From Streptomyces akebiae (lineage in GTDB: Bacteria > Actinomycetota > Actinomycetes > Streptomycetales > Streptomycetaceae), in contig NZ_CP080647.1 of assembly GCF_019599145.1 (NCBI RefSeq), positions 4,836,001 to 4,900,000 of the forward strand: 64,000 nucleotides of DNA. The letters run 5' to 3'. Each line of letters opens with the position of its first letter. Position 1 is the stretch's first letter. Shown piece after piece: positions 1 through 64,000 of this stretch. Both the position numbers and the translations under genes were made by a program. The notes below the pieces were generated by a model, which saw only the letters and a program-made list of their open reading frames with translations, did not search any database and had not been told where the DNA came from.

Positions 1-724
1 TCATGTCGTGTCCGGTGGAGGCCACGCCCAGGACGCGGCCGTTCTCGTCCTGCAGCCGGTAGAGGTCGACCGACCAGGCGTGCTCGCGGTTCTCCCCGGG
101 GGCCCGCGCGTGGTTCTCCATGTACTGCGGTTCGCCGGTCTCCAGGGCCAGCCGCATCAGCCGCTCGACCTCCCCGGCGGCGGGATCGTCCAAGGCCTCC
201 GCCAGGCGCAGCCCGCGCAGGTCGTCGTCGCTCAGGCCCAGCGCTCCGCGCGAGCCCCGGTTGGACGCGCGGAACCGCAGGTCCGTGTCGTGCACCGAGG
301 TCGCGCAGCACGGGGAGTCGAGGAAGCCGCGCAGCGCGAGCGCGTCGTCGCCGGGACGGGGCCGCTCGTCCGACAGGGCGGAGACCAGGAACCAGTCGCG
401 GACCCCGCCGTACGACGTGCGGTGGTGCGCCAGGACCTTGACCTCCAGCCGGCGGCCGTCGCGGTGCCCGAGGACCAGGGTGCCGTGCCATCGCGGCAGG
501 TCGGAGAAGTGCGGGAGCTCGTCCGCCGGAGGCTCCTCGGCGAGCAGGAGGGCCGCGGGCAGGCCCAGGATCTGCGTCGGGGTGTACCCGAGGAGGCGCT
601 CGGCGCCGGCGCTCCAGCCGGTGACGATGCCTTCTTCGTCGACGGTGACCCGCGCGGAGAGCGCCTCACGCGCGGTGTCCGGGCCGGGGCCCGCTCCCGA
701 TTCGTCGACGACACGCCGCTCCAT
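1..724 (-). CDS. PAS-domain signalling protein, N-terminal part (probably SpoIIE-type phosphatase)
   Basis: The gene runs off the left edge; 241 codons from an ATG at 724 are visible. Two PAS-like modules can be read. The first (about residues 18-115) has the pattern TVDEEGIVTGWSAGAERLLG, then a strand ending WFLVSALSDE. The second starts at about residue 125 with CCATSVHDTDLRFRASNRG and continues to a PAC-like end, RLQDENGRVLGVASTGHD. In Streptomyces, tandem PAS modules of this style usually sit in front of a GAF and SpoIIE/PP2C domain that acts on anti-sigma antagonists. The catalytic part is outside the window, so the phosphatase call is inference. It is transcribed divergently from the permease at 1045. 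Confidence 0.7.
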   Translation of the reverse strand, partial: MERRVVDESGAGPGPDTAREALSARVTVDEEGIVTGWSAGAERLLGYTPTQILGLPAALLLAEEPPADELPHFSDLPRWHGTLVLGHRDGRRLEVKVLAHHRTSYGGVRDWFLVSALSDERPRPGDDALALRGFLDSPCCATSVHDTDLRFRASNRGSRGALGLSDDDLRGLRLAEALDDPAAGEVERLMRLALETGEPQYMENHARAPGENREHAWSVDLYRLQDENGRVLGVASTGHDM

Positions 725-1044
725 GTCCGCTCATCTCACTCTCACCGAGACCCGCACCCAGCGAGGCCGTTCCCCACCGGGGCCCGCCCTCTCTCCTTTG
801 ATATGTCCCACTACATCCTTTTCACACTATTCCTTGGCCGCCGGGTGGACATCAGCTCCCCGCACCTCCACGGACACCGCTTTCGCGTGCCCGCCCGCCG
901 GGTGCGCACGGAACGTCGTACGTACCCGAACAATCTGTGGCCCTACACGTGTCACTCCCTTGCCAGTCAGGCGCGTTGAGGCAAACATGGGGCAGCTCGT
1001 TTGAGCCAAAACAAACTTCTTCCCCTCCGCCCGACAGGTGAGGC
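725..1044. other. Divergent intergenic region
   Basis: These 320 bases separate the leftward PAS gene from the rightward permease and must hold both promoters. They are less GC-rich than the flanking genes, especially at 800-840 and 990-1025. A likely ribosome binding site (AGGTGAGG) lies just before the permease ATG. No clear inverted repeat or coding frame was seen. Confidence 0.4.
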
Positions 1045-2502
1045 ATGTCTACAAGTGCGTCCAGAATGCGGCACGCGGCCGGCGACGGTTACGCGTCCAC
1101 CGGCTCCCTCAAACAGAACGCGCTCGGCGTCCTGGGCATCCTTTTCTTCGTGCTCTCCGCACAGGCGCCGCTGACCGGTGTCGCCGGAGCGGCGCCGGTG
1201 GCGATAGCCATCGGCAACGGCCCGGGCGTCCCCGCGATGTACCTCGTGGCCGGGGTGGTCGTCCTGCTCTTCTCCGTCGGCTACGTCGCGATGGGCCGCC
1301 ACGTCGTCGACGCGGGCGCCTTCTACTCGTACGTCGGCAAGGGCCTCGGCGGGACGGCCGCCGCCGGCAGCGCGGGCGTGGCGCTGCTCGCGTACCACGC
1401 CATCCAGGCGGCGGTGTACGGACTGTTCGGGGCCGTGATGAACGGGCTGGCCCTGCAGTACCTGGAGACGGACGTGCCCTGGTGGCTGTTCGCGCTCGGC
1501 ACGATGGTGGTCGTGCAGGTGCTCGGCGCCACCGGTGTCGACGTGGGCGCCAAGGTGCTCGCCGTGTTCGTGCTCGCCGAGATCAGTCTGCTGCTGGTCT
1601 TCGGCGTGGTGATGCTCCTCAAGGGCGGCGGCCCCGAGGGACTGGCACCCGGCTCCTCCTTCTCCCTGTCGGCGGCGCTCGACGGCGCCCCCGGGGTGGC
1701 GCTGATGTTCGCCGTGGCGTCGATGTTCGGTTTCGAGGCGACCGCGATCTACGGCGAGGAGGCACGCGAGCCACACCGCACGGTCCCCCGGGCCACCTAC
1801 CTCGCGGTCGTCCTCGTCACCGTGTTCTTCGCCTTCACGTCCTGGATGCTGATCTCGGCGCACGGAGCCTCCTCCAGCGCGGCCGCCGCGGGCAAGGCGC
1901 TGGAGGCCGGGGACGGGGCCGGTTTCGTCGCCGCGCCGGTCTCCGCCGAACTCGGCGCGTGGGCGGGCGACGCGCTGCCGATCCTGCTGGCCACCTCGCT
2001 CTTCGCCAGCATCCTGGCGTTCCACAACTCCGCCAACCGCTACCTCTTCTCCCTCGGCCGGGAGGGCCTGCTGCCGCGCGGGCTGAGCACACTCAACGGC
2101 CGCCAGTCGCCGTGGCTCGCGGGTGTCGTGCAGACCGGCGTCGCCGCCCTGCTCGTCTTCCCCTTCGCCCTGGCGGGCAAGGACCCCGTCCTCACCCTCT
2201 TCTCCTGGCTCAGCGGTCTCGCCGTCCTGGCGATCATGCTCCTGTACCTGTTGACCTCCGTGTCGGTCATCGTCTACTTCCGCCACGAGCGGTCCGGCGA
2301 CACCCGGCTCTGGAACACACTGATCGCCCCCGCCCTGGGCGCCGGCGGCATCGCCGGCGCGATCTGGCTGATCATCGCCAACTTCACCACCCTCATCGGC
2401 GGCGACACCACCACGGCGGTGTGGCTGGCCCTGGCGGTGCCGGGGGCGCTGCTGGCGGGCATGGCGATGCCGTTGCTGGCGGGGGCACCGGGCAGGAGGT
2501 AG
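1045..2502 (+). CDS. APC-family amino acid/polyamine permease
   Basis: The 485-residue product is very hydrophobic, with about 12 membrane segments, as expected for the amino acid-polyamine-organocation superfamily. The first segment contains GILFFVLSAQAPLTG, and the TM2 region has GNGPGVPAMYLVAGVV. The conserved mid-protein motifs FGFEATAIYGEEAREPHRTV and FHNSANRYLFSLGREGLLP are typical of APC permeases. It should import an amino acid or related amine across the plasma membrane; the substrate cannot be read from sequence. The start is supported by an AGGTGAGG ribosome binding site about 3-8 bases upstream. It appears to be a single-gene unit that ends before a large inverted repeat. Confidence 0.88.
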   Translation: MSTSASRMRHAAGDGYASTGSLKQNALGVLGILFFVLSAQAPLTGVAGAAPVAIAIGNGPGVPAMYLVAGVVVLLFSVGYVAMGRHVVDAGAFYSYVGKGLGGTAAAGSAGVALLAYHAIQAAVYGLFGAVMNGLALQYLETDVPWWLFALGTMVVVQVLGATGVDVGAKVLAVFVLAEISLLLVFGVVMLLKGGGPEGLAPGSSFSLSAALDGAPGVALMFAVASMFGFEATAIYGEEAREPHRTVPRATYLAVVLVTVFFAFTSWMLISAHGASSSAAAAGKALEAGDGAGFVAAPVSAELGAWAGDALPILLATSLFASILAFHNSANRYLFSLGREGLLPRGLSTLNGRQSPWLAGVVQTGVAALLVFPFALAGKDPVLTLFSWLSGLAVLAIMLLYLLTSVSVIVYFRHERSGDTRLWNTLIAPALGAGGIAGAIWLIIANFTTLIGGDTTTAVWLALAVPGALLAGMAMPLLAGAPGRR

Positions 2503-2534
2503 AAGGTAGGGGCCTAAGGGTTGAGGGGGTGCGG

Positions 2535-2676
2535 GTGCGGGTGCGTCGGCGGGTGCGGCCCGGTGGGGGCTGGTCGCGCAGTTCCCCGCGCCCCTGAAAA
2601 CCCAGGCCCTGCGGGCCTGGAAGACCATGGCCCCGCGAGAAGCCCCACCGGGCCGCACCCGCCGACGCACCCGCAC
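2535..2676. terminator. Long inverted repeat between convergent genes
   Basis: The left arm, 2535-2571, and the right arm, 2641-2676, are complementary over 36 bases with one bulged G. About 69 bases lie between them, including a smaller hairpin made from CAGGCCCTGCGGGCCTG. It sits between the convergent stops at 2502 and 2701, where a bidirectional terminator is expected. Part of the structure is a widespread Streptomyces intergenic repeat (2568-2595). Confidence 0.6.
2568..2595 (-). repeat. Streptomyces intergenic repeat, copy 1
   Basis: This 28-base stretch is identical, in reverse complement, to 62511-62538 inside the megasynthase gene. From memory, the core (GCGCAGTTCCCCGCGCCCCT) is very common between genes in Streptomyces genomes. 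Here it lies within the loop side of the large inverted repeat between convergent genes. Confidence 0.8.
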
Positions 2677-2700
2677 AGCCCCACACGGCTATGCGCCCCG

Positions 2701-3648
2701 TCAACCCGCCGCGCGCACCTGCCAGGCCCCGAACGTCGCCACCGGGTCCCCGCTCTCCAGGGCCCACGGGTACGCCGTGACCAGCCCTCCGATCGCCCGG
2801 AACACCTCCCCCGCCTCCCCGGCCCGCTTCGCCTGCACCAACGCGTACGCCAGCAGGTTGAGATCGGCGACGGCCGCCGCGTGGGTCAGATACCCGGCGC
2901 GCGGCCAGTCGGCCGTGGCCCGGTCCAGGGCCGCCACCGCGTTCGGGCGGCTCCACAGGTGGACGGCGGTGAGGGCCTCCAGACCGCCCTGGTCGAGGGT
3001 GCCCTGGTAGAGGTCGATGAGGGCGGCGATCTCCAGACCCGCCGTCGGGGCCGTGGGCGCCGTCCCCGTGCGCACCTGGTCGAGGAAGTCGACGGTCTGC
3101 GCGTGCGAGCCGCACTCCCACGGCGAGAGGTAGCCGAGCATCTGGAAGTGCGCCTCGCGATGCCAGGGATCACGCCGGACGATCTCGCCCCAGAGCGGGA
3201 AGACCTCCTGACTCGGCCGGCGCCACAGCCGCAGCAGACCGAGACGCACCACCCAGGGAGTGGGGTCCTCCGGCCGCAGCGCGGCGGCGTGCTCGCAGGC
3301 GTCGAGCGCCTCCCGGGTCTCCGCCGGCACCGGTTGCTCCTCGTACCGCGCCCGCAGCAGGACACCCCACGCGAACATCAACTGGGCGTCCGGGTCCTGT
3401 GCCTGCTCCTCCGCCCAGGAACGCTGCAGGGCCGGGGAGGTCGACTCCGCGAGAACGCTCAGCCGGTGGGCCCTGCGGTCCCAGTCACGGCCGGTGTCGC
3501 GCAACAGCTGCTCGATCATGGCCACCGCGAGACTGCGACCGCCCGAACTCCCCCTCTCGACCAGACGCTTGCGTACCTTCCCGAGGTCCGCGTCGTCGAG
3601 TTCGGGGGCGAGTCTGGTCGTGCCGCGCCGGCGACCGAGGAGAGCCAT
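2701..3648 (-). CDS. Conserved hypothetical protein, helical-repeat type
   Basis: The product is 315 residues from the ATG at 3648; a longer frame exists, but MALLGRRRG is the better start, just past the AT-rich divergent region. The sequence is a run of helix pairs rich in Ala, Leu, Trp and Arg (for example WVVRLGLLRLWRRP and AHFQMLGYLSPWECG), reminiscent of tetratricopeptide-like repeats. No catalytic motif, signal peptide or membrane segment is visible. Similar proteins occur in many Streptomyces, but I do not know a function. It is divergent from the membrane protein at 3814. Confidence 0.65.
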   Translation of the reverse strand: MALLGRRRGTTRLAPELDDADLGKVRKRLVERGSSGGRSLAVAMIEQLLRDTGRDWDRRAHRLSVLAESTSPALQRSWAEEQAQDPDAQLMFAWGVLLRARYEEQPVPAETREALDACEHAAALRPEDPTPWVVRLGLLRLWRRPSQEVFPLWGEIVRRDPWHREAHFQMLGYLSPWECGSHAQTVDFLDQVRTGTAPTAPTAGLEIAALIDLYQGTLDQGGLEALTAVHLWSRPNAVAALDRATADWPRAGYLTHAAAVADLNLLAYALVQAKRAGEAGEVFRAIGGLVTAYPWALESGDPVATFGAWQVRAAG

Positions 3649-3813
3649 GGCCGGAGAGTAACGAATTTTGGTCGCACAGTGATGATTCGAGATGGACGTA
3701 TGTCGATCCGATATCCACACCGTCAGACAAGGGCAGGCAGTCTAGCCCCAACTCGCCTATCTCCATGGGCACTTCACCTTTTGCACACGATCTTCTCTCC
3801 CTATCATCGGAAG

Positions 3814-4740
3814 ATGACGGAACCGACACAGTCCGGCCCGTACGCGGGTCAGCCCGCCCCTCCGCCCCAGCCGTCGGCTCCCGCGCCCGGCTGGGCACCG
3901 CCCCCGCAGCAAGGGGGCCCCTATCCGTACGCGACCACGCCGCCCGTCGGCCACGGCAGACCCGCCACCCCGCCGGGGAACCCGGCGGCGGTCTCCGACC
4001 GGGTGTCGGGCGCGCTGCTGATACTCGGCGCCGCCCTCACCATCGGCGCCTCGTTCACCACGCTGGACACCTCGGTCCAGTACCTCGACAAGGAGCACGA
4101 GGAACCGGCTTTCCAGGTCGTCGCGAAGGCGTGGTCCTACACCAGTGGCGGGACGGGCGAGGAGATGGAGTCGGTCACCCGGTTCACCGGGGTGCCGCTG
4201 CTCATCGGTGCCCTGGTCGCCGTCGCCGCCGCCGTGCTCCTCCTGACCGGCCGCGCCCGCCGGCTCAGGCCGGGCCCCGCACTGGGCGTCGGCGGCGCGG
4301 TGCTGCTCCTCGGCGCGACGCTGTCGGCGCTGACCGAGGTGGTCAACGACGGGCAGTGGGACGGGGACGACCGGGCCACCACCCTCGGCGTCGGCGCCTA
4401 TCTGCTGGCGCTGGCCTTCCTGTCGGCGCTCGGCGCGACCGTGACGACCGTCCTCGCCACCGGCCGCCCCACCGCCACCGCCCTCCCCGGACCCGCCCCG
4501 ACGGCGTACCCGGTCCCGACGGCATACCCGGCCCCGGCGGCATACCCGGCCCCGGCGGCGTTCCCGGCCCCCCAGCCGCCGCAGGCTCCACAAGCTCCAC
4601 AGCCGCAGCAGCCGGCGCCGCCGCAAGCCCCGCAGCCGCCGCAGGCCGCACAGCCCTGGCCGGCCGCGCCCGTCGCACAGCCCACTCCAACGGACCAATC
4701 CTCCCCGCCCACGGCTCCGCCGACGCCCTCTCAGGGCTGA
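3814..4740 (+). CDS. Proline-rich membrane protein
   Basis: The product has 308 residues. A Pro/Gln-rich N-terminus (residues 1-60) precedes four hydrophobic segments: [50 protein letters not shown] and [18 protein letters not shown]. The C-terminal 80 residues are low complexity ([20 protein letters not shown] and Pro-Gln-Ala runs). A charged extracytoplasmic loop lies between segments 1 and 2. Proline-rich tails on small actinobacterial membrane proteins often reflect envelope or division-site localisation, but no function is known here. The ATG at 3814 follows a purine-rich GGAAG. Confidence 0.7.
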
Positions 4741-4829
4741 CTCCTCCCGGGAGCCGGCTGCCCTCGGCGGGGGGTGTTCCTCGAATTGGGTCGCGTGTCA
4801 CACAGCGGACGCCCCTCGCCTGTGCTATC

Positions 4830-4900
4830 TTGACCTGAAGTGGCAGTTTTGGTTACCAGAGGCTTCTGAGTGCTCTTCGACCTTCCGTCGACGAGCACTC
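4830..4900 (+). promoter_or_regulatory. Cold-shock gene promoter candidate and 5' leader hairpin
   Basis: TTGACC at 4830-4835 and TACCAG at 4854-4859, 18 bases apart, form a plausible promoter. The predicted transcript would begin near a hairpin with 8-bp arms, GAGTGCTC (4868-4875) and GAGCACTC (4893-4900). TCGA/TCGA pairs extend it inward, and TTTGTTGTTT follows. That layout resembles a terminator/attenuator or a 5'-end stabiliser. The leader to the ATG at 5018 would be about 150 bases, long as is usual for cold-shock mRNAs. The promoter assignment is inference. Confidence 0.45.
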
Positions 4901-5017
4901 TTTGTTGTTTCCGGGGCTTTCCGGGACTTTCTTCATCTTCCCGTCGGGTCTAACCGTTGCTGCGACACCGGGTCCGCAAAGTGTGGGCTCCGGGCACTGC
5001 ATCAAGGGAGTTTCAGC

Positions 5018-5221
5018 ATGGCATCCGGCACCGTGAAGTGGTTCAACTCGGAAAAGGGCTTCGGCTTCATCGAGCAGGAGGGTGGCGGCCCCGACGTCTT
5101 CGCCCACTACTCGAACATCGCCACGTCCGGCTTCCGTGAGCTTCAGGAAGGCCAGAAGGTGACCTTCGACGTCACGCAGGGCCAGAAGGGCCCCCAGGCC
5201 GAGAACATCGTTCCCGCCTGA
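5018..5221 (+). CDS. Cold-shock protein, CspA family
   Basis: The 67-residue product is a single cold-shock domain. It opens [20 protein letters not shown], containing the RNP1 motif KGFGFIE. The RNP2 region reads VFAHYSNI, and the end is [10 protein letters not shown]. Family members bind single-stranded RNA and DNA and act as RNA chaperones during cold or growth transitions. Length and sequence match the common Streptomyces single-domain cold-shock proteins. A structured leader lies upstream and a strong hairpin follows the stop. Its neighbour is a DEAD-box helicase, a partnership seen often because both remodel RNA at low temperature. Confidence 0.95.
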
Positions 5222-5238
5222 CTCTGACGCGTACGCAT

Positions 5239-5276
5239 GAGCCGGGGCCCGCGCCCGAAAGGTGCGGGCCCCGGCT
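5239..5276 (+). terminator. Hairpin terminator after the cold-shock gene
   Basis: The arms GAGCCGGGGCCCGC and GCGGGCCCCGGCTC are perfectly complementary over 14 bp. They extend inward by GCC/GGT pairs around a CGAAA loop. It lies 17 bases after the cold-shock stop. No U-run follows, as is common in Streptomyces. Read-through into the helicase gene at 5315 remains possible. Confidence 0.8.
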
Positions 5277-5314
5277 CGTGTGCGACAAGCGCCGCCGCAT
5301 CGAGGAAGGTCCCC

Positions 5315-7099
5315 ATGAACCGCACGGCTCGTACGAACAGCACCAGCTCCTCCCGGTCCCGCACGGAGGGCTCCGCCCGCACCGGCGCGACCCGGGGCAA
5401 CCGCGCACGCTCGCAGGGCGCGGGGGCGGGCGAGCAAGGGGCTCCTTCCCGTGCGGCCGGAGCCGGATCGGCGACGGGCGGCACCGCCCAGGGCCGTTCG
5501 GCCGGGGGCGGCACCGGTGGTGCGGCCGCCAAGGGCGGGTCGGGCAGGAGCGGCGCGGGCAGGAACGCCGCCGGGCGCGGGGACGCCACCAAGAACACCA
5601 CGGGCCGCGGGGACGCGAAGAACACCGCCGGGCGTGGAAACACCGCCAAGGGCACCCAGGCCAAGGGCGCAGCGGGCAAGAACGGCTCCGGCAGGTCCGG
5701 TGCGGCCAAGGCCGGCCGCGGCCGTCGGGGCGGTGGCGCGCGGACCGTCGCGGTCGCCGCCGGTGGGGAGTTCGCGCTGCCGGTCACGGTCACGCCCGCG
5801 TTGCCCGCGGTGGAGACCTTCGGCGAACTCGATCTGCCCGCAAAGCTGTTGGAGACGCTGGGCACCGAAGGGATGACCGATCCCTTCCCGATCCAGGCCG
5901 CGACGCTGCCGAACTCCCTGGCCGGCCGTGACGTCCTCGGCCGCGGCCGCACCGGCTCCGGCAAGACGCTCGCCTTCGGCCTCGCCCTGCTGGCCCGTAC
6001 GGCCGGACAGCGCGCCGAGCCCCGGCAGCCGCTGGCCCTCGTCCTCGTCCCCACCCGCGAACTGGCCCAGCAGGTCACCGACGCCCTCACCCCGTACGCC
6101 CGCGCGCTGCGGCTGCGGCTGGCCACCGTGGTCGGCGGCATGTCCCTCGGACGGCAGGCGAGCGTGCTGCGCGGCGGCGCCGAGGTGGTCGTCGCGACCC
6201 CCGGCCGGCTCAAGGACCTCATAGACCGCGGCGACTGCCGCCTCGACCAGGTCGCGATCACCGTCCTGGACGAGGCCGACCAGATGGCCGACATGGGCTT
6301 CATGCCGCAGGTCACCGCGCTGCTCGACCAGGTGCGCCCCGACGGCCAGCGGCTGCTGTTCTCCGCCACCCTGGACCGCAACGTCGACCGGCTGGTCCGC
6401 GACTACCTGCACGACCCCGTCGTCCACTCCGTCGACCCCTCCGCGGGCGCGGTCACCACGATGGACCACCACGTGCTGCACATCGAGGACGACGACAAGC
6501 ACGCCACCACGACCGAGATCGCCGCCCGCGACGGGCGCGTGATCATGTTCCTGGACAGCAAGCACGCGACGGACCGGCTGGTCAAGAAGCTGCTGGCGGT
6601 GGGCGTGCGGGCCGCCGCCCTGCACGGCGGCAAGTCGCAGTCGCAGCGCAACCGGGCCCTGAGCCAGTTCAAGGACGGGGACGTGACGGCCCTGGTCGCC
6701 ACGAACGTCGCGGCACGCGGCATCCACGTCGACGACCTCGACCTCGTCGTCAACGTCGACCCGCCGGGCGACCACAAGGACTACCTGCACCGGGGCGGCC
6801 GTACGGCCCGTGCGGGCGAGTCCGGCACGGTCGTCACCCTGGTGCTGCCGCACCAGCGCCGTGACGTGACCCGGCTGATGGCGGTCGCCGGGATCACCCC
6901 GACCACCACGCGGGTCCGCTCGGGCGATGCGGACCTGAACCGCATCACCGGCGCGCAGGCGCCCTCCGGCGTCCCGGTCGTCCTCGCCCCGCCGGTCACC
7001 CAGCAACCGGCCGCCCGCCCCACCTCGGCGTCGCGCGGCCGTCGCAGCCGCCCGTCGCAGGGACGCCGCCGCGCCCCGGCGAAGGGCAACGGCCGCTGA
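5315..7099 (+). CDS. DEAD-box ATP-dependent RNA helicase (RhlE/CsdA-like)
   Basis: The 594-residue protein starts at the ATG preceded by GAGGAAGG; an upstream ATG at 5237 lies inside the terminator hairpin and is unlikely. Residues 1-150 are disordered and rich in Gly, Ala, Arg, Thr and Lys, resembling an RNA-binding tail. The helicase core follows with DPFPIQ (Q motif), GRTGSGKT (about 208-216), PTRELAQQ, VLDEADQMADMGF (about 317), FSATLD (about 349), and HRGGRTARAG (about 492). It unwinds or remodels RNA duplexes using ATP. The motif VI variant HRGGRTAR replaces the usual HRIGRTGR. Downstream, the SRPBCC gene is convergent, with only 16 bases between stops. Confidence 0.93.
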   Translation: MNRTARTNSTSSSRSRTEGSARTGATRGNRARSQGAGAGEQGAPSRAAGAGSATGGTAQGRSAGGGTGGAAAKGGSGRSGAGRNAAGRGDATKNTTGRGDAKNTAGRGNTAKGTQAKGAAGKNGSGRSGAAKAGRGRRGGGARTVAVAAGGEFALPVTVTPALPAVETFGELDLPAKLLETLGTEGMTDPFPIQAATLPNSLAGRDVLGRGRTGSGKTLAFGLALLARTAGQRAEPRQPLALVLVPTRELAQQVTDALTPYARALRLRLATVVGGMSLGRQASVLRGGAEVVVATPGRLKDLIDRGDCRLDQVAITVLDEADQMADMGFMPQVTALLDQVRPDGQRLLFSATLDRNVDRLVRDYLHDPVVHSVDPSAGAVTTMDHHVLHIEDDDKHATTTEIAARDGRVIMFLDSKHATDRLVKKLLAVGVRAAALHGGKSQSQRNRALSQFKDGDVTALVATNVAARGIHVDDLDLVVNVDPPGDHKDYLHRGGRTARAGESGTVVTLVLPHQRRDVTRLMAVAGITPTTTRVRSGDADLNRITGAQAPSGVPVVLAPPVTQQPAARPTSASRGRRSRPSQGRRRAPAKGNGR

Positions 7100-7115
7100 G
7101 CCGGTCGGCACGGGC

Positions 7116-7607
7116 TCAGGCCAGGGACTCGAAGTACGCCTTCTGCGCGGGGTAGTAGTCGTCGAAGTCGGGCCGCGGGCCGCCCGTGCGCGCGGCGGTG
7201 AGCAGGTCCAGGTAGTACTCCCAGCCCGGTCCCGTCTCGCCGAGGTGCTCGGCGGAGGCGAGGTGATGGACCAGCCGGAGTTCGGTGGTGCCGTCGACCT
7301 CGGAGAGCAGCAGCTCCAGCGACCAGGATCCGGCCTCGTCCTCCATCGAGACGGCGAGCCGGCGCGGCGGTTCACAGGCCTCGATCCGCACGGGGCACCA
7401 GGGCGCCGACTCCTCGAACACCAACCGCACCTCGACCGTGCGGCCGGGCCCCGCCTCACCGCGCCACGGGCCGAACCAGCGGGCGGTGCGCTCCGGTTCG
7501 GTGACACTCGCCCAGACGTCGTCGGCGGAGGCGCGGTAGACGCGGGTGAGGATCAGGTCGTGCCCCGTCGGCGTGGGGACGAGCCGTCCGGTGGGCTCAT
7601 GGGTCAT
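7116..7607 (-). CDS. SRPBCC (START-like/AHSA1) domain protein
   Basis: The 163-residue product is a single hydrophobic-cavity START-like domain. It contains the AHSA1 hallmarks RVYRASADDVWASVTEPERTARWFG near the N-terminus (quoted here in parts: RVYRASADDVW and TARWFGPW) and a C-terminal helix around GWEYYLDLLTAA. Such proteins bind small hydrophobic ligands or act as Hsp90-activator-like modules; no substrate is evident. Its start overlaps the ArsR stop by ATGA (7604-7607), so the two are translationally coupled. ArsR-SRPBCC pairs of this kind are common in actinobacteria, and the regulator probably represses both genes. Confidence 0.85.
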   Translation of the reverse strand: MTHEPTGRLVPTPTGHDLILTRVYRASADDVWASVTEPERTARWFGPWRGEAGPGRTVEVRLVFEESAPWCPVRIEACEPPRRLAVSMEDEAGSWSLELLLSEVDGTTELRLVHHLASAEHLGETGPGWEYYLDLLTAARTGGPRPDFDDYYPAQKAYFESLA

Positions 7608-8041
7608 GCCGTGTCCTCCTCGAAGTGGCGGGCGGTGTGGGGATCGTGCGCGGGGTCGGCCCGGACGCGGTCCCGTCGGGCGCGGTGGACCTCGGTCTCC
7701 AGCGCCGCCAGACGCCGTGACCAGTCGGGACGCGCGGTGTCGAACCGGGCGAGCCAGGCGGCGAGGTCACCCAGCCGGGAGCGGATCAGCGAGTAGCGCC
7801 GATGGCGTCCGAGCTGCTCGTCCCGGACCAGACCGCTCTCCCGCAGGACCCGCAGATGGCGGCTGATCGCGGGCCGGCTGATGGCGAACCGGGCGGCGAT
7901 GTCGCCCGCCGTCAGCGGCGTGCGGTGCAACATCATCAGGATCTCGCGGCGGACCGGATCGGCGATCGCGTCGGCCACCTGGCTCAGTCCGTCCGGCTCA
8001 CTCAGCCCGTCCCGCTCGTTCGGTTCACCCGGCTCGTCCAC
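7604..8041 (-). CDS. ArsR-family winged-helix repressor
   Basis: The 145-residue protein contains a standard ArsR helix-turn-helix: LSQVADAIADPVRREILMML, then LTAGDIAARFAISRPAISRH, then LRESGLVRDEQLGRHRRYSL. The C-terminal arm is Arg-rich. I place the start at GTG 8041. A GTG at 8059 is also in frame, but it lies inside the inverted repeat that looks like the operator. No cysteine pair for metal sensing is seen, so the ligand is unlikely to be a metal. It is coupled to the SRPBCC gene through an ATGA overlap. Autorepression is inferred from the operator position. Confidence 0.85.
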   Translation of the reverse strand: MDEPGEPNERDGLSEPDGLSQVADAIADPVRREILMMLHRTPLTAGDIAARFAISRPAISRHLRVLRESGLVRDEQLGRHRRYSLIRSRLGDLAAWLARFDTARPDWSRRLAALETEVHRARRDRVRADPAHDPHTARHFEEDTA

Positions 8042-8050
8042 CCCAGAAGC

Positions 8051-8066
8051 GTAACCCACAGGTTAC
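8051..8066. promoter_or_regulatory. Candidate ArsR operator (inverted repeat)
   Basis: GTAACC-CACA-GGTTAC is a perfect 6-bp inverted repeat with a 4-base spacer, 10 bases upstream of the GTG at 8041. Its size and position fit the dimeric binding site of an ArsR-type repressor controlling its own two-gene unit. Confidence 0.6.
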
Positions 8067-8190
8067 ACGTTGCGCCCGTTCCCACGAGGAACTCCCAGGG
8101 GGGTGACGGGCGTTCACAGGGAGACGTGCGGAACGCACGCGGACGACCGGAACGACCGGCACGACACGGGCTGAAGCCGAGGTGGCACGC

Positions 8191-8784
8191 ATGGCGATGT
8201 GGGATCGGATCAAGGACCAGGCCAAGGGTCTGCAGCAGCAGGCGCAGGGCGCGCGGAGCGGCAGCGGACACGGGCAGCCGGGGGCGGGCCCCATGGGTGC
8301 CATGGGAGCCGGGTCCTCGGGCTCCGGGCGGTCCTCCGGCGGCTCGAAGGCCCAGCTGGTGAGCGCGCTCAAGTCCCAGCTCACCTCCCTCAAGACGGAG
8401 CTGAAGAGCGGCGCCTACCGGGACGCCAGCATGGCCATGTGCGCGCTGGTCGCCGCCGCCGACGGGAACGTGGACCCGGCCGAGCGTCAGCACGTGGAGT
8501 CGCTGATCCTGAACAACGACGTCCTGCAGAACTTCCCCGCGGACCAGCTGCGGCAGCGCTTCAACCGGCACGTGGACCAGCTCTCCCGCAACTTCCAGCA
8601 GGGCAAGGCCGAGGCCCTCACGGAGATCGCCAAGGCCGCGAAGAAGCCGACGGAGGCGCGGGCCGTCGTCCAGACCGGCTTCGTGGTCGCGGGCGCGGAC
8701 GGGTACATCGCGCAGACCGAGGAGCAGGTCCTCCGTGAGGCCTGCGCCACCCTCGGCCTGTCCCCGCAGGAGTTCGGTCTCTGA
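8191..8784 (+). CDS. TerB-like tellurite-resistance domain protein
   Basis: The 197-residue product has an amphipathic N-terminal helix (MAMWDRIKDQAKGLQQQAQG) and a Gly/Ser-rich linker (residues about 25-55). A C-terminal all-helical TerB-type domain follows, with ASMAMCALVAAADGNVDPAE and a second acidic repeat, TGFVVAGADGYIAQTEEQ. TerB domains carry acidic metal-binding helices and take part in membrane-associated stress and phage-defence functions. This stand-alone gene has no other ter genes nearby, so a direct tellurite role is not supported. The ATG at 8191 follows GAGGTGG; a GTG at 8182 is an alternative. Confidence 0.8.
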   Translation: MAMWDRIKDQAKGLQQQAQGARSGSGHGQPGAGPMGAMGAGSSGSGRSSGGSKAQLVSALKSQLTSLKTELKSGAYRDASMAMCALVAAADGNVDPAERQHVESLILNNDVLQNFPADQLRQRFNRHVDQLSRNFQQGKAEALTEIAKAAKKPTEARAVVQTGFVVAGADGYIAQTEEQVLREACATLGLSPQEFGL

Positions 8785-8845
8785 CACCGGCCGGCCACAC
8801 GGCGCGTGCGCCTTCCGAGAAGCCCCTGGGCCGCCCTTTCGCGGC

Positions 8846-9181
8846 TCAGGGCAGCGGATCCGGGCGGCGGCCCCGGCGGAGGGCTCGGCCGCACCAGACG
8901 ATGACGGCCGCGTTGGCCAGGGCGCCGAGAAGCACGGCGCCGACGGCCATCGCGGCCCCGTCCGGCAGGGCGAGCCACACGAAGCCGACCGGGGCAGTGG
9001 CCAGGATGGGGACGACCATCGCCATGGACCCGCCCGAGCCGTCGTCGGAGCTCGCCGCCAGCGCCCAGACCAGCAGACCGACGCAGAGCGCGAGGTAGGC
9101 GAGGGCGAGGAGGTCGCCGGGGCCGGGGCGGCGGCGCGGGAAGGGCCGGCGCGGCGCGGGAGGGGTCGGTTCCACGGTCAT
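8846..9181 (-). CDS. Small membrane protein (possibly SCO4225 family)
   Basis: The 111-residue protein has a Pro/Arg-rich cytoplasmic start (PTPPAPRRPFPRRRPG) and three hydrophobic segments: LLALAYLALCVGLLVWALAA, VVPILATAPVGFVWLALP and MAVGAVLLGALANAAVIVW. An Arg-rich end follows (GRALRRGRRPD). The pattern resembles a family of small Streptomyces membrane proteins that I recall as SCO4225-like, but I cannot confirm it. No function is known. It precedes, on the same strand, nothing but the TerB gene convergent to it. Confidence 0.6.
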   Translation of the reverse strand: MTVEPTPPAPRRPFPRRRPGPGDLLALAYLALCVGLLVWALAASSDDGSGGSMAMVVPILATAPVGFVWLALPDGAAMAVGAVLLGALANAAVIVWCGRALRRGRRPDPLP

Positions 9182-9263
9182 GGGGCGGTCCTGGTGGTCT
9201 CGGGGTGGTCCTGCTCGGGGTGGTCCTGGTCGTCCCGGGGTGAGCCTGGGCGACTCGGGGGCT

Positions 9264-9947
9264 TCAGAGGTGGGTGCCCGGGGGGTTCGGGCGGGCCAGG
9301 CCCAGGTCGTAGGCGAGGATCGTGGCCTGGACGCGGTCGCGCAGGCCGAGTTTGCGGAGCAGGGCGTTGACGTGGGACTTCACGGTGCCGACGGTGATGC
9401 CGAGTTCCTCGGCGATCTCCGCGTTGGTGAGTCCGGTGGCGACCAGGGCGAGGACGCCTCGCTGGCTGTCGGTCAGGGTGTCGAGGGCACGGAGGCTGCC
9501 GGCGTCCGCCGTCGCCGGCGTCGTGCCGGACGCGTAGTGGCCGATGAGGCGACGGGTCGCGGACGGGGCGAGCACACTCTCGCCGGCGGCCACCACCCGG
9601 ATGCCGGCCAGCAGTTCGGCGGCGTGCACGTCCTTGAGGAGGAAGCCGGAGGCGCCGGCGCGCAGGGCGTCGAAGACGTACGCGTCGAGGTCGAAGGTGG
9701 TCAGGACGAGGACGCGGGGCGCGTCGTCCCGGCCGGTGATGATGCGGGTCGCGGCGATGCCGTCCAGTTGGGGCATCCGTACGTCCATGACGACGACGTC
9801 CGGTGCCAGCTCCTCGGCCAGCCGCACCGCTTCGGCGCCGTCGGCGGCCTCACCGACGACCGTCATGTCCTCCTCCGCGTCGATCACGGCGGCGAATCCC
9901 GCCCGTACGATGCCCTGGTCGTCGACGACCAGCACCCTGAGGCTCAT
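9264..9947 (-). CDS. NarL/FixJ-family response regulator
   Basis: The 227-residue protein has an N-terminal receiver (residues 1-120). It shows the acidic pocket VVDDQGIVRAG, the phospho-acceptor in VVVMDVRMPQLDG (near residue 54), and the conserved Lys in GFLLKDVHAAE. A LuxR-type helix-turn-helix ends the protein: LTNAEIAEELGITVGTVKSH. It should bind DNA when phosphorylated by the histidine kinase encoded immediately upstream. The kinase stop and this ATG overlap as ATGA at 9944-9947, which indicates coupled translation. Targets cannot be predicted. Confidence 0.93.
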   Translation of the reverse strand: MSLRVLVVDDQGIVRAGFAAVIDAEEDMTVVGEAADGAEAVRLAEELAPDVVVMDVRMPQLDGIAATRIITGRDDAPRVLVLTTFDLDAYVFDALRAGASGFLLKDVHAAELLAGIRVVAAGESVLAPSATRRLIGHYASGTTPATADAGSLRALDTLTDSQRGVLALVATGLTNAEIAEELGITVGTVKSHVNALLRKLGLRDRVQATILAYDLGLARPNPPGTHL

Positions 9948-12409
9948 CCGTCACTTCCCTCTTCGTCCTCTGTCGCGTCGCCCTGCTGCGGAACCGGTGC
10001 CGCGGCGAGCGGCAGCCGAAGGTGGACCGTGTCCGGACCGCCGGTGGTCAGGGTGCCGCCGAGCGGCGCGACGCGGGCCGTCAGCCGCTCCCGTACGGCG
10101 GTGCGCGCGGCGCGCGGCACCCCGGTGGCGGTGAGCGTCAACGTACCGTCGTCCGCGTCGAATTCGAGCATCGCGGGTTGGTCGCCACCGGCCGCGAGGA
10201 TCGTTTCGGCGGCGTGGTAGGCGGCCAGATCGACGGCCGTGGGCAGGCGCTCGGGCACCCGGTCGGTCAGCCTTATCCGGACGTCGCGGCCGGTGGCCCG
10301 GCTCTGGTGGGCGAGCAGGTCGAGGGCCTGGAGGGTGGGCTGCGGACGGCGGGCGGGGTCCGCGCCGCGTTCGCCGTCGCGGACGGTGTCGAGCAGGGCG
10401 CGCATCGCGGCGAGGGCCTCGCGGGCGCGGTCCGCGACCGCGTCGAGCCGGCCCGCCCGTGCCTCCACGACCATGTCGGCGGTCCGGGACAGCACGGTCG
10501 TCTCCAGGCCCGCCGCGATCCGCCGCCGCTCGGCCCACGCGTCCCGCACGGCCTCCTCGGTCCACACGGCGACCCGCTCGTCCCGCGCCCCCCGGGCGTC
10601 CCTCTCCCGCCGCCCGCGCACCACCCCACCCCACACGGCACCCCCCACCACGACCGTCACCCCACCGCACACCGCGACCCCGACCACCCACACGGAAACC
10701 CCGGTCCCCCGCCCGACCACGGCGACGACCCCGGCGAGGCTGTGCGCGACCACGGCCGCGAGCGGAAACACCACCGACTCGCGCATCCCGTGCGGAACGC
10801 CGCGCGCCGCGCCGTCCGCCGCGCTCGCCCTGCCCGCCGCCTCCGCCGCCCGCTCCGTCGTGGCCGTGGCTGTCGTGGGTTCCGTGGCTGTCGTGGGTTC
10901 CGTGGCTGCCCGGTGGTCCTCCGCGATCCTGCGTGCCGTCCGGGTCGCGAGGGCCGCGCAGGTGGTGAGGAGGCTCAGGGCCGGGGGGAGAAGGGGTGGG
11001 CCGGTGTAGTGGGCCGTGGTCATGGCCAGGGGCCACAGGAGGGGGAGGGCGAGGAGGGCGGTGAGAGCGGTCCGGGGGGCGCGGGGGAGCCACAGCAGCG
11101 TGAGGGCCTGGGCCGCGGCGAGCAGGGCGAAGAGGGTGCCGGGGGAGGCCTGTTCGGTGGCCGTGGCGGTGTCCGGGCGGATGACCAGCGCCGGGAGCAG
11201 GGGCTGCAGGACGAGTCCGACCGCGGCCACCAGCTGCGCCACCCGGTAGCCGCGCGGGAACGCCGCCTCCACCGGCGCCGCCGTCCGGCCGGGCAGCGCC
11301 GCCCGGATCTCCCAACCGCCCTCCCCCGTCGGCCCGCTGGTCAGCGTTCCGCCCGCCTCCCGCGCCCGCGAGCGCAGGAAGCCCTGGCCGCGCCCGCCCC
11401 CGAGGCCCGAGGCGTGCGCCGTCGTCCCGGCGGGCGGCGCCGCGCTCGTGACCACGACGTCCGTGCGGGCGTCGCCGTAGCGCACCCGCACCCGGGTGTG
11501 CGCGCCCGGCGCGTACCGGGCCACGTTGGTCAGGCCCTCGCGCACGATGCCGTACGCCGCGTCCGCGACGGCCCCGTCCGGCAGGGGGTCGATCTCGCAG
11601 TCGATCCGCTGGTCGAGGCGGCGGAACCCGGCGACCAGGTCCAGCAGCCGTTCCTCCGGCGACGGCAGGTCCTCCCGGGAGGGCGCCGGTGCCCGCACCG
11701 CACCGAGCGCACGGGTGACCTCCTGGCCGGTCTCGACGGCGAACTCCAGTGCCTCTCCGGCCAGTTCGGGCCGCTGGTCACGCAGTCCGAGCGCGGCCCC
11801 CGCCGTGACGACGACAGCCGTCAGGTGGTGGGCGCTGACATCATGCAACTCCCGTTCCATCCGCCGCCGTTCGGCCGCCGGCAGCCGATGCCGCTCCGAC
11901 TCGGCCCGCTTCAGCCGCTGCTCGGCCGCCCACCGTGCGCGCCGGGACCGCCGTACGAGGAGACCGGCGCCGCAGACGGTGGCGTACAGCAGGGCGGTGA
12001 GGACGACGTCGAGGCCGGCGCGGTCGCTGAGGCCGTGCAGGCTGATCTGCTGGAGGAACTGCCAGGTGGCGAGCGCCACCGCGCACAACACGGCGGTGAA
12101 GGTGTCGCGTTCGGTCGCCACGGTGTACAGGGCCAGCGCGACGCCCGCCGTGCCGAGCAGGGCCGTCGCCCCGACGGGCAGCGGGCCCGCGCCCAGCGCG
12201 CACGCGACGGCGACCACGACGAGGGCGGCCACCGGGCGACTGCGGCGCAGCGCCAGCGCGGCCGTCACGACTCCGGCGACCAGGGCCGCCACCAGCAGGG
12301 CCGCCCCGCTCGGGACGGTCCCACGCACCAGTGCCGCCCCGGGCCACACCACGGCCTGGGCGACGATCAACAGGACCGGGAGCAGCCGGTCGTCCTCTGT
12401 CCGCATCAT
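9944..12409 (-). CDS. Double-module sensor histidine kinase (second module degenerate)
   Basis: The 821-residue protein is a tandem duplication. Module 1 has a block of N-terminal membrane helices, a HisKA_3 dimerisation helix (RRMERELHDVSAHHL, with His189 as phospho-acceptor), and an ATPase domain (GIVREGLTNVARYAPG, then GLGGGRGQGFLRSRA). A second membrane block follows (about residues 385-475), then a Thr/Ala-rich repeat linker, a third hydrophobic block (about 530-585), and a second kinase-like region. There the dimerisation helix reads AERRRIAAGLETTVLSRTADM, with Glu where the LHD histidine should be. The last ATPase-like part (YHAAETILAAGGDQP) is also weak. Only the first module should phosphorylate the partner regulator; the second may sense or tune. 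It is translationally coupled to the response regulator. Confidence 0.88.
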   Translation of the reverse strand: MMRTEDDRLLPVLLIVAQAVVWPGAALVRGTVPSGAALLVAALVAGVVTAALALRRSRPVAALVVVAVACALGAGPLPVGATALLGTAGVALALYTVATERDTFTAVLCAVALATWQFLQQISLHGLSDRAGLDVVLTALLYATVCGAGLLVRRSRRARWAAEQRLKRAESERHRLPAAERRRMERELHDVSAHHLTAVVVTAGAALGLRDQRPELAGEALEFAVETGQEVTRALGAVRAPAPSREDLPSPEERLLDLVAGFRRLDQRIDCEIDPLPDGAVADAAYGIVREGLTNVARYAPGAHTRVRVRYGDARTDVVVTSAAPPAGTTAHASGLGGGRGQGFLRSRAREAGGTLTSGPTGEGGWEIRAALPGRTAAPVEAAFPRGYRVAQLVAAVGLVLQPLLPALVIRPDTATATEQASPGTLFALLAAAQALTLLWLPRAPRTALTALLALPLLWPLAMTTAHYTGPPLLPPALSLLTTCAALATRTARRIAEDHRAATEPTTATEPTTATATTERAAEAAGRASAADGAARGVPHGMRESVVFPLAAVVAHSLAGVVAVVGRGTGVSVWVVGVAVCGGVTVVVGGAVWGGVVRGRRERDARGARDERVAVWTEEAVRDAWAERRRIAAGLETTVLSRTADMVVEARAGRLDAVADRAREALAAMRALLDTVRDGERGADPARRPQPTLQALDLLAHQSRATGRDVRIRLTDRVPERLPTAVDLAAYHAAETILAAGGDQPAMLEFDADDGTLTLTATGVPRAARTAVRERLTARVAPLGGTLTTGGPDTVHLRLPLAAAPVPQQGDATEDEEGSDG

Positions 12410-12813
12410 GGCGCCCCCAGGCTAGAGCGGAGCCGACCCGCCCCGAGTCCGGCTGAAGACCGAGGTCCTCCTCGTACCTGGGTTATAGGCGCCGACGGGG
12501 GGTGGGCCCTGCCGGAGGCCCGTCCCGCCGGAGGCCGGGACTTGTGAGGTTGGACCTCCTGGGAGCACGGGCCGTGGCTGGCGAGGGGCGCTGCCGGGGT
12601 TGCGCGGTCTGCCGGGGTCGTCGGCCGTCCTGCGTCCTGCGTCGTCGTCGCCGGGTGCGGGGCGCACAGGCCGCACAGGCCGCACAGGGCGTGCAGGGCG
12701 TGCAGGGCGTGCAGGGCGCGGGCGCTGTCCACAGGCTGTGGACAGCGCCCGCGCCCGCAGACGCCGGGCGTTCCCGCTGCCGGCGTCCGTGAGGGCTCAG
12801 GGGCGGGCGCGCG
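12410..12813. other. Intergenic region with 9-bp tandem repeats
   Basis: The region lies between the start of the double kinase and the stop of the DacB gene, both leftward. From 12663 to 12716 there are about three 9-base units of the CGCACAGGC type followed by about three or four of the GTGCAGGGC type. A perfect hairpin follows at 12714-12756. The rest should hold the kinase promoter. No coding frame with convincing protein features was seen. Confidence 0.5.
12714..12756 (-). terminator. Perfect 20-bp hairpin terminator after the DacB gene
   Basis: The left arm (12714-12733) and right arm (12737-12756) are fully complementary over 20 bp, with a GGC loop. It stands about 58 bases beyond the stop of the leftward D,D-carboxypeptidase gene, so it probably ends that transcript. 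Arm centres read GCTGTCCACA and TGTGGACAGC. Confidence 0.8.
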
Positions 12814-14178
12814 CTACGCCCAGCAACCGTTGACCGTGGCCGCGAGGCCGTCCAGGGCGTCCTTGATGTCGTTCGCCCCGGCGGTGGAGTCGTTCTCGAT
12901 GAACGAGAAGACCTTCCAGCGGCCGTCCTGGGCCTGGGTGAGACCGCTGAGGGCGACGGCACCGGTGAGCGTGCCGGTCTTGGCCTTGACCTGACCGACC
13001 GCGCAGCTGGAGTCGGCGGTGTCGAAGCGCCCGAACTCCGGGCCCAGCGTGGCTCCGGCCTCACCGGAGACGGGCAGCCCGTCGATGACGTACTTCAGCG
13101 TCTGCGCGTGCCGGGGGTCGGCGGTTAGGTCGACGATGTCGGCGATGGTCCGCGCCGGGATCCGGGTCGCGCGGGACAGCCCGCTGCCGTCGTACATCGC
13201 GAAGTTGTCGAGCGAGATGCCGTACCGGGTGAGGACGTCACGCACGACGGCGGTCCCGTCCTCGAAGGTGGCGGAGCGGCCGGCGCCGAGCGCGGTGAGC
13301 CGCAGCAGCGACTCGGCGATGTCGTTGTCGCTGACCTTGAGCATCTGCTTCACGATCGTGGACAGCTTGTCGGACGTGTGCGTGGCGACGGGCACGTCGC
13401 CCTTGCCGACCATCCCGCGCGAGACCTCCCCGTCGACCGTGACCCCGCGCTCGGCGAGGAGCCCCGCGAAGACACCGCCCGCGTCGAGGGAGGTGTCCTC
13501 GACGTTGTGCGAGTCGACGACCAGGGCGCGTACGGGGGCGACGGAGTCGGGGTAGTAGCCCGTGTTCCAGCCGTTCGCGAGGGTCGGCTCCGGGAAGAGG
13601 CTGTCGTCGATACGGACCTTCACGGAGGTCAGCCCGGCGTTCTTCAGCCCGGCGACGGCGGTCTTGGCGAGTGCGTCGAGGTCGTCGGTGGTCAGTGTGC
13701 GGTCGCCGCCGCCGACGAGGGTGAGCGTGCCGTCGCCGTAGACGACCTTCGTGGTGAGCCGGTGGTCCGGGCCCAGGACCGTCAACGCGGCCGTGGCAGT
13801 GGCGAGTTTCGTGTTGGACGCGGCCATCAGCGCGGTGTCCGCGTCGTGGCCCCACACCACCTTGTCCGACTTGGCGTCGATGACGACACCGCTGAGCCTG
13901 CTGCCGAGACGGGTGTCCTGGCTGCGCGTGTCCAGGTCGTCCGCGATCTTCTGTTCGGCGGCGTCGAGCGAGGCGGCGTCGGATGCGGTGGCGTCGGGCG
14001 CGGTCGTCGCCGCCTTCGCGGTGGTCTTGTCGGCGGCGAAGGCGGACGTCCCGGCCAGGATCGTGCCGGCGACGGGGGTGACCACGGCGAGCACGGCCGC
14101 CCGCCGGAGCGCCGGGTTCGGGGCCTTGGCCTTGCGGTGCCGGCCGCTCGTGCGGAGGGAGGGGGTGGGACTGGACAT
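12814..14178 (-). CDS. dacB: D-alanyl-D-alanine carboxypeptidase/endopeptidase (PBP4 type, peptidase S13)
   Basis: The 454-residue protein begins at the ATG at 14178, after a GAGGTCC ribosome binding site; a longer frame from 14301 lacks support. A twin-basic start and hydrophobic stretch (AAVLAVVTPVAGTILAGTSAFA) form a secretion signal. All three penicillin-binding motifs are present: S121-N-T-K124 in AASNTKLATA, S283-D-N in KVSDNDIAES, and K400-T-G in VKAKTGTLTG. S13 enzymes trim or cleave peptidoglycan peptides in the cell envelope. Length and motif spacing suit the PBP4/DacB family. A 14-base motif upstream (14237-14250) is shared with the secreted gene at 48161. Confidence 0.92.
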   Translation of the reverse strand: MSSPTPSLRTSGRHRKAKAPNPALRRAAVLAVVTPVAGTILAGTSAFAADKTTAKAATTAPDATASDAASLDAAEQKIADDLDTRSQDTRLGSRLSGVVIDAKSDKVVWGHDADTALMAASNTKLATATAALTVLGPDHRLTTKVVYGDGTLTLVGGGDRTLTTDDLDALAKTAVAGLKNAGLTSVKVRIDDSLFPEPTLANGWNTGYYPDSVAPVRALVVDSHNVEDTSLDAGGVFAGLLAERGVTVDGEVSRGMVGKGDVPVATHTSDKLSTIVKQMLKVSDNDIAESLLRLTALGAGRSATFEDGTAVVRDVLTRYGISLDNFAMYDGSGLSRATRIPARTIADIVDLTADPRHAQTLKYVIDGLPVSGEAGATLGPEFGRFDTADSSCAVGQVKAKTGTLTGAVALSGLTQAQDGRWKVFSFIENDSTAGANDIKDALDGLAATVNGCWA

Positions 14179-14236
14179 GCGAGGACCTCGGTGGGGGGAG
14201 GAAAACTTGAAAGAGAAAGTAACAGTCGTCGCTCGC

Positions 14237-14250
14237 ACTACCGCCGGGTA
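14237..14250. promoter_or_regulatory. Shared 14-base motif, copy 1
   Basis: ACTACCGCCGGGTA lies 59-72 bases upstream of the DacB start and recurs identically at 48769-48782. Its core TACC-GCCG-GGTA is an inverted repeat of the size of a dimeric regulator site. The regulator is unknown. Confidence 0.4.
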
Positions 14251-14322
14251 CTTTGTGAAGACTTGACGCACTCTCTCCTTGGTGACGGCGACCACAACCA
14301 CCCGGTCCGGTGCGGAAACCGG

Positions 14323-15115
14323 TCAGTGGAAGAGGGCCGTGAGGAGGTCGTCGCCGAGGCGGCGTACGCGTTCCAGGTGGAGTTGGCAGCAGGCGCGACG
14401 GCCGTCTCGCTCGACCATGACGAGGCCGGCCTCGCGCAGTCGGGCCAGATGCCGGGAGACCTGGGGCAGGGACATCCCGCCCCTGGTGGCCAACTCGGAG
14501 GGGGTCAGCGGCTCGCGGGCGACGGCCCGGGCGATGCGCTGCCGACCGGGGTCCCGCAGCACCTCCAACCGCCGGTGCACGGTCGCGCAACCGGGCTGGT
14601 CGTCGGTCTCCTGCAACAGCGGTACTGCACGACCGCCGCGAACCCCGGCTCGTGCTTGACCAGCAGGTGCGGGCCGCCGAACACCGGCGGCACGACCGGG
14701 ACGGGTGCCGTGGCGACGTTCACGATGCCGTGGTGGAACTTGTCGAAGACCACGCGGGGCGGCCCGTCCCGGTACGAGGCCGCCGGGTCCAGGGCGGCGA
14801 GCGCCCGGCCGGGTCCGTCGTGCTCGACCGCCCTGCGCAGCCCCGGCAGTTGCCCCGAGATCGCCCGGGCGGCCCGCGCCAGATCGGGTTCCAGTGCCCG
14901 CGCGGCCCGGCCCAGCAGATCCAGCAGATCCGTACGCAGTGACTCCGGCGCGTGCAGCAGCCTGCGCGCCGGCTCCGACCGGGCCGTCGACCGTCGCTCC
15001 GCCGCCTCCAACAGCCCTTCCCGCTGGGCCTGTTCCTCCGGTACCCGGTCCAACGGCATCCCGGGGTCGGTCCCGTATGCCTCCAGGCCGCGCGCCCAGT
15101 GGATCGCCGGGGGTC
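14323..15115 (-). pseudogene. ArsR-type regulator, frameshifted and N-terminally truncated
   Basis: The C-terminal winged helix is intact in one frame: LTPSELATRGGMSLPQVSRH, then LREAGLVMVERDGRRACCQL, ending DDLLTALFH. The preceding domain is only readable in another frame, containing YRDGPPRVVFDKFHHGIVNV and VPPVFGGPHLLVKHEPGFAA. The two frames meet at about 14610-14630, so a small indel separates them. At the 5' side the reading (AIHWARGLEAYG) has no start codon and stops against a piece of an unrelated gene on the other strand at about 15115. It is probably a non-functional remnant of a large ArsR-like protein with an N-terminal sensor domain. Confidence 0.7.
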
Positions 15116-15289
15116 CCGCAGCTCGTCGAGGACCTCGGCACCCAGATCGACGCCATGATCGAGGACGGCACCTACGTCAGGCTCTACCGGAAGCACTTCC
15201 ACGACCCGATCGCCGCCGACCTCCTCACGGTCCGCCGGAAGCCGGCCTCCCAGATAGCCAGCACGGACCTGGAGCCGACGAAGATCTGA
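15113..15289 (+). pseudogene. C-terminal fragment of an extracellular solute-binding protein
   Basis: About 57 codons read QLVEDLGTQIDAMIEDGTYV and then RLYRKHFHDPIAADLLT, ending at TGA 15287-15289. The pattern, a helix with DGTYxxLYxK followed by a short tail, is characteristic of the last helices of family 3 solute-binding proteins that deliver amino acids to ABC transporters. No start or upstream part exists; the frame begins exactly where the truncated ArsR gene ends on the other strand. This points to a deletion or recombination joining two genes. Confidence 0.6.
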
Positions 15290-15420
15290 CCGCGCTCCGA
15301 GGCTCCCTCGCCCCCCGCCCCCGCCCCCGCTCCCGCTCCCGGCATGCCGTTGTCAGTGCCGGGAGCTAGTCTCCGGACCAACCGACCGTACGCCCGTTTG
15401 TCCGTTTCAGGGAGGTTCTC

Positions 15421-15834
15421 ATGGTCTCGCGGCTCAACCCGTACCTCAGTTTCGACGGCGACGCCCGGCAGGCGATGGAGTTCTACAAGGAGGTCTTCGG
15501 CGGCGAGCTGACGCTGCACACCTTCGGCAACTTCGGCCAGCCCGGCGCCCCGGAGTCCGACAAGATCATGCACGGCATGCTGGAGGCACCGAACGGCTTC
15601 ACCCTCATGGGCGCCGACACCCCGCCCGGCATGGAGTACCAGCCCGGCGGCGGCTTCTCCGTGAGCCTCAGCGGCGAGGACGACACCGAACTGCGGGGCT
15701 ACTGGGAGAAGCTCTCCGCGGGCGGCACCGTCTCCGTCCCGCTCGACAAGCAGATGTGGGGCGACGTCTTCGGCATGTGCACGGACCGCTTCGGCGTCCC
15801 GTGGATGGTCAACATCAGCGAGCCGCAGGGCTGA
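15421..15834 (+). CDS. VOC-family protein (PhnB/glyoxalase-like)
   Basis: The 137-residue product is a single vicinal-oxygen-chelate domain. It shows the PhnB-like start RLNPYLSFDGDARQAMEFYK, then VFGGELTLHTFGNFGQPG. Later come MHGMLEAPNGFTLMGADTPP and the end WGDVFGMCTDRFGVPWMVNI. PhnB-type members are usually soluble, dimeric and of undetermined substrate; possible roles include small-molecule modification or antibiotic sequestration. The ATG follows a purine-rich GGGAGG about 5 bases upstream. It stands alone, just after the pseudogene junction. Confidence 0.9.
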   Translation: MVSRLNPYLSFDGDARQAMEFYKEVFGGELTLHTFGNFGQPGAPESDKIMHGMLEAPNGFTLMGADTPPGMEYQPGGGFSVSLSGEDDTELRGYWEKLSAGGTVSVPLDKQMWGDVFGMCTDRFGVPWMVNISEPQG

Positions 15835-16154
15835 TCGCCGACGGCTCGTGGAGGTGAGCGCCTACGGGCGCGGGGCCGAACGCCTACGGACGCGGGTGCG
15901 TCGTGGTGGCCGCCCGCCCAGCCCCCGCGCCCTGAGAAGCAGGGTCGGGCCCGCAGAGTCGGGCCCGCAGGGCCAGGCCCGCAGGGCCGCTGTCTTTCGA
16001 GGCCGCTGTCTTTCAGGGCCGCTGTCTTTCAGGGCCGCAGGGCCTGGTCACCACGTCGGGTGCGCGGGCCGCATCCCCCATGTGACCCGCCCGGAGGCGT
16101 ACGCGCGTGCCGTGACGGCCGTCGTCGAGACGACCGGCACGGCACGCGCGTCCC
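15835..16154. other. Intergenic region with 16-bp tandem repeat
   Basis: Between convergent genes ending at 15834 and 16155. At 15986-16033 three 16-base units occur: GCCGCTGTCTTTCGAG, then GCCGCTGTCTTTCAGG twice. GGGCCCGCAG-type repeats lie on either side. No open frame with protein-like content was found. The repeats can fold into GC hairpins and could serve as terminators. Confidence 0.5.
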
Positions 16155-17735
16155 TCAGCCGAAGGTGACGTTCAACTTGCCGTCGCTGCCGAAGGACCAG
16201 TGCAGCCCGCCGGAGTACGCAGAGCACCGGGACCCGTTCGTCCCGGACCAGAACTGGTTGGAGCTGTCGGAGCTGCCGATGATCCGGTCGTTCGTCCCGC
16301 TCCCGCTACGGCAGGAGGTGTTGTCGCGGAACACAGATGTACCGCCGTCGAAGTTGAAGTTCCGCTCGGTGTTGTCGATGCTCACGTTGCCGGAGACCGC
16401 CATGGTGCCCGGGTTGCTGTTCCACGTGAAACCGTGCTTGCCGTTGTCGTAGGCGATGCTGCGCCGGACGATGTGGTTCACGGCGATGTCGTCGCCGCCG
16501 AGCTTGTAGCCGTTGCGGTCGCCGTTGCCGGCCTGCGAGCCGTCGCTGAGCGTGCCGTTCTCGTAGGCGAGGGAGTCCTCGATGGTCACCGGGCCGATGG
16601 GTCCGGTGTCCGGCTTGGTGTAGAGGTCCCAGCCGTCGTCGATGTTGTTGTGGGCGACGGCGTACCGGAACACGTTCCCGGACCCGGTCGTCAGCTTCGC
16701 CGCGAACCCGTCCGCGTCCTCGCCGTCGGAGTCGGCGTTGTCGTGCGACTCGGCGCTCAGGATGAGGTTGTTGGCGGGCCACTCGCTGCTGGGCGAGGTG
16801 GAGGAGATACGGCCGAGCTGGAGCCCCGTGTCACGGTTGAAGCGGGTCACCGTGCGCTCGACGACGTTGTTGCTGCCGCCGACGTAGATGCCGTTGTCCC
16901 CGGCCCGCTCGACGACGAGGCCCTTGACGTGCCAGTACGAGGCGTTGAGCTGCAGCCCTCGGTTCGACGAACTCTCGCTCTGCGCGGAGAAGTTGAGGAC
17001 CGGCGTCTCGCCCGGGTAGGCGGTCAGGGTCGTACGGGCGGCGGAGGTCCCGGAGCTGCCGACCGGGATCGTGACGGTCGACGCCTGGGCGTACGTGCCG
17101 CCGCGCAGGTAGATCGTCCCGCCGGCCGTGATCCGGCTGATGGCCGAGGTGAGGGTGGTGGGGGCCGAGACGGTGCCGGCCGCGCTGTCGGTCCCGGTCG
17201 GCGAGACGTAGAGGGCGGAACTCGACGGCGGCGGGGTGGTGTTGCCGCCGTCGGGCACGTTGGCGTCGAGGTAGTCGATGTTGGGGAGCCCGGTGGCGGC
17301 AGTGGGGTTGATCCGGATGACGTTGCTGCCCGACGTGACCGGCACGGTCAACGTCTTGGTGGTCCACGCCGTCCAGGTGCCGGTGGTCTCGAAGGACGTG
17401 GTCGCGGCGGTCGTTCCGTTCACGGTGACGCTCGCGGCCCGCGCGGCCGTGGTGCCGTTGGCGAACCGGACGGACAGGGTCGCCGTGCCCGATGCGGGTG
17501 CGGACACGGTGAACTGTGCGTAGGCGCCGGCGGCGTTGGTGCCGTTGCAGAATCCGCTGCCCGAGTATCCGGTCCAGTCGGAGTCGATCGTCCCGGTGCA
17601 GACGGCGGGTGCCGTCTCGGCCTCGTACCGGGTGGTCGCGGCCTGCGCCGCCGTACCGGACAGCGCGACCAGCAGCCCTGCCACCAGGCTTGCGCTCGCC
17701 ATCGCCATGACGGGTCTCACGTGCGTCGATTGCAT
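16155..17735 (-). CDS. Secreted pectate lyase-like enzyme with carbohydrate-binding module (probably PL9)
   Basis: The 526-residue protein has a signal peptide (residues 1-32, ending GTAAQAA). A CBM6/35-type module (about 33-165) follows, with TRYEAETAPAVCTG, NTTAARAASVTVNG-like strands and NVIRINPTAATGLPNIDYLD. After a Pro/Ser linker, a right-handed parallel beta-helix (about 175-526) begins LYVSPTGTDSAAGTVSAPTT and GGTIYLRGGTYAQ. It contains DADGFAAKLTTGSGNVF, NIDDGWDLYTKPDTGPIGPV and HGFTWNSNPGTMAVSGN, the pattern of family 9 polysaccharide lyases. It should cleave pectin-type polygalacturonate outside the cell. A perfect 12-bp palindrome upstream suggests LacI-type control by sugar availability. 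Family number is from recognition, not search. Confidence 0.85.
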   Translation of the reverse strand: MQSTHVRPVMAMASASLVAGLLVALSGTAAQAATTRYEAETAPAVCTGTIDSDWTGYSGSGFCNGTNAAGAYAQFTVSAPASGTATLSVRFANGTTAARAASVTVNGTTAATTSFETTGTWTAWTTKTLTVPVTSGSNVIRINPTAATGLPNIDYLDANVPDGGNTTPPPSSSALYVSPTGTDSAAGTVSAPTTLTSAISRITAGGTIYLRGGTYAQASTVTIPVGSSGTSAARTTLTAYPGETPVLNFSAQSESSSNRGLQLNASYWHVKGLVVERAGDNGIYVGGSNNVVERTVTRFNRDTGLQLGRISSTSPSSEWPANNLILSAESHDNADSDGEDADGFAAKLTTGSGNVFRYAVAHNNIDDGWDLYTKPDTGPIGPVTIEDSLAYENGTLSDGSQAGNGDRNGYKLGGDDIAVNHIVRRSIAYDNGKHGFTWNSNPGTMAVSGNVSIDNTERNFNFDGGTSVFRDNTSCRSGSGTNDRIIGSSDSSNQFWSGTNGSRCSAYSGGLHWSFGSDGKLNVTFG

Positions 17736-17783
17736 CGTTCGGTCTCCAGGGATGAGATCCAGAATGTGGTCCGAAGTGCATGC

Positions 17784-17797
17784 AGAAAGCGCTTTCC
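17784..17797. promoter_or_regulatory. LacI-type operator upstream of the pectate lyase
   Basis: GAAAGCGCTTTC (17785-17796) is a perfect 12-bp palindrome about 50-60 bases upstream of the lyase start. A central CG with symmetric A/T-rich arms is the classic form of LacI-family operators at sugar-utilisation genes. The cognate regulator is not encoded beside it. Confidence 0.6.
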
Positions 17798-17966
17798 CTG
17801 GGAGGGAGTGTCCGGGGGTGAACTGAGCACGTCAATAGAACGCGCAAACTTTTGTTCACATGGATGAACCGAGATGGGCGAAGGGTCAGCGCAAAGCGGG
17901 AGACATCATCTGAGGAAGTGACGCCTGTCTGAGCATGTGAACGCCGTGCTGCGTGGGCGGTAGGCG

Positions 17967-19127
17967 TTACCGGCGGGCGTTGAGCCGGGCGGCCTGGCGG
18001 GTGAGGTGGGCGCGTTCGGCGAGGTTGGGGGCCTTGTCGGCGGCCTCGGTGTAGAGCCGTGCGGCTTTGGCCAGGTCGCCGTCACGCTCGTGGAGGTGGG
18101 CCGCGACCGCGGTGTGGCGGGGCAGGGAGTCGTCCAGTTCGGCGAGCGCGGCCAGACCGGCGCGGGGTCCGTCGGCCTCGCCGACGGCGACCGCGCGGTT
18201 GAGCCGGACGATGGGGTTGTCGGTCAGACGGGCCAGCTCGTCGTACCACTCGACGATCTGCACCCAGTCGGTCTCGTCGGCGGTGGGCGCGTCGGCGTGG
18301 AGAGCGGCGATGGCGGCCTGGGCCTGGAACTCGCCGAGCCGGTCGCGCGCGAGGGCCGCCTGAAGGATCCGCACGCCGTCGGCGATGAGACGCGTGTCCC
18401 ACCGGCCGCGGTCCTGTTCGGCGAGCGGCACCAGGCTGCCGTCGGGCGCGGTCCGGGCGGCGCGCCGGGCGTGGTGGAGCAGCATGAGGGCGAGTAGCCC
18501 GGCCACCTCGGGATGGTCGATCGCGGCCGCGAGCTGCCGGGTGAGCCGGATGGCCTCGGCCGCGAGGTCGACGTCGCCGGAGTAGCCCTCGTTGAAGACG
18601 AGGTAGAGCACGCGCAGCACGGTGGCGACGTCGGCCGGCCGGTCGAGGCGCACGCCGGAGACAGTCCGCTTCGCCCGACTGATGCGCTGCGCCATGGTCG
18701 CCTCGGGCACGAGGTAGGCCTCGGCGATCTGCCGGGTGGTGAGCCCGCCGACGGCGCGCAGGGTGAGCGCGACCGCCGACGCGGGGGTGAGCGACGGGTG
18801 GGCGCACAGGAAGTAGAGCTGGAGCGTGTCGTCCACGGCGGGCGCGGGCCCGGCCACCGGCTCCTCCTCGACGCGGTCCTCACGCCGACGGCGGGCGGCG
18901 TCGGCGCGGGCCGCGTCGAGGAACTTGCGCCAGGCCACGGTGACCAGCCAGCCCTTGGGATCCCGCGGCGGGTCGGCCGGCCAGACGCGGAGCGCCTCGA
19001 CCAGCGCGTCCTGCACGGCGTCCTCGGCCGCCGCGAAGTCGGCTCCGCGGCGGACGAGGACGGTGAGCACGCTGGGCGTGAGGCTCCTGAGCAGGACCTC
19101 GTCCATGGTGGACACCGGTGTTGTCAC
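17967..19127 (-). CDS. ECF-type sigma factor, ECF42 group
   Basis: The 386-residue protein starts at GTG 19127, whose GTGA overlaps the stop of the DGPF gene. Region 2 has FAAAEDAVQDALVEALRVWP and PKGWLVTVAWRKFLDAARAD. Region 4 has LTTRQIAEAYLVPEATMAQR and SRAKRTVSG. About 200 extra residues follow, forming a tetratricopeptide-like C-terminal extension (for example VLYLVFNEGYSGDVDL and YDELARLTDNPIVRLNRAVA). That extension, and a DGPF-domain partner, define the ECF42 group. These sigma factors have no anti-sigma factor; the extension is thought to control activity. The pair is translationally coupled. Confidence 0.92.
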   Translation of the reverse strand: MTTPVSTMDEVLLRSLTPSVLTVLVRRGADFAAAEDAVQDALVEALRVWPADPPRDPKGWLVTVAWRKFLDAARADAARRRREDRVEEEPVAGPAPAVDDTLQLYFLCAHPSLTPASAVALTLRAVGGLTTRQIAEAYLVPEATMAQRISRAKRTVSGVRLDRPADVATVLRVLYLVFNEGYSGDVDLAAEAIRLTRQLAAAIDHPEVAGLLALMLLHHARRAARTAPDGSLVPLAEQDRGRWDTRLIADGVRILQAALARDRLGEFQAQAAIAALHADAPTADETDWVQIVEWYDELARLTDNPIVRLNRAVAVGEADGPRAGLAALAELDDSLPRHTAVAAHLHERDGDLAKAARLYTEAADKAPNLAERAHLTRQAARLNARR

Positions 19128-19531
19128 TCCGTGATGGTGGGCTGCACGCCGTAGAACGGGCGCACCTCCAGCCACTCGTGGATCGGCTTGCCGCCCGCAC
19201 CGGGGGCGGCCGACAGCTCCCCGGCCAGCTCGACGGCACGCTCGTAGCTGTCGACGTCGATGATCATCCAGCCGGCGATCAGGTCCTTGGTCTCGGCGAA
19301 CGGGCCGTCGGTGACCGGCGGGCGCCCCTCACCGTCGTAGCGGACCCACGCCCCCTCAGGCGCGAGCGCCTGGCCGTCGACGAACTCGCCGGTCTTCTCC
19401 AGCCGGGCGGCGAAGTCGTTCATGTACTGCATGTGCGCCGAGATCTCATCGGGGCTCCACTGGTCCATCGGCACGTCGTTGACCGGGGCCGGGGCGCCTC
19501 GGTAGTGCTTCAGCAGCAGGTACTTGGCCAT
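19124..19531 (-). CDS. YCII-related DGPF-domain protein
   Basis: The 135-residue product carries the DGPF signature in VTDGPFAETKDLIAGWMIID and the usual start MAKYLLLKHYRGAPAP. These YCII-fold proteins are encoded beside ECF42 sigma factors and are their best conserved targets; biochemical function is unknown. It is the first gene of a two-gene unit with the sigma factor, overlapping it by GTGA. A candidate ECF42 promoter lies 53-79 bases upstream of the ATG. Length matches the family. Confidence 0.92.
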   Translation of the reverse strand: MAKYLLLKHYRGAPAPVNDVPMDQWSPDEISAHMQYMNDFAARLEKTGEFVDGQALAPEGAWVRYDGEGRPPVTDGPFAETKDLIAGWMIIDVDSYERAVELAGELSAAPGAGGKPIHEWLEVRPFYGVQPTITE

Positions 19532-19583
19532 CGTCGTACTCCTCGGGGCTCGTGCGACTCATTGTGGTCGCGTTCAACCCGGG

Positions 19584-19610
19584 GACGGAGCGGGACTCGG
19601 GTTCTCGACA
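19584..19610 (-). promoter_or_regulatory. Candidate ECF42-dependent promoter
   Basis: On the minus strand TGTCGA (19610-19605) is followed after 17 bases by CGTC (19587-19584), about 53 bases before the DGPF start. As I recall, ECF42 promoters in Streptomyces have TGTCGA at -35 and a short CG(A/T)C at -10, so this would make the unit self-activating. Confidence 0.5.
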
Positions 19611-19841
19611 TCGCCGTCGGACTTTTTCCGGGGGACTTTTTCCGGGGACTTTTTCGGGAGCCGGGCGGGAGCGGGTGCCGGCGGTGCAAGGGCCGCGGAC
19701 GGCCGGTAGCGGGGACCGCGACAGCGGCGGCCCCGGGGCGGCAGGCGGGACGGAGGGCCGGGCACGAGCCGGAAACGAAGCCGGAAACGACAAAGGCAAG
19801 GAGGTCATGCACTCCTTGCCACTCTCAACGTATAGCGCACC

Positions 19842-19865
19842 GGGGGGCTTGCGGCAAGGCCCCCG
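19842..19865 (+). promoter_or_regulatory. Rifamycin-associated element (RAE)
   Basis: The inverted repeat GGGGCTTGCGGCAAGGCCCC (within 19842-19865) lies 57 bases before the ATG of the glycosyltransferase. It matches the element I remember as the RAE, found upstream of rifamycin-inactivation genes and helR in actinobacteria and required for rifamycin induction. A TATAGC at 19831-19836 could be the -10 box, which would put the element at the transcription start. Exact consensus should be checked against published RAE alignments. Confidence 0.8.
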
Positions 19866-19921
19866 TGGTGCCGCAGAATCTCCGGCCTGAGCCTGAATCG
19901 ACGAAAACCGGGGGCGCTTGG

Positions 19922-21307
19922 ATGCGTGTGCTGTTGGCGAACTACGACTCGCGCGGGGGCGTCGAGCCGCTGGTGGGACTCGCGGTCCGGCTGCGTGAAC
20001 TCGACGCGGAGGTGCGGGTGTGCGCGCCGCCGGACGAGGAGTTCGCGCGGCGGCTGGCAGGTGTCGGCGTACCGCTGGTGCCGTTCGGCCGCCCCGTACG
20101 TGCGCTGATGACCGCGGCGGCGCCGCCGACGCCGGGCGGCGTGCCCCGGCGTGCGGCCGAGTTGCTCGCGGAGTTCGACACGGTCGCCGAGGCGGCCGAA
20201 GGCTGTGACGTCCTGGTGGCGACGGGGCTGCTCCCGGCCGCGGCCTGTGTGCGGTCGGTGGCCGACAAGCTGGGCATTCCGTACGTGTACGCGAGCTTCC
20301 AGTCCGTCTCCTTGCCGTCGCCCCACCATCCGCCGATGGCCCGGCCGGGGCGGCCGTTGCCGACGGACACGACCGACAACCGCGCCCTCTGGGACTTCGA
20401 CGCCCGGAGCGCGAACGACCTGTTCGGTGACGTGATCAACACCCACCGGACGTCGGTCGGCCTGCCACCGGTGGCCGACGTCCGCGACCACGTCTTCACC
20501 GACCGGCCGTGGCTGGCGACGGATCCGGTGCTGGATCCATGGAGGTCGCCGTCGGAGGTCGAGGTCGCGGGGGAGGGCGTACGACGCGAACCGCCGGAGG
20601 TCGAGGCCGCCGCAGAGGGCGTACGACGCGAACCGCCGGAGGTCGAGGCCGCCGCAGAGGGCGTACGACGCGAACCGCCGTCCTTCGGCCTCGGCGTCGA
20701 CGGCGTCGTGCAGACCGGCACATGGATCGTGCCGGACGAGAGACCGCTCGCGGCCGAGCTGGTGGCGTTCCTGGACGCGGGCGCGCCGCCCGTGTACGTC
20801 GGCTTCGGCAGCATCGCCATCGGCGGCTCGGAGGATGTCGCCCGAGCCTGCGTCGAGGCGATCCGCGCGCACGGTCGCCGCGTGATCCTCTCCCGGGGCT
20901 GGGCGGAACTGGCCGTCCTCGACGACCGGGACGACTGCTTCGTCGTCGGCGAGGCCAACCACCACGCGCTGTTCCGCCGCGTCGCCGCCGTCGTCCACCA
21001 CGGGGGCGCGGGTACGACGACGACGGCGACCTGGGCGGGCGCGCCCCAGGTGGTGGTGCCCCAGGGCGCGGACCAGCCGTACTTCGCGGGCCGGGTGGCC
21101 GACCTGGGCATCGGCGTGGCCCACGACGGCCCGACCCCGACGTTCGAGTCCCTGTCGGCGGCACTGAAGCCGGCCCTGGCGCCGGAGACGGCGGCGCGGG
21201 CGGCCGAGGTGGCCGGGATGGTCCTGCCGGACGGGGCGACGCGGGCGGCGCGGCTGCTGCTCGACACGTACGGAAGGGAGCGGCGGGGGTCGGCGGCGCC
21301 GGCGTGA
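19922..21307 (+). CDS. rgt: GT1 glycosyltransferase, probable rifamycin glycosyltransferase
   Basis: The 461-residue protein has a GT-B fold of the macrolide/glycopeptide glycosyltransferase type. The N-terminal acceptor domain starts MRVLLANYDSRGGVEPLVGL. The C-terminal sugar-nucleotide domain starts near PDERPLAAELVAFLDAGAPP, with VYVGFGSIAIGG and the donor-binding signature VHHGGAGTTTTATWAGAPQV then PQGADQPYFAGRV. An upstream RAE and a downstream helR indicate a role in glucosylating, and so inactivating, rifamycin (family known from Rgt). The start is the ATG at 19922 within GCTTGGATG; no strong Shine-Dalgarno is seen. An unusual 42-residue insertion (residues 212-253) of three 14-residue repeats lies in the interdomain linker. 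Substrate is inference from context. Confidence 0.8.
   Translation: MRVLLANYDSRGGVEPLVGLAVRLRELDAEVRVCAPPDEEFARRLAGVGVPLVPFGRPVRALMTAAAPPTPGGVPRRAAELLAEFDTVAEAAEGCDVLVATGLLPAAACVRSVADKLGIPYVYASFQSVSLPSPHHPPMARPGRPLPTDTTDNRALWDFDARSANDLFGDVINTHRTSVGLPPVADVRDHVFTDRPWLATDPVLDPWRSPSEVEVAGEGVRREPPEVEAAAEGVRREPPEVEAAAEGVRREPPSFGLGVDGVVQTGTWIVPDERPLAAELVAFLDAGAPPVYVGFGSIAIGGSEDVARACVEAIRAHGRRVILSRGWAELAVLDDRDDCFVVGEANHHALFRRVAAVVHHGGAGTTTTATWAGAPQVVVPQGADQPYFAGRVADLGIGVAHDGPTPTFESLSAALKPALAPETAARAAEVAGMVLPDGATRAARLLLDTYGRERRGSAAPA
20555..20680 (+). repeat. Three 42-bp in-frame tandem repeats in rgt
   Basis: Three directly adjacent 42-base units encode 14 residues each. Units 2 and 3 (20597-20638, 20639-20680) are identical and encode EVEAAAEGVRREPP; unit 1 differs at a few bases. 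They fall between the two domains of the glycosyltransferase, where length change should be tolerated. Confidence 0.95.
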
Positions 21308-21666
21308 GCGGGGCCCGTGCCGGCGTGAGCGGGGGGGGTGGCGGGCGGGCAGGGGCGTACGACCGGTGGGCCAGCGCCAGGGCCAGGGCCAGGGCCAGGG
21401 CCTGTGACTGGCGGGCTGGTCGACCGGCGGCCGGGGCCCACGACCGGTACTCCGGGCCCCACGACCGGCGTGAGCCGCCCCCAGGCCACGGCACACCACG
21501 CCATGCGGCACACCCACTCCCTGTGACGCACCCCCGCCCACAAGGCACCACCCCACCCCACCCCCGTCACGACGCACCCCACCCCCCGAGGCACCCCCGC
21601 CCCGCAGGACCGCCGCCCGCACCCCCACACTCGAAGCACGCGCACATGACGTTCGGAGTCAATGAG
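21308..21666. other. rgt-helR intergenic region, simple repeats
   Basis: The 359 bases between rgt and helR contain an AGGGCC hexamer run (about 21376-21402) and two near-copies of GGGCC(C)CACGACCGG at about 21438-21470, which include a short GGGGCCC/GGGCCCC hairpin. A C-rich, CCCCACC-type stretch runs to 21630. No second RAE was found, so helR is probably read from the rgt promoter or from an unrecognised one. A GGAG ribosome binding site stands 7 bases before the helR ATG. Confidence 0.5.
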
Positions 21667-24036
21667 ATGAACCCCCCGACCATCCCCACCAACCCCAGCG
21701 CGTTCCGCCTCCCCGACCGACTAGCCGCGAAAGCCGACCCCTCCCTCATCTCGACCGACGAGCGGCACTTCGCGGCCCTCGCCACCTGCCTCGCCCAGTC
21801 GATCGCCGAGGCCTCCGCGCAGCTCGACGCCGAACGGCGGGCCCCCGGCGGCCTGGGCCGGCACGCCATGGACCGCGACACGGAGATCCACCGCCTGACC
21901 GCCCGTCTGCGCACCCTGCGCCGCTTCGGCCTGGACCTGTGCCTCGGCCACATGGTGACCGAGGACGCCCCGGAGACCCCCGTCTACATCGGCCGCCTGG
22001 GCCTCACCGACAGCACCACGGGCCGCCGCCTGCTGATCGACTGGCGCTCCCCCGCCGCCGAGCCCTTCTTCGGCGCGACGCACGCCAACCCGATGGGCCT
22101 CACCAGCCGCCGCCGCTACCGCTGGACCGACGGCCGTGTCAGCGACTACTGGGACGAGATCTTCTCCTCCTCCGCACTCGACAGCCGCACCGACCACCAC
22201 CACACCGCCGCCCTCGACGACCAGTCCGCGTTCATCGCCAGCCTGGGCACCAACAGGTCCGAGCGCATGCGGGACGTGCTCGGCACCATCCAGGCCGACC
22301 AGGACGCCGTCATCCGCGCGAGTTCCCGGGGCGCGCTGGTCGTGGACGGCGGCCCCGGCACCGGCAAGACGGTCGTCGCCCTGCACCGCTCCGCCTACCT
22401 CCTCCACTCCGACCCCCGTCTGGGCCACCGCCGGGGCGGCGTCCTCTTCGTCGGCCCCCACCGCCCGTACCTCTCCTACGTCGCCGACGTCCTGCCCAGC
22501 CTCGGCGAGGAGGGCGTGCAGACGTGCATCCTGCGGGACCTGGTCGAGGAGGGGGCGGCGGCCGGTGTCGAGCCCGACCCGGAGGTGGCGCGTCTGAAGT
22601 CGTCGGCGGCGCTGGTGGGCGGCATCGAGAAGGCCGTCCGCTTCTACGAGGAACCGCCCACCGAGGGCATGACGGTCACGACACCCTGGTCCGACATCCG
22701 GCTGAGCCCCGCCGACTGGACCGCGGCCTTCGACGCGGCGGAACCGGGCACCCCGCACAACGAGGCCCGCCACCAGGTCTGGGAGGAACTGCTCACCATC
22801 CTGACCGACAGGCACGAGGCGCAAACCGCCGCCGATCCCGCCGGGGATGCCGAGTCCGAGGCGGCCGTACCACCCGCCCTCCTGCGCAGGGCCCTCCTCC
22901 AGAACAGGGACCTGGTCACGACCTTCAACCGGGCCTGGCCGCTTCTGGAGGCGGCGGACCTGGTGGGGGACCTGTGGTCGGTACCGGCGTACCTGCGGCT
23001 GTGCGCCCCCTGGCTGACCCGTGACGAAGTGCGGCGCCTCCAGCGCGACGACCCCCAGGCCTGGACGACCTCCGACCTCCCCCTCCTCGACGCCGCCCGT
23101 CAACGCCTGGGCGACCCGGAGACGGCCCGCCGCAAACGCCGCCACGCGGCCACCCTCGCCGCCCAGCGCGAGCGCATGACCCAGGTCGTGGACAACCTGA
23201 TCGAGGCGGTGTCCAACTCCGGCGCCGACGGCGACGACGGCGAAGGCCTGGTGACGATGCTGCGCGGCGAGGACGCCCAGGTGAGCCTGGTCGACGACGC
23301 CGAACTCCACACCGCCGACCCGGACCTGCTGGCGGGCCCCTTCGCCCACATCGTCGTGGACGAGGCGCAGGAACTGACCGACGCGGAATGGCAGATGCTG
23401 CTGCAGCGCTGCCCGTCCCGCAGTTTCACGATCGTCGGGGACCGCGCCCAGGCCAGGCACGGCTTCACGGAGTCCTGGGAGGACCGTCTGAAGAGGGTGG
23501 GCCTGGACCGCATCACGCAGTCCTCCCTCACCATCAACTACCGCACCCCGGAAGAGATCATGACGGAGGCGGAACCGGTGATCCGGGCCGCCCTCCCCGA
23601 CGCGAACGTCCCGACGTCCATCCGCAGCAACGGCATCCCGGTCGAACGCATCCTGACGTCGGACCTGACCTCGGACCTGGCGTCGAACCTGACCTCGGAC
23701 CTGGCGTCGAACCTGACCTCGGACCTGACATCAGACCTGCCCTCGGACCTGAACACCGCCCTGAACACCGCCCTGAGCACGACCCTGGGCACCTGGCTGT
23801 CCACCACCACCGACGGAACCGCGTGCGTGATCACCGCGCCGAGCTCCGCGACGCGCGTCCCCCCGACCCCCCGAGTCCGCCACCTCACCCCCGAACTGTC
23901 GAAGGGCCTCGAATTCGACCTCGTGGTCCTCATCGACCCGGAAACCTTCGGTGAGGGCATCGAGGGAGCGGTGGACCACTACGTGGCGATGACCCGGGCG
24001 ACCCAACGACTGGTGATCCTCACGACCACCTCCTGA
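21667..24036 (+). CDS. helR: RNA polymerase recycling motor ATPase HelR (HelD-like)
   Basis: The 789-residue protein is a superfamily 1 helicase-like ATPase of the HelD type. The N-terminus (residues about 20-90) forms the helical region that enters RNA polymerase (SIAEASAQLDAERRAPGGLG, then RDTEIHRLTARLRTLRRFG). Walker A is GGPGTGKT (228-235), and Walker B is VDEAQELT (DEAQ 565-568). Motif III-like is VGDRAQARHGF; motif IV-VI regions read INYRTPEEIMTEAEP, TPELSKGLEFDLVVL and HYVAMTRATQRLVIL. HelR proteins displace rifamycin from RNA polymerase and rescue transcription. The ATG at 21667 has GGAG 7 bases upstream; an earlier ATG at 21646 is weaker. It lies downstream of rgt and its RAE. Residues 663-706 are a repeat expansion (see separate entry). 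Confidence 0.88.
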   Translation: MNPPTIPTNPSAFRLPDRLAAKADPSLISTDERHFAALATCLAQSIAEASAQLDAERRAPGGLGRHAMDRDTEIHRLTARLRTLRRFGLDLCLGHMVTEDAPETPVYIGRLGLTDSTTGRRLLIDWRSPAAEPFFGATHANPMGLTSRRRYRWTDGRVSDYWDEIFSSSALDSRTDHHHTAALDDQSAFIASLGTNRSERMRDVLGTIQADQDAVIRASSRGALVVDGGPGTGKTVVALHRSAYLLHSDPRLGHRRGGVLFVGPHRPYLSYVADVLPSLGEEGVQTCILRDLVEEGAAAGVEPDPEVARLKSSAALVGGIEKAVRFYEEPPTEGMTVTTPWSDIRLSPADWTAAFDAAEPGTPHNEARHQVWEELLTILTDRHEAQTAADPAGDAESEAAVPPALLRRALLQNRDLVTTFNRAWPLLEAADLVGDLWSVPAYLRLCAPWLTRDEVRRLQRDDPQAWTTSDLPLLDAARQRLGDPETARRKRRHAATLAAQRERMTQVVDNLIEAVSNSGADGDDGEGLVTMLRGEDAQVSLVDDAELHTADPDLLAGPFAHIVVDEAQELTDAEWQMLLQRCPSRSFTIVGDRAQARHGFTESWEDRLKRVGLDRITQSSLTINYRTPEEIMTEAEPVIRAALPDANVPTSIRSNGIPVERILTSDLTSDLASNLTSDLASNLTSDLTSDLPSDLNTALNTALSTTLGTWLSTTTDGTACVITAPSSATRVPPTPRVRHLTPELSKGLEFDLVVLIDPETFGEGIEGAVDHYVAMTRATQRLVILTTTS
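23653..23784 (+). repeat. Eleven 12-bp in-frame units in helR
   Basis: Eleven consecutive 12-base units encode tetrapeptides starting with Leu: LTSD, LTSD, LASN, LTSD, LASN, LTSD, LTSD, LPSD, LNTA, LNTA, LSTT. They sit between the INYRTPEEI motif and the last helicase motifs, in a segment that other HelR proteins bridge with ordinary sequence, as far as I recall. Confidence 0.93.
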
Positions 24037-24045
24037 GCCCGACGT

Positions 24046-24612
24046 TCATCCGCCGCGAGCGGCCCCGTCCGGCCAGACGACGTCCACGGGGATCCCGGCC
24101 CCCCGCGCTGCGAGCACGGCATCGGCGGTGCCGCCGCCCTTGCCGGTGGGCGGCGCACCGTCCCATACGGCCACGAGCCGATCGGCCCGCTGGATGAGTA
24201 CGGCGTTGGCGGCCTCGTACGCCTCCCGGTCGGCCGTCTCGTAGGGAAGCACGACGACCTCCCCGGCGGCCTCGACGAGCCGGTCGTACGCGTCCCCGTG
24301 CGCAGGCTCGACGGTGTTCCGCCGATAGTCGCGCGAGGGCACGACGACGATCAGCCGCCCGCCGAGACCGAGCACGGCTTCGGCGAAGACCGTGTCGGCC
24401 CCCTTGGCGATACAGGACACCCCGACGAGGGAGCTGCCGGGGCCGTCGGGGCCTCCGGGGCCGCCGGGGCGACCGTCCGCGGCGTACGGTCTGAGCAGGT
24501 CGTCCAACGCCTCACGCACGAGTGGGACGGTCTTCTCGGTCAGGTCCAGATGCCCGGTCACCGCGATGGCTGTCCGCTGTCGCGAGGCCGGGACGACCTT
24601 GGCGATGGTCAT
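24046..24612 (-). CDS. SLOG-type nucleotide-binding protein
   Basis: The 188-residue protein is a Rossmann-like SLOG/DprA-LOG fold. It starts with a TGHLDL motif after a beta strand and has SCIAKGADTVFAEAVLGLGG in the second helix. VVVPSRDYRRN and the C-terminal signature AVWDGAPPTGKGGGTADAVL follow. SLOG proteins bind nucleotides or nucleotide-derived signals; stand-alone actinobacterial members have no assigned reaction. A Gly/Pro-rich insertion (GGPGGPDGPG) interrupts the first third. It is convergent with helR, only 9 bases apart, and follows the HTH gene in the same direction after a repeat-containing 49-base gap with a GAGGGAGG ribosome binding site. Confidence 0.75.
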   Translation of the reverse strand: MTIAKVVPASRQRTAIAVTGHLDLTEKTVPLVREALDDLLRPYAADGRPGGPGGPDGPGSSLVGVSCIAKGADTVFAEAVLGLGGRLIVVVPSRDYRRNTVEPAHGDAYDRLVEAAGEVVVLPYETADREAYEAANAVLIQRADRLVAVWDGAPPTGKGGGTADAVLAARGAGIPVDVVWPDGAARGG

Positions 24613-24661
24613 GCGATGACGCCTCCCTCTTAGCTGTCGCTCCTCTTAGCTGTCGCTCCTG

Positions 24662-25990
24662 CTAGCTGTCGAGCGGGACCCAGGCTCGCTCTCCCGCGTC
24701 GTTCGTGCCGTACCAGTAGTGCGGCATGCCCTTGATGCCGGTGGTGTGGAACGGGCGGCCGTCGTCGTCGATGCGGATCGTGCCGGTGCGGCCCTGGGAG
24801 GACCAGTCGAGTTCGAGGTACCAGCGGGCGTCGTAGGTCTGTGTCGTCGCGTGGACCTCCAGCACCTCCGGATCCTCGGCGGAGACACGGTACGGGAAGC
24901 GCACGGCCGGGATGATGTGCCCGCCGTCGGCACCGTTCGCGCCGTCCTTCGGCTGGGCGACGGGCCGGTCCTCGTCGAGGTTCACGGTGAAGCGACGGGG
25001 GGTGAGGTCGCTGCCGCAGCCCTGGCCCATGGAGTGGGCGTTGCCGTCGGCGGGAGTGCCGCGGCTGACGACCCTGACGTGGATCGCCTTCAGGACCACG
25101 GCCGTGGACGACCGCCCCTGCACGGAGATCTGCACCTTCGTCTGCCGCCCGTGCACCGCGCCCTGCGTCGCGGCCCACACCTCGACGTCCTGCGGGAGCG
25201 GCGGCGGAGGCACCTGCGCGACCGGCTTGTCGATGACGTAGTCGTGGTCGCAGCCCTTGTCCCAGACCAGGGGGTCGACGCTCCAGGTGAGGGGCGGGTC
25301 GGCGGCGGGCTCGGTGGCCGACGGCTGCGTGGCCGAAGGCTGCGCCGAGCGGCCGGGTGAGCCGGCGGCGGTCGTCCCGGCGGTGCCCCCGGGGCGCACG
25401 GAGCGGGACGCGTCCGTCCCGGAGGAGTGGCCGCCGGAGAGGGCGGACAGACCCGCGACGGTGATGATGACGAGCAGGGCACAGGCAGCGGCGGCGGTGG
25501 TGGACGCGAGGATCCGTCGACGGCGGCGTGCGGAGCCCGAACGGTCGCCGTATCGGCTGTCCCGGTCCCTGCCGCCGTCCCGGTCCCTGCCGCCGTCCCC
25601 GTCCCTCTCCCCCTCCCCGTCCCTCTCCCTCTCCCCGTCCCCGTCCCCGTCTGCCTCCGTGTCCCTGCCTTTACTCCTCTCCATGTCCGGTGCGGGTGCC
25701 GGAATTGCTGCCTCCGGCGAGCCGGCCGTACGCACCCGCTGCCGGGCCGCCACCGCCGACAGCCACAGTCGGTGCAGTTCGAGCCGCTCCTGAGGTGTCG
25801 CCCCGCAGAAGCCCGCGAGCCGCTCGACGGGCGCGAAGTCCTGCGGCACGCCCTCGCCCGCGCAGTACCGGTGCAGTGTGGAGGCGTTCATGTCGAGCTC
25901 GCGGGCGAGGGAGCCGTAACTCCGGCCGGTGCGGTCCTTGAGCTGACGCAGCAACGCCGCGAACTCCTCGGCATCGTCCCGAACCGACAT
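24662..25990 (-). CDS. Membrane-anchored XRE-type HTH protein with secreted-side domain
   Basis: The 442-residue protein begins with a helix-turn-helix of the actinobacterial XRE type (LLRQLKDRTGRSYGSLAREL, then NASTLHRYCAGEGVPQ). A highly charged repeat follows (residues about 105-150: GDGERERDGEGERDGDGGRD and similar). One membrane segment (ILASTTAAAACALLVIITVAGL, about 160-182) is next. After a Ser/Thr/Pro spacer, a C-terminal domain of about 220 residues ends in DGRPFHTTGIKGMPHYWYGT. The architecture suggests an anti-sigma-like or one-component sensor with a cytoplasmic HTH and an extracytoplasmic sensor. Targets are unknown. Just past its stop, GAGCGACAGCTAA-type units are duplicated. 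Confidence 0.75.
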   Translation of the reverse strand: MSVRDDAEEFAALLRQLKDRTGRSYGSLARELDMNASTLHRYCAGEGVPQDFAPVERLAGFCGATPQERLELHRLWLSAVAARQRVRTAGSPEAAIPAPAPDMERSKGRDTEADGDGDGERERDGEGERDGDGGRDRDGGRDRDSRYGDRSGSARRRRRILASTTAAAACALLVIITVAGLSALSGGHSSGTDASRSVRPGGTAGTTAAGSPGRSAQPSATQPSATEPAADPPLTWSVDPLVWDKGCDHDYVIDKPVAQVPPPPLPQDVEVWAATQGAVHGRQTKVQISVQGRSSTAVVLKAIHVRVVSRGTPADGNAHSMGQGCGSDLTPRRFTVNLDEDRPVAQPKDGANGADGGHIIPAVRFPYRVSAEDPEVLEVHATTQTYDARWYLELDWSSQGRTGTIRIDDDGRPFHTTGIKGMPHYWYGTNDAGERAWVPLDS

Positions 25991-26180
25991 CGTTCCCCTG
26001 TCGTCCGCCCGCGATTCCGCATCCCAGGCCCTGATATGACTGCACGTCAGGTGGGCGGGGATGGTTCCTTGTTGCCCGAAGGACGGCAGTCGTCACGCCG
26101 GACCCCGATGGTCGACGACGTCCGATACGCAGACGCCGAGGGTCGCGTTCACGGCCGCGCACGCCGGCCTTGGCTGCTGC

Positions 26181-26214
26181 CCGGCCGGACGGGGCGGGTG
26201 CCCCGTCGGGCCGG
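26181..26214 (-). terminator. Hairpin after the secreted protein gene
   Basis: CCGGCCGGACGGGGC pairs with GCCCCGTCGGGCCGG over 15 bases with one mismatch, around a short GGGT loop. It lies about 20 bases beyond the stop of the leftward gene at 26233. Confidence 0.55.
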
Positions 26215-26232
26215 ACGGGGCGGGCTCCGCCG

Positions 26233-26775
26233 TCAGTGGGCGCTCTTGGTCGCGATGTCGCTGATGTGGTTGTACCGCTCCACCAGTACGAAGAGCTTGG
26301 TCTTCTGCGCGTTCTTCCCACTGCCGAAGGTCAGCGTGACGGTGACCTCGTGTGCGTGCCCCATGCTGCCGTTGTCGGTCACCGTCCACCGCGCCGGGAT
26401 GTTCTGGGCACGCAGAACGCCGTCCGCCCCGTTCTTCTTCTCCCAGGCCGCCAGCCGCTTGGCGAAGTCGGGCGTCAGGTAGTGCTTGCGGAGCGCCTTG
26501 GCCAACGCGGCGTCCGGGTTCTCGTAGTCGCCCTTCGCGTCGATGTACGCGCCGTAGAAGTCGGCGACCCGGGTCACCACGTGTCCGGACGTACCGGTGA
26601 CCGACTTCGGCGCGGCGGCGGCCGGCTTCGAAACGGCGGTGGGCGACTGTGCCGAGGCAGGTACGGACGCCTGCGCCGGCATCTGCGCCGACACGCCGAG
26701 TCCGACAGCGAGGACGAGACCGGCGGCGGCCGCGCGGAGACCCGAACGACGGCGTGCGGCGACATTCCTGTTCAT
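26233..26775 (-). CDS. Secreted hypothetical protein
   Basis: The 180-residue product starts at the ATG at 26775, preceded by AAGGAAG; upstream extension to 26946 has no ribosome binding site. A signal peptide is clear (RRRSGLRAAAAGLVLAVGLG, cleavage after MPAQASV or nearby). The mature part contains GHVVTRVADFYGAYIDAKGD and RKHYLTPDFAKRLAAWEKKN, ending in a beta-rich stretch (TVTLTFGSGKNAQKTKLFVL). The layout resembles small NTF2/Imm-like secreted folds, but I do not recognise the family and no catalytic residues stand out. Confidence 0.7.
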   Translation of the reverse strand: MNRNVAARRRSGLRAAAAGLVLAVGLGVSAQMPAQASVPASAQSPTAVSKPAAAAPKSVTGTSGHVVTRVADFYGAYIDAKGDYENPDAALAKALRKHYLTPDFAKRLAAWEKKNGADGVLRAQNIPARWTVTDNGSMGHAHEVTVTLTFGSGKNAQKTKLFVLVERYNHISDIATKSAH

Positions 26776-27452
26776 GTGCGTCTTCCTTCTCTGATTCGTT
26801 GAGTGGCTGCGTGCGGGAGGCCGCACATCCGGTGCTCGGGCACAGAGGTGCCCGGTACGCGGGTACGGGGAAGGTGTCGTCGCCCTACCGCTGCCGGGGC
26901 GGTCGTTGCCTCCCGGCCGGGGCGACACCCAAAGCTTCGAGGACACCGGGGATCACCACAACAGCTGTCGCCCCATCCCCGGCGGCAGAACGGTCCCACC
27001 CTTGTTGACCTGCGAGAAATGGACTCATGGGAATGCCCTGGGATGCCACCCGGACCCCGCCGGACCACGCTCGGGGCTGGAGAGGGAAGCGGCGCCGCTG
27101 TACGCCGCGCTGCCTCTTCGCTGCGGACGGCCTGACGGAGGTCCGGGATGCGCGGAGCGGGTGTGCCTGGTGTTGCCTCCGGGCGGCGCGTTGAACGTCG
27201 GCCGCTCTGCAACCGCTCCCCATCAGTGGGCGGGGAGAGCGGTGCCACCGAAATCACCACTGTGAGTCCTGGGCGGCCCAGGCACGCGCCAGTGGCGCAC
27301 CCTCTTGCCGGACGCACTGTCAGCGGAAGGAACCGGCGTACCGCTTCACCTGGTTCATCCAACGGAGCCGGAGGTGCCGGATGGCAGGCCCCTCCGACAC
27401 CCCGCCCTCCCTCAAGGGCTGTCCGGGCTCCCGTGCTCCCGTGCTCCCGCGC
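26776..27452. other. 677-base region without recognisable gene
   Basis: Both strands contain short open frames, but none has convincing ribosome binding sites, protein-like composition or a family motif. Base composition is more balanced than in the flanking genes and third-position GC bias is weak, as in decayed coding DNA. It may be the remains of an insertion or lost gene. GCTCCCGTGCTCCCG-type repeats occur near 27430-27450. Confidence 0.4.
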
Positions 27453-28328
27453 TCAGCCCACCGTCGAGGGATTCACTGAGCGAGTCCGGGTGATGGCGTA
27501 GCCGAAAGCAGTTGCCAGGACGTACATCAGAACCGAGTAGACGGCACTGGGAATGGCGACCTCGGTGCTGTCGAGGATGCTCAGTGCGATGGTGAGGGCC
27601 ACGGTGGTGTTGTGGATCCCCACCTCCATGGCGCTGGCGACGGCCTGAGGCTCATCGAGGCGAAGGGCTCTGGCACCGCCGTAGCCGATGCTGAGGCTCG
27701 CGAGGCAGAAGATGCCGGTGACCAGGCCGACCTGGCGAAGGTAGTCCGCGAGGTTCTCCCGCTCTCCCAGCAGCGCCGCCAGGGACACGGCGACCAGGAC
27801 GGCGATGGAGAACACCCGGACCGGACGGTCCGCGCGGGCGGCAAAGTCGGCGGACCGCTTCCGGACGAGCATGCCGATCCCGACCGGGATGAGCACGATG
27901 GCGATCACCTGCAACACCTTGCCGAATTGCAGTCCCAGGTCGCCCTCGGCGTCGAAGTGGCTGATGGCCAGGTTGGTGACGAGGGGAATGGTGACGGCCG
28001 CGAGCACGGAATTGATCGCGGTGAGGGTGATGTTGAACGCCACATCCCCGCGGAACAGGTGGCTGAAGAGATTGGCGGTGGTACCGCCCGGGGACGCGGC
28101 CAGCAGCATCACGCCCACGGCGAGCAGCGGGTCCACGTCGAAGACCTTGACCAGCCCGAAGGCGACCAGCGGCAGCACCACGATCTGCACGGTCAGCGCG
28201 AACCCCACCGCTTTCGGCGAACGGGCCACCCGCCTGAAGTCGGCCGTGGTGAGCGAGAGCCCGAGACCGAACATGATGATGGCGAGCGCGACGGGCAAGC
28301 CGGCGGTGATCAGCGCTGAATCCTTCAT
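27453..28328 (-). CDS. Bile acid:sodium symporter-family transporter
   Basis: The 291-residue protein has about nine to ten membrane segments of the BASS/SBF type. Segment 1 reads LPVALAIIMFGLGLSLTTAD. The conserved core includes LAVGVMLLAASPGGTTANLF and the second crossover AVASAMEVGIHNTTVALTIA. These two unwound crossover helices form the Na+ and substrate site in the family. It probably takes up or exports an organic anion with sodium; the substrate cannot be inferred. The ATG is at 28328. It stands alone, flanked by two regions without clear genes. Confidence 0.9.
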   Translation of the reverse strand: MKDSALITAGLPVALAIIMFGLGLSLTTADFRRVARSPKAVGFALTVQIVVLPLVAFGLVKVFDVDPLLAVGVMLLAASPGGTTANLFSHLFRGDVAFNITLTAINSVLAAVTIPLVTNLAISHFDAEGDLGLQFGKVLQVIAIVLIPVGIGMLVRKRSADFAARADRPVRVFSIAVLVAVSLAALLGERENLADYLRQVGLVTGIFCLASLSIGYGGARALRLDEPQAVASAMEVGIHNTTVALTIALSILDSTEVAIPSAVYSVLMYVLATAFGYAITRTRSVNPSTVG

Positions 28329-28712
28329 GCCTCACGCTTCCTGGAGGACGGCATGACGGCAGCGGAGACTGCGAGAACTGCCGCACGGCCCGTAGGTCGC
28401 CACAGTGAAGCAGCACCGACCCTCTGTTACAAGGTTTGAGCTGATCGGCGTGATGGGTGACCCGACGACTCTGGCGCCAAGTGCGGCACGTATGGCACGA
28501 CATGTACGGCTTCAGGGCAGGACGAGGACCATGACGTCGTACAACGGGGCGTCAGGGAAAGGCAGTTACTGCCCGCCTGCTCGTACCCCAGGTCTCGCAC
28601 ATGTCCCGCAGAACGAGGTTCCACAGACGCGCTTACGTTCTCAACGGCACCGTCACCGTTGACTCGATCTGACTCCGGCCCCGGTCACGACCCACTGAAG
28701 AGACCAAGAGAC
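28329..28712. other. 384-base region without recognisable gene
   Basis: This should contain the symporter promoter on its left side. Short rightward frames exist but lack protein-like content. One ends with a readable tail, YVLNGTVTVDSI, before TGA at about 28670, which might be the last residues of a lost gene. No repeat or RNA gene was recognised. Confidence 0.35.
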
Positions 28713-29228
28713 CTAGTAGTACCCCTTTGTTCCGTCGAGCAGCTCTCTCACGATGTCCGCGTGCCCCGCGTGCCGTCCGGTCTCTTCGACGAGATGGATG
28801 AGCATCCAGCGAAGGTTGGCGTTGCCTGCGCGGAAGTCGGGGTGGCGGCCGACGTCGTCCAGTGATGCCTCGGCCACAATCTCGTTGCTTCGGACGCACT
28901 GGGCCTCGTACTCCGCGAGCAGCTGCTTCAGCGAGATGCCGTCGGTACGCCAGTCCGAGTCCTCGCCCATCGCGACCAAGGACGGATTCTGCGTCTTGTC
29001 GCCGCCCAGGAACAGCACCTCCAGCCAGGTGTGCTCGACCCACCGCATATGGCTGATGATCCCGGCCATCGTCATCGCCGGCGAGGTCGGGATGACGGAG
29101 CGGTGCGCGTCAGCCTCGCTCAGGCCCTCGCATTTCCATCTCAAGATCTGTCGTTGCAGATCCAACCAACCGATGAGCGCGGTGCGTTCGTCGGCCTGCA
29201 AAGGGGGACGCTCAAGTGAGGGTGACAT
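28713..29228 (-). CDS. DinB/DUF664-family protein
   Basis: The 171-residue product is a four-helix DinB-fold protein. The metal-site histidines are visible in GIISHMRWVEHTWLEVLF (first helix pair) and LIHLVEETGRHAGHADIVRE near the C-terminus. Actinobacterial DUF664/DinB proteins are putative metal-dependent thiol (often mycothiol) transferases acting on toxic or xenobiotic compounds. That assignment is from the family; the substrate is unknown. Length (about 170) is standard. The start is the ATG at 29228. It is a lone gene in the remnant-rich zone. Confidence 0.88.
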   Translation of the reverse strand: MSPSLERPPLQADERTALIGWLDLQRQILRWKCEGLSEADAHRSVIPTSPAMTMAGIISHMRWVEHTWLEVLFLGGDKTQNPSLVAMGEDSDWRTDGISLKQLLAEYEAQCVRSNEIVAEASLDDVGRHPDFRAGNANLRWMLIHLVEETGRHAGHADIVRELLDGTKGYY

Positions 29229-29359
29229 GCCTGCACGTTAGGGCGCTCGGTCTCCGGATACCGCCTGGTTTTCGATTCAAGATGCGCCAGACACAACCCA
29301 GGGTCGCCTCAAGCACCGTTACAGCCATGGCTCAGCCCTGAGGCGCCGCCCACCGCACT

Positions 29360-29536
29360 TCACCGCGCGGGCGTCTCGATAGGGATCTCGTAGGCGATCT
29401 CCCATCGTACGTCCGGAACAGTGATGTCCGCCGCCTCCACGGGGCGTCCGTCACTGTCGTGGTAGGTCCGCTCGATACGGGTCAACAGCTCACCGACACT
29501 GACGCCGAGCAGATTGGCCTCTTCCTGCACGAGCAC
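29360..29536 (-). pseudogene. C-terminal fragment of a GntR/UTRA regulator
   Basis: About 58 codons read QEEANLLGVSVGELLTRIER, then TYHDSDGRPVEAADITVPDV and RWEIAYEIPIETPAR before the stop at 29360-29362. This is the last part of a UTRA ligand-binding domain as found in HutC/GntR regulators (pattern EANLLG, ERTYHDSDGRPVE and AYEIP). The DNA-binding half is missing. At about 29536 the frame meets the 3' part of an unrelated rightward gene, so the two fragments abut head to tail. Confidence 0.7.
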
Positions 29537-29656
29537 ACCCGCACGTGCGCCGCCGGCTGCAAGGGCACCCCCAAGGCCCAGGACGGCCGCGAGGACGGCC
29601 GCCGACTGTGGGGCACGTACCGCCTCACGCGAATCGGAAAGACGGCGACATCATGA
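29537..29656 (+). pseudogene. 3' fragment of a small Streptomyces protein gene
   Basis: The frame reads CAAGCKGTPKAQDGREDGRR and then LWGTYRLTRIGKTATS, ending TGA 29654-29656. The last bases overlap the ATG of the next gene as ATGA, which indicates an original translationally coupled pair. The 5' part is lost at the junction with the GntR fragment. A longer frame back to 29459 runs antisense through that fragment and is not credible. Confidence 0.5.
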
Positions 29657-30105
29657 GCTGGACCATCGAACACCCACCCGGCCGCCCGGTACGCCGCACC
29701 GACGACAACCGCCTCGCCGTACCGCTCCGCCTGTCCCTCACCGACGGCCACGCCACCGACACCGAACTCACCCTCACCCTCGCCGAGGCCGAACACCTGC
29801 ACGCCGCACTCTGCCGAGCGCTCGACGGCGAACCGACACCGCCGGCCGCGCCGGAGTGCCGCCAGTCGCCCCAGGCCTCGCCGGGGGCAGCGCACATCGT
29901 CGGGCGCGCACACAACAGTGGGGCAGGGCGCCGTGAGGACGGCTTCGGCGCGCAGCTCCGGGCCGCCGCCGACCGTGGCGATCTGACCTACCAGCCGACG
30001 CATTTGGTGGTGTGTTCCCTGCTCACGGTCGGCGTCGACACTGCCGGGCGCGTCGTGCCCGGACATCCCGAAATATTGCAATTACCCACCGGTAGGGATA
30101 TTTGA
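29653..30105 (+). CDS. Hypothetical protein, uncertain
   Basis: The 150-residue frame begins at ATG 29653 in an ATGA overlap with the upstream fragment. The first 60 residues look like a genuine small beta-alpha protein: MSWTIEHPPGRPVRRTDDNR, then LAVPLRLSLTDGHATDTELT and LAEAEHLHAALCRALDG. The remainder (QSPQASPGAAHIVGRAHNSG onward) is of lower quality and may be read-through beyond an original stop lost by mutation. No family recognised. It lies just upstream of the ribosome-inactivating protein gene. Confidence 0.45.
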   Translation: MSWTIEHPPGRPVRRTDDNRLAVPLRLSLTDGHATDTELTLTLAEAEHLHAALCRALDGEPTPPAAPECRQSPQASPGAAHIVGRAHNSGAGRREDGFGAQLRAAADRGDLTYQPTHLVVCSLLTVGVDTAGRVVPGHPEILQLPTGRDI

Positions 30106-30110
30106 CCCTA
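30076..30110 (+). promoter_or_regulatory. Candidate promoter and inverted repeat for the RIP gene
   Basis: TTGCAA (30076-30081) and TATTTG (30099-30104) are 17 bases apart in an unusually AT-rich patch. An inverted repeat TAGGG-N8-CCCTA (30093-30110) covers the -10 region and could be an operator. The leader to the ATG at 30214 would be about 100 bases and includes a GAGGC/GCCTC hairpin near 30139-30157. Confidence 0.45.
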
Positions 30111-30213
30111 GTGAACCTCTGAGGTCTCTGTGAAAAGTGAGGCGTACAGAAGCCTCCTGCCCGACAGGGCCCTGACCTACAGGGACGGGCATGCAGAGAA
30201 GGGCTACACGCAG

Positions 30214-31203
30214 ATGAACTCGGTCTCCGATCCAGCCACGCCGCCGAGGGCGGGCCGCCGCGGGCACAAGCGCGGCTCCCGGTGGTTCAAGGGGAAGTTC
30301 CTGATCCCCTTCCTCGCCGTCGCCACCCTGCTGGGCGGCGCCGCCGCGGTAATCCCCCAGCTCCAGGAGAAGGCCAGCGCGGCCAACGACGGCAACGACA
30401 TCACCTGGGACATCGGTAACGGGAACGCCGGCGCGTCCCGCTACAGCACCATGCTGGAGGCGGTGCGGCAGCGCGCGTCACAGGGCCGGTTCGTGCTCGA
30501 CAGGACGCACCGCACCCGCCCCGACGCCACCGATGACTTCTTCAGCGTCGACATCAGCGTGCAGGACGAGGGCACGAGCACCCCGAACCGGATCCGGGTG
30601 CACATCCGCGCCAGCGACCTGTTCGTCGTCGGCTGGCTCAACCAGAACGAGAACATCTACAACCGGCTCGATACGAAAAAAAGGGACGAAGACCCCGAAC
30701 CAGCTCCCCCCCTCGTGGACTGTGCACCAAATGGTGGGGCCTGCCTGCAGGCCTCGGTGCACGACACCCCCTTCGACGGCAGCTACCTCTCTCTGGAGCG
30801 CCAGGTCGGCGACCGCGCGAACATCCCACTCTCTCCCAACTCGGTCCGGCAGGCGGTCCGCGACCTGTCCAGGAGCGGGTCCACCAATGCCCAGCAGGCC
30901 CGCGGCATGATCGTTCTCATCCAGGCGATCTCCGAGGCCGCCCGGTTCCGCCCGATCGAGGAGCTGATCCGCAACACCTACACCACCGAGGCGGCGACTC
31001 CGTCGCCGGCCATCCTGGAGCTCGAGAACAGCTGGGACCCCATGTCCGAGATCGCCCACCGGCATGTCAACAACCCCAACGACGAGGTCATCAACACACT
31101 CATGCGCACGCACGCGGGCGTCCTGGGTGATCTCGGGATAACCAATTCCCGGGACGTGGCCGTCGCGCTGCTCGGGATATCGATCACCGTAGTCATCCCC
31201 TAG
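30214..31203 (+). CDS. Secreted ribosome-inactivating protein (rRNA N-glycosylase)
   Basis: The 329-residue protein has a basic start and one hydrophobic segment (KFLIPFLAVATLLGGAAAVI), consistent with a signal peptide or anchor. The body aligns by eye with ricin A chain and Shiga toxin A. The active-site helix reads IQAISEAARFRPIEELIR, with Glu241 and Arg244 at the catalytic positions. Upstream are RIRVHIRASDLFVVGWLNQN and LSLERQVGDRANIPLSPNSV. Downstream is the conserved LELENSWDPMSE. These toxins remove one adenine from the sarcin-ricin loop of 23S/28S rRNA. A loop with two Cys (VDCAPNGGACLQ) may form a disulfide. The ATG at 30214 is chosen over a GTG at 30130 for its ribosome binding site. 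No immunity gene is evident. Targets may be eukaryotic competitors or hosts; that is inference. Confidence 0.9.
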   Translation: MNSVSDPATPPRAGRRGHKRGSRWFKGKFLIPFLAVATLLGGAAAVIPQLQEKASAANDGNDITWDIGNGNAGASRYSTMLEAVRQRASQGRFVLDRTHRTRPDATDDFFSVDISVQDEGTSTPNRIRVHIRASDLFVVGWLNQNENIYNRLDTKKRDEDPEPAPPLVDCAPNGGACLQASVHDTPFDGSYLSLERQVGDRANIPLSPNSVRQAVRDLSRSGSTNAQQARGMIVLIQAISEAARFRPIEELIRNTYTTEAATPSPAILELENSWDPMSEIAHRHVNNPNDEVINTLMRTHAGVLGDLGITNSRDVAVALLGISITVVIP

Positions 31204-31245
31204 CGACGACCCGGGCGACCGGCAGATCGACGACATACCGGTGCC

Positions 31246-31285
31246 GAGCGGCCGGGCCATACGCGATGTGCGCGCCCGGCCGCTC
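31246..31285 (+). terminator. Hairpin terminator after the RIP gene
   Basis: GAGCGGCCGGGC and GCCCGGCCGCTC are perfectly complementary over 12 bp around a 16-base loop, about 43 bases after the RIP stop. Confidence 0.75.
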
Positions 31286-31289
31286 GGTC

Positions 31290-31425
31290 ATATGAACGGA
31301 GCCTGGCGACCTTCATCGCCGGAGTCGTCTCGGGCACGAAGACGGTGGCCGGACCGCCCTGCCGCCGGGCGGCCCCCGCCCAGGCCAGCCCGGCGTTGCC
31401 GCCCGCCAGTCCGGCGACGCCGTCA
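31290..31425 (-). pseudogene. Fragment of a serine/threonine dehydratase-type PLP enzyme
   Basis: In one minus-strand frame the sequence reads GGNAGLAWAGAARRQGGPAT, then VFVPETTPAMKVARLR. This matches the glycine/asparagine loop and following helix of fold-type II PLP enzymes (pattern SGGNAGLAxAxAARxLGxPA then VVPETTP). There is no start, lysine motif or C-terminal part. The rest of 31204-31767 has no recognisable gene. Confidence 0.55.
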
Positions 31426-31767
31426 CCGAGTGCGCACCAGCAATCAGACCTTTTCCGCCACCACCCGCGAATGCCCGGCAGTCAACAGATCAACGTCCCC
31501 TCCCGGAACACCACTCCGGACGGGCGGTGCCGCCAGGCTGGTCCGCCGGCCACGATCTCCTGATCCCACATGGATCCGGACGAGGAAAGCACGGTGCCCG
31601 CTCGTGTGCTCCGGGGATCAGAGAAGGTCTCGCCAGAAAGGGGCCGTCGCCTGCGGGTTTGAGGCGAAGCTCAGTAGTTGTCACCGGCCGAGCCGGATGA
31701 GGTGGCGAATGAGACCAATGAAGCAGCGTGGTTGTCACCAACACGGCCCGCGGCTTGTCACTGCTGC

Positions 31768-32396
31768 TCACTCAGCAGCCTTTCCGTCACCAGTCCCGCG
31801 AGCAGCAGCTGGAGGGGTGCGCGGCCGTAGGCGCTCGCCCTGCGGTCCGAACATGATCAGGTACTCGACGGGACCGCCGGGGCCGGCGTTCGCCACCCCG
31901 TGCGGGGTGCGGGTGTCGAACTCGGCGACATCCCCAGGGGTCAGGATGAGGTCTTGGTCGCCGAGCACGAGCCACAGCCGCCCGTACAGAACGCACAGCA
32001 CTCGTGGCCATCGTGGGAGACCTGACGGGGCCGCGCGGGCGGGTCCTCGGGGGCGGGCAGGACGTGCTTGTGGGCGTGCAGACCGCCGACGTACCGGGTC
32101 AATGGCAGCACCGCCTTGTCGTCGCCGAAGCTCAGCGGCGCCGTAGCGCGCGGCTCGGCCGCGGGGGCGGGTGCGGTGCCGGTCAGTTCGTCCAGGGAGA
32201 CGTCGTACTCCTTCGACAGGTTCAGCAGCACCTCCAGGGTGGGCTTGCGCCGGCCGGTCTCGATCCGCGACAGCGTGCTGGTCGAGATGCCGGTCGCGTG
32301 GCTGACACCGGCGAGCGTCGCGCCGTGGTGCTCGCGCGCGGCTCGCAACCGGGGCCCCATCGCGGCCGGCGTGCCGTCCACGTCGTCGACTGCCAC
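31768..32396 (-). pseudogene. XRE-cupin transcriptional regulator with a one-base frameshift
   Basis: The N-terminal helix-turn-helix is intact: MGPRLRAAREHHGATLAGVS, then HATGISTSTLSRIETGRRKP. The cupin domain continues only after a frame change at about 32000: GHE(W)LCVLYGRLWLVLGDQD, then LTPGDVAEFDTRTPHGVANA and GPVEYLIMFGPQ. Restoring one missing C (plus strand) between 32000 and 32001 would give GHEWLCVLYG and a 209-residue protein, the normal size for the family. It is either a recent inactivation or a sequencing error. The gene is divergent from the epoxide hydrolase at 32540, which it would be expected to control. Confidence 0.8.
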
Positions 32397-32445
32397 CTTT
32401 CCCGCTCCTTCTTGCCGTGCCGCTCCACCGCTCTGTGCTGCGAGT

Positions 32446-32460
32446 TTGCCAGAAGGGCAA
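32446..32460. promoter_or_regulatory. Inverted repeat in the regulator-hydrolase intergenic region
   Basis: TTGCC-AGAAG-GGCAA is a perfect 5-bp inverted repeat with a 5-base spacer, centred between the two divergent starts. It is the best candidate operator for the XRE-cupin regulator. Confidence 0.4.
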
Positions 32461-32539
32461 GGCTGATCGCGTCGGGCGGGTGCCGCGCCGCATGATCGAT
32501 GGGTAGCCGCGTCCGCCCGCCCGATCCGAGGAGAAGCCC

Positions 32540-33547
32540 ATGCAGCCCGAGCCGACCGCCGAGCTCCGTCACCGCACCGTCGAGGCCCCGGCCGGGCGCC
32601 TGCACCTGGTCGAGCAGGGCACCGGCCCGCTGGTCCTGCTCGTGCACGGCTTTCCCGAGTCCTGGTATTCCTGGCGCCGCCAGCTCCCGGCCCTCGCCGC
32701 GGCCGGCCACCGGGCGGTGGCGATCGACGTGCGCGGCTACGGCCGCTCCTCCAAGCCGGAGGCGACCGACGCCTACCGGATGCTCGACCTGGTGGAGGAC
32801 AACGTCGCCGTCGTGCGCGCCCTCGGGGAGGAAAGCGCGGTGGTCGTCGGCCACGACTGGGGCTCCAACATCGCCGCCGCCTCCGCCCTGCTCCACCCCG
32901 AGGTCTTCCGCGCCGTCGGCCTGCTGAGCGTCCCTTACACCCCGCCCGGCGGCCCCCGCCCCACCGACATCTTCGGCCAGCTCGGCGGCCCTGAGCAGGA
33001 GTTCTACGTCTCCTACTTCCAGGAGCCCGGCCGCGCCGAGGCGGAGATCGAGCCCGACATCCGGGGCTGGCTCGCGGGCTTCTACGCGGCCCTGTCCGCC
33101 GACACCATGCCCGCCCGGGGCGAGCCCGACCCGCACTTCGTCACCCGCGGCGGCGGCCGACTGCGCGACCGCTTCCCCGCCGGCTCGCTCCCGGCCTGGC
33201 TGAGCGAGGACGACCTCGACGTCTACGCCGGGGAGTTCGAGCGCACAGGGATCACCGGCGCACTCAACCGTTACCGCACCATGGACCGAGACTGGGAAGA
33301 CCTCGCCCCGCACCGCGGAGCCCCGATCAAACAGCCGTCCCTGTTCATCGGCGGCGCCCAGGACGCCTCCACCACCTGGATGTCCGACGCCATCGACGCC
33401 TACCCCACTACTCTCCCCGCCCTGTCCGCCTCCCACCTCCTGGATGGCTGCGGCCACTGGATCCAGCAGGAACGCCCCGAAGAGGTCAACCACCTGCTGA
33501 CCGACTGGCTCGCCACCCTCCAGGGACCAACCAGGCACGGATGCTGA
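32540..33547 (+). CDS. Alpha/beta hydrolase, epoxide hydrolase-like
   Basis: The 335-residue protein shows the oxyanion motif HGFPESWYSWRRQ, the beta-strand AVAIDVRGYGRSSKP and the nucleophile elbow VVVGHDWGSNIAA with Asp106. An Asp nucleophile, rather than Ser, is diagnostic of epoxide hydrolases and haloalkane dehalogenases. A cap-region tyrosine is present (TGALNRYRTMDRDW) and the catalytic His306 is in LDGCGHWIQQERP. It is cytosolic and should hydrolyse an epoxide to a diol; the substrate is unknown. Its divergent neighbour is a frameshifted XRE-cupin regulator. Confidence 0.9.
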   Translation: MQPEPTAELRHRTVEAPAGRLHLVEQGTGPLVLLVHGFPESWYSWRRQLPALAAAGHRAVAIDVRGYGRSSKPEATDAYRMLDLVEDNVAVVRALGEESAVVVGHDWGSNIAAASALLHPEVFRAVGLLSVPYTPPGGPRPTDIFGQLGGPEQEFYVSYFQEPGRAEAEIEPDIRGWLAGFYAALSADTMPARGEPDPHFVTRGGGRLRDRFPAGSLPAWLSEDDLDVYAGEFERTGITGALNRYRTMDRDWEDLAPHRGAPIKQPSLFIGGAQDASTTWMSDAIDAYPTTLPALSASHLLDGCGHWIQQERPEEVNHLLTDWLATLQGPTRHGC

Positions 33548-33837
33548 CGCTGGGGCCGGTGGCGCGGTACCTGGCGGAGGCAGAGGCATGCGCTGACAAG
33601 AGATGACCGACATCGTCCGCGGACCCGCTCCGTGCCAAGGTGAGGCCATGAGCCGTTTCGATCGATGACGAGCTGAGGTCGGCGGTTCGGTACGCCGACT
33701 CGGCGCCCTGGTCCGCGAGCGCAGCCGCCGTCTGGCCGACGCGGCGGACATCCCGGGGACACGGCGTGCGCTCGGTGCGGAGTGAAGACGCCCTGGCGCC
33801 CAACCCGACGAACGAGGCTCTCGGCGAGGATGACGGC
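33548..33837. other. Region with degraded coding sequence
   Basis: 290 bases between the hydrolase and the DUF6221 gene. An ATG at about 33648 opens MSRFDR and then stops. Another frame reads LVRERSRRLADAADIPGTRR to a stop near 33784, resembling the end of a lost gene. Nothing complete or recognisable remains. Confidence 0.35.
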
Positions 33838-34278
33838 ATGAGCGATGAACTGGTGGCGTTCCTGAACGCGCGTCTGGATGAGGAAGGCGACCTGGCTCGT
33901 CGTTGCGGGCCGGGCGGGGTTTGTGGGGAGTGGGTGGCTCGCGGGGGACGAGTTGAGTTGGGGCAGGTCGGGCTTGATGGTCTCCCGCCCGCGGTCGCTC
34001 AGCATGTGGCCCTGCACGATCCCGTACGTGTCCTGCGGGAGGTCGAGGCCAAGCGGCGCGTGTTGGGACGTCACGCGCTCAGTCCGGCCGAGGGGGACCC
34101 CGAACGACCCTGGGACGACCGGGACGACTGTCAGTACGACGGGGAGCTCTGGCCCTGCGACGACCTGCTCGATCTCGCGCGTGTCCATGTGGACCACCCC
34201 GACTTTCCCGAGCGGTACAGGCTGGGAGGGGACGCGGTGGGTGGTGAGGGACTGACGGTGGGGGCTGACGGTGAGTAG
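33838..34278 (+). CDS. DUF6221-family protein
   Basis: The 146-residue protein starts MSDELVAFLNARLDEEGDLA and contains HDPVRVLREVEAKRRVLGRH followed by an acidic stretch with CQYDGELWPCDDLLDLARVH and HPDFPERYR. The HDPxRVLREVEAKRRxL core and the Cys-containing C-terminal half are the marks of this Streptomyces family, often found in mobile or phage-related regions. No function is known. A GAGG site lies about 9 bases before the ATG. The usual middle segment around a Trp-rich motif appears altered here (GGVCGEWVARGGRVE). Confidence 0.75.
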   Translation: MSDELVAFLNARLDEEGDLARRCGPGGVCGEWVARGGRVELGQVGLDGLPPAVAQHVALHDPVRVLREVEAKRRVLGRHALSPAEGDPERPWDDRDDCQYDGELWPCDDLLDLARVHVDHPDFPERYRLGGDAVGGEGLTVGADGE

Positions 34279-34375
34279 GTCGGTGTGGCGAGCGCGCATG
34301 AGACGACCGACTCGGTGAGCCGCTCTCCCCTAGTGCGCGGCGCCCGCCGGCGCAGCCACTTCGAGTCCGGCCGAG

Positions 34376-34714
34376 TCAGGGCCAGTACCCCAGCGTATGG
34401 ACTGCCAGGAGGGCGCCGAGTGTCAGCTGCACCGTTCCGATGACCTGGTGGCCGATCCGCAGCAGCACTACGGCCGTTGCGGCGACCGCGAGGGTCAGGG
34501 CGCCGAAGCCCAGCACCGGCCCCCAGTCCACGGGCGGCACGCCGGTCGCTGTCTGTCCTGCGCCGGCGGCCCTTCGGCCCAGGCCCCGGGCGGTGAGCAC
34601 GATGGCGACCACCAGCGCGGCCCCCGCGTCCGCCAGCAGTACGAGCAGCAGGAGACAGCCTGAGGTGAGGAGACCCTCTCCATCGGAGGGCTTTTTCTCG
34701 GTGAGTTCGGGCAT
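34376..34714 (-). CDS. Small membrane protein
   Basis: The 112-residue protein starts at ATG 34714 (MPELTEKKPSDGEGLLTSG). It has three hydrophobic segments: LLLLVLLADAGAALVVAIVL, VLGFGALTLAVAATAVVLL and IGTVQLTLGALLAVHTLG. A short Gly/Ala-rich loop lies between segments 1 and 2. The frame is open further upstream to 34885, but that part crosses 14-bp tandem repeats and is not protein-like. Function unknown. Confidence 0.6.
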   Translation of the reverse strand: MPELTEKKPSDGEGLLTSGCLLLLVLLADAGAALVVAIVLTARGLGRRAAGAGQTATGVPPVDWGPVLGFGALTLAVAATAVVLLRIGHQVIGTVQLTLGALLAVHTLGYWP

Positions 34715-34825
34715 GGGTTGACGATCGCGCGGAATGCACCCTTCCATACGGCCCGTCGCCGACTCGCAATCCAGGTGTACTCCGCTCTTCATGGGCCTGT
34801 CCGGATCCCGGGCCAGGCATCCGGC

Positions 34826-34867
34826 GCGCACCCGGGGTCGCGCACCCGGGATCGCGCACCCGGGGTC
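34826..34867. repeat. Three 14-bp tandem repeats
   Basis: GCGCACCCGGGGTC, GCGCACCCGGGATC and GCGCACCCGGGGTC lie head to tail upstream of the small membrane protein gene. The role is unknown. Confidence 0.85.
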
Positions 34868-34975
34868 ACGCATTGCAGCGATCAACTACCGGGCCCCTGA
34901 ACCCGCATGGTGGCCAGGGGCCCATCGCGGACGACGCCCACGACTCTCTCTTGACGGCTCAATCAGCCGTCTTCA

Positions 34976-35350
34976 TCAGTCGTCCTTGCGCTGCAACACT
35001 TCGTCGACCGCTCGTGCCACCTGCTTGGGAAGATCGGCACGGACTTTGGCCCGCTCCTCCTGACGCCCTTCTTCGCGGATTTCCTCTTCGATCTCCGGGG
35101 GAATCTTCCCCCGGGATTTCGCCCGCTCTTCCTCGGCGGACTCACGCACCAGCTTCCTGCCTGCCCAGGGGACGGCGAAGCAGGTCAGTACCAGGCCGAG
35201 GAGAACGCCCTGTACGAGCCAGAAGTGGCCCGCTTCCACGATCTCGTCCTCCATGCGGGCGAGCAGGAGAATCACCGCGACAGCGATCACGGGTCCCCTG
35301 CTCTTGCGCATGACCCGTGACGTTGCGCGAACACCGTCAAGAATCCGCAC
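34976..35350 (-). CDS. Small membrane-associated protein with charged C-terminus
   Basis: The 124-residue product starts at GTG 35350, supported by a very strong AGGAGGTGG ribosome binding site about 8 bases upstream. Two short hydrophobic stretches (SRGPVIAVAVILLLA and HFWLVQGVLLGLVLTCFAVP) are followed by a strongly charged helix, likely coiled coil: ESAEEERAKSRGKIPPEIEE then EIREEGRQEERAKVRADLPK. Topology suggests an anchor with a cytoplasmic charged tail. No family or function recognised. Confidence 0.65.
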   Translation of the reverse strand: MRILDGVRATSRVMRKSRGPVIAVAVILLLARMEDEIVEAGHFWLVQGVLLGLVLTCFAVPWAGRKLVRESAEEERAKSRGKIPPEIEEEIREEGRQEERAKVRADLPKQVARAVDEVLQRKDD

Positions 35351-35512
35351 GAAGACACCACCTCCTGAATGGGCCGATTTGCCGATTTCTCCCCTACGAC
35401 GGCAATGGCGCAATTCGGGTTGCGTATTTCTTCCGACATAGTCCCTTCGTGTGGCGCGAGTTCGCCGGTTGACGACGATGCGAATGCCGAAAGGCCGGCC
35501 TACGGCATGAGA

Positions 35513-35544
35513 AGGCCCCAGGTCGATCCGCGACCTGGGGCTTT
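35513..35544 (-). terminator. Hairpin terminator after the GH30 gene
   Basis: GCCCCAGGTCG and CGACCTGGGGC form an 11-bp perfect stem with an ATCC-type loop, extended by A/G-T pairs, 17 bases beyond the GH30 stop. Leftward transcription would end here. Confidence 0.75.
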
Positions 35545-35560
35545 CTCTGCGGAGCTGAGA

Positions 35561-37624
35561 CTACGAAGCCGGGGCCGGCGTCACGTCCGTCAGCTTCCAG
35601 CGCTGGTTCAGGCCCGAGTTCGGGGTCCAGACCCCGACCCCCGCGCCGTCCGTCGTCGACTGGCCGTAGACGTCCGGGAGTTCGCCGGTGGCCACGTTCA
35701 CCAGGGTCCACGTGCCGTCGCCCGTCGAGGACAGGATCCACTGGGCGGCCTCGTCGCGGGTGGCCGTGTCGCGTTCGGCCACCAGGGAGCCGAAGCGGAT
35801 GGCCAGGCGCTTGTGCGACGTCGTCTCCGTCAGGGCGTAGCGCGTGCGGTTGTCGGTCTTGCCCTTGCCGATGCGGTCCAGGGTCCACTGCTGGGTGTTG
35901 CCGGCCGCGGTGCTCGGGGTCTTGATGACCAGGCTCTTGCCGTCGGGGCCGACGGAGAGGTTCTTGCTGCTCTGGACACCCGTGAAGGTGTAGGTGTGGT
36001 TGTCCTGGAGTTCGGCCTTCGACGCCGCCACCCCCGAGACGCCCTTCACCAGGAACGACGTCACCGACTGGGCCGGGACCGTGATCGTCGCCTTCTTGCC
36101 GGTGACCTTGACGGCCTTCTTGCGGATCAGCTTGCCGGCCGCGTCCGTGACCACCGGGGTGATCGTCGCCTTCTTGGAGACCTTGCCGAACTTCGAGAGG
36201 TCGACCGTCACCGCGCGGGACTCGGTGGTGCTGTTGACGTGGACGACCGTCGCCTTGTCGCCCTTCTTCGCCACGGCGGCCGTGCTCGACTCGTCGTTGG
36301 TCTTGATCAGGCGGTCGCCCGGCTTGATGTAGTGCGTGAAGTTGCGGGCCGTGTCGAACTTGGTGTTCGTGTAGATCGGGCAGGTCTTGAGCGTGTCCGA
36401 CTTCTTGCAGGCGAACGAGAGCTGGATCGAGCCCCAGTTGCCGCCCTTGGCGGACTCGCCGCCCGGCTTCATGTTGTCGTAGTCCTCGACCGGCTGCCAG
36501 AAGACCCAGGCCTGGGGCTCCAGTTCGCGCAGGTCGTCGACGATGCGCTGGGCGAGGCCCAGGCCGGGGCGCATGTCGGTGAAGCTCTGGCCGTCGCCCC
36601 AGTCGCCCTCGACCTCGCTCATCCACAGCGGCTTGTCGGCGGCCTTGGCGAGGTCGCGGACCGTGGTGCGCTGGCTCGTGCCGTAGGTGTGGACGTTCAT
36701 CTGGTCGACCAGGTCACGGACCTCCTGGGGGTAGGAGTTCCAGTTCGTGGCGAAGGTGCCGGGGTTCGTCTCGTCCATCGCGGAGATCTTCGCGTGGGTG
36801 CGGGAGTCGTCCAGGACCGGCCCGAGCGCCCTGAGGACCTTCTGCTGGAGCTCGGGGCCCATGTGGGCGCCCTCCTGACGGCCTCCGGTCGGCTGACCGT
36901 CGGCGCCGAGCTTGGTGCCCCAGTAGTTGGTGTTGGGCTCGTTGAAGGGGTCGAGGGTGTCGACCTTGATGCCGTGGGCCTTCTCCAGGCGCTCGGTGGC
37001 GCCGACCAGGTACTGGGCGAAGTCCTCGACCGACTCCTCCTTCAGCTGGTCCTTCGACGCGTCGAAGCCGCCGGAGACGTAGCCGCTCTCCGTCATGAAC
37101 CACGGCGGGGAGTTGCTGAAGGTCTCCCAGTGCGTGATGTCCTTCTTGATGCGGTCGACCCACCAGCGCTGGGTGGCGTCCGCGTTCTTGTTCCAGTCCT
37201 TCTTGTCGTCGGCGCTCCACCAGTCGACGTCCTCGCGGGTGGTGCCCGCCGGGGCCTTCCACCAGCCCTCGACCGCGCCGCCGGCCCGCAGGTAGTCCTT
37301 GACGTCGGGGGCGTTGCCGCCGCCGATGTTGTAGCGGGCGATGTTGAGGTTGAGGCCGGCCTCGCCGAAGAGGAGCTTGGCGAGCTTCTCGCGGATCGCG
37401 GGCGGGTAGTCGCCGGTCGCGTTGGCGAACCAGACCAGGCTGGTGCCCCAGCCCTCGAAGCTCTGACCCTTGTAGGAGGGGTCGGGGCTGACCGTCACCG
37501 ACGCGCCGGCCGTCGTGTCGGCGTGCGCCATCGGCAGGGAGGTCGTGGCCAGGGCCGTGCCGGTGGCCAGGGCCGTGATGCCGATGGCCCCGAGGAGCCG
37601 TCTCGTACGGGTGCGGTGTGCCAT
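35561..37624 (-). CDS. Secreted GH30 glycoside hydrolase (probable endo-beta-1,6-galactanase) with ricin-like lectin tail
   Basis: The 687-residue protein has a signal peptide (RRLLGAIGITALATGTALAT, cleaved near MAHADT). The catalytic TIM barrel opens SFEGWGTSLVWFANATGDYP. The acid/base is Glu229 in DPFNEPNTNYWG and the nucleophile Glu337 in LWMSEVEGDWGDG, the GH30 arrangement. GH30 members with this sequence style in Streptomyces cleave beta-1,6-galactan side chains of arabinogalactan proteins. A beta-sandwich follows the barrel. The last 130 residues form a CBM13/ricin-B-like module (QQWTLDRIGKGK, ending LNQRWKLTDVTPA). It is divergent from a LacI regulator with a perfect palindrome between them, so galactan-derived sugar probably induces it. 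Confidence 0.87.
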   Translation of the reverse strand: MAHRTRTRRLLGAIGITALATGTALATTSLPMAHADTTAGASVTVSPDPSYKGQSFEGWGTSLVWFANATGDYPPAIREKLAKLLFGEAGLNLNIARYNIGGGNAPDVKDYLRAGGAVEGWWKAPAGTTREDVDWWSADDKKDWNKNADATQRWWVDRIKKDITHWETFSNSPPWFMTESGYVSGGFDASKDQLKEESVEDFAQYLVGATERLEKAHGIKVDTLDPFNEPNTNYWGTKLGADGQPTGGRQEGAHMGPELQQKVLRALGPVLDDSRTHAKISAMDETNPGTFATNWNSYPQEVRDLVDQMNVHTYGTSQRTTVRDLAKAADKPLWMSEVEGDWGDGQSFTDMRPGLGLAQRIVDDLRELEPQAWVFWQPVEDYDNMKPGGESAKGGNWGSIQLSFACKKSDTLKTCPIYTNTKFDTARNFTHYIKPGDRLIKTNDESSTAAVAKKGDKATVVHVNSTTESRAVTVDLSKFGKVSKKATITPVVTDAAGKLIRKKAVKVTGKKATITVPAQSVTSFLVKGVSGVAASKAELQDNHTYTFTGVQSSKNLSVGPDGKSLVIKTPSTAAGNTQQWTLDRIGKGKTDNRTRYALTETTSHKRLAIRFGSLVAERDTATRDEAAQWILSSTGDGTWTLVNVATGELPDVYGQSTTDGAGVGVWTPNSGLNQRWKLTDVTPAPAS

Positions 37625-37835
37625 TCGAGTACTCCAACTCTTCCGTGTGCCGCGTCCCGGCGGAACATAGAGATCGGGGCCCGCGTGGTGCGGTTCGGCG
37701 GGGTGCTTCTTGTGAGGCTCTGGGTGAGGCTCTTGGTGGCGCTGCGGGGGTGGCTCTGGTGGGGCTCTCACAGGGCTCTCGTGGGGCTCTTGAGGCTCCG
37801 GGTGAGAGCTTCTGTTGCGGTTCGGTGGGCTCTCG

Positions 37836-37873
37836 TATGATTTGTCGCGGTGGATGTTTACGTAAACATCCAC
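37836..37873. promoter_or_regulatory. LacI-type operator (perfect 24-bp palindrome) and regulator promoter
   Basis: The centre TGTTTACGTAAACA is flanked symmetrically so that 37850-37873 is a perfect 24-bp palindrome. Just upstream TATGAT (37836-37841), with TTGCGG at 37815-37820, is a plausible promoter for the rightward LacI gene. The operator would then lie at its transcription start, giving autorepression and control of the divergent GH30 gene. Confidence 0.85.
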
Positions 37874-37986
37874 TGAGGCGGATGTCTACACTGTGCGAAT
37901 CTCGGCGGTCAAGGATTCGTCAAAGATCGATGCGTCGACCCGGCTGTCGCGGGCGAGGCGGAAGAGTCGGGGGAACCCAGGTGGAC

Positions 37987-39072
37987 ATGACCGACGGTCG
38001 TACGAGGAGACGTACGGGGCGGCCCCGGCAAGGGCCCTCCATGGGCGATGTCGCCCGGGTCGCCGGAGTCTCCGCCCAGACCGTCTCCCGGGTCTCCAAC
38101 GGGTTCGCCGGGGTCAACGAGGACACGCGGCAGCAGGTGCTCGCCGCCATGCGGGAGCTGGGGTACCGGCCCAACAGCGCGGCTCGGGCGCTGCGGCGCG
38201 GGGAGTTCCGGACGCTCGGCGTGATCACCTTCTCCCTCTCCACCCTCGGCAACATCCGCACGCTCGACGCGATCGCCACGTCCGCCGCGCGGGAGGGGTA
38301 CGCCGTCACGCTGCTGCCCGTCGCCGTGCCGACGCAGGACGAGGTGAACGGGGCGTTCTCACGGCTCGGGGAGCTGGCCGTGGACGCGGTCATCGTGATC
38401 ATGGAGGTGCATCTGCTGGACGCGGCGACCGTGTCCGTGCCACCCGGGGTGCAGGTCGTGGTCGCCGACTCCGACGCCGGGGACCGGTACACCGTCGTCG
38501 ACACCGACCAGGCGGGGGGCGCGCGGGACGCCGTACGGCATCTGCTGGAGCTGGGGCACGAGACGGTGTGGCACCTGGCCGGGCCCGAGGACTCGTTCGC
38601 CGCGCAGCGGCGGGCGAACGCGTGGCGGGCCACCCTCGCCGAGGCGGGTGTCCTGGACGCGCCGCCTCTCGTACGGGGCGACTGGTCGGCCGAGTCCGGG
38701 TACCGGGCCGGGTTGCGGATCGCCGAGGAGGCGGACTGTACGGCCGTGTTCGTCGCGAACGACCAGATGGCGCTGGGGTTGTTGCGGGCGCTGAACGAGC
38801 GTGGGCGGCGGGTTCCCGAGGACGTGAGTGTCGTCGGGTTCGACGACATTCCCGAGGCCGCGTCCTTCCTGCCGCCCCTGACCACCGTCCACCAGGACTT
38901 CGCGGAGGTGGGGCGGCTGTGTGTGGAGGGGGTGCTCCGCAAGATGCGGGAGGGCGGGGAAGGAGATCGAGGGGGGCCTGGGGAAGACAGCGAGGAGCAC
39001 GGGACGACTCTCGTGCCTACCCGGCTCGTACGGCGGCGTAGTACGGCACCGCCGCCGGTACCCGGCAGCTGA
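37987..39072 (+). CDS. LacI-family transcriptional repressor
   Basis: The 361-residue protein has the N-terminal HTH and hinge of LacI/GalR regulators: MGDVARVAGVSAQTVSRVSN, then VLAAMRELGYRPNSAARALR. The periplasmic-binding-like effector domain follows, with RTLGVITFSLSTLGNIRTLD, VVADSDAGDRYTVVDTDQAG and VFVANDQMALGLLRALNERG, ending in the signature DVSVVGFDDIPEAASFLPPL. It should bind the palindrome at 37850-37873 and repress the GH30 gene and itself until a sugar binds. The start is ATG 37987; GTG 37981 is also possible. The C-terminal 40 residues are Gly/Glu-rich and not part of the fold. Confidence 0.93.
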   Translation: MTDGRTRRRTGRPRQGPSMGDVARVAGVSAQTVSRVSNGFAGVNEDTRQQVLAAMRELGYRPNSAARALRRGEFRTLGVITFSLSTLGNIRTLDAIATSAAREGYAVTLLPVAVPTQDEVNGAFSRLGELAVDAVIVIMEVHLLDAATVSVPPGVQVVVADSDAGDRYTVVDTDQAGGARDAVRHLLELGHETVWHLAGPEDSFAAQRRANAWRATLAEAGVLDAPPLVRGDWSAESGYRAGLRIAEEADCTAVFVANDQMALGLLRALNERGRRVPEDVSVVGFDDIPEAASFLPPLTTVHQDFAEVGRLCVEGVLRKMREGGEGDRGGPGEDSEEHGTTLVPTRLVRRRSTAPPPVPGS

Positions 39073-39076
39073 GCGC

Positions 39077-39313
39077 TCAGCTGCCGCTGGTCGTCGGCTC
39101 CCGGCGCTGCTCGGACCGCTGCTCGTTCCCGGGGCCGGTGTGTTCGCCGAACGCCCGGTGCAGGCGGCCGAGCTCCCAGAGCAGGTAACCGCTGGCTCCG
39201 GCGAACGGGAACCACGTGCCCAGGTGGAAGAGGAGCACCGGCATGTACAACAGGCCGACCAGGACGCCGAACCTGAACAGGATGGCTGTGTACGGCTGAT
39301 TGCGTTCGACCAT
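39077..39313 (-). CDS. Small membrane protein
   Basis: The 78-residue protein has two hydrophobic stretches (TAILFRFGVLVGLLYMPVLL and WFPFAGASGYLLWELGRL) and a polar, Arg/Glu-rich end (GPGNEQRSEQRREPTTSGS). It is convergent with the LacI gene; only four bases separate the stops. A GGGAGGG ribosome binding site precedes the ATG. Function unknown. Confidence 0.65.
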   Translation of the reverse strand: MVERNQPYTAILFRFGVLVGLLYMPVLLFHLGTWFPFAGASGYLLWELGRLHRAFGEHTGPGNEQRSEQRREPTTSGS

Positions 39314-39451
39314 GATGTGCCCTCCCCTGCCATGGATCCGCGGTCAGCGCGATCTCATGTGCGGCCCCCCTCGGCCTCTGCATCGCCATGATGCCTTCGG
39401 GGCGACGGGTTCGCGAGGGTCGGCGAAGGCTGCGCCACGTATCTTCACAAC

Positions 39452-40714
39452 GTGAGCGGTATACGGGGTGGGCGTGGGCCCGGGCGTGGTGCGCGGGGCT
39501 GGTGGGTGCGGGGGCGGGTGCTCGCGGAGGAGTACCCGTGGGTGGTCGACGTCGGGGTCGCGCTGTTGGTGCAGGGGGCCATGACGATGCCGTTCGTGGT
39601 GCCCCGGGCGGCCGGGCTGGCGCCGGCGACATGGGCGGCGTACGGGCTGATGACGCTCACGGTGGTGCCGCTGGTGTGGCGGCGGCGGGCTCCGCTCGCC
39701 GTGCTGGTGGCGATCCTGGTGACCAGCATGGTCTACAAGCTCGCCCTCGACGGGCCCGGGCAGCCGTTGCCGTACAACGGGCTCGTGATCGTCTATACGG
39801 TCGCCGTCCTCTCGCCGCCCTGGAAGCGGTTGGTCAGCGGCGTGCTGGTGCTGATCGCCGTGCCCGTGGGAGTGTGGCTCAACACCCGGTCCGCGCGTGA
39901 ACTGACCTTCTCCGCCTTCGTGTTCGCGGCCGCCTACGTCTTCGGTCGGCTCACCGACACCCGTCAGCGCGCCCATCGGGTCGAGGCCGAGCAGGTCGCC
40001 GCGCGTGAACGGGCCCGGATCGCACGGGAGATGCACGACATCCTCTCCCACGCCGTCAGCCTGATGATCGTGCAGGCGGAGGCCGGCCCCGTGGCGGTGC
40101 GTACGGCGCCGGAGCGGGCCGAGGCCGCCTTCGACGCGATCTCCGAGACGGGGCGGGACGCCATGGTCCAGCTGCGGCGGATGCTGGGCCTCCTGCGCGA
40201 CAGCGAAGAAGGAGGGGGCCATGAAGGGAGCCGCCCGGAGGAGCGGGAGGGGTACGCGCCCGGACTCGCTCCCCGTGCGCCTCAGCCCGGGGTCGGGGAG
40301 CTGCCCGCGCTGTTCGACCGGGTGCGGGGCAGTGGGCTTGCGGTCGGGTACGAGGTGGTGGGGGCGGAGCGGGGGCTGCCGGGGGCCGTCGGGGCGACCG
40401 TCTTCCGGGTCGTCCAGGAGGCGCTGACGAACACCGTCAGGCATGCGGGCGCCCGTACCGTCACCGTCCAACTGCACTACGGGGACAGCGATGTGGAGCT
40501 GATTGTGCTCGACGACGGGCGCGGGCCTCGGGCGGGGTACGGCGGCGGTGGACACGGGCTCGTCGGGGTGCGGGAGCGGGCCGCCGCGCACGGGGGTACG
40601 GCGGAGGTCGGGGCCGGGCCCGGTGGGCGCGGGTTCGAGGTGCGGGTGCGGATACCCGTACCGGCCCTGCCGGCCGCGCCGGCCGTGGTGGCGACGGCGG
40701 AGGTGGGGCGTTGA
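39452..40714 (+). CDS. Sensor histidine kinase (HisKA_3 type)
   Basis: The 420-residue protein has four or five N-terminal membrane segments (residues about 30-165) with little extracytoplasmic domain. A HisKA_3 dimerisation helix follows, ERARIAREMHDILSHAVSLM, with His195 as phospho-acceptor. The ATPase domain has VQEALTNTVRHAGARTVTVQ, then LDDGRGPRAGYGGGGHGLVG. It should phosphorylate the regulator encoded next, whose TTG start overlaps its stop. The GTG start is weakly supported. The signal sensed is unknown; kinases of this shape usually respond to envelope or membrane stress. Confidence 0.92.
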   Translation: MSGIRGGRGPGRGARGWWVRGRVLAEEYPWVVDVGVALLVQGAMTMPFVVPRAAGLAPATWAAYGLMTLTVVPLVWRRRAPLAVLVAILVTSMVYKLALDGPGQPLPYNGLVIVYTVAVLSPPWKRLVSGVLVLIAVPVGVWLNTRSARELTFSAFVFAAAYVFGRLTDTRQRAHRVEAEQVAARERARIAREMHDILSHAVSLMIVQAEAGPVAVRTAPERAEAAFDAISETGRDAMVQLRRMLGLLRDSEEGGGHEGSRPEEREGYAPGLAPRAPQPGVGELPALFDRVRGSGLAVGYEVVGAERGLPGAVGATVFRVVQEALTNTVRHAGARTVTVQLHYGDSDVELIVLDDGRGPRAGYGGGGHGLVGVRERAAAHGGTAEVGAGPGGRGFEVRVRIPVPALPAAPAVVATAEVGR

Positions 40715-41598
40715 CCGGTCAGGTGATCCGGGTGGTCGTGGCCGATGACCAGGAGCTGGTGCGGAGCGGGTTCGCGCTGATCCTCGACGTGCAGCCGGAC
40801 ATCGAGGTCGTCGCGGAGGTGGGTGACGGGGTCGAGGCCGTCGAGGCGGTACGGCGGTGCGGGGCCGACGTGGCGCTGCTCGACATCCGGATGCCACGGA
40901 TGGACGGGATCGAGGCGTGCCGGGCGATCAGTACCGATGGAGTGGAGACAGCGGAGGGAGTGGAGAACGCGGACGGCGCGGATGGAGCGGGCGGTGGGCG
41001 CGGTGGCTGCCGGGTGGTCATGCTGACGACCTTCGACTCCGACGAGTACGTGTACGAGGCGCTGCACGCGGGGGCGAGCGGGTTCCTGCTCAAGGACGTC
41101 CGGCGCGACGATCTCGTGCACGCCGTGCGGGTGGTCGCGCGGGGCGACTCGCTGCTCGCGCCGTCCGTGGCCCGGCGGCTGGTCGAGCAGTACACGCGGC
41201 CCGCCCCCTCCGTCGACCGGGCCCGGCGGCCCGACCCCCGGCTCGACGTGTTGACCGGGCGGGAGCGGGAGACCCTGTTGCTGCTGGCGCGAGGGCTGTC
41301 GAACGCCGAGATCGCCGCCGAGTTGGTCGTCAGCGATCACACGGTCAAGACCCATGTCGGCAACGTGCTCGCCAAGCTCGGCCTGCGCGACCGTATCCAG
41401 GCGGTGATCTGCGCGTACGAGACGGGGCTGATCGCGGTGGGTGACGCGTCGCTCGGGGCGGGCGGCACGTCGCTCGACGCGGCCACGGGACCAGAGTCCC
41501 AGGACGCGGTTCCCCCGCGCGGGGCCGGCAGTCGCCCGCCCGGGGGAGTCTCCCGGGCCTGGTCCTCCCCCGTGTCGGCGAGGAAACGGCGCCGCTAG
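40711..41598 (+). CDS. NarL/FixJ-family response regulator with expanded receiver loop
   Basis: The 295-residue protein starts at TTG 40711, in a TTGA overlap with the kinase stop; an in-frame GTG at 40723 is an alternative. The receiver has VVVADDQELVRSGFALILDV, phospho-acceptor in VALLDIRMPRMDGIEA and GASGFLLKDVRRDDL. Between the third helix and fourth strand there is a repeat-like insertion (residues about 75-99, DGVETAEGVENADGADGAGG) not normal in the family. The LuxR HTH is LSNAEIAAELVVSDHTVKTH. The last 70 residues are a disordered Gly/Ser/Pro/Arg tail. It pairs with the kinase just upstream. Confidence 0.92.
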   Translation: MTGQVIRVVVADDQELVRSGFALILDVQPDIEVVAEVGDGVEAVEAVRRCGADVALLDIRMPRMDGIEACRAISTDGVETAEGVENADGADGAGGGRGGCRVVMLTTFDSDEYVYEALHAGASGFLLKDVRRDDLVHAVRVVARGDSLLAPSVARRLVEQYTRPAPSVDRARRPDPRLDVLTGRERETLLLLARGLSNAEIAAELVVSDHTVKTHVGNVLAKLGLRDRIQAVICAYETGLIAVGDASLGAGGTSLDAATGPESQDAVPPRGAGSRPPGGVSRAWSSPVSARKRRR

Positions 41599-41685
41599 GA
41601 CCGCTCGCTCGGGCGATCCGCGCGGAGCCGCCGGTCAGAAGGATGGAGCCGACCACAACACCGGCTCACATCAACGGAGTTGACC

Positions 41686-42939
41686 ATGCCGAGCACGAAG
41701 AACGCGGAGAGCCCGAAGAGCCCGAAGAGCACCGGCCGTGCACTGATCGCCGCGGCCCTCCTCCTGGGAGTGGCCGCGGGGCCGACGGTCCTGCCCGCCA
41801 CCGCGGCGACCGCGACCGCGACCGCCGACACCGCCTTCGCACGGTCGCAGTCGCAGGCACAGTCACCGCCGCGGGCGGACCCCGGCCTCGCCGCCGCCAT
41901 GGAGGCCGCCATCGCAGGGCTGCCCTCCGCCGACGCCACCGCCGCCCTCGTGCGGGTCGGGGGGAGCGAGGGCGTGTGGCGCGGCAGCTCAGGTGTGCAC
42001 GACCTCGCCACCGGCCGGGCGGCCGATCCGAAGGGCCGCTTCCGGGCCGGGTCGGTGACCAAGGTGTTCACGGCGGCCCTGGTGCTGCGAATGGCCGCCG
42101 AGGGGAAGGTCGACCTCGACCGGAGCGCCCGTTCGTACCTGCCGGAGCTGGTTCCGGCGTCGTACGACGGCGTCACCGTCCGGCAGTTGCTCAACCACAC
42201 GCACGGCATCCCGGCGCCCGACTTCCCGTGGACGACCGTCGAGGGGGCGTACGCGAACCGTTTCCGCGTCCACGACCCGGAGGAGATGGTCCGGTCGGCG
42301 ACGGCGAAGGAGCGGGAGTTCGCGCCGGGAGCGCGGCAGCACTACCTCAACATCGGGTACACGGTCGCCGGACTGATCGTCGAGCGGGTGACGGGGGACT
42401 CGTACGAGGACCAGGTCGCGCGGCACGTGCTGAAGCCGCTCGGGCTGCGGGACACGTACTTCCCGGGGGCCGACCCGCGCATCGTCGGCCCGCACAACCA
42501 CGGGTACCAGCGGATGACCCTCGACGACGGGACGACCGGGCTGCGGGACGTGACCGTGTGGGGCGCGACGGACGGGTGGGCGGCCGGGGACATCGTCTCG
42601 ACCACGGCGGATCTGGAGCGGTTCACGAAGGCGCTGTTCCGGGGGCGGGTCGTGCCGCGCGGGCCGGTGCTGGAGGAGATGTTCACCGTGCCGGACGTGA
42701 CGGACCACAGGACGGGCAAGCCGGCCGAGTACGCCGTGGGGCTGGCGCGCAAGGTGCTGGGTGGGCGTGAGGTGTGGGGCAAGACCGGTGGGCGCTGGGG
42801 CTACAACAGCGCCATCGCCTCCACCCGCGACGGCTCCCGCACCCTCGTCTACGGCGTCAACTCCACCGACGCCAAGGCCAGCACCATGAACCAGGTGGCC
42901 ATGAACGTGATGGTGGCGGCCTACGGGATGCCGTCGTAG
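41686..42939 (+). CDS. Secreted serine hydrolase, beta-lactamase/D-Ala-D-Ala carboxypeptidase fold
   Basis: The 417-residue protein starts at ATG 41686 with ACGGAG upstream. A signal peptide is present (GRALIAAALLLGVAAGPTVL). The class C beta-lactamase motifs are S123-V-T-K126 in RAGSVTKVFTA, Y220-L-N in QHYLNIGYTVAG and K366-T-G in WGKTGGRWGY. This family includes D-Ala-D-Ala carboxypeptidases, esterases and D-amino-acid peptidases acting outside the membrane. It lies next to the two-component pair, 88 bases downstream, and might be its target; no regulator site was seen. Confidence 0.9.
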   Translation: MPSTKNAESPKSPKSTGRALIAAALLLGVAAGPTVLPATAATATATADTAFARSQSQAQSPPRADPGLAAAMEAAIAGLPSADATAALVRVGGSEGVWRGSSGVHDLATGRAADPKGRFRAGSVTKVFTAALVLRMAAEGKVDLDRSARSYLPELVPASYDGVTVRQLLNHTHGIPAPDFPWTTVEGAYANRFRVHDPEEMVRSATAKEREFAPGARQHYLNIGYTVAGLIVERVTGDSYEDQVARHVLKPLGLRDTYFPGADPRIVGPHNHGYQRMTLDDGTTGLRDVTVWGATDGWAAGDIVSTTADLERFTKALFRGRVVPRGPVLEEMFTVPDVTDHRTGKPAEYAVGLARKVLGGREVWGKTGGRWGYNSAIASTRDGSRTLVYGVNSTDAKASTMNQVAMNVMVAAYGMPS

Positions 42940-43019
42940 CGGGCGCGATCAGGACAACTGACCTACAGATTCTCAGGAGTTGGGCTGTTCGGATCGCACC
43001 GGCCCCTAGCATCGGCGGC

Positions 43020-44258
43020 ATGCGAATGTGCCGGAGCCATGACAACAGGGGTCGGGGTCGGGGTCCGGACCGTGATCCGCGCGCCGACGCGTATCCGATG
43101 CCGAGCGTGCCGTACGGGTGGTACGCGGTGCTGCGCAGTGCGGAGTTGCGGGCGGGGAAGGTCGTCAGCCTGCACTACTTCGGGCGGGCGCTGATCGCGT
43201 TCCGCGGGGCCGACGGGCGGGCCGCCGTGCGCGACGCGCACTGTCCGCACTACGGCGCGCATCTGGGCGTCGGCGGGAAGGTCGTGGACGGGACGGTGGA
43301 GTGCCCCTTCCACGGGTGGCGTTTCGGGGCGGACGGGCGGTGTGTGGAGGCACCGTTCGCCGTCCGGACGCCCAAGGTGTCGATCGGCGGGTTCCCGGTG
43401 CGCGAGCACAGCGGGCTCGTCCTCGTGTACGTCGGGCCGAACGAGACGGGCGTGACGAAGGGGCCGGGCGAGTCGGGCGAGTCGGGCGAGTCGGGCGAGA
43501 CGGGCGAACCCCCGTGGGAGGTGCCGGAGATCGAGGAGACGAGGTCCCGGTGGTTCGCCTCGCCCATCGACGACACGTGCCGCGCGCGGATCCACATCCA
43601 GGAGATGCGCGAGAACATCGTCGACGAGTCCCACTTCCACTTCATCCACGGGCAGAGCGAGCCGCCGGTCCAGGAGTGGCGGGAGGACGGGCCGTTCGCC
43701 GAGGCGCGGGGGACGATCAGCCGGCGGGTGTTCGGCCGGGACATCCACAACACGTTCGACGCGTTCATGTACGGGCCGGGTGTGATGGTCGTCCGGGCCC
43801 ACGGGCCGGTGCTGTCGGTGACCGCCGTCGCGCTCAGCACGCCCGTCGACGACCGTACGAGCGAGCTGCGGATGCTGTACTACCTCCGCAAGCCACGCCG
43901 ACTCCCCTTCCTCACCCCCCTGTTCAAGCTCGTCTTCCGCGCCGAGGCACTGGGCGAGGTGCGGGAGGAGGTACGGATCTGGGACCACAAGATCCACCAG
44001 GCGCGGCCGGTGCTGCTTCCGCACGAGAAGGGGATCAGGGCGCTGCGGCGGTGGTACGCGCAGTTCTATCCGGCGCCTCCGGACGGGGACGCGCGTCCCG
44101 GCGCGGGTGAAGCTGAGGGCGCGGTCGAGGCGGTGGCACAGGGCGCGGTCGAGGCGGTCCGGTCGGTGGCACAGGGCGCGGTCGAGGCGGACCGGTCGGT
44201 GGCACAGGGCGCACAAGCGGCTTCGCGACGTCGCGGAGGTCCGTCGGAAGGGCCCTAA
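43020..44258 (+). CDS. Rieske [2Fe-2S] non-haem iron oxygenase (KshA/DAF-36-like)
   Basis: The 412-residue protein has the Rieske ligands C75-x-H77 in HCPHYGAHLGV and C95-x2-H98 in VECPFHGWRFG. The mononuclear iron site is marked by ENIVDESHFHFIHGQ. The overall form is that of 3-ketosteroid-9-alpha-hydroxylase and cholesterol-7-desaturase-like oxygenases. It needs a separate reductase, which is not encoded here. A Gly-Glu-Ser repeat (ESGESGESGETGE) sits in the linker after the Rieske domain. The C-terminus is a run of AVEAVAQG / AVEADRSVAQGA repeats not expected in the family. The start ATG 43020 lies 7 bases after a TAGCAT box, so the mRNA may be nearly leaderless. The next gene follows 9 bases later. 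Confidence 0.88.
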   Translation: MRMCRSHDNRGRGRGPDRDPRADAYPMPSVPYGWYAVLRSAELRAGKVVSLHYFGRALIAFRGADGRAAVRDAHCPHYGAHLGVGGKVVDGTVECPFHGWRFGADGRCVEAPFAVRTPKVSIGGFPVREHSGLVLVYVGPNETGVTKGPGESGESGESGETGEPPWEVPEIEETRSRWFASPIDDTCRARIHIQEMRENIVDESHFHFIHGQSEPPVQEWREDGPFAEARGTISRRVFGRDIHNTFDAFMYGPGVMVVRAHGPVLSVTAVALSTPVDDRTSELRMLYYLRKPRRLPFLTPLFKLVFRAEALGEVREEVRIWDHKIHQARPVLLPHEKGIRALRRWYAQFYPAPPDGDARPGAGEAEGAVEAVAQGAVEAVRSVAQGAVEADRSVAQGAQAASRRRGGPSEGP

Positions 44259-44267
44259 GCTCCCCCC

Positions 44268-44618
44268 ATGGAGCGATCCGAGATCATGCAGCGAGTCGTC
44301 GGGATTCTCACCGAGGCGGTCGAGGTGCGGCGGCAGGCTCGCGAGAACCCCGGTGTCGAGGTGGCGTTGACGGGGGCCGTCTCCGCGCTGCTCGTGGAGA
44401 CCCTGCCCAAGATCGAGCTGCCCGCCGACGCCTCCGCCCAGGAGGTCGCGCACATCATCACGGACGCCCTGGCGCCGGCGATCGTGACCCTGGCCAACTG
44501 CTTCTCCTACGCCTTCGTCCATCTCGCCGAGGTGCACGACCAGGGGCGCACCGACACGACGACGGCCGATGTCCTGCGGGCACTGTCCCTCCAGTTCGCC
44601 CAGCGGGACGGGGAGTAG
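44268..44618 (+). CDS. Hypothetical helical protein
   Basis: The 116-residue product is all-helical by appearance: MERSEIMQRVVGILTEAVEV, then LTGAVSALLVETLPKIELPA and AQEVAHIITDALAPAIVTLA. No signal peptide or catalytic motif was found. It begins 9 bases after the Rieske stop and is probably co-transcribed, though CCCCCC before the ATG is not a ribosome binding site. I do not recognise the family. Confidence 0.6.
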   Translation: MERSEIMQRVVGILTEAVEVRRQARENPGVEVALTGAVSALLVETLPKIELPADASAQEVAHIITDALAPAIVTLANCFSYAFVHLAEVHDQGRTDTTTADVLRALSLQFAQRDGE

Positions 44619-44786
44619 GGCGTTCGTTCCCGGGATTTAACCCACGGCCTCTTGGCGACTCCCCCTCTACGCGCGTAACTTGAGCCGACTCCCCCCACGC
44701 CATCGCTTCGGCGTACCCGAGGTCCGACGTTCGAACGTTCGATACCCGATCTGCCCGAAGCCCGATGTACGAGGAGACCCTCAGCC

Positions 44787-47252
44787 GTGCCCATGTCCGA
44801 CAGACCCGCAGGAAGCGGCGCCCGTGCGCGCCGCGTCGCCTATCCGCTGATATCCGTGGGCGCGGCCGGCGCTCTCGCGTTCGGCGTGCTGCCCGCCGCG
44901 TTCGCCGCGCCCTCGGCGAGTGCGGTGATCGGGGAGATGTACGGCGGCGGAGGGAACTCGGGGGCGACCCTGGTCAGGGACTTCGTCGAGCTGGGGAACG
45001 CCGGGACCGGGGCCTACGACCTGGCGGGCTACAGCGTGCAGTACCTGCCGGGGTCGCCGTCGGCGTCCTCGCAGTGGCAGGTGACCGCGCTGAGCGGGTC
45101 GATCGCGCCCGGCGGCCGGTATCTGATAGCCGAGGCGGCGGGCACCGGCGGGACGACGGCCCTGCCGACCGCCGACGCCACCGGGTCGATCGCGATGAGC
45201 GCCGGCAGCGGCACCATCGCCCTGGTCGCCGGGACCACCCCGCTGACCTGCAAGACCGCCGCCGACTGCGCGGCGGACGCGAACGTCGTCGACCTCGTCG
45301 GGTACGGCAGCGCCGTCGTCCGGGAGGGCAGCGGCCCGGCCGCCGGCGCCTCCAACACCGCCTCCGTCGCCCGCGCCGCCTCCCTCGCGGACACCGACGA
45401 CAACGCGGCGGACCTCGCGCCCGGCGCCCCGACCCCGGTCAACTCGGCGGGCGAGACGCCGGGTTCGGGTGGCGGCGGAGACGGCGACGGGGGCGGCGGC
45501 GGATCCACCGAGCCCGGCCCCCTCCGCGTGCACGACATCCAGGGCACCACCCGGCTCTCGCCGCTCACCGGGCAGACGGTCACCCGGGTCCCCGGCGTCG
45601 TCACCGGCGTGCGGAAGTCGGGCTCGAAGGGGTACTGGATCCAGGACCCCCAGGCCGACGCCGACCCCCGTACCGGTGAAGGGGTCTTCGTGTACACCGG
45701 GTCGGCGGACCCGACCGTGGCGGTCGGGGACTCGGTCCTCGTCAGCGGCAAGGTCACCGAGTACTACCCGAGCAGCACCAGCCAGTCGGTCACGGAGATC
45801 ACCGGGCCCACGGCGACCGTGCTGTCCGGCGGCAACGCACTGCCCCCGGCCGTGACGCTGGACGCGTCGACCGTGCCGGACGCGTACGTGCCCACGGCCG
45901 GCGGGGGCAGCATCGACGCGCTGCCGCTCGAACCGGCCGTCTACGCCCTCGACTTCTACGAGGCGCTGGAGGGCTCGCGGGTGCAGGCCTCCGACACCCG
46001 GGTGGTCGGCGCCACGACGGAGTACGACGAGGTGTGGGTGACGGTGAAGCCGGAGGAGAGCCCGACCGCGCGCGGCGGCTCGCTCTACTCCGGATACGAC
46101 CAGCCGGGCACCGGCCGGATGAAGGTCATGTCGCTCGACACCGCCACCGCCTTCCCGCAGGCCGACGTCGGTGACGAACTGTCCGGCACCACCAGCGGGC
46201 CGCTCGACTACTCCTCCTTCGGCGGCTACAACCTCCAGGCCACGCAGCTCGGCACGCTCGTCGACAACGGCCTGAAGGCCGAGAGGACCCGGCGGCAGAA
46301 GGGCGACGAGCTGGCGGTCGCCACGTACAACGTGGAGAACCTGGACGCGCTCGACGGCCAGGAGAAGTTCGACCGGCTCGCCGAGGGCGTCGCCGTCAGC
46401 CTCAACTCGCCCGACATCGTCGCCCTGGAGGAGATCCAGGACGACAACGGCGCCACGAACGACGGGACGGTGACCTCCGAGGCCACGCTGACCCGGTTCA
46501 CCGACGCCATCCGCGCGGCCGGCGGCCCCCGTTACCAGTGGCGCTACGTCGCTCCGGCCGACAACCAGGACGGCGGCGAGCCCGGCGGCAACATCCGCCT
46601 GGTCTTCCTGTTCAACCCCAAGCGGGTCTCCTTCACCGACCGGACCGGTGCCGAAGCCGCCACTCCCACCACGGCCACGAGCGTGGTGAAGACCCGCAAG
46701 GGCGCCCGGCTCACCTACTCCCCGGGCCGGATCAACCCCACCAGCGACGCCTGGGGCAGCAGCCGCAAGCCGCTGGTCGGCGAGTTCGTCTTCCACGGCG
46801 AGCAGGTCTTCGTCATCGCCAACCACTTCGGCTCCAAGGGCGGCGACCAGCCCCTGCACGGCCGCTACCAGGAGCCGACCCGCGGCTCCGAGACCAAGCG
46901 GCACCAGCAGGCCGCCGAGGTCAACACCTTCGTCAAGGACCTGCTCAAGGCCGACCGGAACGCCAAGGCCGTCGTCCTCGGCGACCTCAACGACTTCGAG
47001 TTCTCCGAGACCATGACCGCGCTCACCGCGGGCAAGGTCCTGAAGCCGCTGATCAGCACGCTCCCGGCCGCCGAGCGCTACACCTACGTCTACGAGGGCA
47101 ACTCGCAGACCCTGGACCACATCCTGACCAGCCCGGCCGTCACGCACTTCGACTACGACGTCGTGCACATCAACGCCGAGTTCGCCGACCAGGCGAGCGA
47201 CCACGACCCGCAGATCGTGCGGATCGACGTGGGCAGGTGCCGCCGGAACTGA
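44787..47252 (+). CDS. Secreted ExeM/NucH-type endonuclease with lamin-tail domain
   Basis: The 821-residue protein has an N-terminal signal (AYPLISVGAAGALAFGVLPA, cleaved near AFAAPS). A lamin-tail domain (SAVIGEMYGGGGNSGATLVR, then DFVELGNAGTGAYDLAGYSV) comes first. A Gly-rich spacer and an OB-like domain follow (VTRVPGVVTGVRKSGSKGYW). The C-terminal exonuclease/endonuclease/phosphatase domain shows YNVENLDALDG, DIVALEEIQDDNG, NHFGSKGGDQPLHG, VLGDLNDFEF, LDHILTSPAV and ASDHDPQIVRI. This is the layout of ExeM/NucH extracellular nucleases that degrade DNA for phosphate, nutrient or matrix turnover. GTG 44787 follows a GAGGAG site; ATG 44793 is an alternative. A palindrome CGTTCGAACG stands at 44728. 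Confidence 0.92.
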   Translation: MPMSDRPAGSGARARRVAYPLISVGAAGALAFGVLPAAFAAPSASAVIGEMYGGGGNSGATLVRDFVELGNAGTGAYDLAGYSVQYLPGSPSASSQWQVTALSGSIAPGGRYLIAEAAGTGGTTALPTADATGSIAMSAGSGTIALVAGTTPLTCKTAADCAADANVVDLVGYGSAVVREGSGPAAGASNTASVARAASLADTDDNAADLAPGAPTPVNSAGETPGSGGGGDGDGGGGGSTEPGPLRVHDIQGTTRLSPLTGQTVTRVPGVVTGVRKSGSKGYWIQDPQADADPRTGEGVFVYTGSADPTVAVGDSVLVSGKVTEYYPSSTSQSVTEITGPTATVLSGGNALPPAVTLDASTVPDAYVPTAGGGSIDALPLEPAVYALDFYEALEGSRVQASDTRVVGATTEYDEVWVTVKPEESPTARGGSLYSGYDQPGTGRMKVMSLDTATAFPQADVGDELSGTTSGPLDYSSFGGYNLQATQLGTLVDNGLKAERTRRQKGDELAVATYNVENLDALDGQEKFDRLAEGVAVSLNSPDIVALEEIQDDNGATNDGTVTSEATLTRFTDAIRAAGGPRYQWRYVAPADNQDGGEPGGNIRLVFLFNPKRVSFTDRTGAEAATPTTATSVVKTRKGARLTYSPGRINPTSDAWGSSRKPLVGEFVFHGEQVFVIANHFGSKGGDQPLHGRYQEPTRGSETKRHQQAAEVNTFVKDLLKADRNAKAVVLGDLNDFEFSETMTALTAGKVLKPLISTLPAAERYTYVYEGNSQTLDHILTSPAVTHFDYDVVHINAEFADQASDHDPQIVRIDVGRCRRN

Positions 47253-47272
47253 CCGCCGGCCGGTCGCTCGAC

Positions 47273-47317
47273 CATGAGGAACCTCCGGGTCCGTCCGTGG
47301 CCCGGGGGTTCCTCATG
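47273..47317. terminator. Bidirectional hairpin terminator
   Basis: CCATGAGGAACC and GGTTCCTCATGG pair perfectly, extended inward by CCGGG/CCCGG pairs. It lies between the convergent stops of the nuclease (47252) and the AhpD-like gene (47328), so it can end both transcripts. Confidence 0.88.
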
Positions 47318-47327
47318 GAGGTTCTGG

Positions 47328-47801
47328 TTAGCCGAGCATGCCCACCTGGTAGTCACCGGCCGGCTGCCGCACCATCACGTTCAGTCGGTTGAAGGTGTTG
47401 ATGAGGGCGATCAGCGCCACCAGGGCGAGGAGCTGGTCCTCGTCGTAGTGCTTGGCCGCGTTCTCCCAGACCTCGTCGGGAACACCGCCCGCCGCGTCGG
47501 CGATCCGGGTGCCCTGCTCGGTCAGCTCCAGCGCGGCGCGCTCGGCGTCGGTGAAGACCTTGGCCTCCCGCCAGCCGGCCACCATGTGCAGCCGCTGGGT
47601 GGTCTCCCCGGCGTGCGCGGCCTCCTTGGTGTGCATGTCGAGGCAGTATCCGCAGCCGTTGATCTGGCTGGCGCGGATCTTCACCAACTCCTGTGTGGAG
47701 CGGGGCAGTTCCGTCCCCGAGATCACCTTGTCGACCCCGACGAGGTGCTTGACGATCTTGCCGGTGACGGGGTTGGCGAACAGGTTGAGACGGGCTTCCA
47801 T
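47328..47801 (-). CDS. AhpD-like carboxymuconolactone decarboxylase-fold protein
   Basis: The 157-residue protein starts at ATG 47801 after a GGAGC site. It has the alkylhydroperoxidase signature with C50-x2-C53 and His57 in SQINGCGYCLDMHTKEAAHA. The helical pattern ETTQRLHMVAGWREAKVFTD and YDEDQLLALVALIALINTFN fits the CMD/AhpD family. Members reduce peroxides or act as disulfide-based antioxidants in the cytosol. The redox CxxC indicates the AhpD branch rather than a true decarboxylase. It is convergent with the nuclease gene. Confidence 0.9.
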   Translation of the reverse strand: MEARLNLFANPVTGKIVKHLVGVDKVISGTELPRSTQELVKIRASQINGCGYCLDMHTKEAAHAGETTQRLHMVAGWREAKVFTDAERAALELTEQGTRIADAAGGVPDEVWENAAKHYDEDQLLALVALIALINTFNRLNVMVRQPAGDYQVGMLG

Positions 47802-47912
47802 GGCGGGCTCCTTGTGCCGTCGTATGCGGTGACAACACAAGGACGGACCGGCCCCGGGTGGATGTGACACGGACGCGTGTGACGCCCGTCACCCACCGCC
47901 GACCGCCCGTCT

Positions 47913-48045
47913 CTACGACAGTTCGGGGCTGTCGATCGTGCGGGTCGTGCCGCCGGTGAAGGTGAGGGTGACCGTGCCGGTGAGCGGGCCGTAACGGTCG
48001 CCACGGGGCCACCAAGCGGTCCAGCCGGTGACCCCCGAGGTGCAA
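47913..48045 (-). pseudogene. Unidentified 3' gene remnant
   Basis: One minus-strand frame reads TSGVTGWTAWWPRGDRYGPL, then TGTVTLTFTGGTTRTIDSPE to a stop at 47913. The composition is protein-like and beta-rich, but there is no start. GTTGGGG repeats lie at its 5' edge (48050-48075). It may be the end of a secreted enzyme gene. The rest of 47802-48160 has no recognisable gene. Confidence 0.35.
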
Positions 48046-48098
48046 CAGGCGAGTTGGGGAGTTGGGGCGTTGGGGAGAAAGCCGACCCCGACCGGAAA

Positions 48099-48134
48099 GG
48101 GCCGGGCCCCGCTCCGGGGAGCGGGGCCCGGCCC
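48099..48134 (-). terminator. Very strong hairpin terminator
   Basis: GGGCCGGGCCCCGCTCC and GGAGCGGGGCCCGGCCC are fully complementary (17 bp, 2-base loop as written). It lies 27 bases beyond the stop of the leftward gene at 48161. Confidence 0.9.
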
Positions 48135-48160
48135 ATGGTGCGTGGGCGGTGCGGGGACGG

Positions 48161-48667
48161 TCAGTAGAGGGCGATCCTCGGGTGGACCGTGCCCTGGGCC
48201 GCCGGGTCGGTGACGGTGACGCGGTAGACCTCGGTCAGGGTGGCGCCGGCCGCCAGCGTGCGCCGGGCGGTGGTCAGGTCGGTGAAGAGGGTGCCGGTCT
48301 GGCTGCCGAGGTCGACGGCCTTCCAGCAGCCGCCGGCGGTGCGGCGCTCGACCTCGACGTCCGCCGGGTCGAGGAAGGGGCCGGCGTCCGGCGACTCCAC
48401 CAGGAGCTGCGGGGCGACGGTCCGGTCGGCCGTCGTGTCGTTGCGGTAGGTGACGGTGACCTCGTGGCTCTTGCCGTCAGCCGTGAGCGGGCTGGTGGCG
48501 AGGTCGACGAAGTCGACGGGTATGGACGACGCCTGTGGGGTTGTGGAGACGGTGGTGGTGGCGGGCTGCGGCGTGGCCGCCGCGGCGGGCCCCGCGAGGG
48601 CGAGACCGGCGGCAGCGACCGCCACGGCGAGGAAGGCGACCCTCAGACGACTGTTCTTGACTGACAC
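48161..48667 (-). CDS. Secreted hypothetical protein, beta-sandwich type
   Basis: The 168-residue product has a signal peptide (RLRVAFLAVAVAAAGLALAG, cleaved near PAAAAT). The mature part reads as an Ig-like/DUF11-like sandwich: GKSHEVTVTYRNDTTADRTV, then PQLLVESPDAGPFLDPADVE and GATLTEVYRVTVTDPAAQGT. No anchor motif follows, so it is probably released. It carries upstream the same 14-base motif as the DacB gene. Function unknown. Confidence 0.75.
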   Translation of the reverse strand: MSVKNSRLRVAFLAVAVAAAGLALAGPAAAATPQPATTTVSTTPQASSIPVDFVDLATSPLTADGKSHEVTVTYRNDTTADRTVAPQLLVESPDAGPFLDPADVEVERRTAGGCWKAVDLGSQTGTLFTDLTTARRTLAAGATLTEVYRVTVTDPAAQGTVHPRIALY

Positions 48668-48768
48668 GTGCGCGGATCCTTAATGCTCGTGGGGGGTCCG
48701 GCCGGGCCCAGCACTGGATCACCGGCCAGGGACGCCCCAAGATTACGAAGCGATCGCCGCGAGCGGTA

Positions 48769-48782
48769 ACTACCGCCGGGTA
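48769..48782. promoter_or_regulatory. Shared 14-base motif, copy 2
   Basis: ACTACCGCCGGGTA is identical to 14237-14250; here the inverted repeat is longer (ACTACC-GCCG-GGTAGT). It lies 102-115 bases upstream of the leftward secreted gene and 137 bases before the rightward hydrolase. Confidence 0.4.
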
Positions 48783-48918
48783 GTGGAGAGATTGCGTGGG
48801 AAGTCGGCCACGGCGGCACCTCTCTGGCGTTTTTCCCCTCTCCTCAGTTAGACATGCTCCGGCCCCACATTGACCAGTGGGTTCCAGGAAGCACGGATTC
48901 CCAGGGGGGAACACATCC

Positions 48919-50577
48919 ATGACCACGTATCAGGGCACACCGAGACGTACCTCCCGGCTCAGACTCGTCGGTGCCGCCGTGACCGCGCTCGTCCTCGCCG
49001 CGACGGGGACGGCGACCCAGGCGATGGCCGCGCAGAGCACGACGCAGAAGCCGCAGTCGGCGAAGACCCCGCCGCCGCCCGTGCCCACGCTCACCTGGGC
49101 CGACTGCCAGGGCGGGTACGAGTGCGCCAACGCGGACGTCCCGCTGGACTACCGGGAGCCGCAGGGCAAGAAGATCACGCTCGCGGTGGTCCGCAAGAAG
49201 GCCGCCGACCCCGCCAAGCGCAAGGGCACGCTCTTCATGCAGCCCGGCGGACCCGGCAACTCCGGCGTGGACTTCGTCCGCAACAACTACGACGACCTCC
49301 CGGCCGCCCTGCGCGACTCGTTCGACGTCTTCGGCTACGACGTCCGCGGTGTCGGCCGCAGTTCGGCGCTCACCTGCTTCGACGACGCCCGCTACACCAA
49401 GGCCGTCACCGACGCCAAGGGCGTCCCGGGGCCGGACGCCTTCGGCCCGGCGCTGCGCGAGGCCGCCGAGTTCAACCAGGCCTGCCTCGACAACTCGGGC
49501 GAGCTGCTGCCGTACGTCGGCACGGAGTACGTCGCCCGTGACATCGACCTGCTGCGCCAGGCCCTCGGCGAGGAGCAACTGACGTACTACGGGCGGTCGT
49601 TCGGCTCGTACATCGGCACCGTCTACGCGGCGATGTTCCCCAAGCGGGTGCGGGCCCTGACGCTCGACGCGGCGTACGACCCGTACAAGTACGCCTACCG
49701 CCCCTACGCCTACGACCGGGCCCAGTACCTGGCGCTGGACGGTTCGATGGGCCGCTTCCTCGACTGGTGCGCCGCCGACCAGGCGACCTGCGGCTTCGGC
49801 GACGGCGACCCGCGCGGGGCGTTCGAGCAGCTGAAGAAGGACCTCGACGCCAACCCGGTCACCACGGCGAGCGGCGGCAAGGCCAACGGCTACACCCTGG
49901 TCTACCGGCTGATGTTCAACATCAACGAGGGCAAGGTCATCTGGCCCTCCCTCGGCGCGGCGCTGAAGAAGGCGCAGCTGCGGGACAACACCTCGTTCCT
50001 GCTGCGGCCGCCGTCCCCGGCGAGCTTCGACTTCCTCGGCCCGAACGTGGTCGTCGAGTGTGTCGACAAGGAGTACCCGAAGAGCCTGCGCAAGCTGGAG
50101 CGGAACGTCACGGCCAACGCGAAGGACGCGCCGCTGCTGGGCCCGGCCATGGCGTTCGGTCCGCCGACCTACGACCACCAGCACGCCACCGCGTGCGTCC
50201 AGTGGCCGGCCGAGAAGCCCAGCCGCTACGACGGCTCCTTCCGGGCCAAGGGCTCGGCGCCGATCCTGGTCCTCGGCACCACCGGTGACCCGGACACCCC
50301 GTACCAGGACGCGGTCGCGCTGTCCCGGCAGCTGGACAACGCCTCACTGCTGACGTTCGACGCCGAGGGCCACACGGCGTTCGGCCGCAGCGCCTGTGCG
50401 ACGGACGCGGTCGTGAACTACCTCGTCGACCTGAAGGTTCCGGCCTCCGGCACCACCTGCGCGGACGAGACCCAGCCGCCGTCCTCGACCCCGAAGACGG
50501 CCCCGCCCGGCACGACGCTGAGCGAGCTGCGCAACGGCGTCAACGAGCGCGTCGAGCGCATCGGCGACGCGAGCTGA
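48919..50577 (+). CDS. Secreted alpha/beta hydrolase, tripeptidyl aminopeptidase-like (peptidase S33)
   Basis: The 552-residue protein starts at ATG 48919 after a GGGGGGAA site. It has a signal peptide (RLVGAAVTALVLAATGTATQ). The catalytic triad is Ser227 in YYGRSFGSYIGTVYA, Asp457 in VLGTTGDPDTPYQ and His485 in FDAEGHTAFGRSACA. The oxyanion region reads FMQPGGPGNSGVDFVRNN. The C-terminal TAP-like domain is marked by the three-Cys tail region and ALSRQLDNASLLTF. Streptomyces Tap/Slp enzymes of this type release tripeptides from secreted proteins and nutrients. It is monocistronic and ends before a terminator hairpin at 50819. Confidence 0.92.
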   Translation: MTTYQGTPRRTSRLRLVGAAVTALVLAATGTATQAMAAQSTTQKPQSAKTPPPPVPTLTWADCQGGYECANADVPLDYREPQGKKITLAVVRKKAADPAKRKGTLFMQPGGPGNSGVDFVRNNYDDLPAALRDSFDVFGYDVRGVGRSSALTCFDDARYTKAVTDAKGVPGPDAFGPALREAAEFNQACLDNSGELLPYVGTEYVARDIDLLRQALGEEQLTYYGRSFGSYIGTVYAAMFPKRVRALTLDAAYDPYKYAYRPYAYDRAQYLALDGSMGRFLDWCAADQATCGFGDGDPRGAFEQLKKDLDANPVTTASGGKANGYTLVYRLMFNINEGKVIWPSLGAALKKAQLRDNTSFLLRPPSPASFDFLGPNVVVECVDKEYPKSLRKLERNVTANAKDAPLLGPAMAFGPPTYDHQHATACVQWPAEKPSRYDGSFRAKGSAPILVLGTTGDPDTPYQDAVALSRQLDNASLLTFDAEGHTAFGRSACATDAVVNYLVDLKVPASGTTCADETQPPSSTPKTAPPGTTLSELRNGVNERVERIGDAS

Positions 50578-51143
50578 CCGGCTCCGTCGACGGATCGGCC
50601 ACGTCGGCTGACCGGGTGCGTCGCCCTGACCGGCCGCGTCAACCGACCAGCCACGTCGGCCGACCGGCCGCGTCAACCGACCAACTGCCCTGGCTGACCA
50701 GCCTCGTCGGCTGACCGGCGGCCTCGACCGGCCGGTCACGTCGACCGGCCAGGCCCCTGGGCCGACGGCCCTGAGCCGACCACCCTGAGCCGGCGGCCCG
50801 GGTCGGCCGACCGAACACGAACCCCGGGGCGCCCGCCCCTCCACTCCACGGCGAGCGCCCCGGGGTTCCGCACGTCCGCGTCGCGTCCGCGACACGTCAG
50901 CGGCACGTCGAGCCGCACGGATCTGGGGAGCGGGCCGGTGTGGCTGCGGATCCACTTCACGTACGGCCCAGAACAGCCAGACCGGCGGCGCGGTCGCCCG
51001 CGTCTACGGTTCGAACGGCGGCGAGTTGGCTTCCTACCCCGCCAACGGCGGTGTCTACGCCGTGAATTGGGGCCCCGTCCACTCCATCCGCAACTGCTGA
51101 GCGAACCCTGCCGATACGGGGCGGCGGCCACCGGTGGTGACGG
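50578..51143. other. Intergenic region with degenerate repeats, hairpin and gene remnant
   Basis: From 50580 to 50760 imperfect units of the form CGTCGGCTGACCGGC / GCGTCAACCGACC recur. A hairpin GAACCCCGGGGCGC (50819-50832) with GCGCCCCGGGGTTC (50855-50868) should terminate the hydrolase transcript. At 50966-51100 one rightward frame reads AQNSQTGGAVARVYGSNGGE, then LASYPANGGVYAVNWGPVHS to a stop, like the end of a small secreted protein with no start. A second hairpin overlaps the stop of the SpoIIE gene (about 51120-51161). Confidence 0.5.
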
Positions 51144-54100
51144 TCACCGGTGGGCGCCGCCTCGCCCCTTTCCCGTGCCGACGTCGATGTCACTGTGCAG
51201 GTCACTGTCGTTGCCCGTGTCGATGTCCATGTCGACGTCCATGTCGATGTCCATGTCGATGTCGTCGAAAGGCAGCTTGTCCAGGTCGCCGTCGAAGTCG
51301 GCCGGGACCAGGAGCGAGTGCTGCGGCGGGCCGGACGGGGGTGTGGGCCGGAGGTCGGGGCCGGTGAGGGACTGTTCGGTCCAGATGCACTTGCCGGTGG
51401 CCGTGTAGCGGGTGCCCCAGCGCTGGGAGAGCGCGGTGACCAGCTGCAGGCCCCGGCCGCCCTCGTCGGTGTCGCCGGCCCTGCGGATGCGGGGCATGGT
51501 GAGGCTGCCGTCGAAGACCTCGCAGACCAGCGTGGAGCCGTGCAGGAGACGCAGGCGGACGGGGCCCTTGGCGTGACGTACGACGTTGCCGACGAGTTCG
51601 CTGGCGAGCAGTTCCGTGGTGGGTGCCAGGGCCTCCAGGCCCCAGGCGGCGAGCTGTTCGCGGACGTGGCGGCGGGCCTGCCCGGCGGCTCTCGGGTCGT
51701 CGAGGAGGGACCAGGAGGCCATCCGGTCGTCGGTGAGCGCGTGCAGCCGGGCCACGAGGAAGGCCGCGTCGTCGGGCGCCGCGTGCTCGGCGGGCAGCAG
51801 GCCGTGGGTGAGGGTGTCGCAGAGGCGTTCCAGGTCGGCGGCGGTGCCGTCCTCGTGGGCGGTGCGCAGCAGCCGTGCCAGGTCGGCCATGCCTTCGTCG
51901 ATGCCGCGTTTCGCCGACTCGACCAGCCCGTCGGTGTAGAGCACCAGCAGGCTGCCCTCGGGCACGCTCAGCTCGACCGTCTCGAACGGCGGTTCGGCCG
52001 CGCCGAGCGGTGGGTCGGCGGTCCACTCGGGAAAGCGCACGGTGCCGTCGGGAAGGACCACGGCCGGCGGCGGATGCCCGGCCCGGGCGAGGGAGCAGAC
52101 CCGGGTGGTGGAGTCGTAGAGGGCGTACAGACAGGTGACGTACGAGTCCTCGCCCATGGAGCCGACGATGTCGTTGAGGTGGCCCATGATCTCGTCGGGC
52201 GGCAGTTCGAGGTCGGCGAGGGTGTGCACGGCCGTGCGCAGGCGGCCCATGGTGGCGGCCTCGGACAGACCGTGGCCCATGACGTCGCCGACGACGAGGG
52301 CGACCTGGCCGCTGGAGAGCGGGATGACGTCGTACCAGTCGCCGCCGACGTCCATGCCCTGCCCGGCCGGCAGATAGCGGGCGGCCGACTCGCAGGCGGC
52401 GAGGACGGGCAGGTCCTTCGGGAGCAGGGCGCGCTGGAGTTCACGGGACCGGGTGTGTTCGAGGTCGTAGAGGCGGGCGCGTTCCAGGGACTGTGCGAGG
52501 AGGGCGCTGATCGTGGTCAGCAGGGTGCGTTCCTCGTCGGTGAGGCGGCGTGGCCGGTCGAAGGAGACGACACACACGCCGAAGGTGTGGTCGGACGCGG
52601 TCAGCGGCAGGAACGCCCAGGCCTGCTTGCCCGCGCGGGCGGGCAGGTGGGCGTGTTGGGGCACGTAGGCGGCGTACTCCTGCGGTGAGGAGATGAAGAT
52701 CGGGGCGCCGGTGGTGATGGCGTCCCAGGCCGGGCCGTACGGCATCCGGGGGCGGTGGTTGACGAGCTCGATGAAGTCGGGGGCGTAGCCGACGGCGCCG
52801 ACGTTGTGGAGCCGGCCGTTCTCGACGGTCTGGACGAGCAGGCCGCTGGCGGCGAACGGCGGCAGCACCCGCAGGGCGACCGCGTCGACGACGTCCTGCG
52901 AGGTGGTCGCCTTGGCGAGCGCGGCGGTCAACGCGGCGATGCGGTCGGCCCGTTCGGAGGCCGCGCGCTCCGCCTCGCGGCGCTCCTCCTCGTGCCGGCG
53001 CCGCTCGGTGACGTCGGTGAAGTAGATGGTGCGGCCGTCGGGCCCGGGGACCAGCCGCAGGTGGTAGACGCGGTCGTGGTCCGGCACATGGACGTCGAAC
53101 CCGGCGGGCTTCTCCCCGGCCGCGGCCGCCCGGCAGCGGGTCTCCAGACAGGACGTCTCGCGCACGGACGGCAGGTCCCACAGGTACCGCCCGAACAGTT
53201 CCTCCTCGGAGAGGCCGAGGGTGCGTTCCGCGACCAGGTTGGCGAAGGTGATACGCCAGTCGTCGTCGACGGCCAGGAAGCCGTCGCTCATGTGCCGCAG
53301 GGCCCGGCCGACCGCGTCCCGGGCGCAGCGTGCCTCGTCGCTCTCCCAGCCGACGCCGATCATCCGGGCGGGTGCGCCGTGCTCGTCGTAGGTGGCCCGG
53401 CCGCGGGCCCGGGTCCAGCCCCAGGTGCCGTCGAAGCGCCGTACGCGGTACTCCGCCTCGTACACGGTGTGGTCGCGGATCGCCCGCTCGGCCGCGGCCA
53501 GGGTGGGCGGGAGGTCGTCGGGGTGGACGATCCGCATCCAGTTCTCGATCTTGCCGGTGAACTCGGCGGGCCGGGTGCCGTACAGCTCCAGGGCGGCCTC
53601 GTCCCAGATCAGGTCACCGCTCTGGATGTCCCAGTCCCAGGAGCCGACGCTGACCTCCTTCAGCGCCTGCCGCAGCCGCTCGGCGTTCGGTTCGGCCGGT
53701 GCGGGGCCGGACGGCGGGGGCGCCTGAGCCATGCGGTCCTCGGTCCAGTCGACGACAGCACGCAGGAAGTCCCATTGCAGGCCGGTGGGTTCGCCCCGGT
53801 CGCCGGTGAGGACGGTGAGCGCGCCCACCGTGCGGTCGCGGCCGGTGACGGGTAACGCGGCGAGCCCCGTACCGGGCCAGGCGAGGGCCATGGAGCCCAG
53901 CGGGGACCACACCCCGCTGCCCTGGTGCAGGGCACGGGCCGGGGGCAGCGGGCCTTCCTGGTCGATGATCTCCCAGGGGCGGGTCAGGGCGGGCGGGAGG
54001 CCGGTGACCGACACCAGGCGCAGGGCCGACATGGGTCCCCTGAGGTGGATCATCGCTCCGAGAGCGCCGAGTTCGCCGACCGCGTGCTGGAGCGCCAGCC

Positions 54101-54164
54101 GGAAGACCTCGCTCTCCGCGACACCCGGATCCACCGTGCTGAGCAGGGCCAGCCGTGCGTTCAT
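51144..54164 (-). CDS. Multi-sensor SpoIIE-family PP2C phosphatase with anti-sigma-type ATPase domain
   Basis: The 1006-residue protein has, in order, an N-terminal GAF-like domain (about 1-150), and a PAS domain with LKEVSVGSWDWDIQSGDLIW. A second PAS follows (RHMSDGFLAVDDDWRITFAN) with a coiled linker (RRRHEEERREAERAASERAD). Next come a GAF domain (AASGLLVQTVENGRL), and a SpoIIE/PP2C catalytic domain with DVGGDWYDVIPL, VGDVMGHGLSEAA and LYTDGLVESAKRG. A HATPase_c module ends the fold (TELLASELVGNVVRHAKGPV). Such proteins control sigma factors by dephosphorylating anti-anti-sigma proteins and by anti-sigma-like kinase activity. The tail has a D-M/I-D repeat (DDIDMDIDMDVDMDIDTG) encoded by hexamer repeats at about 51218-51266. 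Confidence 0.93.
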   Translation of the reverse strand: MNARLALLSTVDPGVAESEVFRLALQHAVGELGALGAMIHLRGPMSALRLVSVTGLPPALTRPWEIIDQEGPLPPARALHQGSGVWSPLGSMALAWPGTGLAALPVTGRDRTVGALTVLTGDRGEPTGLQWDFLRAVVDWTEDRMAQAPPPSGPAPAEPNAERLRQALKEVSVGSWDWDIQSGDLIWDEAALELYGTRPAEFTGKIENWMRIVHPDDLPPTLAAAERAIRDHTVYEAEYRVRRFDGTWGWTRARGRATYDEHGAPARMIGVGWESDEARCARDAVGRALRHMSDGFLAVDDDWRITFANLVAERTLGLSEEELFGRYLWDLPSVRETSCLETRCRAAAAGEKPAGFDVHVPDHDRVYHLRLVPGPDGRTIYFTDVTERRRHEEERREAERAASERADRIAALTAALAKATTSQDVVDAVALRVLPPFAASGLLVQTVENGRLHNVGAVGYAPDFIELVNHRPRMPYGPAWDAITTGAPIFISSPQEYAAYVPQHAHLPARAGKQAWAFLPLTASDHTFGVCVVSFDRPRRLTDEERTLLTTISALLAQSLERARLYDLEHTRSRELQRALLPKDLPVLAACESAARYLPAGQGMDVGGDWYDVIPLSSGQVALVVGDVMGHGLSEAATMGRLRTAVHTLADLELPPDEIMGHLNDIVGSMGEDSYVTCLYALYDSTTRVCSLARAGHPPPAVVLPDGTVRFPEWTADPPLGAAEPPFETVELSVPEGSLLVLYTDGLVESAKRGIDEGMADLARLLRTAHEDGTAADLERLCDTLTHGLLPAEHAAPDDAAFLVARLHALTDDRMASWSLLDDPRAAGQARRHVREQLAAWGLEALAPTTELLASELVGNVVRHAKGPVRLRLLHGSTLVCEVFDGSLTMPRIRRAGDTDEGGRGLQLVTALSQRWGTRYTATGKCIWTEQSLTGPDLRPTPPSGPPQHSLLVPADFDGDLDKLPFDDIDMDIDMDVDMDIDTGNDSDLHSDIDVGTGKGRGGAHR

Positions 54165-54435
54165 ACGGCAGACCCTAACGTTCTACTCACACGTAAGGCA
54201 GTCCGCCACAGGAATTCCACAGTCACTCCGCGATGCGGTCCCCGCGTCGGGCGGGAGCCTCAACCACACTGCGCACAGGCATAATTGACGAACTCTCAGA
54301 AAACGGGGACGGCTCGGGCGGCGCCGACACGGGCGCCGGTTCGTTCGTCCACGGCGGGACCATCGCGACGACGCACGGCCGCCGATCCGCGTTACCAAGA
54401 TCTGATGAACGTCGTTGGGCCGCTGCAACCCCAGG

Positions 54436-55212
54436 ATGTCCGGCCCGACCCCAGCAGGCGCCATGTTCGAGATGTTCCAGCAAGTGAAGACGTTGATCAA
54501 GACGTTCGTCGAGCAGTACGCGAGGAACCAGCAGCTCAAACGGGATCTGCTGGCTCAGCGTGGTGAGCAGGAGCGGCGCTGGCGGGAGGAGGACCGGGTG
54601 ATCCTGCGGGCCGCCCTCGCCGCGAACCGGGTGGCCCTCGAACAGCACAACGACACCCTCCGGCGGGCGGCCGGCGTCTCCTACCTCACCCTGCGCTGCC
54701 ACGAGGACACCTGGACCTTCCTGGCCCGCACGGCGTTCGGCGTCTGGGAGCCCGCCTGGACCCAGAGCACCCGCGACCCCTACGACCGCGTCGGCCCGAC
54801 CGCGACCAGGGCGGCCCACTTCACCGCGAACCCCAACCTGCCGCCGGGCCGCATCACCAAGGCGGACGGCGGCATGCAGGACGTCCAGCTCTCCGGGCAC
54901 AACCTGGTCCACCTCCTCGACGCCCTCCACGAGGCCACCGCCTCGGAGCTGACCGCCACCGGAGCGCGCGCCCGCACCCTCTACGACCGGCTGGCCTCCT
55001 TCACCGCCAAACTCGACCCGGCGGCCCCCACCGGTCGCACCACCGGCATCCTCTGGCGGATCGACGACAGCCTGCACAGCCGGTACGTGAGCCAGCCGTC
55101 CGGCCCCGGCCGCCCCACCACCGCTCCCCTCCTCCACAAGGTCCCCTCCCCCACCCCGGCGGCCCGCCGCCGCCACCCGGAACACAGCGGCTCGCCCGTG
55201 GCCCAGAAGTAG
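54436..55212 (+). CDS. Hypothetical coiled-coil protein
   Basis: About 258 residues from ATG 54436; ATG 54463 (MFEMFQQVKTLIKTFVEQYA) is an equally likely start. Residues 15-70 form a charged helix (NQQLKRDLLAQRGEQERRWR). The rest is a mixed domain with YLTLRCHEDTWTFLARTAFG and SGHNLVHLLDALHEATASEL, then a Pro/Arg-rich tail. No signal peptide or catalytic motif. It is divergent from the SpoIIE gene. Function not recognised. Confidence 0.6.
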   Translation: MSGPTPAGAMFEMFQQVKTLIKTFVEQYARNQQLKRDLLAQRGEQERRWREEDRVILRAALAANRVALEQHNDTLRRAAGVSYLTLRCHEDTWTFLARTAFGVWEPAWTQSTRDPYDRVGPTATRAAHFTANPNLPPGRITKADGGMQDVQLSGHNLVHLLDALHEATASELTATGARARTLYDRLASFTAKLDPAAPTGRTTGILWRIDDSLHSRYVSQPSGPGRPTTAPLLHKVPSPTPAARRRHPEHSGSPVAQK

Positions 55213-55347
55213 CGGTGGGAGCGGGGCGCACCGGGCTGTTGCGATACCGGGACACTTCCGTGCGATCGGAGTACAACCTTCCGCCATACCCGGTCGTCTC
55301 ACCCGATACCAGCGCTACCACAGCGTTGCGTGAACAAGGGGGACGAC

Positions 55348-55920
55348 ATGCGACGAATCGGAGCAGCGGTTCTGGCGCTCGCGCTCGCCGGGACCGCGAC
55401 AGGGACGGCGGCGGCCACCGCGAGTGCCGCGCCGGGGGGTGCCGCGCGTGCCGCGGCGGCCTGCCCGACGGGCTGGGGCAGTGGCGTCAAGGGCAGCCCC
55501 GACAGTGGTGCCGTGCCGCTGGCGGACATCAGGACCGGCCGGCACGACTGCTTCGACCGCATCGTGTTCGACGTGCCCGACGGGGGTGACCGCATCGGCT
55601 ACTTCGTCCAGTACGTCGACCGGCTCCACCAGGTCGGCTCCGGCGAACCCATCCCGGTGAAGGGCGGGGCCATCCTGGAGATACGGGTCGCCGCGCCCAG
55701 CTACGACCCCGAGACGGGCGGGGTCGCCTACCCGGGCGACGTGGCCGGACCGCTGCCCGGTGTGAACCTCACCGGCTACCGCACCTTCCGTGACACCCGC
55801 TTCGCCGGCAGCTTCGAGGGCGAGACCCAGATCGGCGTCGGCATCCGCGCCCGGCTGCCGTTCCGGGTGCTGCAGCTCTCCGACCGCCTCGTGGTGGACG
55901 TGGCCCACAGCTGGACGTAG
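55348..55920 (+). CDS. Secreted AMIN-like domain protein
   Basis: The 190-residue protein starts at ATG 55348 with AAGGGGG upstream; GTG 55330 is an alternative. The signal peptide is RRIGAAVLALALAGTATGTA. The mature part has the AMIN-like core: RHDCFDRIVFDVPDGGDRIG, YFVQYVDRLHQVGSGEPIPV, GGAILEIRVAAPSY, TFRDTRFAGSFEGETQIGVG and the end RLVVDVAHSWT. AMIN-type domains bind cell-wall glycans in larger proteins; stand-alone actinobacterial versions have unknown roles. No lipobox Cys is seen. Confidence 0.85.
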   Translation: MRRIGAAVLALALAGTATGTAAATASAAPGGAARAAAACPTGWGSGVKGSPDSGAVPLADIRTGRHDCFDRIVFDVPDGGDRIGYFVQYVDRLHQVGSGEPIPVKGGAILEIRVAAPSYDPETGGVAYPGDVAGPLPGVNLTGYRTFRDTRFAGSFEGETQIGVGIRARLPFRVLQLSDRLVVDVAHSWT

Positions 55921-56100
55921 GGGCAGGCGGGGGTCTCCGACCACCCCTCCCGTACCGCCTCCACGGCCTCCCGCACCTGCGGATGCGGGTCGTCGGCGAG
56001 GCGGTCCAGCAGCGCGCCGACGCCGGGGGTGGACCAGCCAGGGCGCCACCCGGCCGGCCTCCGCTGCCCACCCTCACCGCCGACCAGCGCCCCGGCCACG
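55921..56100 (-). pseudogene. Possible HEAT-repeat gene remnant
   Basis: A minus-strand frame reads GVGALLDRLADDPHPQVREA then VEAVREGW, which is a HEAT-repeat helix pair of the kind that ends larger repeat proteins. No complete gene surrounds it. The frame is open beyond both sides but becomes unlike protein. Confidence 0.35.
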
Positions 56101-56156
56101 TCCTCCGCGACTGGCCCTGCCTCCCACCGGCCGAAACGGCTTGTAGTGTCCACACG

Positions 56157-64000
<7,844 letters not shown>

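What the first reader, a model, noticed from the sequence alone, without database searches (positions are those of the whole stretch)
19842..24036. RAE-linked rgt-helR module: inducible rifamycin inactivation plus RNA polymerase protection
Seen: an inverted repeat matching the RAE core 57 bases before a GT1 glycosyltransferase, followed on the same strand by a HelD-type ATPase with HelR features. Known: RAEs mark rifamycin-inducible genes; Rgt enzymes glucosylate rifamycins; HelR displaces the drug from RNA polymerase. Inference: one induced transcript gives two complementary defences. A GT and helR side by side under one RAE would be a compact resistance cassette.
Basis: partly seen in the sequence, partly recalled or inferred. 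Interest (0 to 1): 0.85.

Follow-up and report, generated by a model that had tools for sequence, protein, structure and literature searches.

The report
Rifamycin defence cassette with two-way promoter
A Streptomyces-type bacterium keeps two rifamycin-defence genes behind a known switch sequence, and comparing many copies suggests that the switch is a back-to-back pair of promoters, a strong one pointing away from the genes and a weak one pointing at them, which makes the unsolved question of how the drug turns these genes on directly testable.

Summary
An exact RAE (19844-19862) precedes an Rgt-type glycosyltransferase and a HelR-type ATPase on one strand. The genome's only other RAE with at most one mismatch precedes a rifampin monooxygenase. 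The cassette is common: rgt lies directly before helR in 27 of 121 genomes of the genus, each with one RAE before rgt and none in the gap.

The new part is the RAE itself. In 185 distinct gene-oriented elements a canonical TAnnnT, pointing away from the gene, lies exactly 12-17 bases outside the RAE in 182. Its mirror towards the gene keeps A and T in 184 but starts with T in only 2. A second set gave 72, 72 and 0 of 72. In Streptomyces the outward arm usually runs into a covarying intrinsic terminator.

I infer a two-way promoter whose dominant outward arm makes a terminated RNA of about 35 nt, and that rifamycin shifts initiation to the gene. The sensor, a bound dimer or RNA polymerase itself, is undecided. 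No transcript was measured, and the primary RAE papers were not held, so novelty is provisional.

The parts
19785..19820 (-). Intrinsic-terminator-like hairpin with T-rich tail on the minus strand (arms 19820-19812 and 19803-19795, tail 19794-19785)
   Evidence: fold z -3.61 on the minus strand, but the plus strand folds too (z -5.03); covariation over relatives
19827..19832 (-). Outward (antisense) -10 hexamer TACGTT
   Evidence: TAnnnT at this exact offset in 182 of 185 gene-oriented elements and 72 of 72 further ones
19844..19862 (+). RAE 19-mer; holds TTGCGG (+, 19849-19854) and TTGCCG (-, 19857-19852), two overlapping -35-like hexamers
   Evidence: the reading as -35 hexamers is inference from spacing
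19874..19879 (+). Gene-side -10 hexamer CAGAAT, mirror image in position, first base not T
   Evidence: nAnnnT at this exact offset in 184 of 185 and 72 of 72; T first in 2 of 185 and 0 of 72
19922..21307 (+). rgt: Rgt-type GT1 glycosyltransferase, 461 aa
   Evidence: NCBIfam NF000354 507.3 bits, below cut-off 800
21667..24036 (+). helR: HelR-type RNA polymerase recycling ATPase, 789 aa (alternative in-frame ATG at 21646)
   Evidence: NCBIfam NF041254 1213.7 bits, cut-off 750; M. smegmatis-type HelD of solved structures E 1.1e-92

Best explanation
The locus is a rifamycin-inducible two-gene operon: an Rgt-type enzyme to modify the drug and HelR to strip it from RNA polymerase (operon about 0.85, inferred). 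Its RAE is the core of a mirror-symmetric two-way promoter (about 0.8, from conservation). Two opposed TTG hexamers overlap in the RAE, each 19 bases from its own -10, so only one polymerase should load at a time. The outward arm has the better -10 (TAnnnT against CAnnnT) and usually the better -35 (TTGCC against TTGCG). Without drug I propose that polymerase mainly fires outward and is terminated after about 35 nt, which spares the upstream genes and holds the gene arm down. Rifamycin shifts initiation to the gene arm (about 0.5, inferred). The sensor is undecided: an unidentified dimer on the RAE (about 0.6) or polymerase itself (about 0.4). Shown: anatomy, conservation, gene content. Inferred: transcription starts, termination, dominance, the switch.
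For: RAE, Rgt and HelR models. Mirror -10 pair: outward TAnnnT 93 of 94 and 89 of 91, gene-side nAnnnT 94 of 94 and 90 of 91, gene-side T first 0 and 2; second set 72 of 72, 72 of 72, 0 of 72; outside Streptomyces 113 of 120 RAEs in 37 of 39 genera sampled, base-shuffled flanks 2 of 6000. Outward hairpin in 104 of 115 Streptomyces elements, 66 of 575 shuffles, 4 of 115 on the gene side; both-arm changes keep the pair 43 times, break it 6. Same logic shown by experiment in B. subtilis helD (PMC12802891, passages). Cassette structure 27 of 27.
Against: No transcript was seen. A review reports a sense start about 20 bp upstream of the RAE in M. smegmatis, which this does not explain. In B. subtilis the promoters converge, and making them sterically exclusive abolished induction. 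E. coli two-way promoters compete only when highly active. In my toy model exclusive occupancy alone never induces. Outside Streptomyces the hairpin is found in only 52 of 104, and with a T-rich tail in 16. The palindrome could bind a protein instead of terminating transcription (both strands fold).
Confidence: 0.6

Rival explanations
1. The RAE is the operator of an unknown rifamycin-responsive dimeric regulator, as the literature supposes. The outward -10 and terminator come from operator symmetry and insulation and play no part in drug sensing.
For: Sixteen RAE positions are nearly invariant even in loci chosen by gene: 126 of 140 loci have an element, 4 substitutions in 108 distinct elements; that is more than -35 contacts need. 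Reviews favour an unknown factor.
Against: A by-product would hardly keep a canonical -10 at one exact offset in 182 of 185 elements while the gene-side -10 stays weak. No regulator gene beside the RAE genes was looked for systematically.
Confidence: 0.3
2. helR is driven mainly by its own promoter in the long rgt-helR gap (359 bases here), not by the RAE before rgt.
For: The window's gap is the longest of 27.
Against: No RAE core lies in any of the 27 gaps, and gaps go down to overlap; no sigma-70-like promoter site in 19500-24200, though that scan covers only one consensus; rgt pieces between RAE and helR in 6 of 80 loci.
Confidence: 0.15
3. The conserved block left of the RAE is a second, sense promoter (TATAGC as -10) and the hairpin belongs to the 5' region of the mRNA or is a protein site.
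For: An upstream sense start is reported in M. smegmatis; the hairpin also folds on the plus strand.
Against: Read in the sense direction the sixth base is C in 94 of 94 Streptomyces elements (position -8), against the usual T; in relatives the box varies as TAnnnT of the minus strand; the bases after the stem are T-rich on the outward side, T in 66, 88 and 70% of the first three, while inward they read mostly ACTCTC.
Confidence: 0.12
4. The glycosyltransferase acts on another substrate, such as a glycopeptide, and sits in the cassette by chance.
For: Below the curated Rgt cut-off (507 vs 800); closest solved relatives are GtfA, GtfB and GtfD; sources often call its relatives vancomycin aglycone glucosyltransferase.
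Against: No genome of 121 reaches that cut-off; the gene sits behind an RAE, the signal before HelR, Rox and Arr genes.
Confidence: 0.12

Closest known systems
RAE-controlled rifamycin resistance genes of Actinobacteria (rgt, rox, helR, arr), as described in PMC10719064 and PMC8655204 (passages)
   Same: Same 19-bp palindrome upstream of the same gene families; RAE over the -35 of a sense promoter was already noted for M. smegmatis
   Different: Here the RAE is seen as the centre of a strong-out, weak-in promoter pair with an outward terminator; I saw no mention of that in the passages read
B. subtilis helD two-promoter rifampicin alarm (PMC12802891, passages and section 48)
   Same: Strong antisense promoter with 19-bp spacer, weak sense promoter, short terminated antisense RNA, rifampicin-defence gene
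   Different: There the promoters converge and do not exclude each other, and no RAE is present; here they diverge with overlapping -35s
Bidirectional promoters of E. coli (PMC12825309, passages)
   Same: Pseudo-symmetric promoter that can engage polymerase in one orientation at a time
   Different: There starts are typically 10, 18 or 23 bp apart; here about 65 bp is expected, the symmetry centre is the -35 pair, and one product would be a terminated short RNA
HelR / class II HelD
   Same: NCBIfam HelR model over cut-off
   Different: C-terminal in-frame repeat insertion (23652-23780)

Membership tests
RAE (rifamycin-associated element) | 19-bp palindrome matching the consensus | tested here: met
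   Exact match to the recalled 19-mer; a 19-bp palindrome is stated in the reviews, but the consensus letters are recalled
RAE (rifamycin-associated element) | Lies upstream of a rifamycin-resistance gene | tested here: met
   59 bases before the Rgt-type gene; second copy before Rox
RAE (rifamycin-associated element) | Induction by rifamycins | not testable with these tools
   No expression data
HelR | Over the curated HelR model cut-off | tested here: met
   1213.7 vs 750 bits
HelR | Primary-channel loop that displaces rifampicin | not tested
   Loop not examined residue by residue; alignment to M. smegmatis HelD spans the region
Rgt | Over the curated Rgt model cut-off | tested here: not met
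   507.3 vs 800 bits; 0 of 121 genomes meet it, so I call it Rgt-type, not Rgt
Rgt | Glucosylates rifamycins | not testable with these tools
   No assay
B. subtilis-type two-promoter alarm | Convergent, non-exclusive promoter pair | tested here: not met
   Pair is divergent with overlapping -35-like hexamers; it may work like it, but is not a member
B. subtilis-type two-promoter alarm | Antisense promoter stronger than sense, antisense RNA ended by an intrinsic terminator | tested here: inconclusive
   Sequence signals agree; activity not measured

The most novel reading that the evidence does not exclude
The RAE needs no dedicated drug sensor: RNA polymerase is the sensor. The outward promoter and its adjacent terminator form a tight local recycling loop in which the same polymerase fires, terminates after about 35 nt and reloads nearby, blocking the gene arm. 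Each round exposes it to the drug, so a small drug-bound fraction breaks the loop and frees the gene arm. In a toy steady-state model with arbitrary rates there is no induction without recycling (0.95-fold at 10% drug-bound polymerase), 1.7-fold at recycling probability 0.9, 9.5-fold at 0.99 and 88-fold at 0.999; it assumes that drug-arrested polymerase leaves the site promptly. Local re-initiation after intrinsic termination is reported for E. coli polymerase (PMC6978322, PMC7957599; abstracts).
Probability: 0.2. Interest if true: 0.9.

Novelty: new variant of a known kind. Interest (0 to 1): 0.7.

Why it matters
How rifamycins switch on resistance genes in actinomycetes through the RAE is described as unresolved in papers of 2022 and 2026 (passages). 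If the RAE is a strong-out, weak-in two-way promoter, the question narrows to two measurable things: whether a short outward RNA exists, and whether the switch needs anything besides polymerase. It would also mean that distant bacteria reached the same logic, strong antisense over weak sense, with different geometry. The rgt-helR pair is a clear case of drug inactivation and target protection sharing one switch.

Tried and rejected
Considered and dropped: (1) A leader-peptide attenuator, because here the hairpin holds AAGGAGGT and an ATG. No ATG position recurs in more than 5 of 115 Streptomyces elements, although 31 of 115 have some ATG or GTG frame open for 25 codons. (2) A plain copy of the B. 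subtilis convergent system, because the geometry differs and the published steric test speaks against it. (3) Promoter competition alone as inducer, because the toy model only falls with drug. (4) The cassette as a rarity: 27 of 121 genomes have it. (5) A known RNA family: the Rfam scan of 19000-25000 gave one match, at 24120-24160, far below its gathering score. (6) MerR-type spacer remodelling, because the palindrome sits on the -35s and not between -35 and -10 (reasoning only).

Rows dropped and limits: one search found 257 RAE occurrences in the loci then held, with repeats of the same place counted. One search kept 219 distinct elements after dropping duplicates, elements near a locus end and elements without one clear orientation: 185 oriented by gene, 34 by the TATA block. 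The 34 are not in the counts but are in those (all 219; its 115 Streptomyces elements). Searches listed only part of their RAE matches. From I used the loci it returned and 60 places fetched. From I used its 30 loci and 40 places, then searched 50 of the 157 RAE-positive genomes again (30 loci, 20 more places). Genera outside Streptomyces are 39 of the 50 with a match. RAE letters fixed by the search pattern carry no conservation evidence in those sets; one search uses loci chosen by gene, but it asks for the mirror -10 pair, so elements without it count as none (14 of 140). In one search the stem register was chosen for best pairing and partners were not re-registered in the control, which favours the observed value; one-arm changes kept the pair 43 times and broke it 32 times. 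In one search either orientation was allowed, also in the control. Twelve mycobacterial-type arr loci were oriented by hand and are not independent of the 120; a thirteenth (L174) has no clear Arr start. Related genomes are not independent samples.
Full report
1. What is there. The window is bases 4,836,001-4,900,000 of contig 1 of a 10.5-Mb genome. The nearest listed relatives of the glycosyltransferase and of HelR are in Streptomyces, several from the S. scabiei, S. europaeiscabiei and S. caniscabiei group. The RAE GGGGCTTGCGGCAAGGCCC is at 19844-19862. The ATG of a 461-aa glycosyltransferase follows after 59 bases (19922-21307), then a 789-aa HelD-type ATPase (21667-24036; alternative start 21646). 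NCBIfam names the second protein HelR above cut-off (1213.7 vs 750 bits). It gives Rgt as by far the best model of the first (507.3 bits, cut-off 800; next best 55.6). No genome of the 121 searched reaches the Rgt cut-off, so missing it says little, but I call the enzyme Rgt-type. The genome's only other RAE with at most one mismatch (L002) lies before a rifampin monooxygenase that passes its equivalog cut-off (841.5 vs 800).

2. How common the cassette is. In 121 genomes of the genus, RAEs with at most one mismatch occur in 100 and HelR above cut-off in 81. Rgt-like genes of at least 370 bits number 66 in 51 genomes; the window's own is counted as one although the model matched it in two pieces. 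In 27 genomes, of 43 that have both, rgt lies directly before helR on the same strand. I examined all 27 regions (26 fetched, plus the window). Each has exactly one exact RAE, before rgt, and none has an RAE core in the gap. Gaps run from -25 to 359 bases, and the window's is the longest. Of 80 named helR loci, 31 are RAE-rgt-helR, 45 have an exact RAE without a full rgt between, and 4 have no exact RAE. Three of those four have an element with one changed RAE base (L293, L330, L348); in L327 I found none in the 519 bases held. Six of the 80 (L310, L330, L336, L348, L349, L355) carry only pieces of rgt between RAE and helR. It looks as if the RAE goes on serving helR after rgt decays. This supports one transcript; it does not prove it.

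3. The RAE is the centre of a mirror promoter. Aligning the rgt and rox RAEs of this genome showed that the whole block around the RAE is conserved. I then collected loci from the genus and the class. Of 257 RAE occurrences, repeats included, 208 have a HelR (93), Rox (74) or Rgt (41) gene downstream on one side. In 185 distinct elements oriented by that gene alone, a TAnnnT hexamer reading away from the gene lies exactly 12-17 bases outside the RAE in 93 of 94 Streptomyces and 89 of 91 other elements; the next best offset has 4 in each set. On the gene side nAnnnT lies at exactly the mirror offset in 94 of 94 and 90 of 91; the next best offsets of this looser pattern have 27 and 15. The inner bases vary (TAAGTT, TACGTT, TATGTT, TAGGTT, TATCCT, TAAAAT and others), as expected of a -10. 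The gene-side hexamer is mostly CAGAAT or CACAAT; its first base is T in 0 of 94 and 2 of 91. So the outward -10 is kept canonical and the inward one weak. The RAE centre base is G in 85 of 94 and 68 of 91, which makes the outward hexamer TTGCC and the inward one TTGCG; outward fits the usual TTGAC better (recalled consensus). Both spacers are 19 bases.

4. Checks on that claim. Loci fetched afterwards by HelR similarity gave 72 elements with exact RAE whose 99-base core is not in the first set, all 72 distinct. Outward TAnnnT occurs in 72 of 72, inward nAnnnT in 72 of 72, inward T first in 0 of 72. Outside Streptomyces, 113 of 120 distinct RAEs have the strong/weak pair, in 37 of the 39 genera and 15 of the 15 families sampled, against 2 of 6000 base-shuffled flanks. 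Of the seven exceptions, two have T first on the gene side (L126, L139); the others are one-base shifts or single or few base changes. Shifted spacers gave no element in a relaxed search. Twelve of 12 hand-oriented arr loci follow the rule, and three of these proteins pass the general ARR model.

5. The outward arm meets a terminator. In this window the minus strand has a perfect 9-bp stem at 19820-19795 followed by TTTGTCGTTT (fold z -3.61, though the plus strand gives -5.03). In Streptomyces, a stem scoring at least 7 starts within 14 nt of the outward -10 in 104 of 115 elements, against 66 of 575 dinucleotide shuffles and 4 of 115 on the gene side. With at least 4 T in the next 9 bases the counts are 69 of 115, 10 of 575 and 0 of 115. 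In 109 distinct hairpins, changes on both arms keep the pair 43 times and break it 6 times; changes on one arm keep it 43 times and break it 32 times. In all, 943 of 981 pairs form, against a mean of 899 and a maximum of 913 with partners dealt anew, a control that does not re-optimise the register. The first three bases after the stem are T in 66, 88 and 70%; on the inward side the sequence is mostly ACTCTC, with no run. In the second set 66 of 72 have at least 8 of 9 pairs, against 73 of 1440 base shuffles and 0 of 72 on the gene side. Outside Streptomyces the stem is found in 52 of 104 (42 of 520 shuffles, 16 of 104 on the gene side), and with at least 4 T in 16 of 104 (4 of 520, 2 of 104). 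A start about 7 nt beyond the -10 would put the first RNA base at about 19820, the edge of the stem, and give an RNA of about 35 nt (inference).

6. How it may work. Overlapping -35s should make the arms mutually exclusive. A dominant outward arm would keep the genes low, and its terminator would shield whatever lies upstream. That an apparently non-coding outward arm is kept so strictly argues that it matters for the switch. What the drug does is open. The B. subtilis helD alarm has the same logic: a strong antisense promoter with a 19-bp spacer, a weak sense promoter and an antisense RNA of about 90 nt (PMC12802891; passages and section 48). But there the promoters converge, and a construct in which they exclude each other lost induction. 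In my toy model exclusive occupancy alone never induces; it does if polymerase is locally recycled between terminator and promoter, a behaviour reported for E. coli polymerase (abstracts). Against a polymerase-only switch, the 16 fixed RAE positions are nearly invariant even in loci chosen by gene: 126 of 140 loci have an element, with 4 substitutions in 108 distinct elements. That is more than sigma contacts need and suggests a bound dimer. I put a dedicated factor at about 0.6 and polymerase alone at about 0.4.

7. Results against my reading. No transcript was seen. A review reports a sense start about 20 bp upstream of the RAE in M. smegmatis (PMC10719064, passage), which I do not explain. 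E. coli two-way promoters compete only when highly active (PMC12825309, passages). The hairpin is a DNA palindrome and folds on both strands, so a protein-binding role is not excluded. The sigma-70 consensus scan found no promoter-like site in 19500-24200, on either strand; 19-base spacers lie outside the 16-18 that it accepts.

8. Novelty. The genes and the RAE are known. My searches of the open library listed no paper whose title or shown abstract describes an outward promoter or terminator at the RAE. The passages that I read in PMC10719064, PMC8655204, PMC12802891, PMC13001253 and PMC7283461 do not mention one. The primary papers (PNAS 2014 and the two Mol Cell papers of 2022) were not held, so an earlier description cannot be excluded. 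I rate it a new variant of a known kind.

Noticed in passing
window 20549-20680: In-frame tandem repeat (3.1 copies of 42 bp) splits the Rgt model match and so probably lies between the two domains; listed relatives range from 403 to 542 aa, so the repeat number may vary in this clade.
   Followed up: partly
window 23652-23780: In-frame 12/24-bp repeat near the C-terminal end of HelR (DLTSDLASNL-like), where the HelR model match breaks.
   Followed up: no
L310, L330, L336, L348, L349, L355; G023:C1:6266240-6266605: Pieces of rgt beside helR: in the six named loci between RAE and helR, and one fragment (model positions 1-122) next to helR in G023. rgt seems to decay while RAE and helR stay.
   Followed up: partly
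L289: A helR with its own RAE on a 1.07-Mb plasmid (SNP1 of Streptomyces nigrescens HEK616).
   Followed up: no
window 17967-19531 (minus): ECF-type sigma factor with DUF6596 beside a YCII-domain protein, divergent from rgt; without the terminator an outward RNA would run towards them.
   Followed up: no
NCBIfam NF000354 over 121 genomes: The Rgt model's cut-off (800 bits) is met in 0 of 121 genomes although RAE-linked Rgt-like genes are common, so automatic annotation may miss them.
   Followed up: no
window 19619-19655: Tandem GGACTTTTTCCGGG-like repeat with terminator-like matches on the plus strand, in the intergenic region upstream of the RAE.
   Followed up: no
L327: helR of Streptomyces panaciradicis with no recognisable RAE in the 519 bases held upstream: a possible natural loss of the switch, or a contig-end effect.
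   Followed up: no
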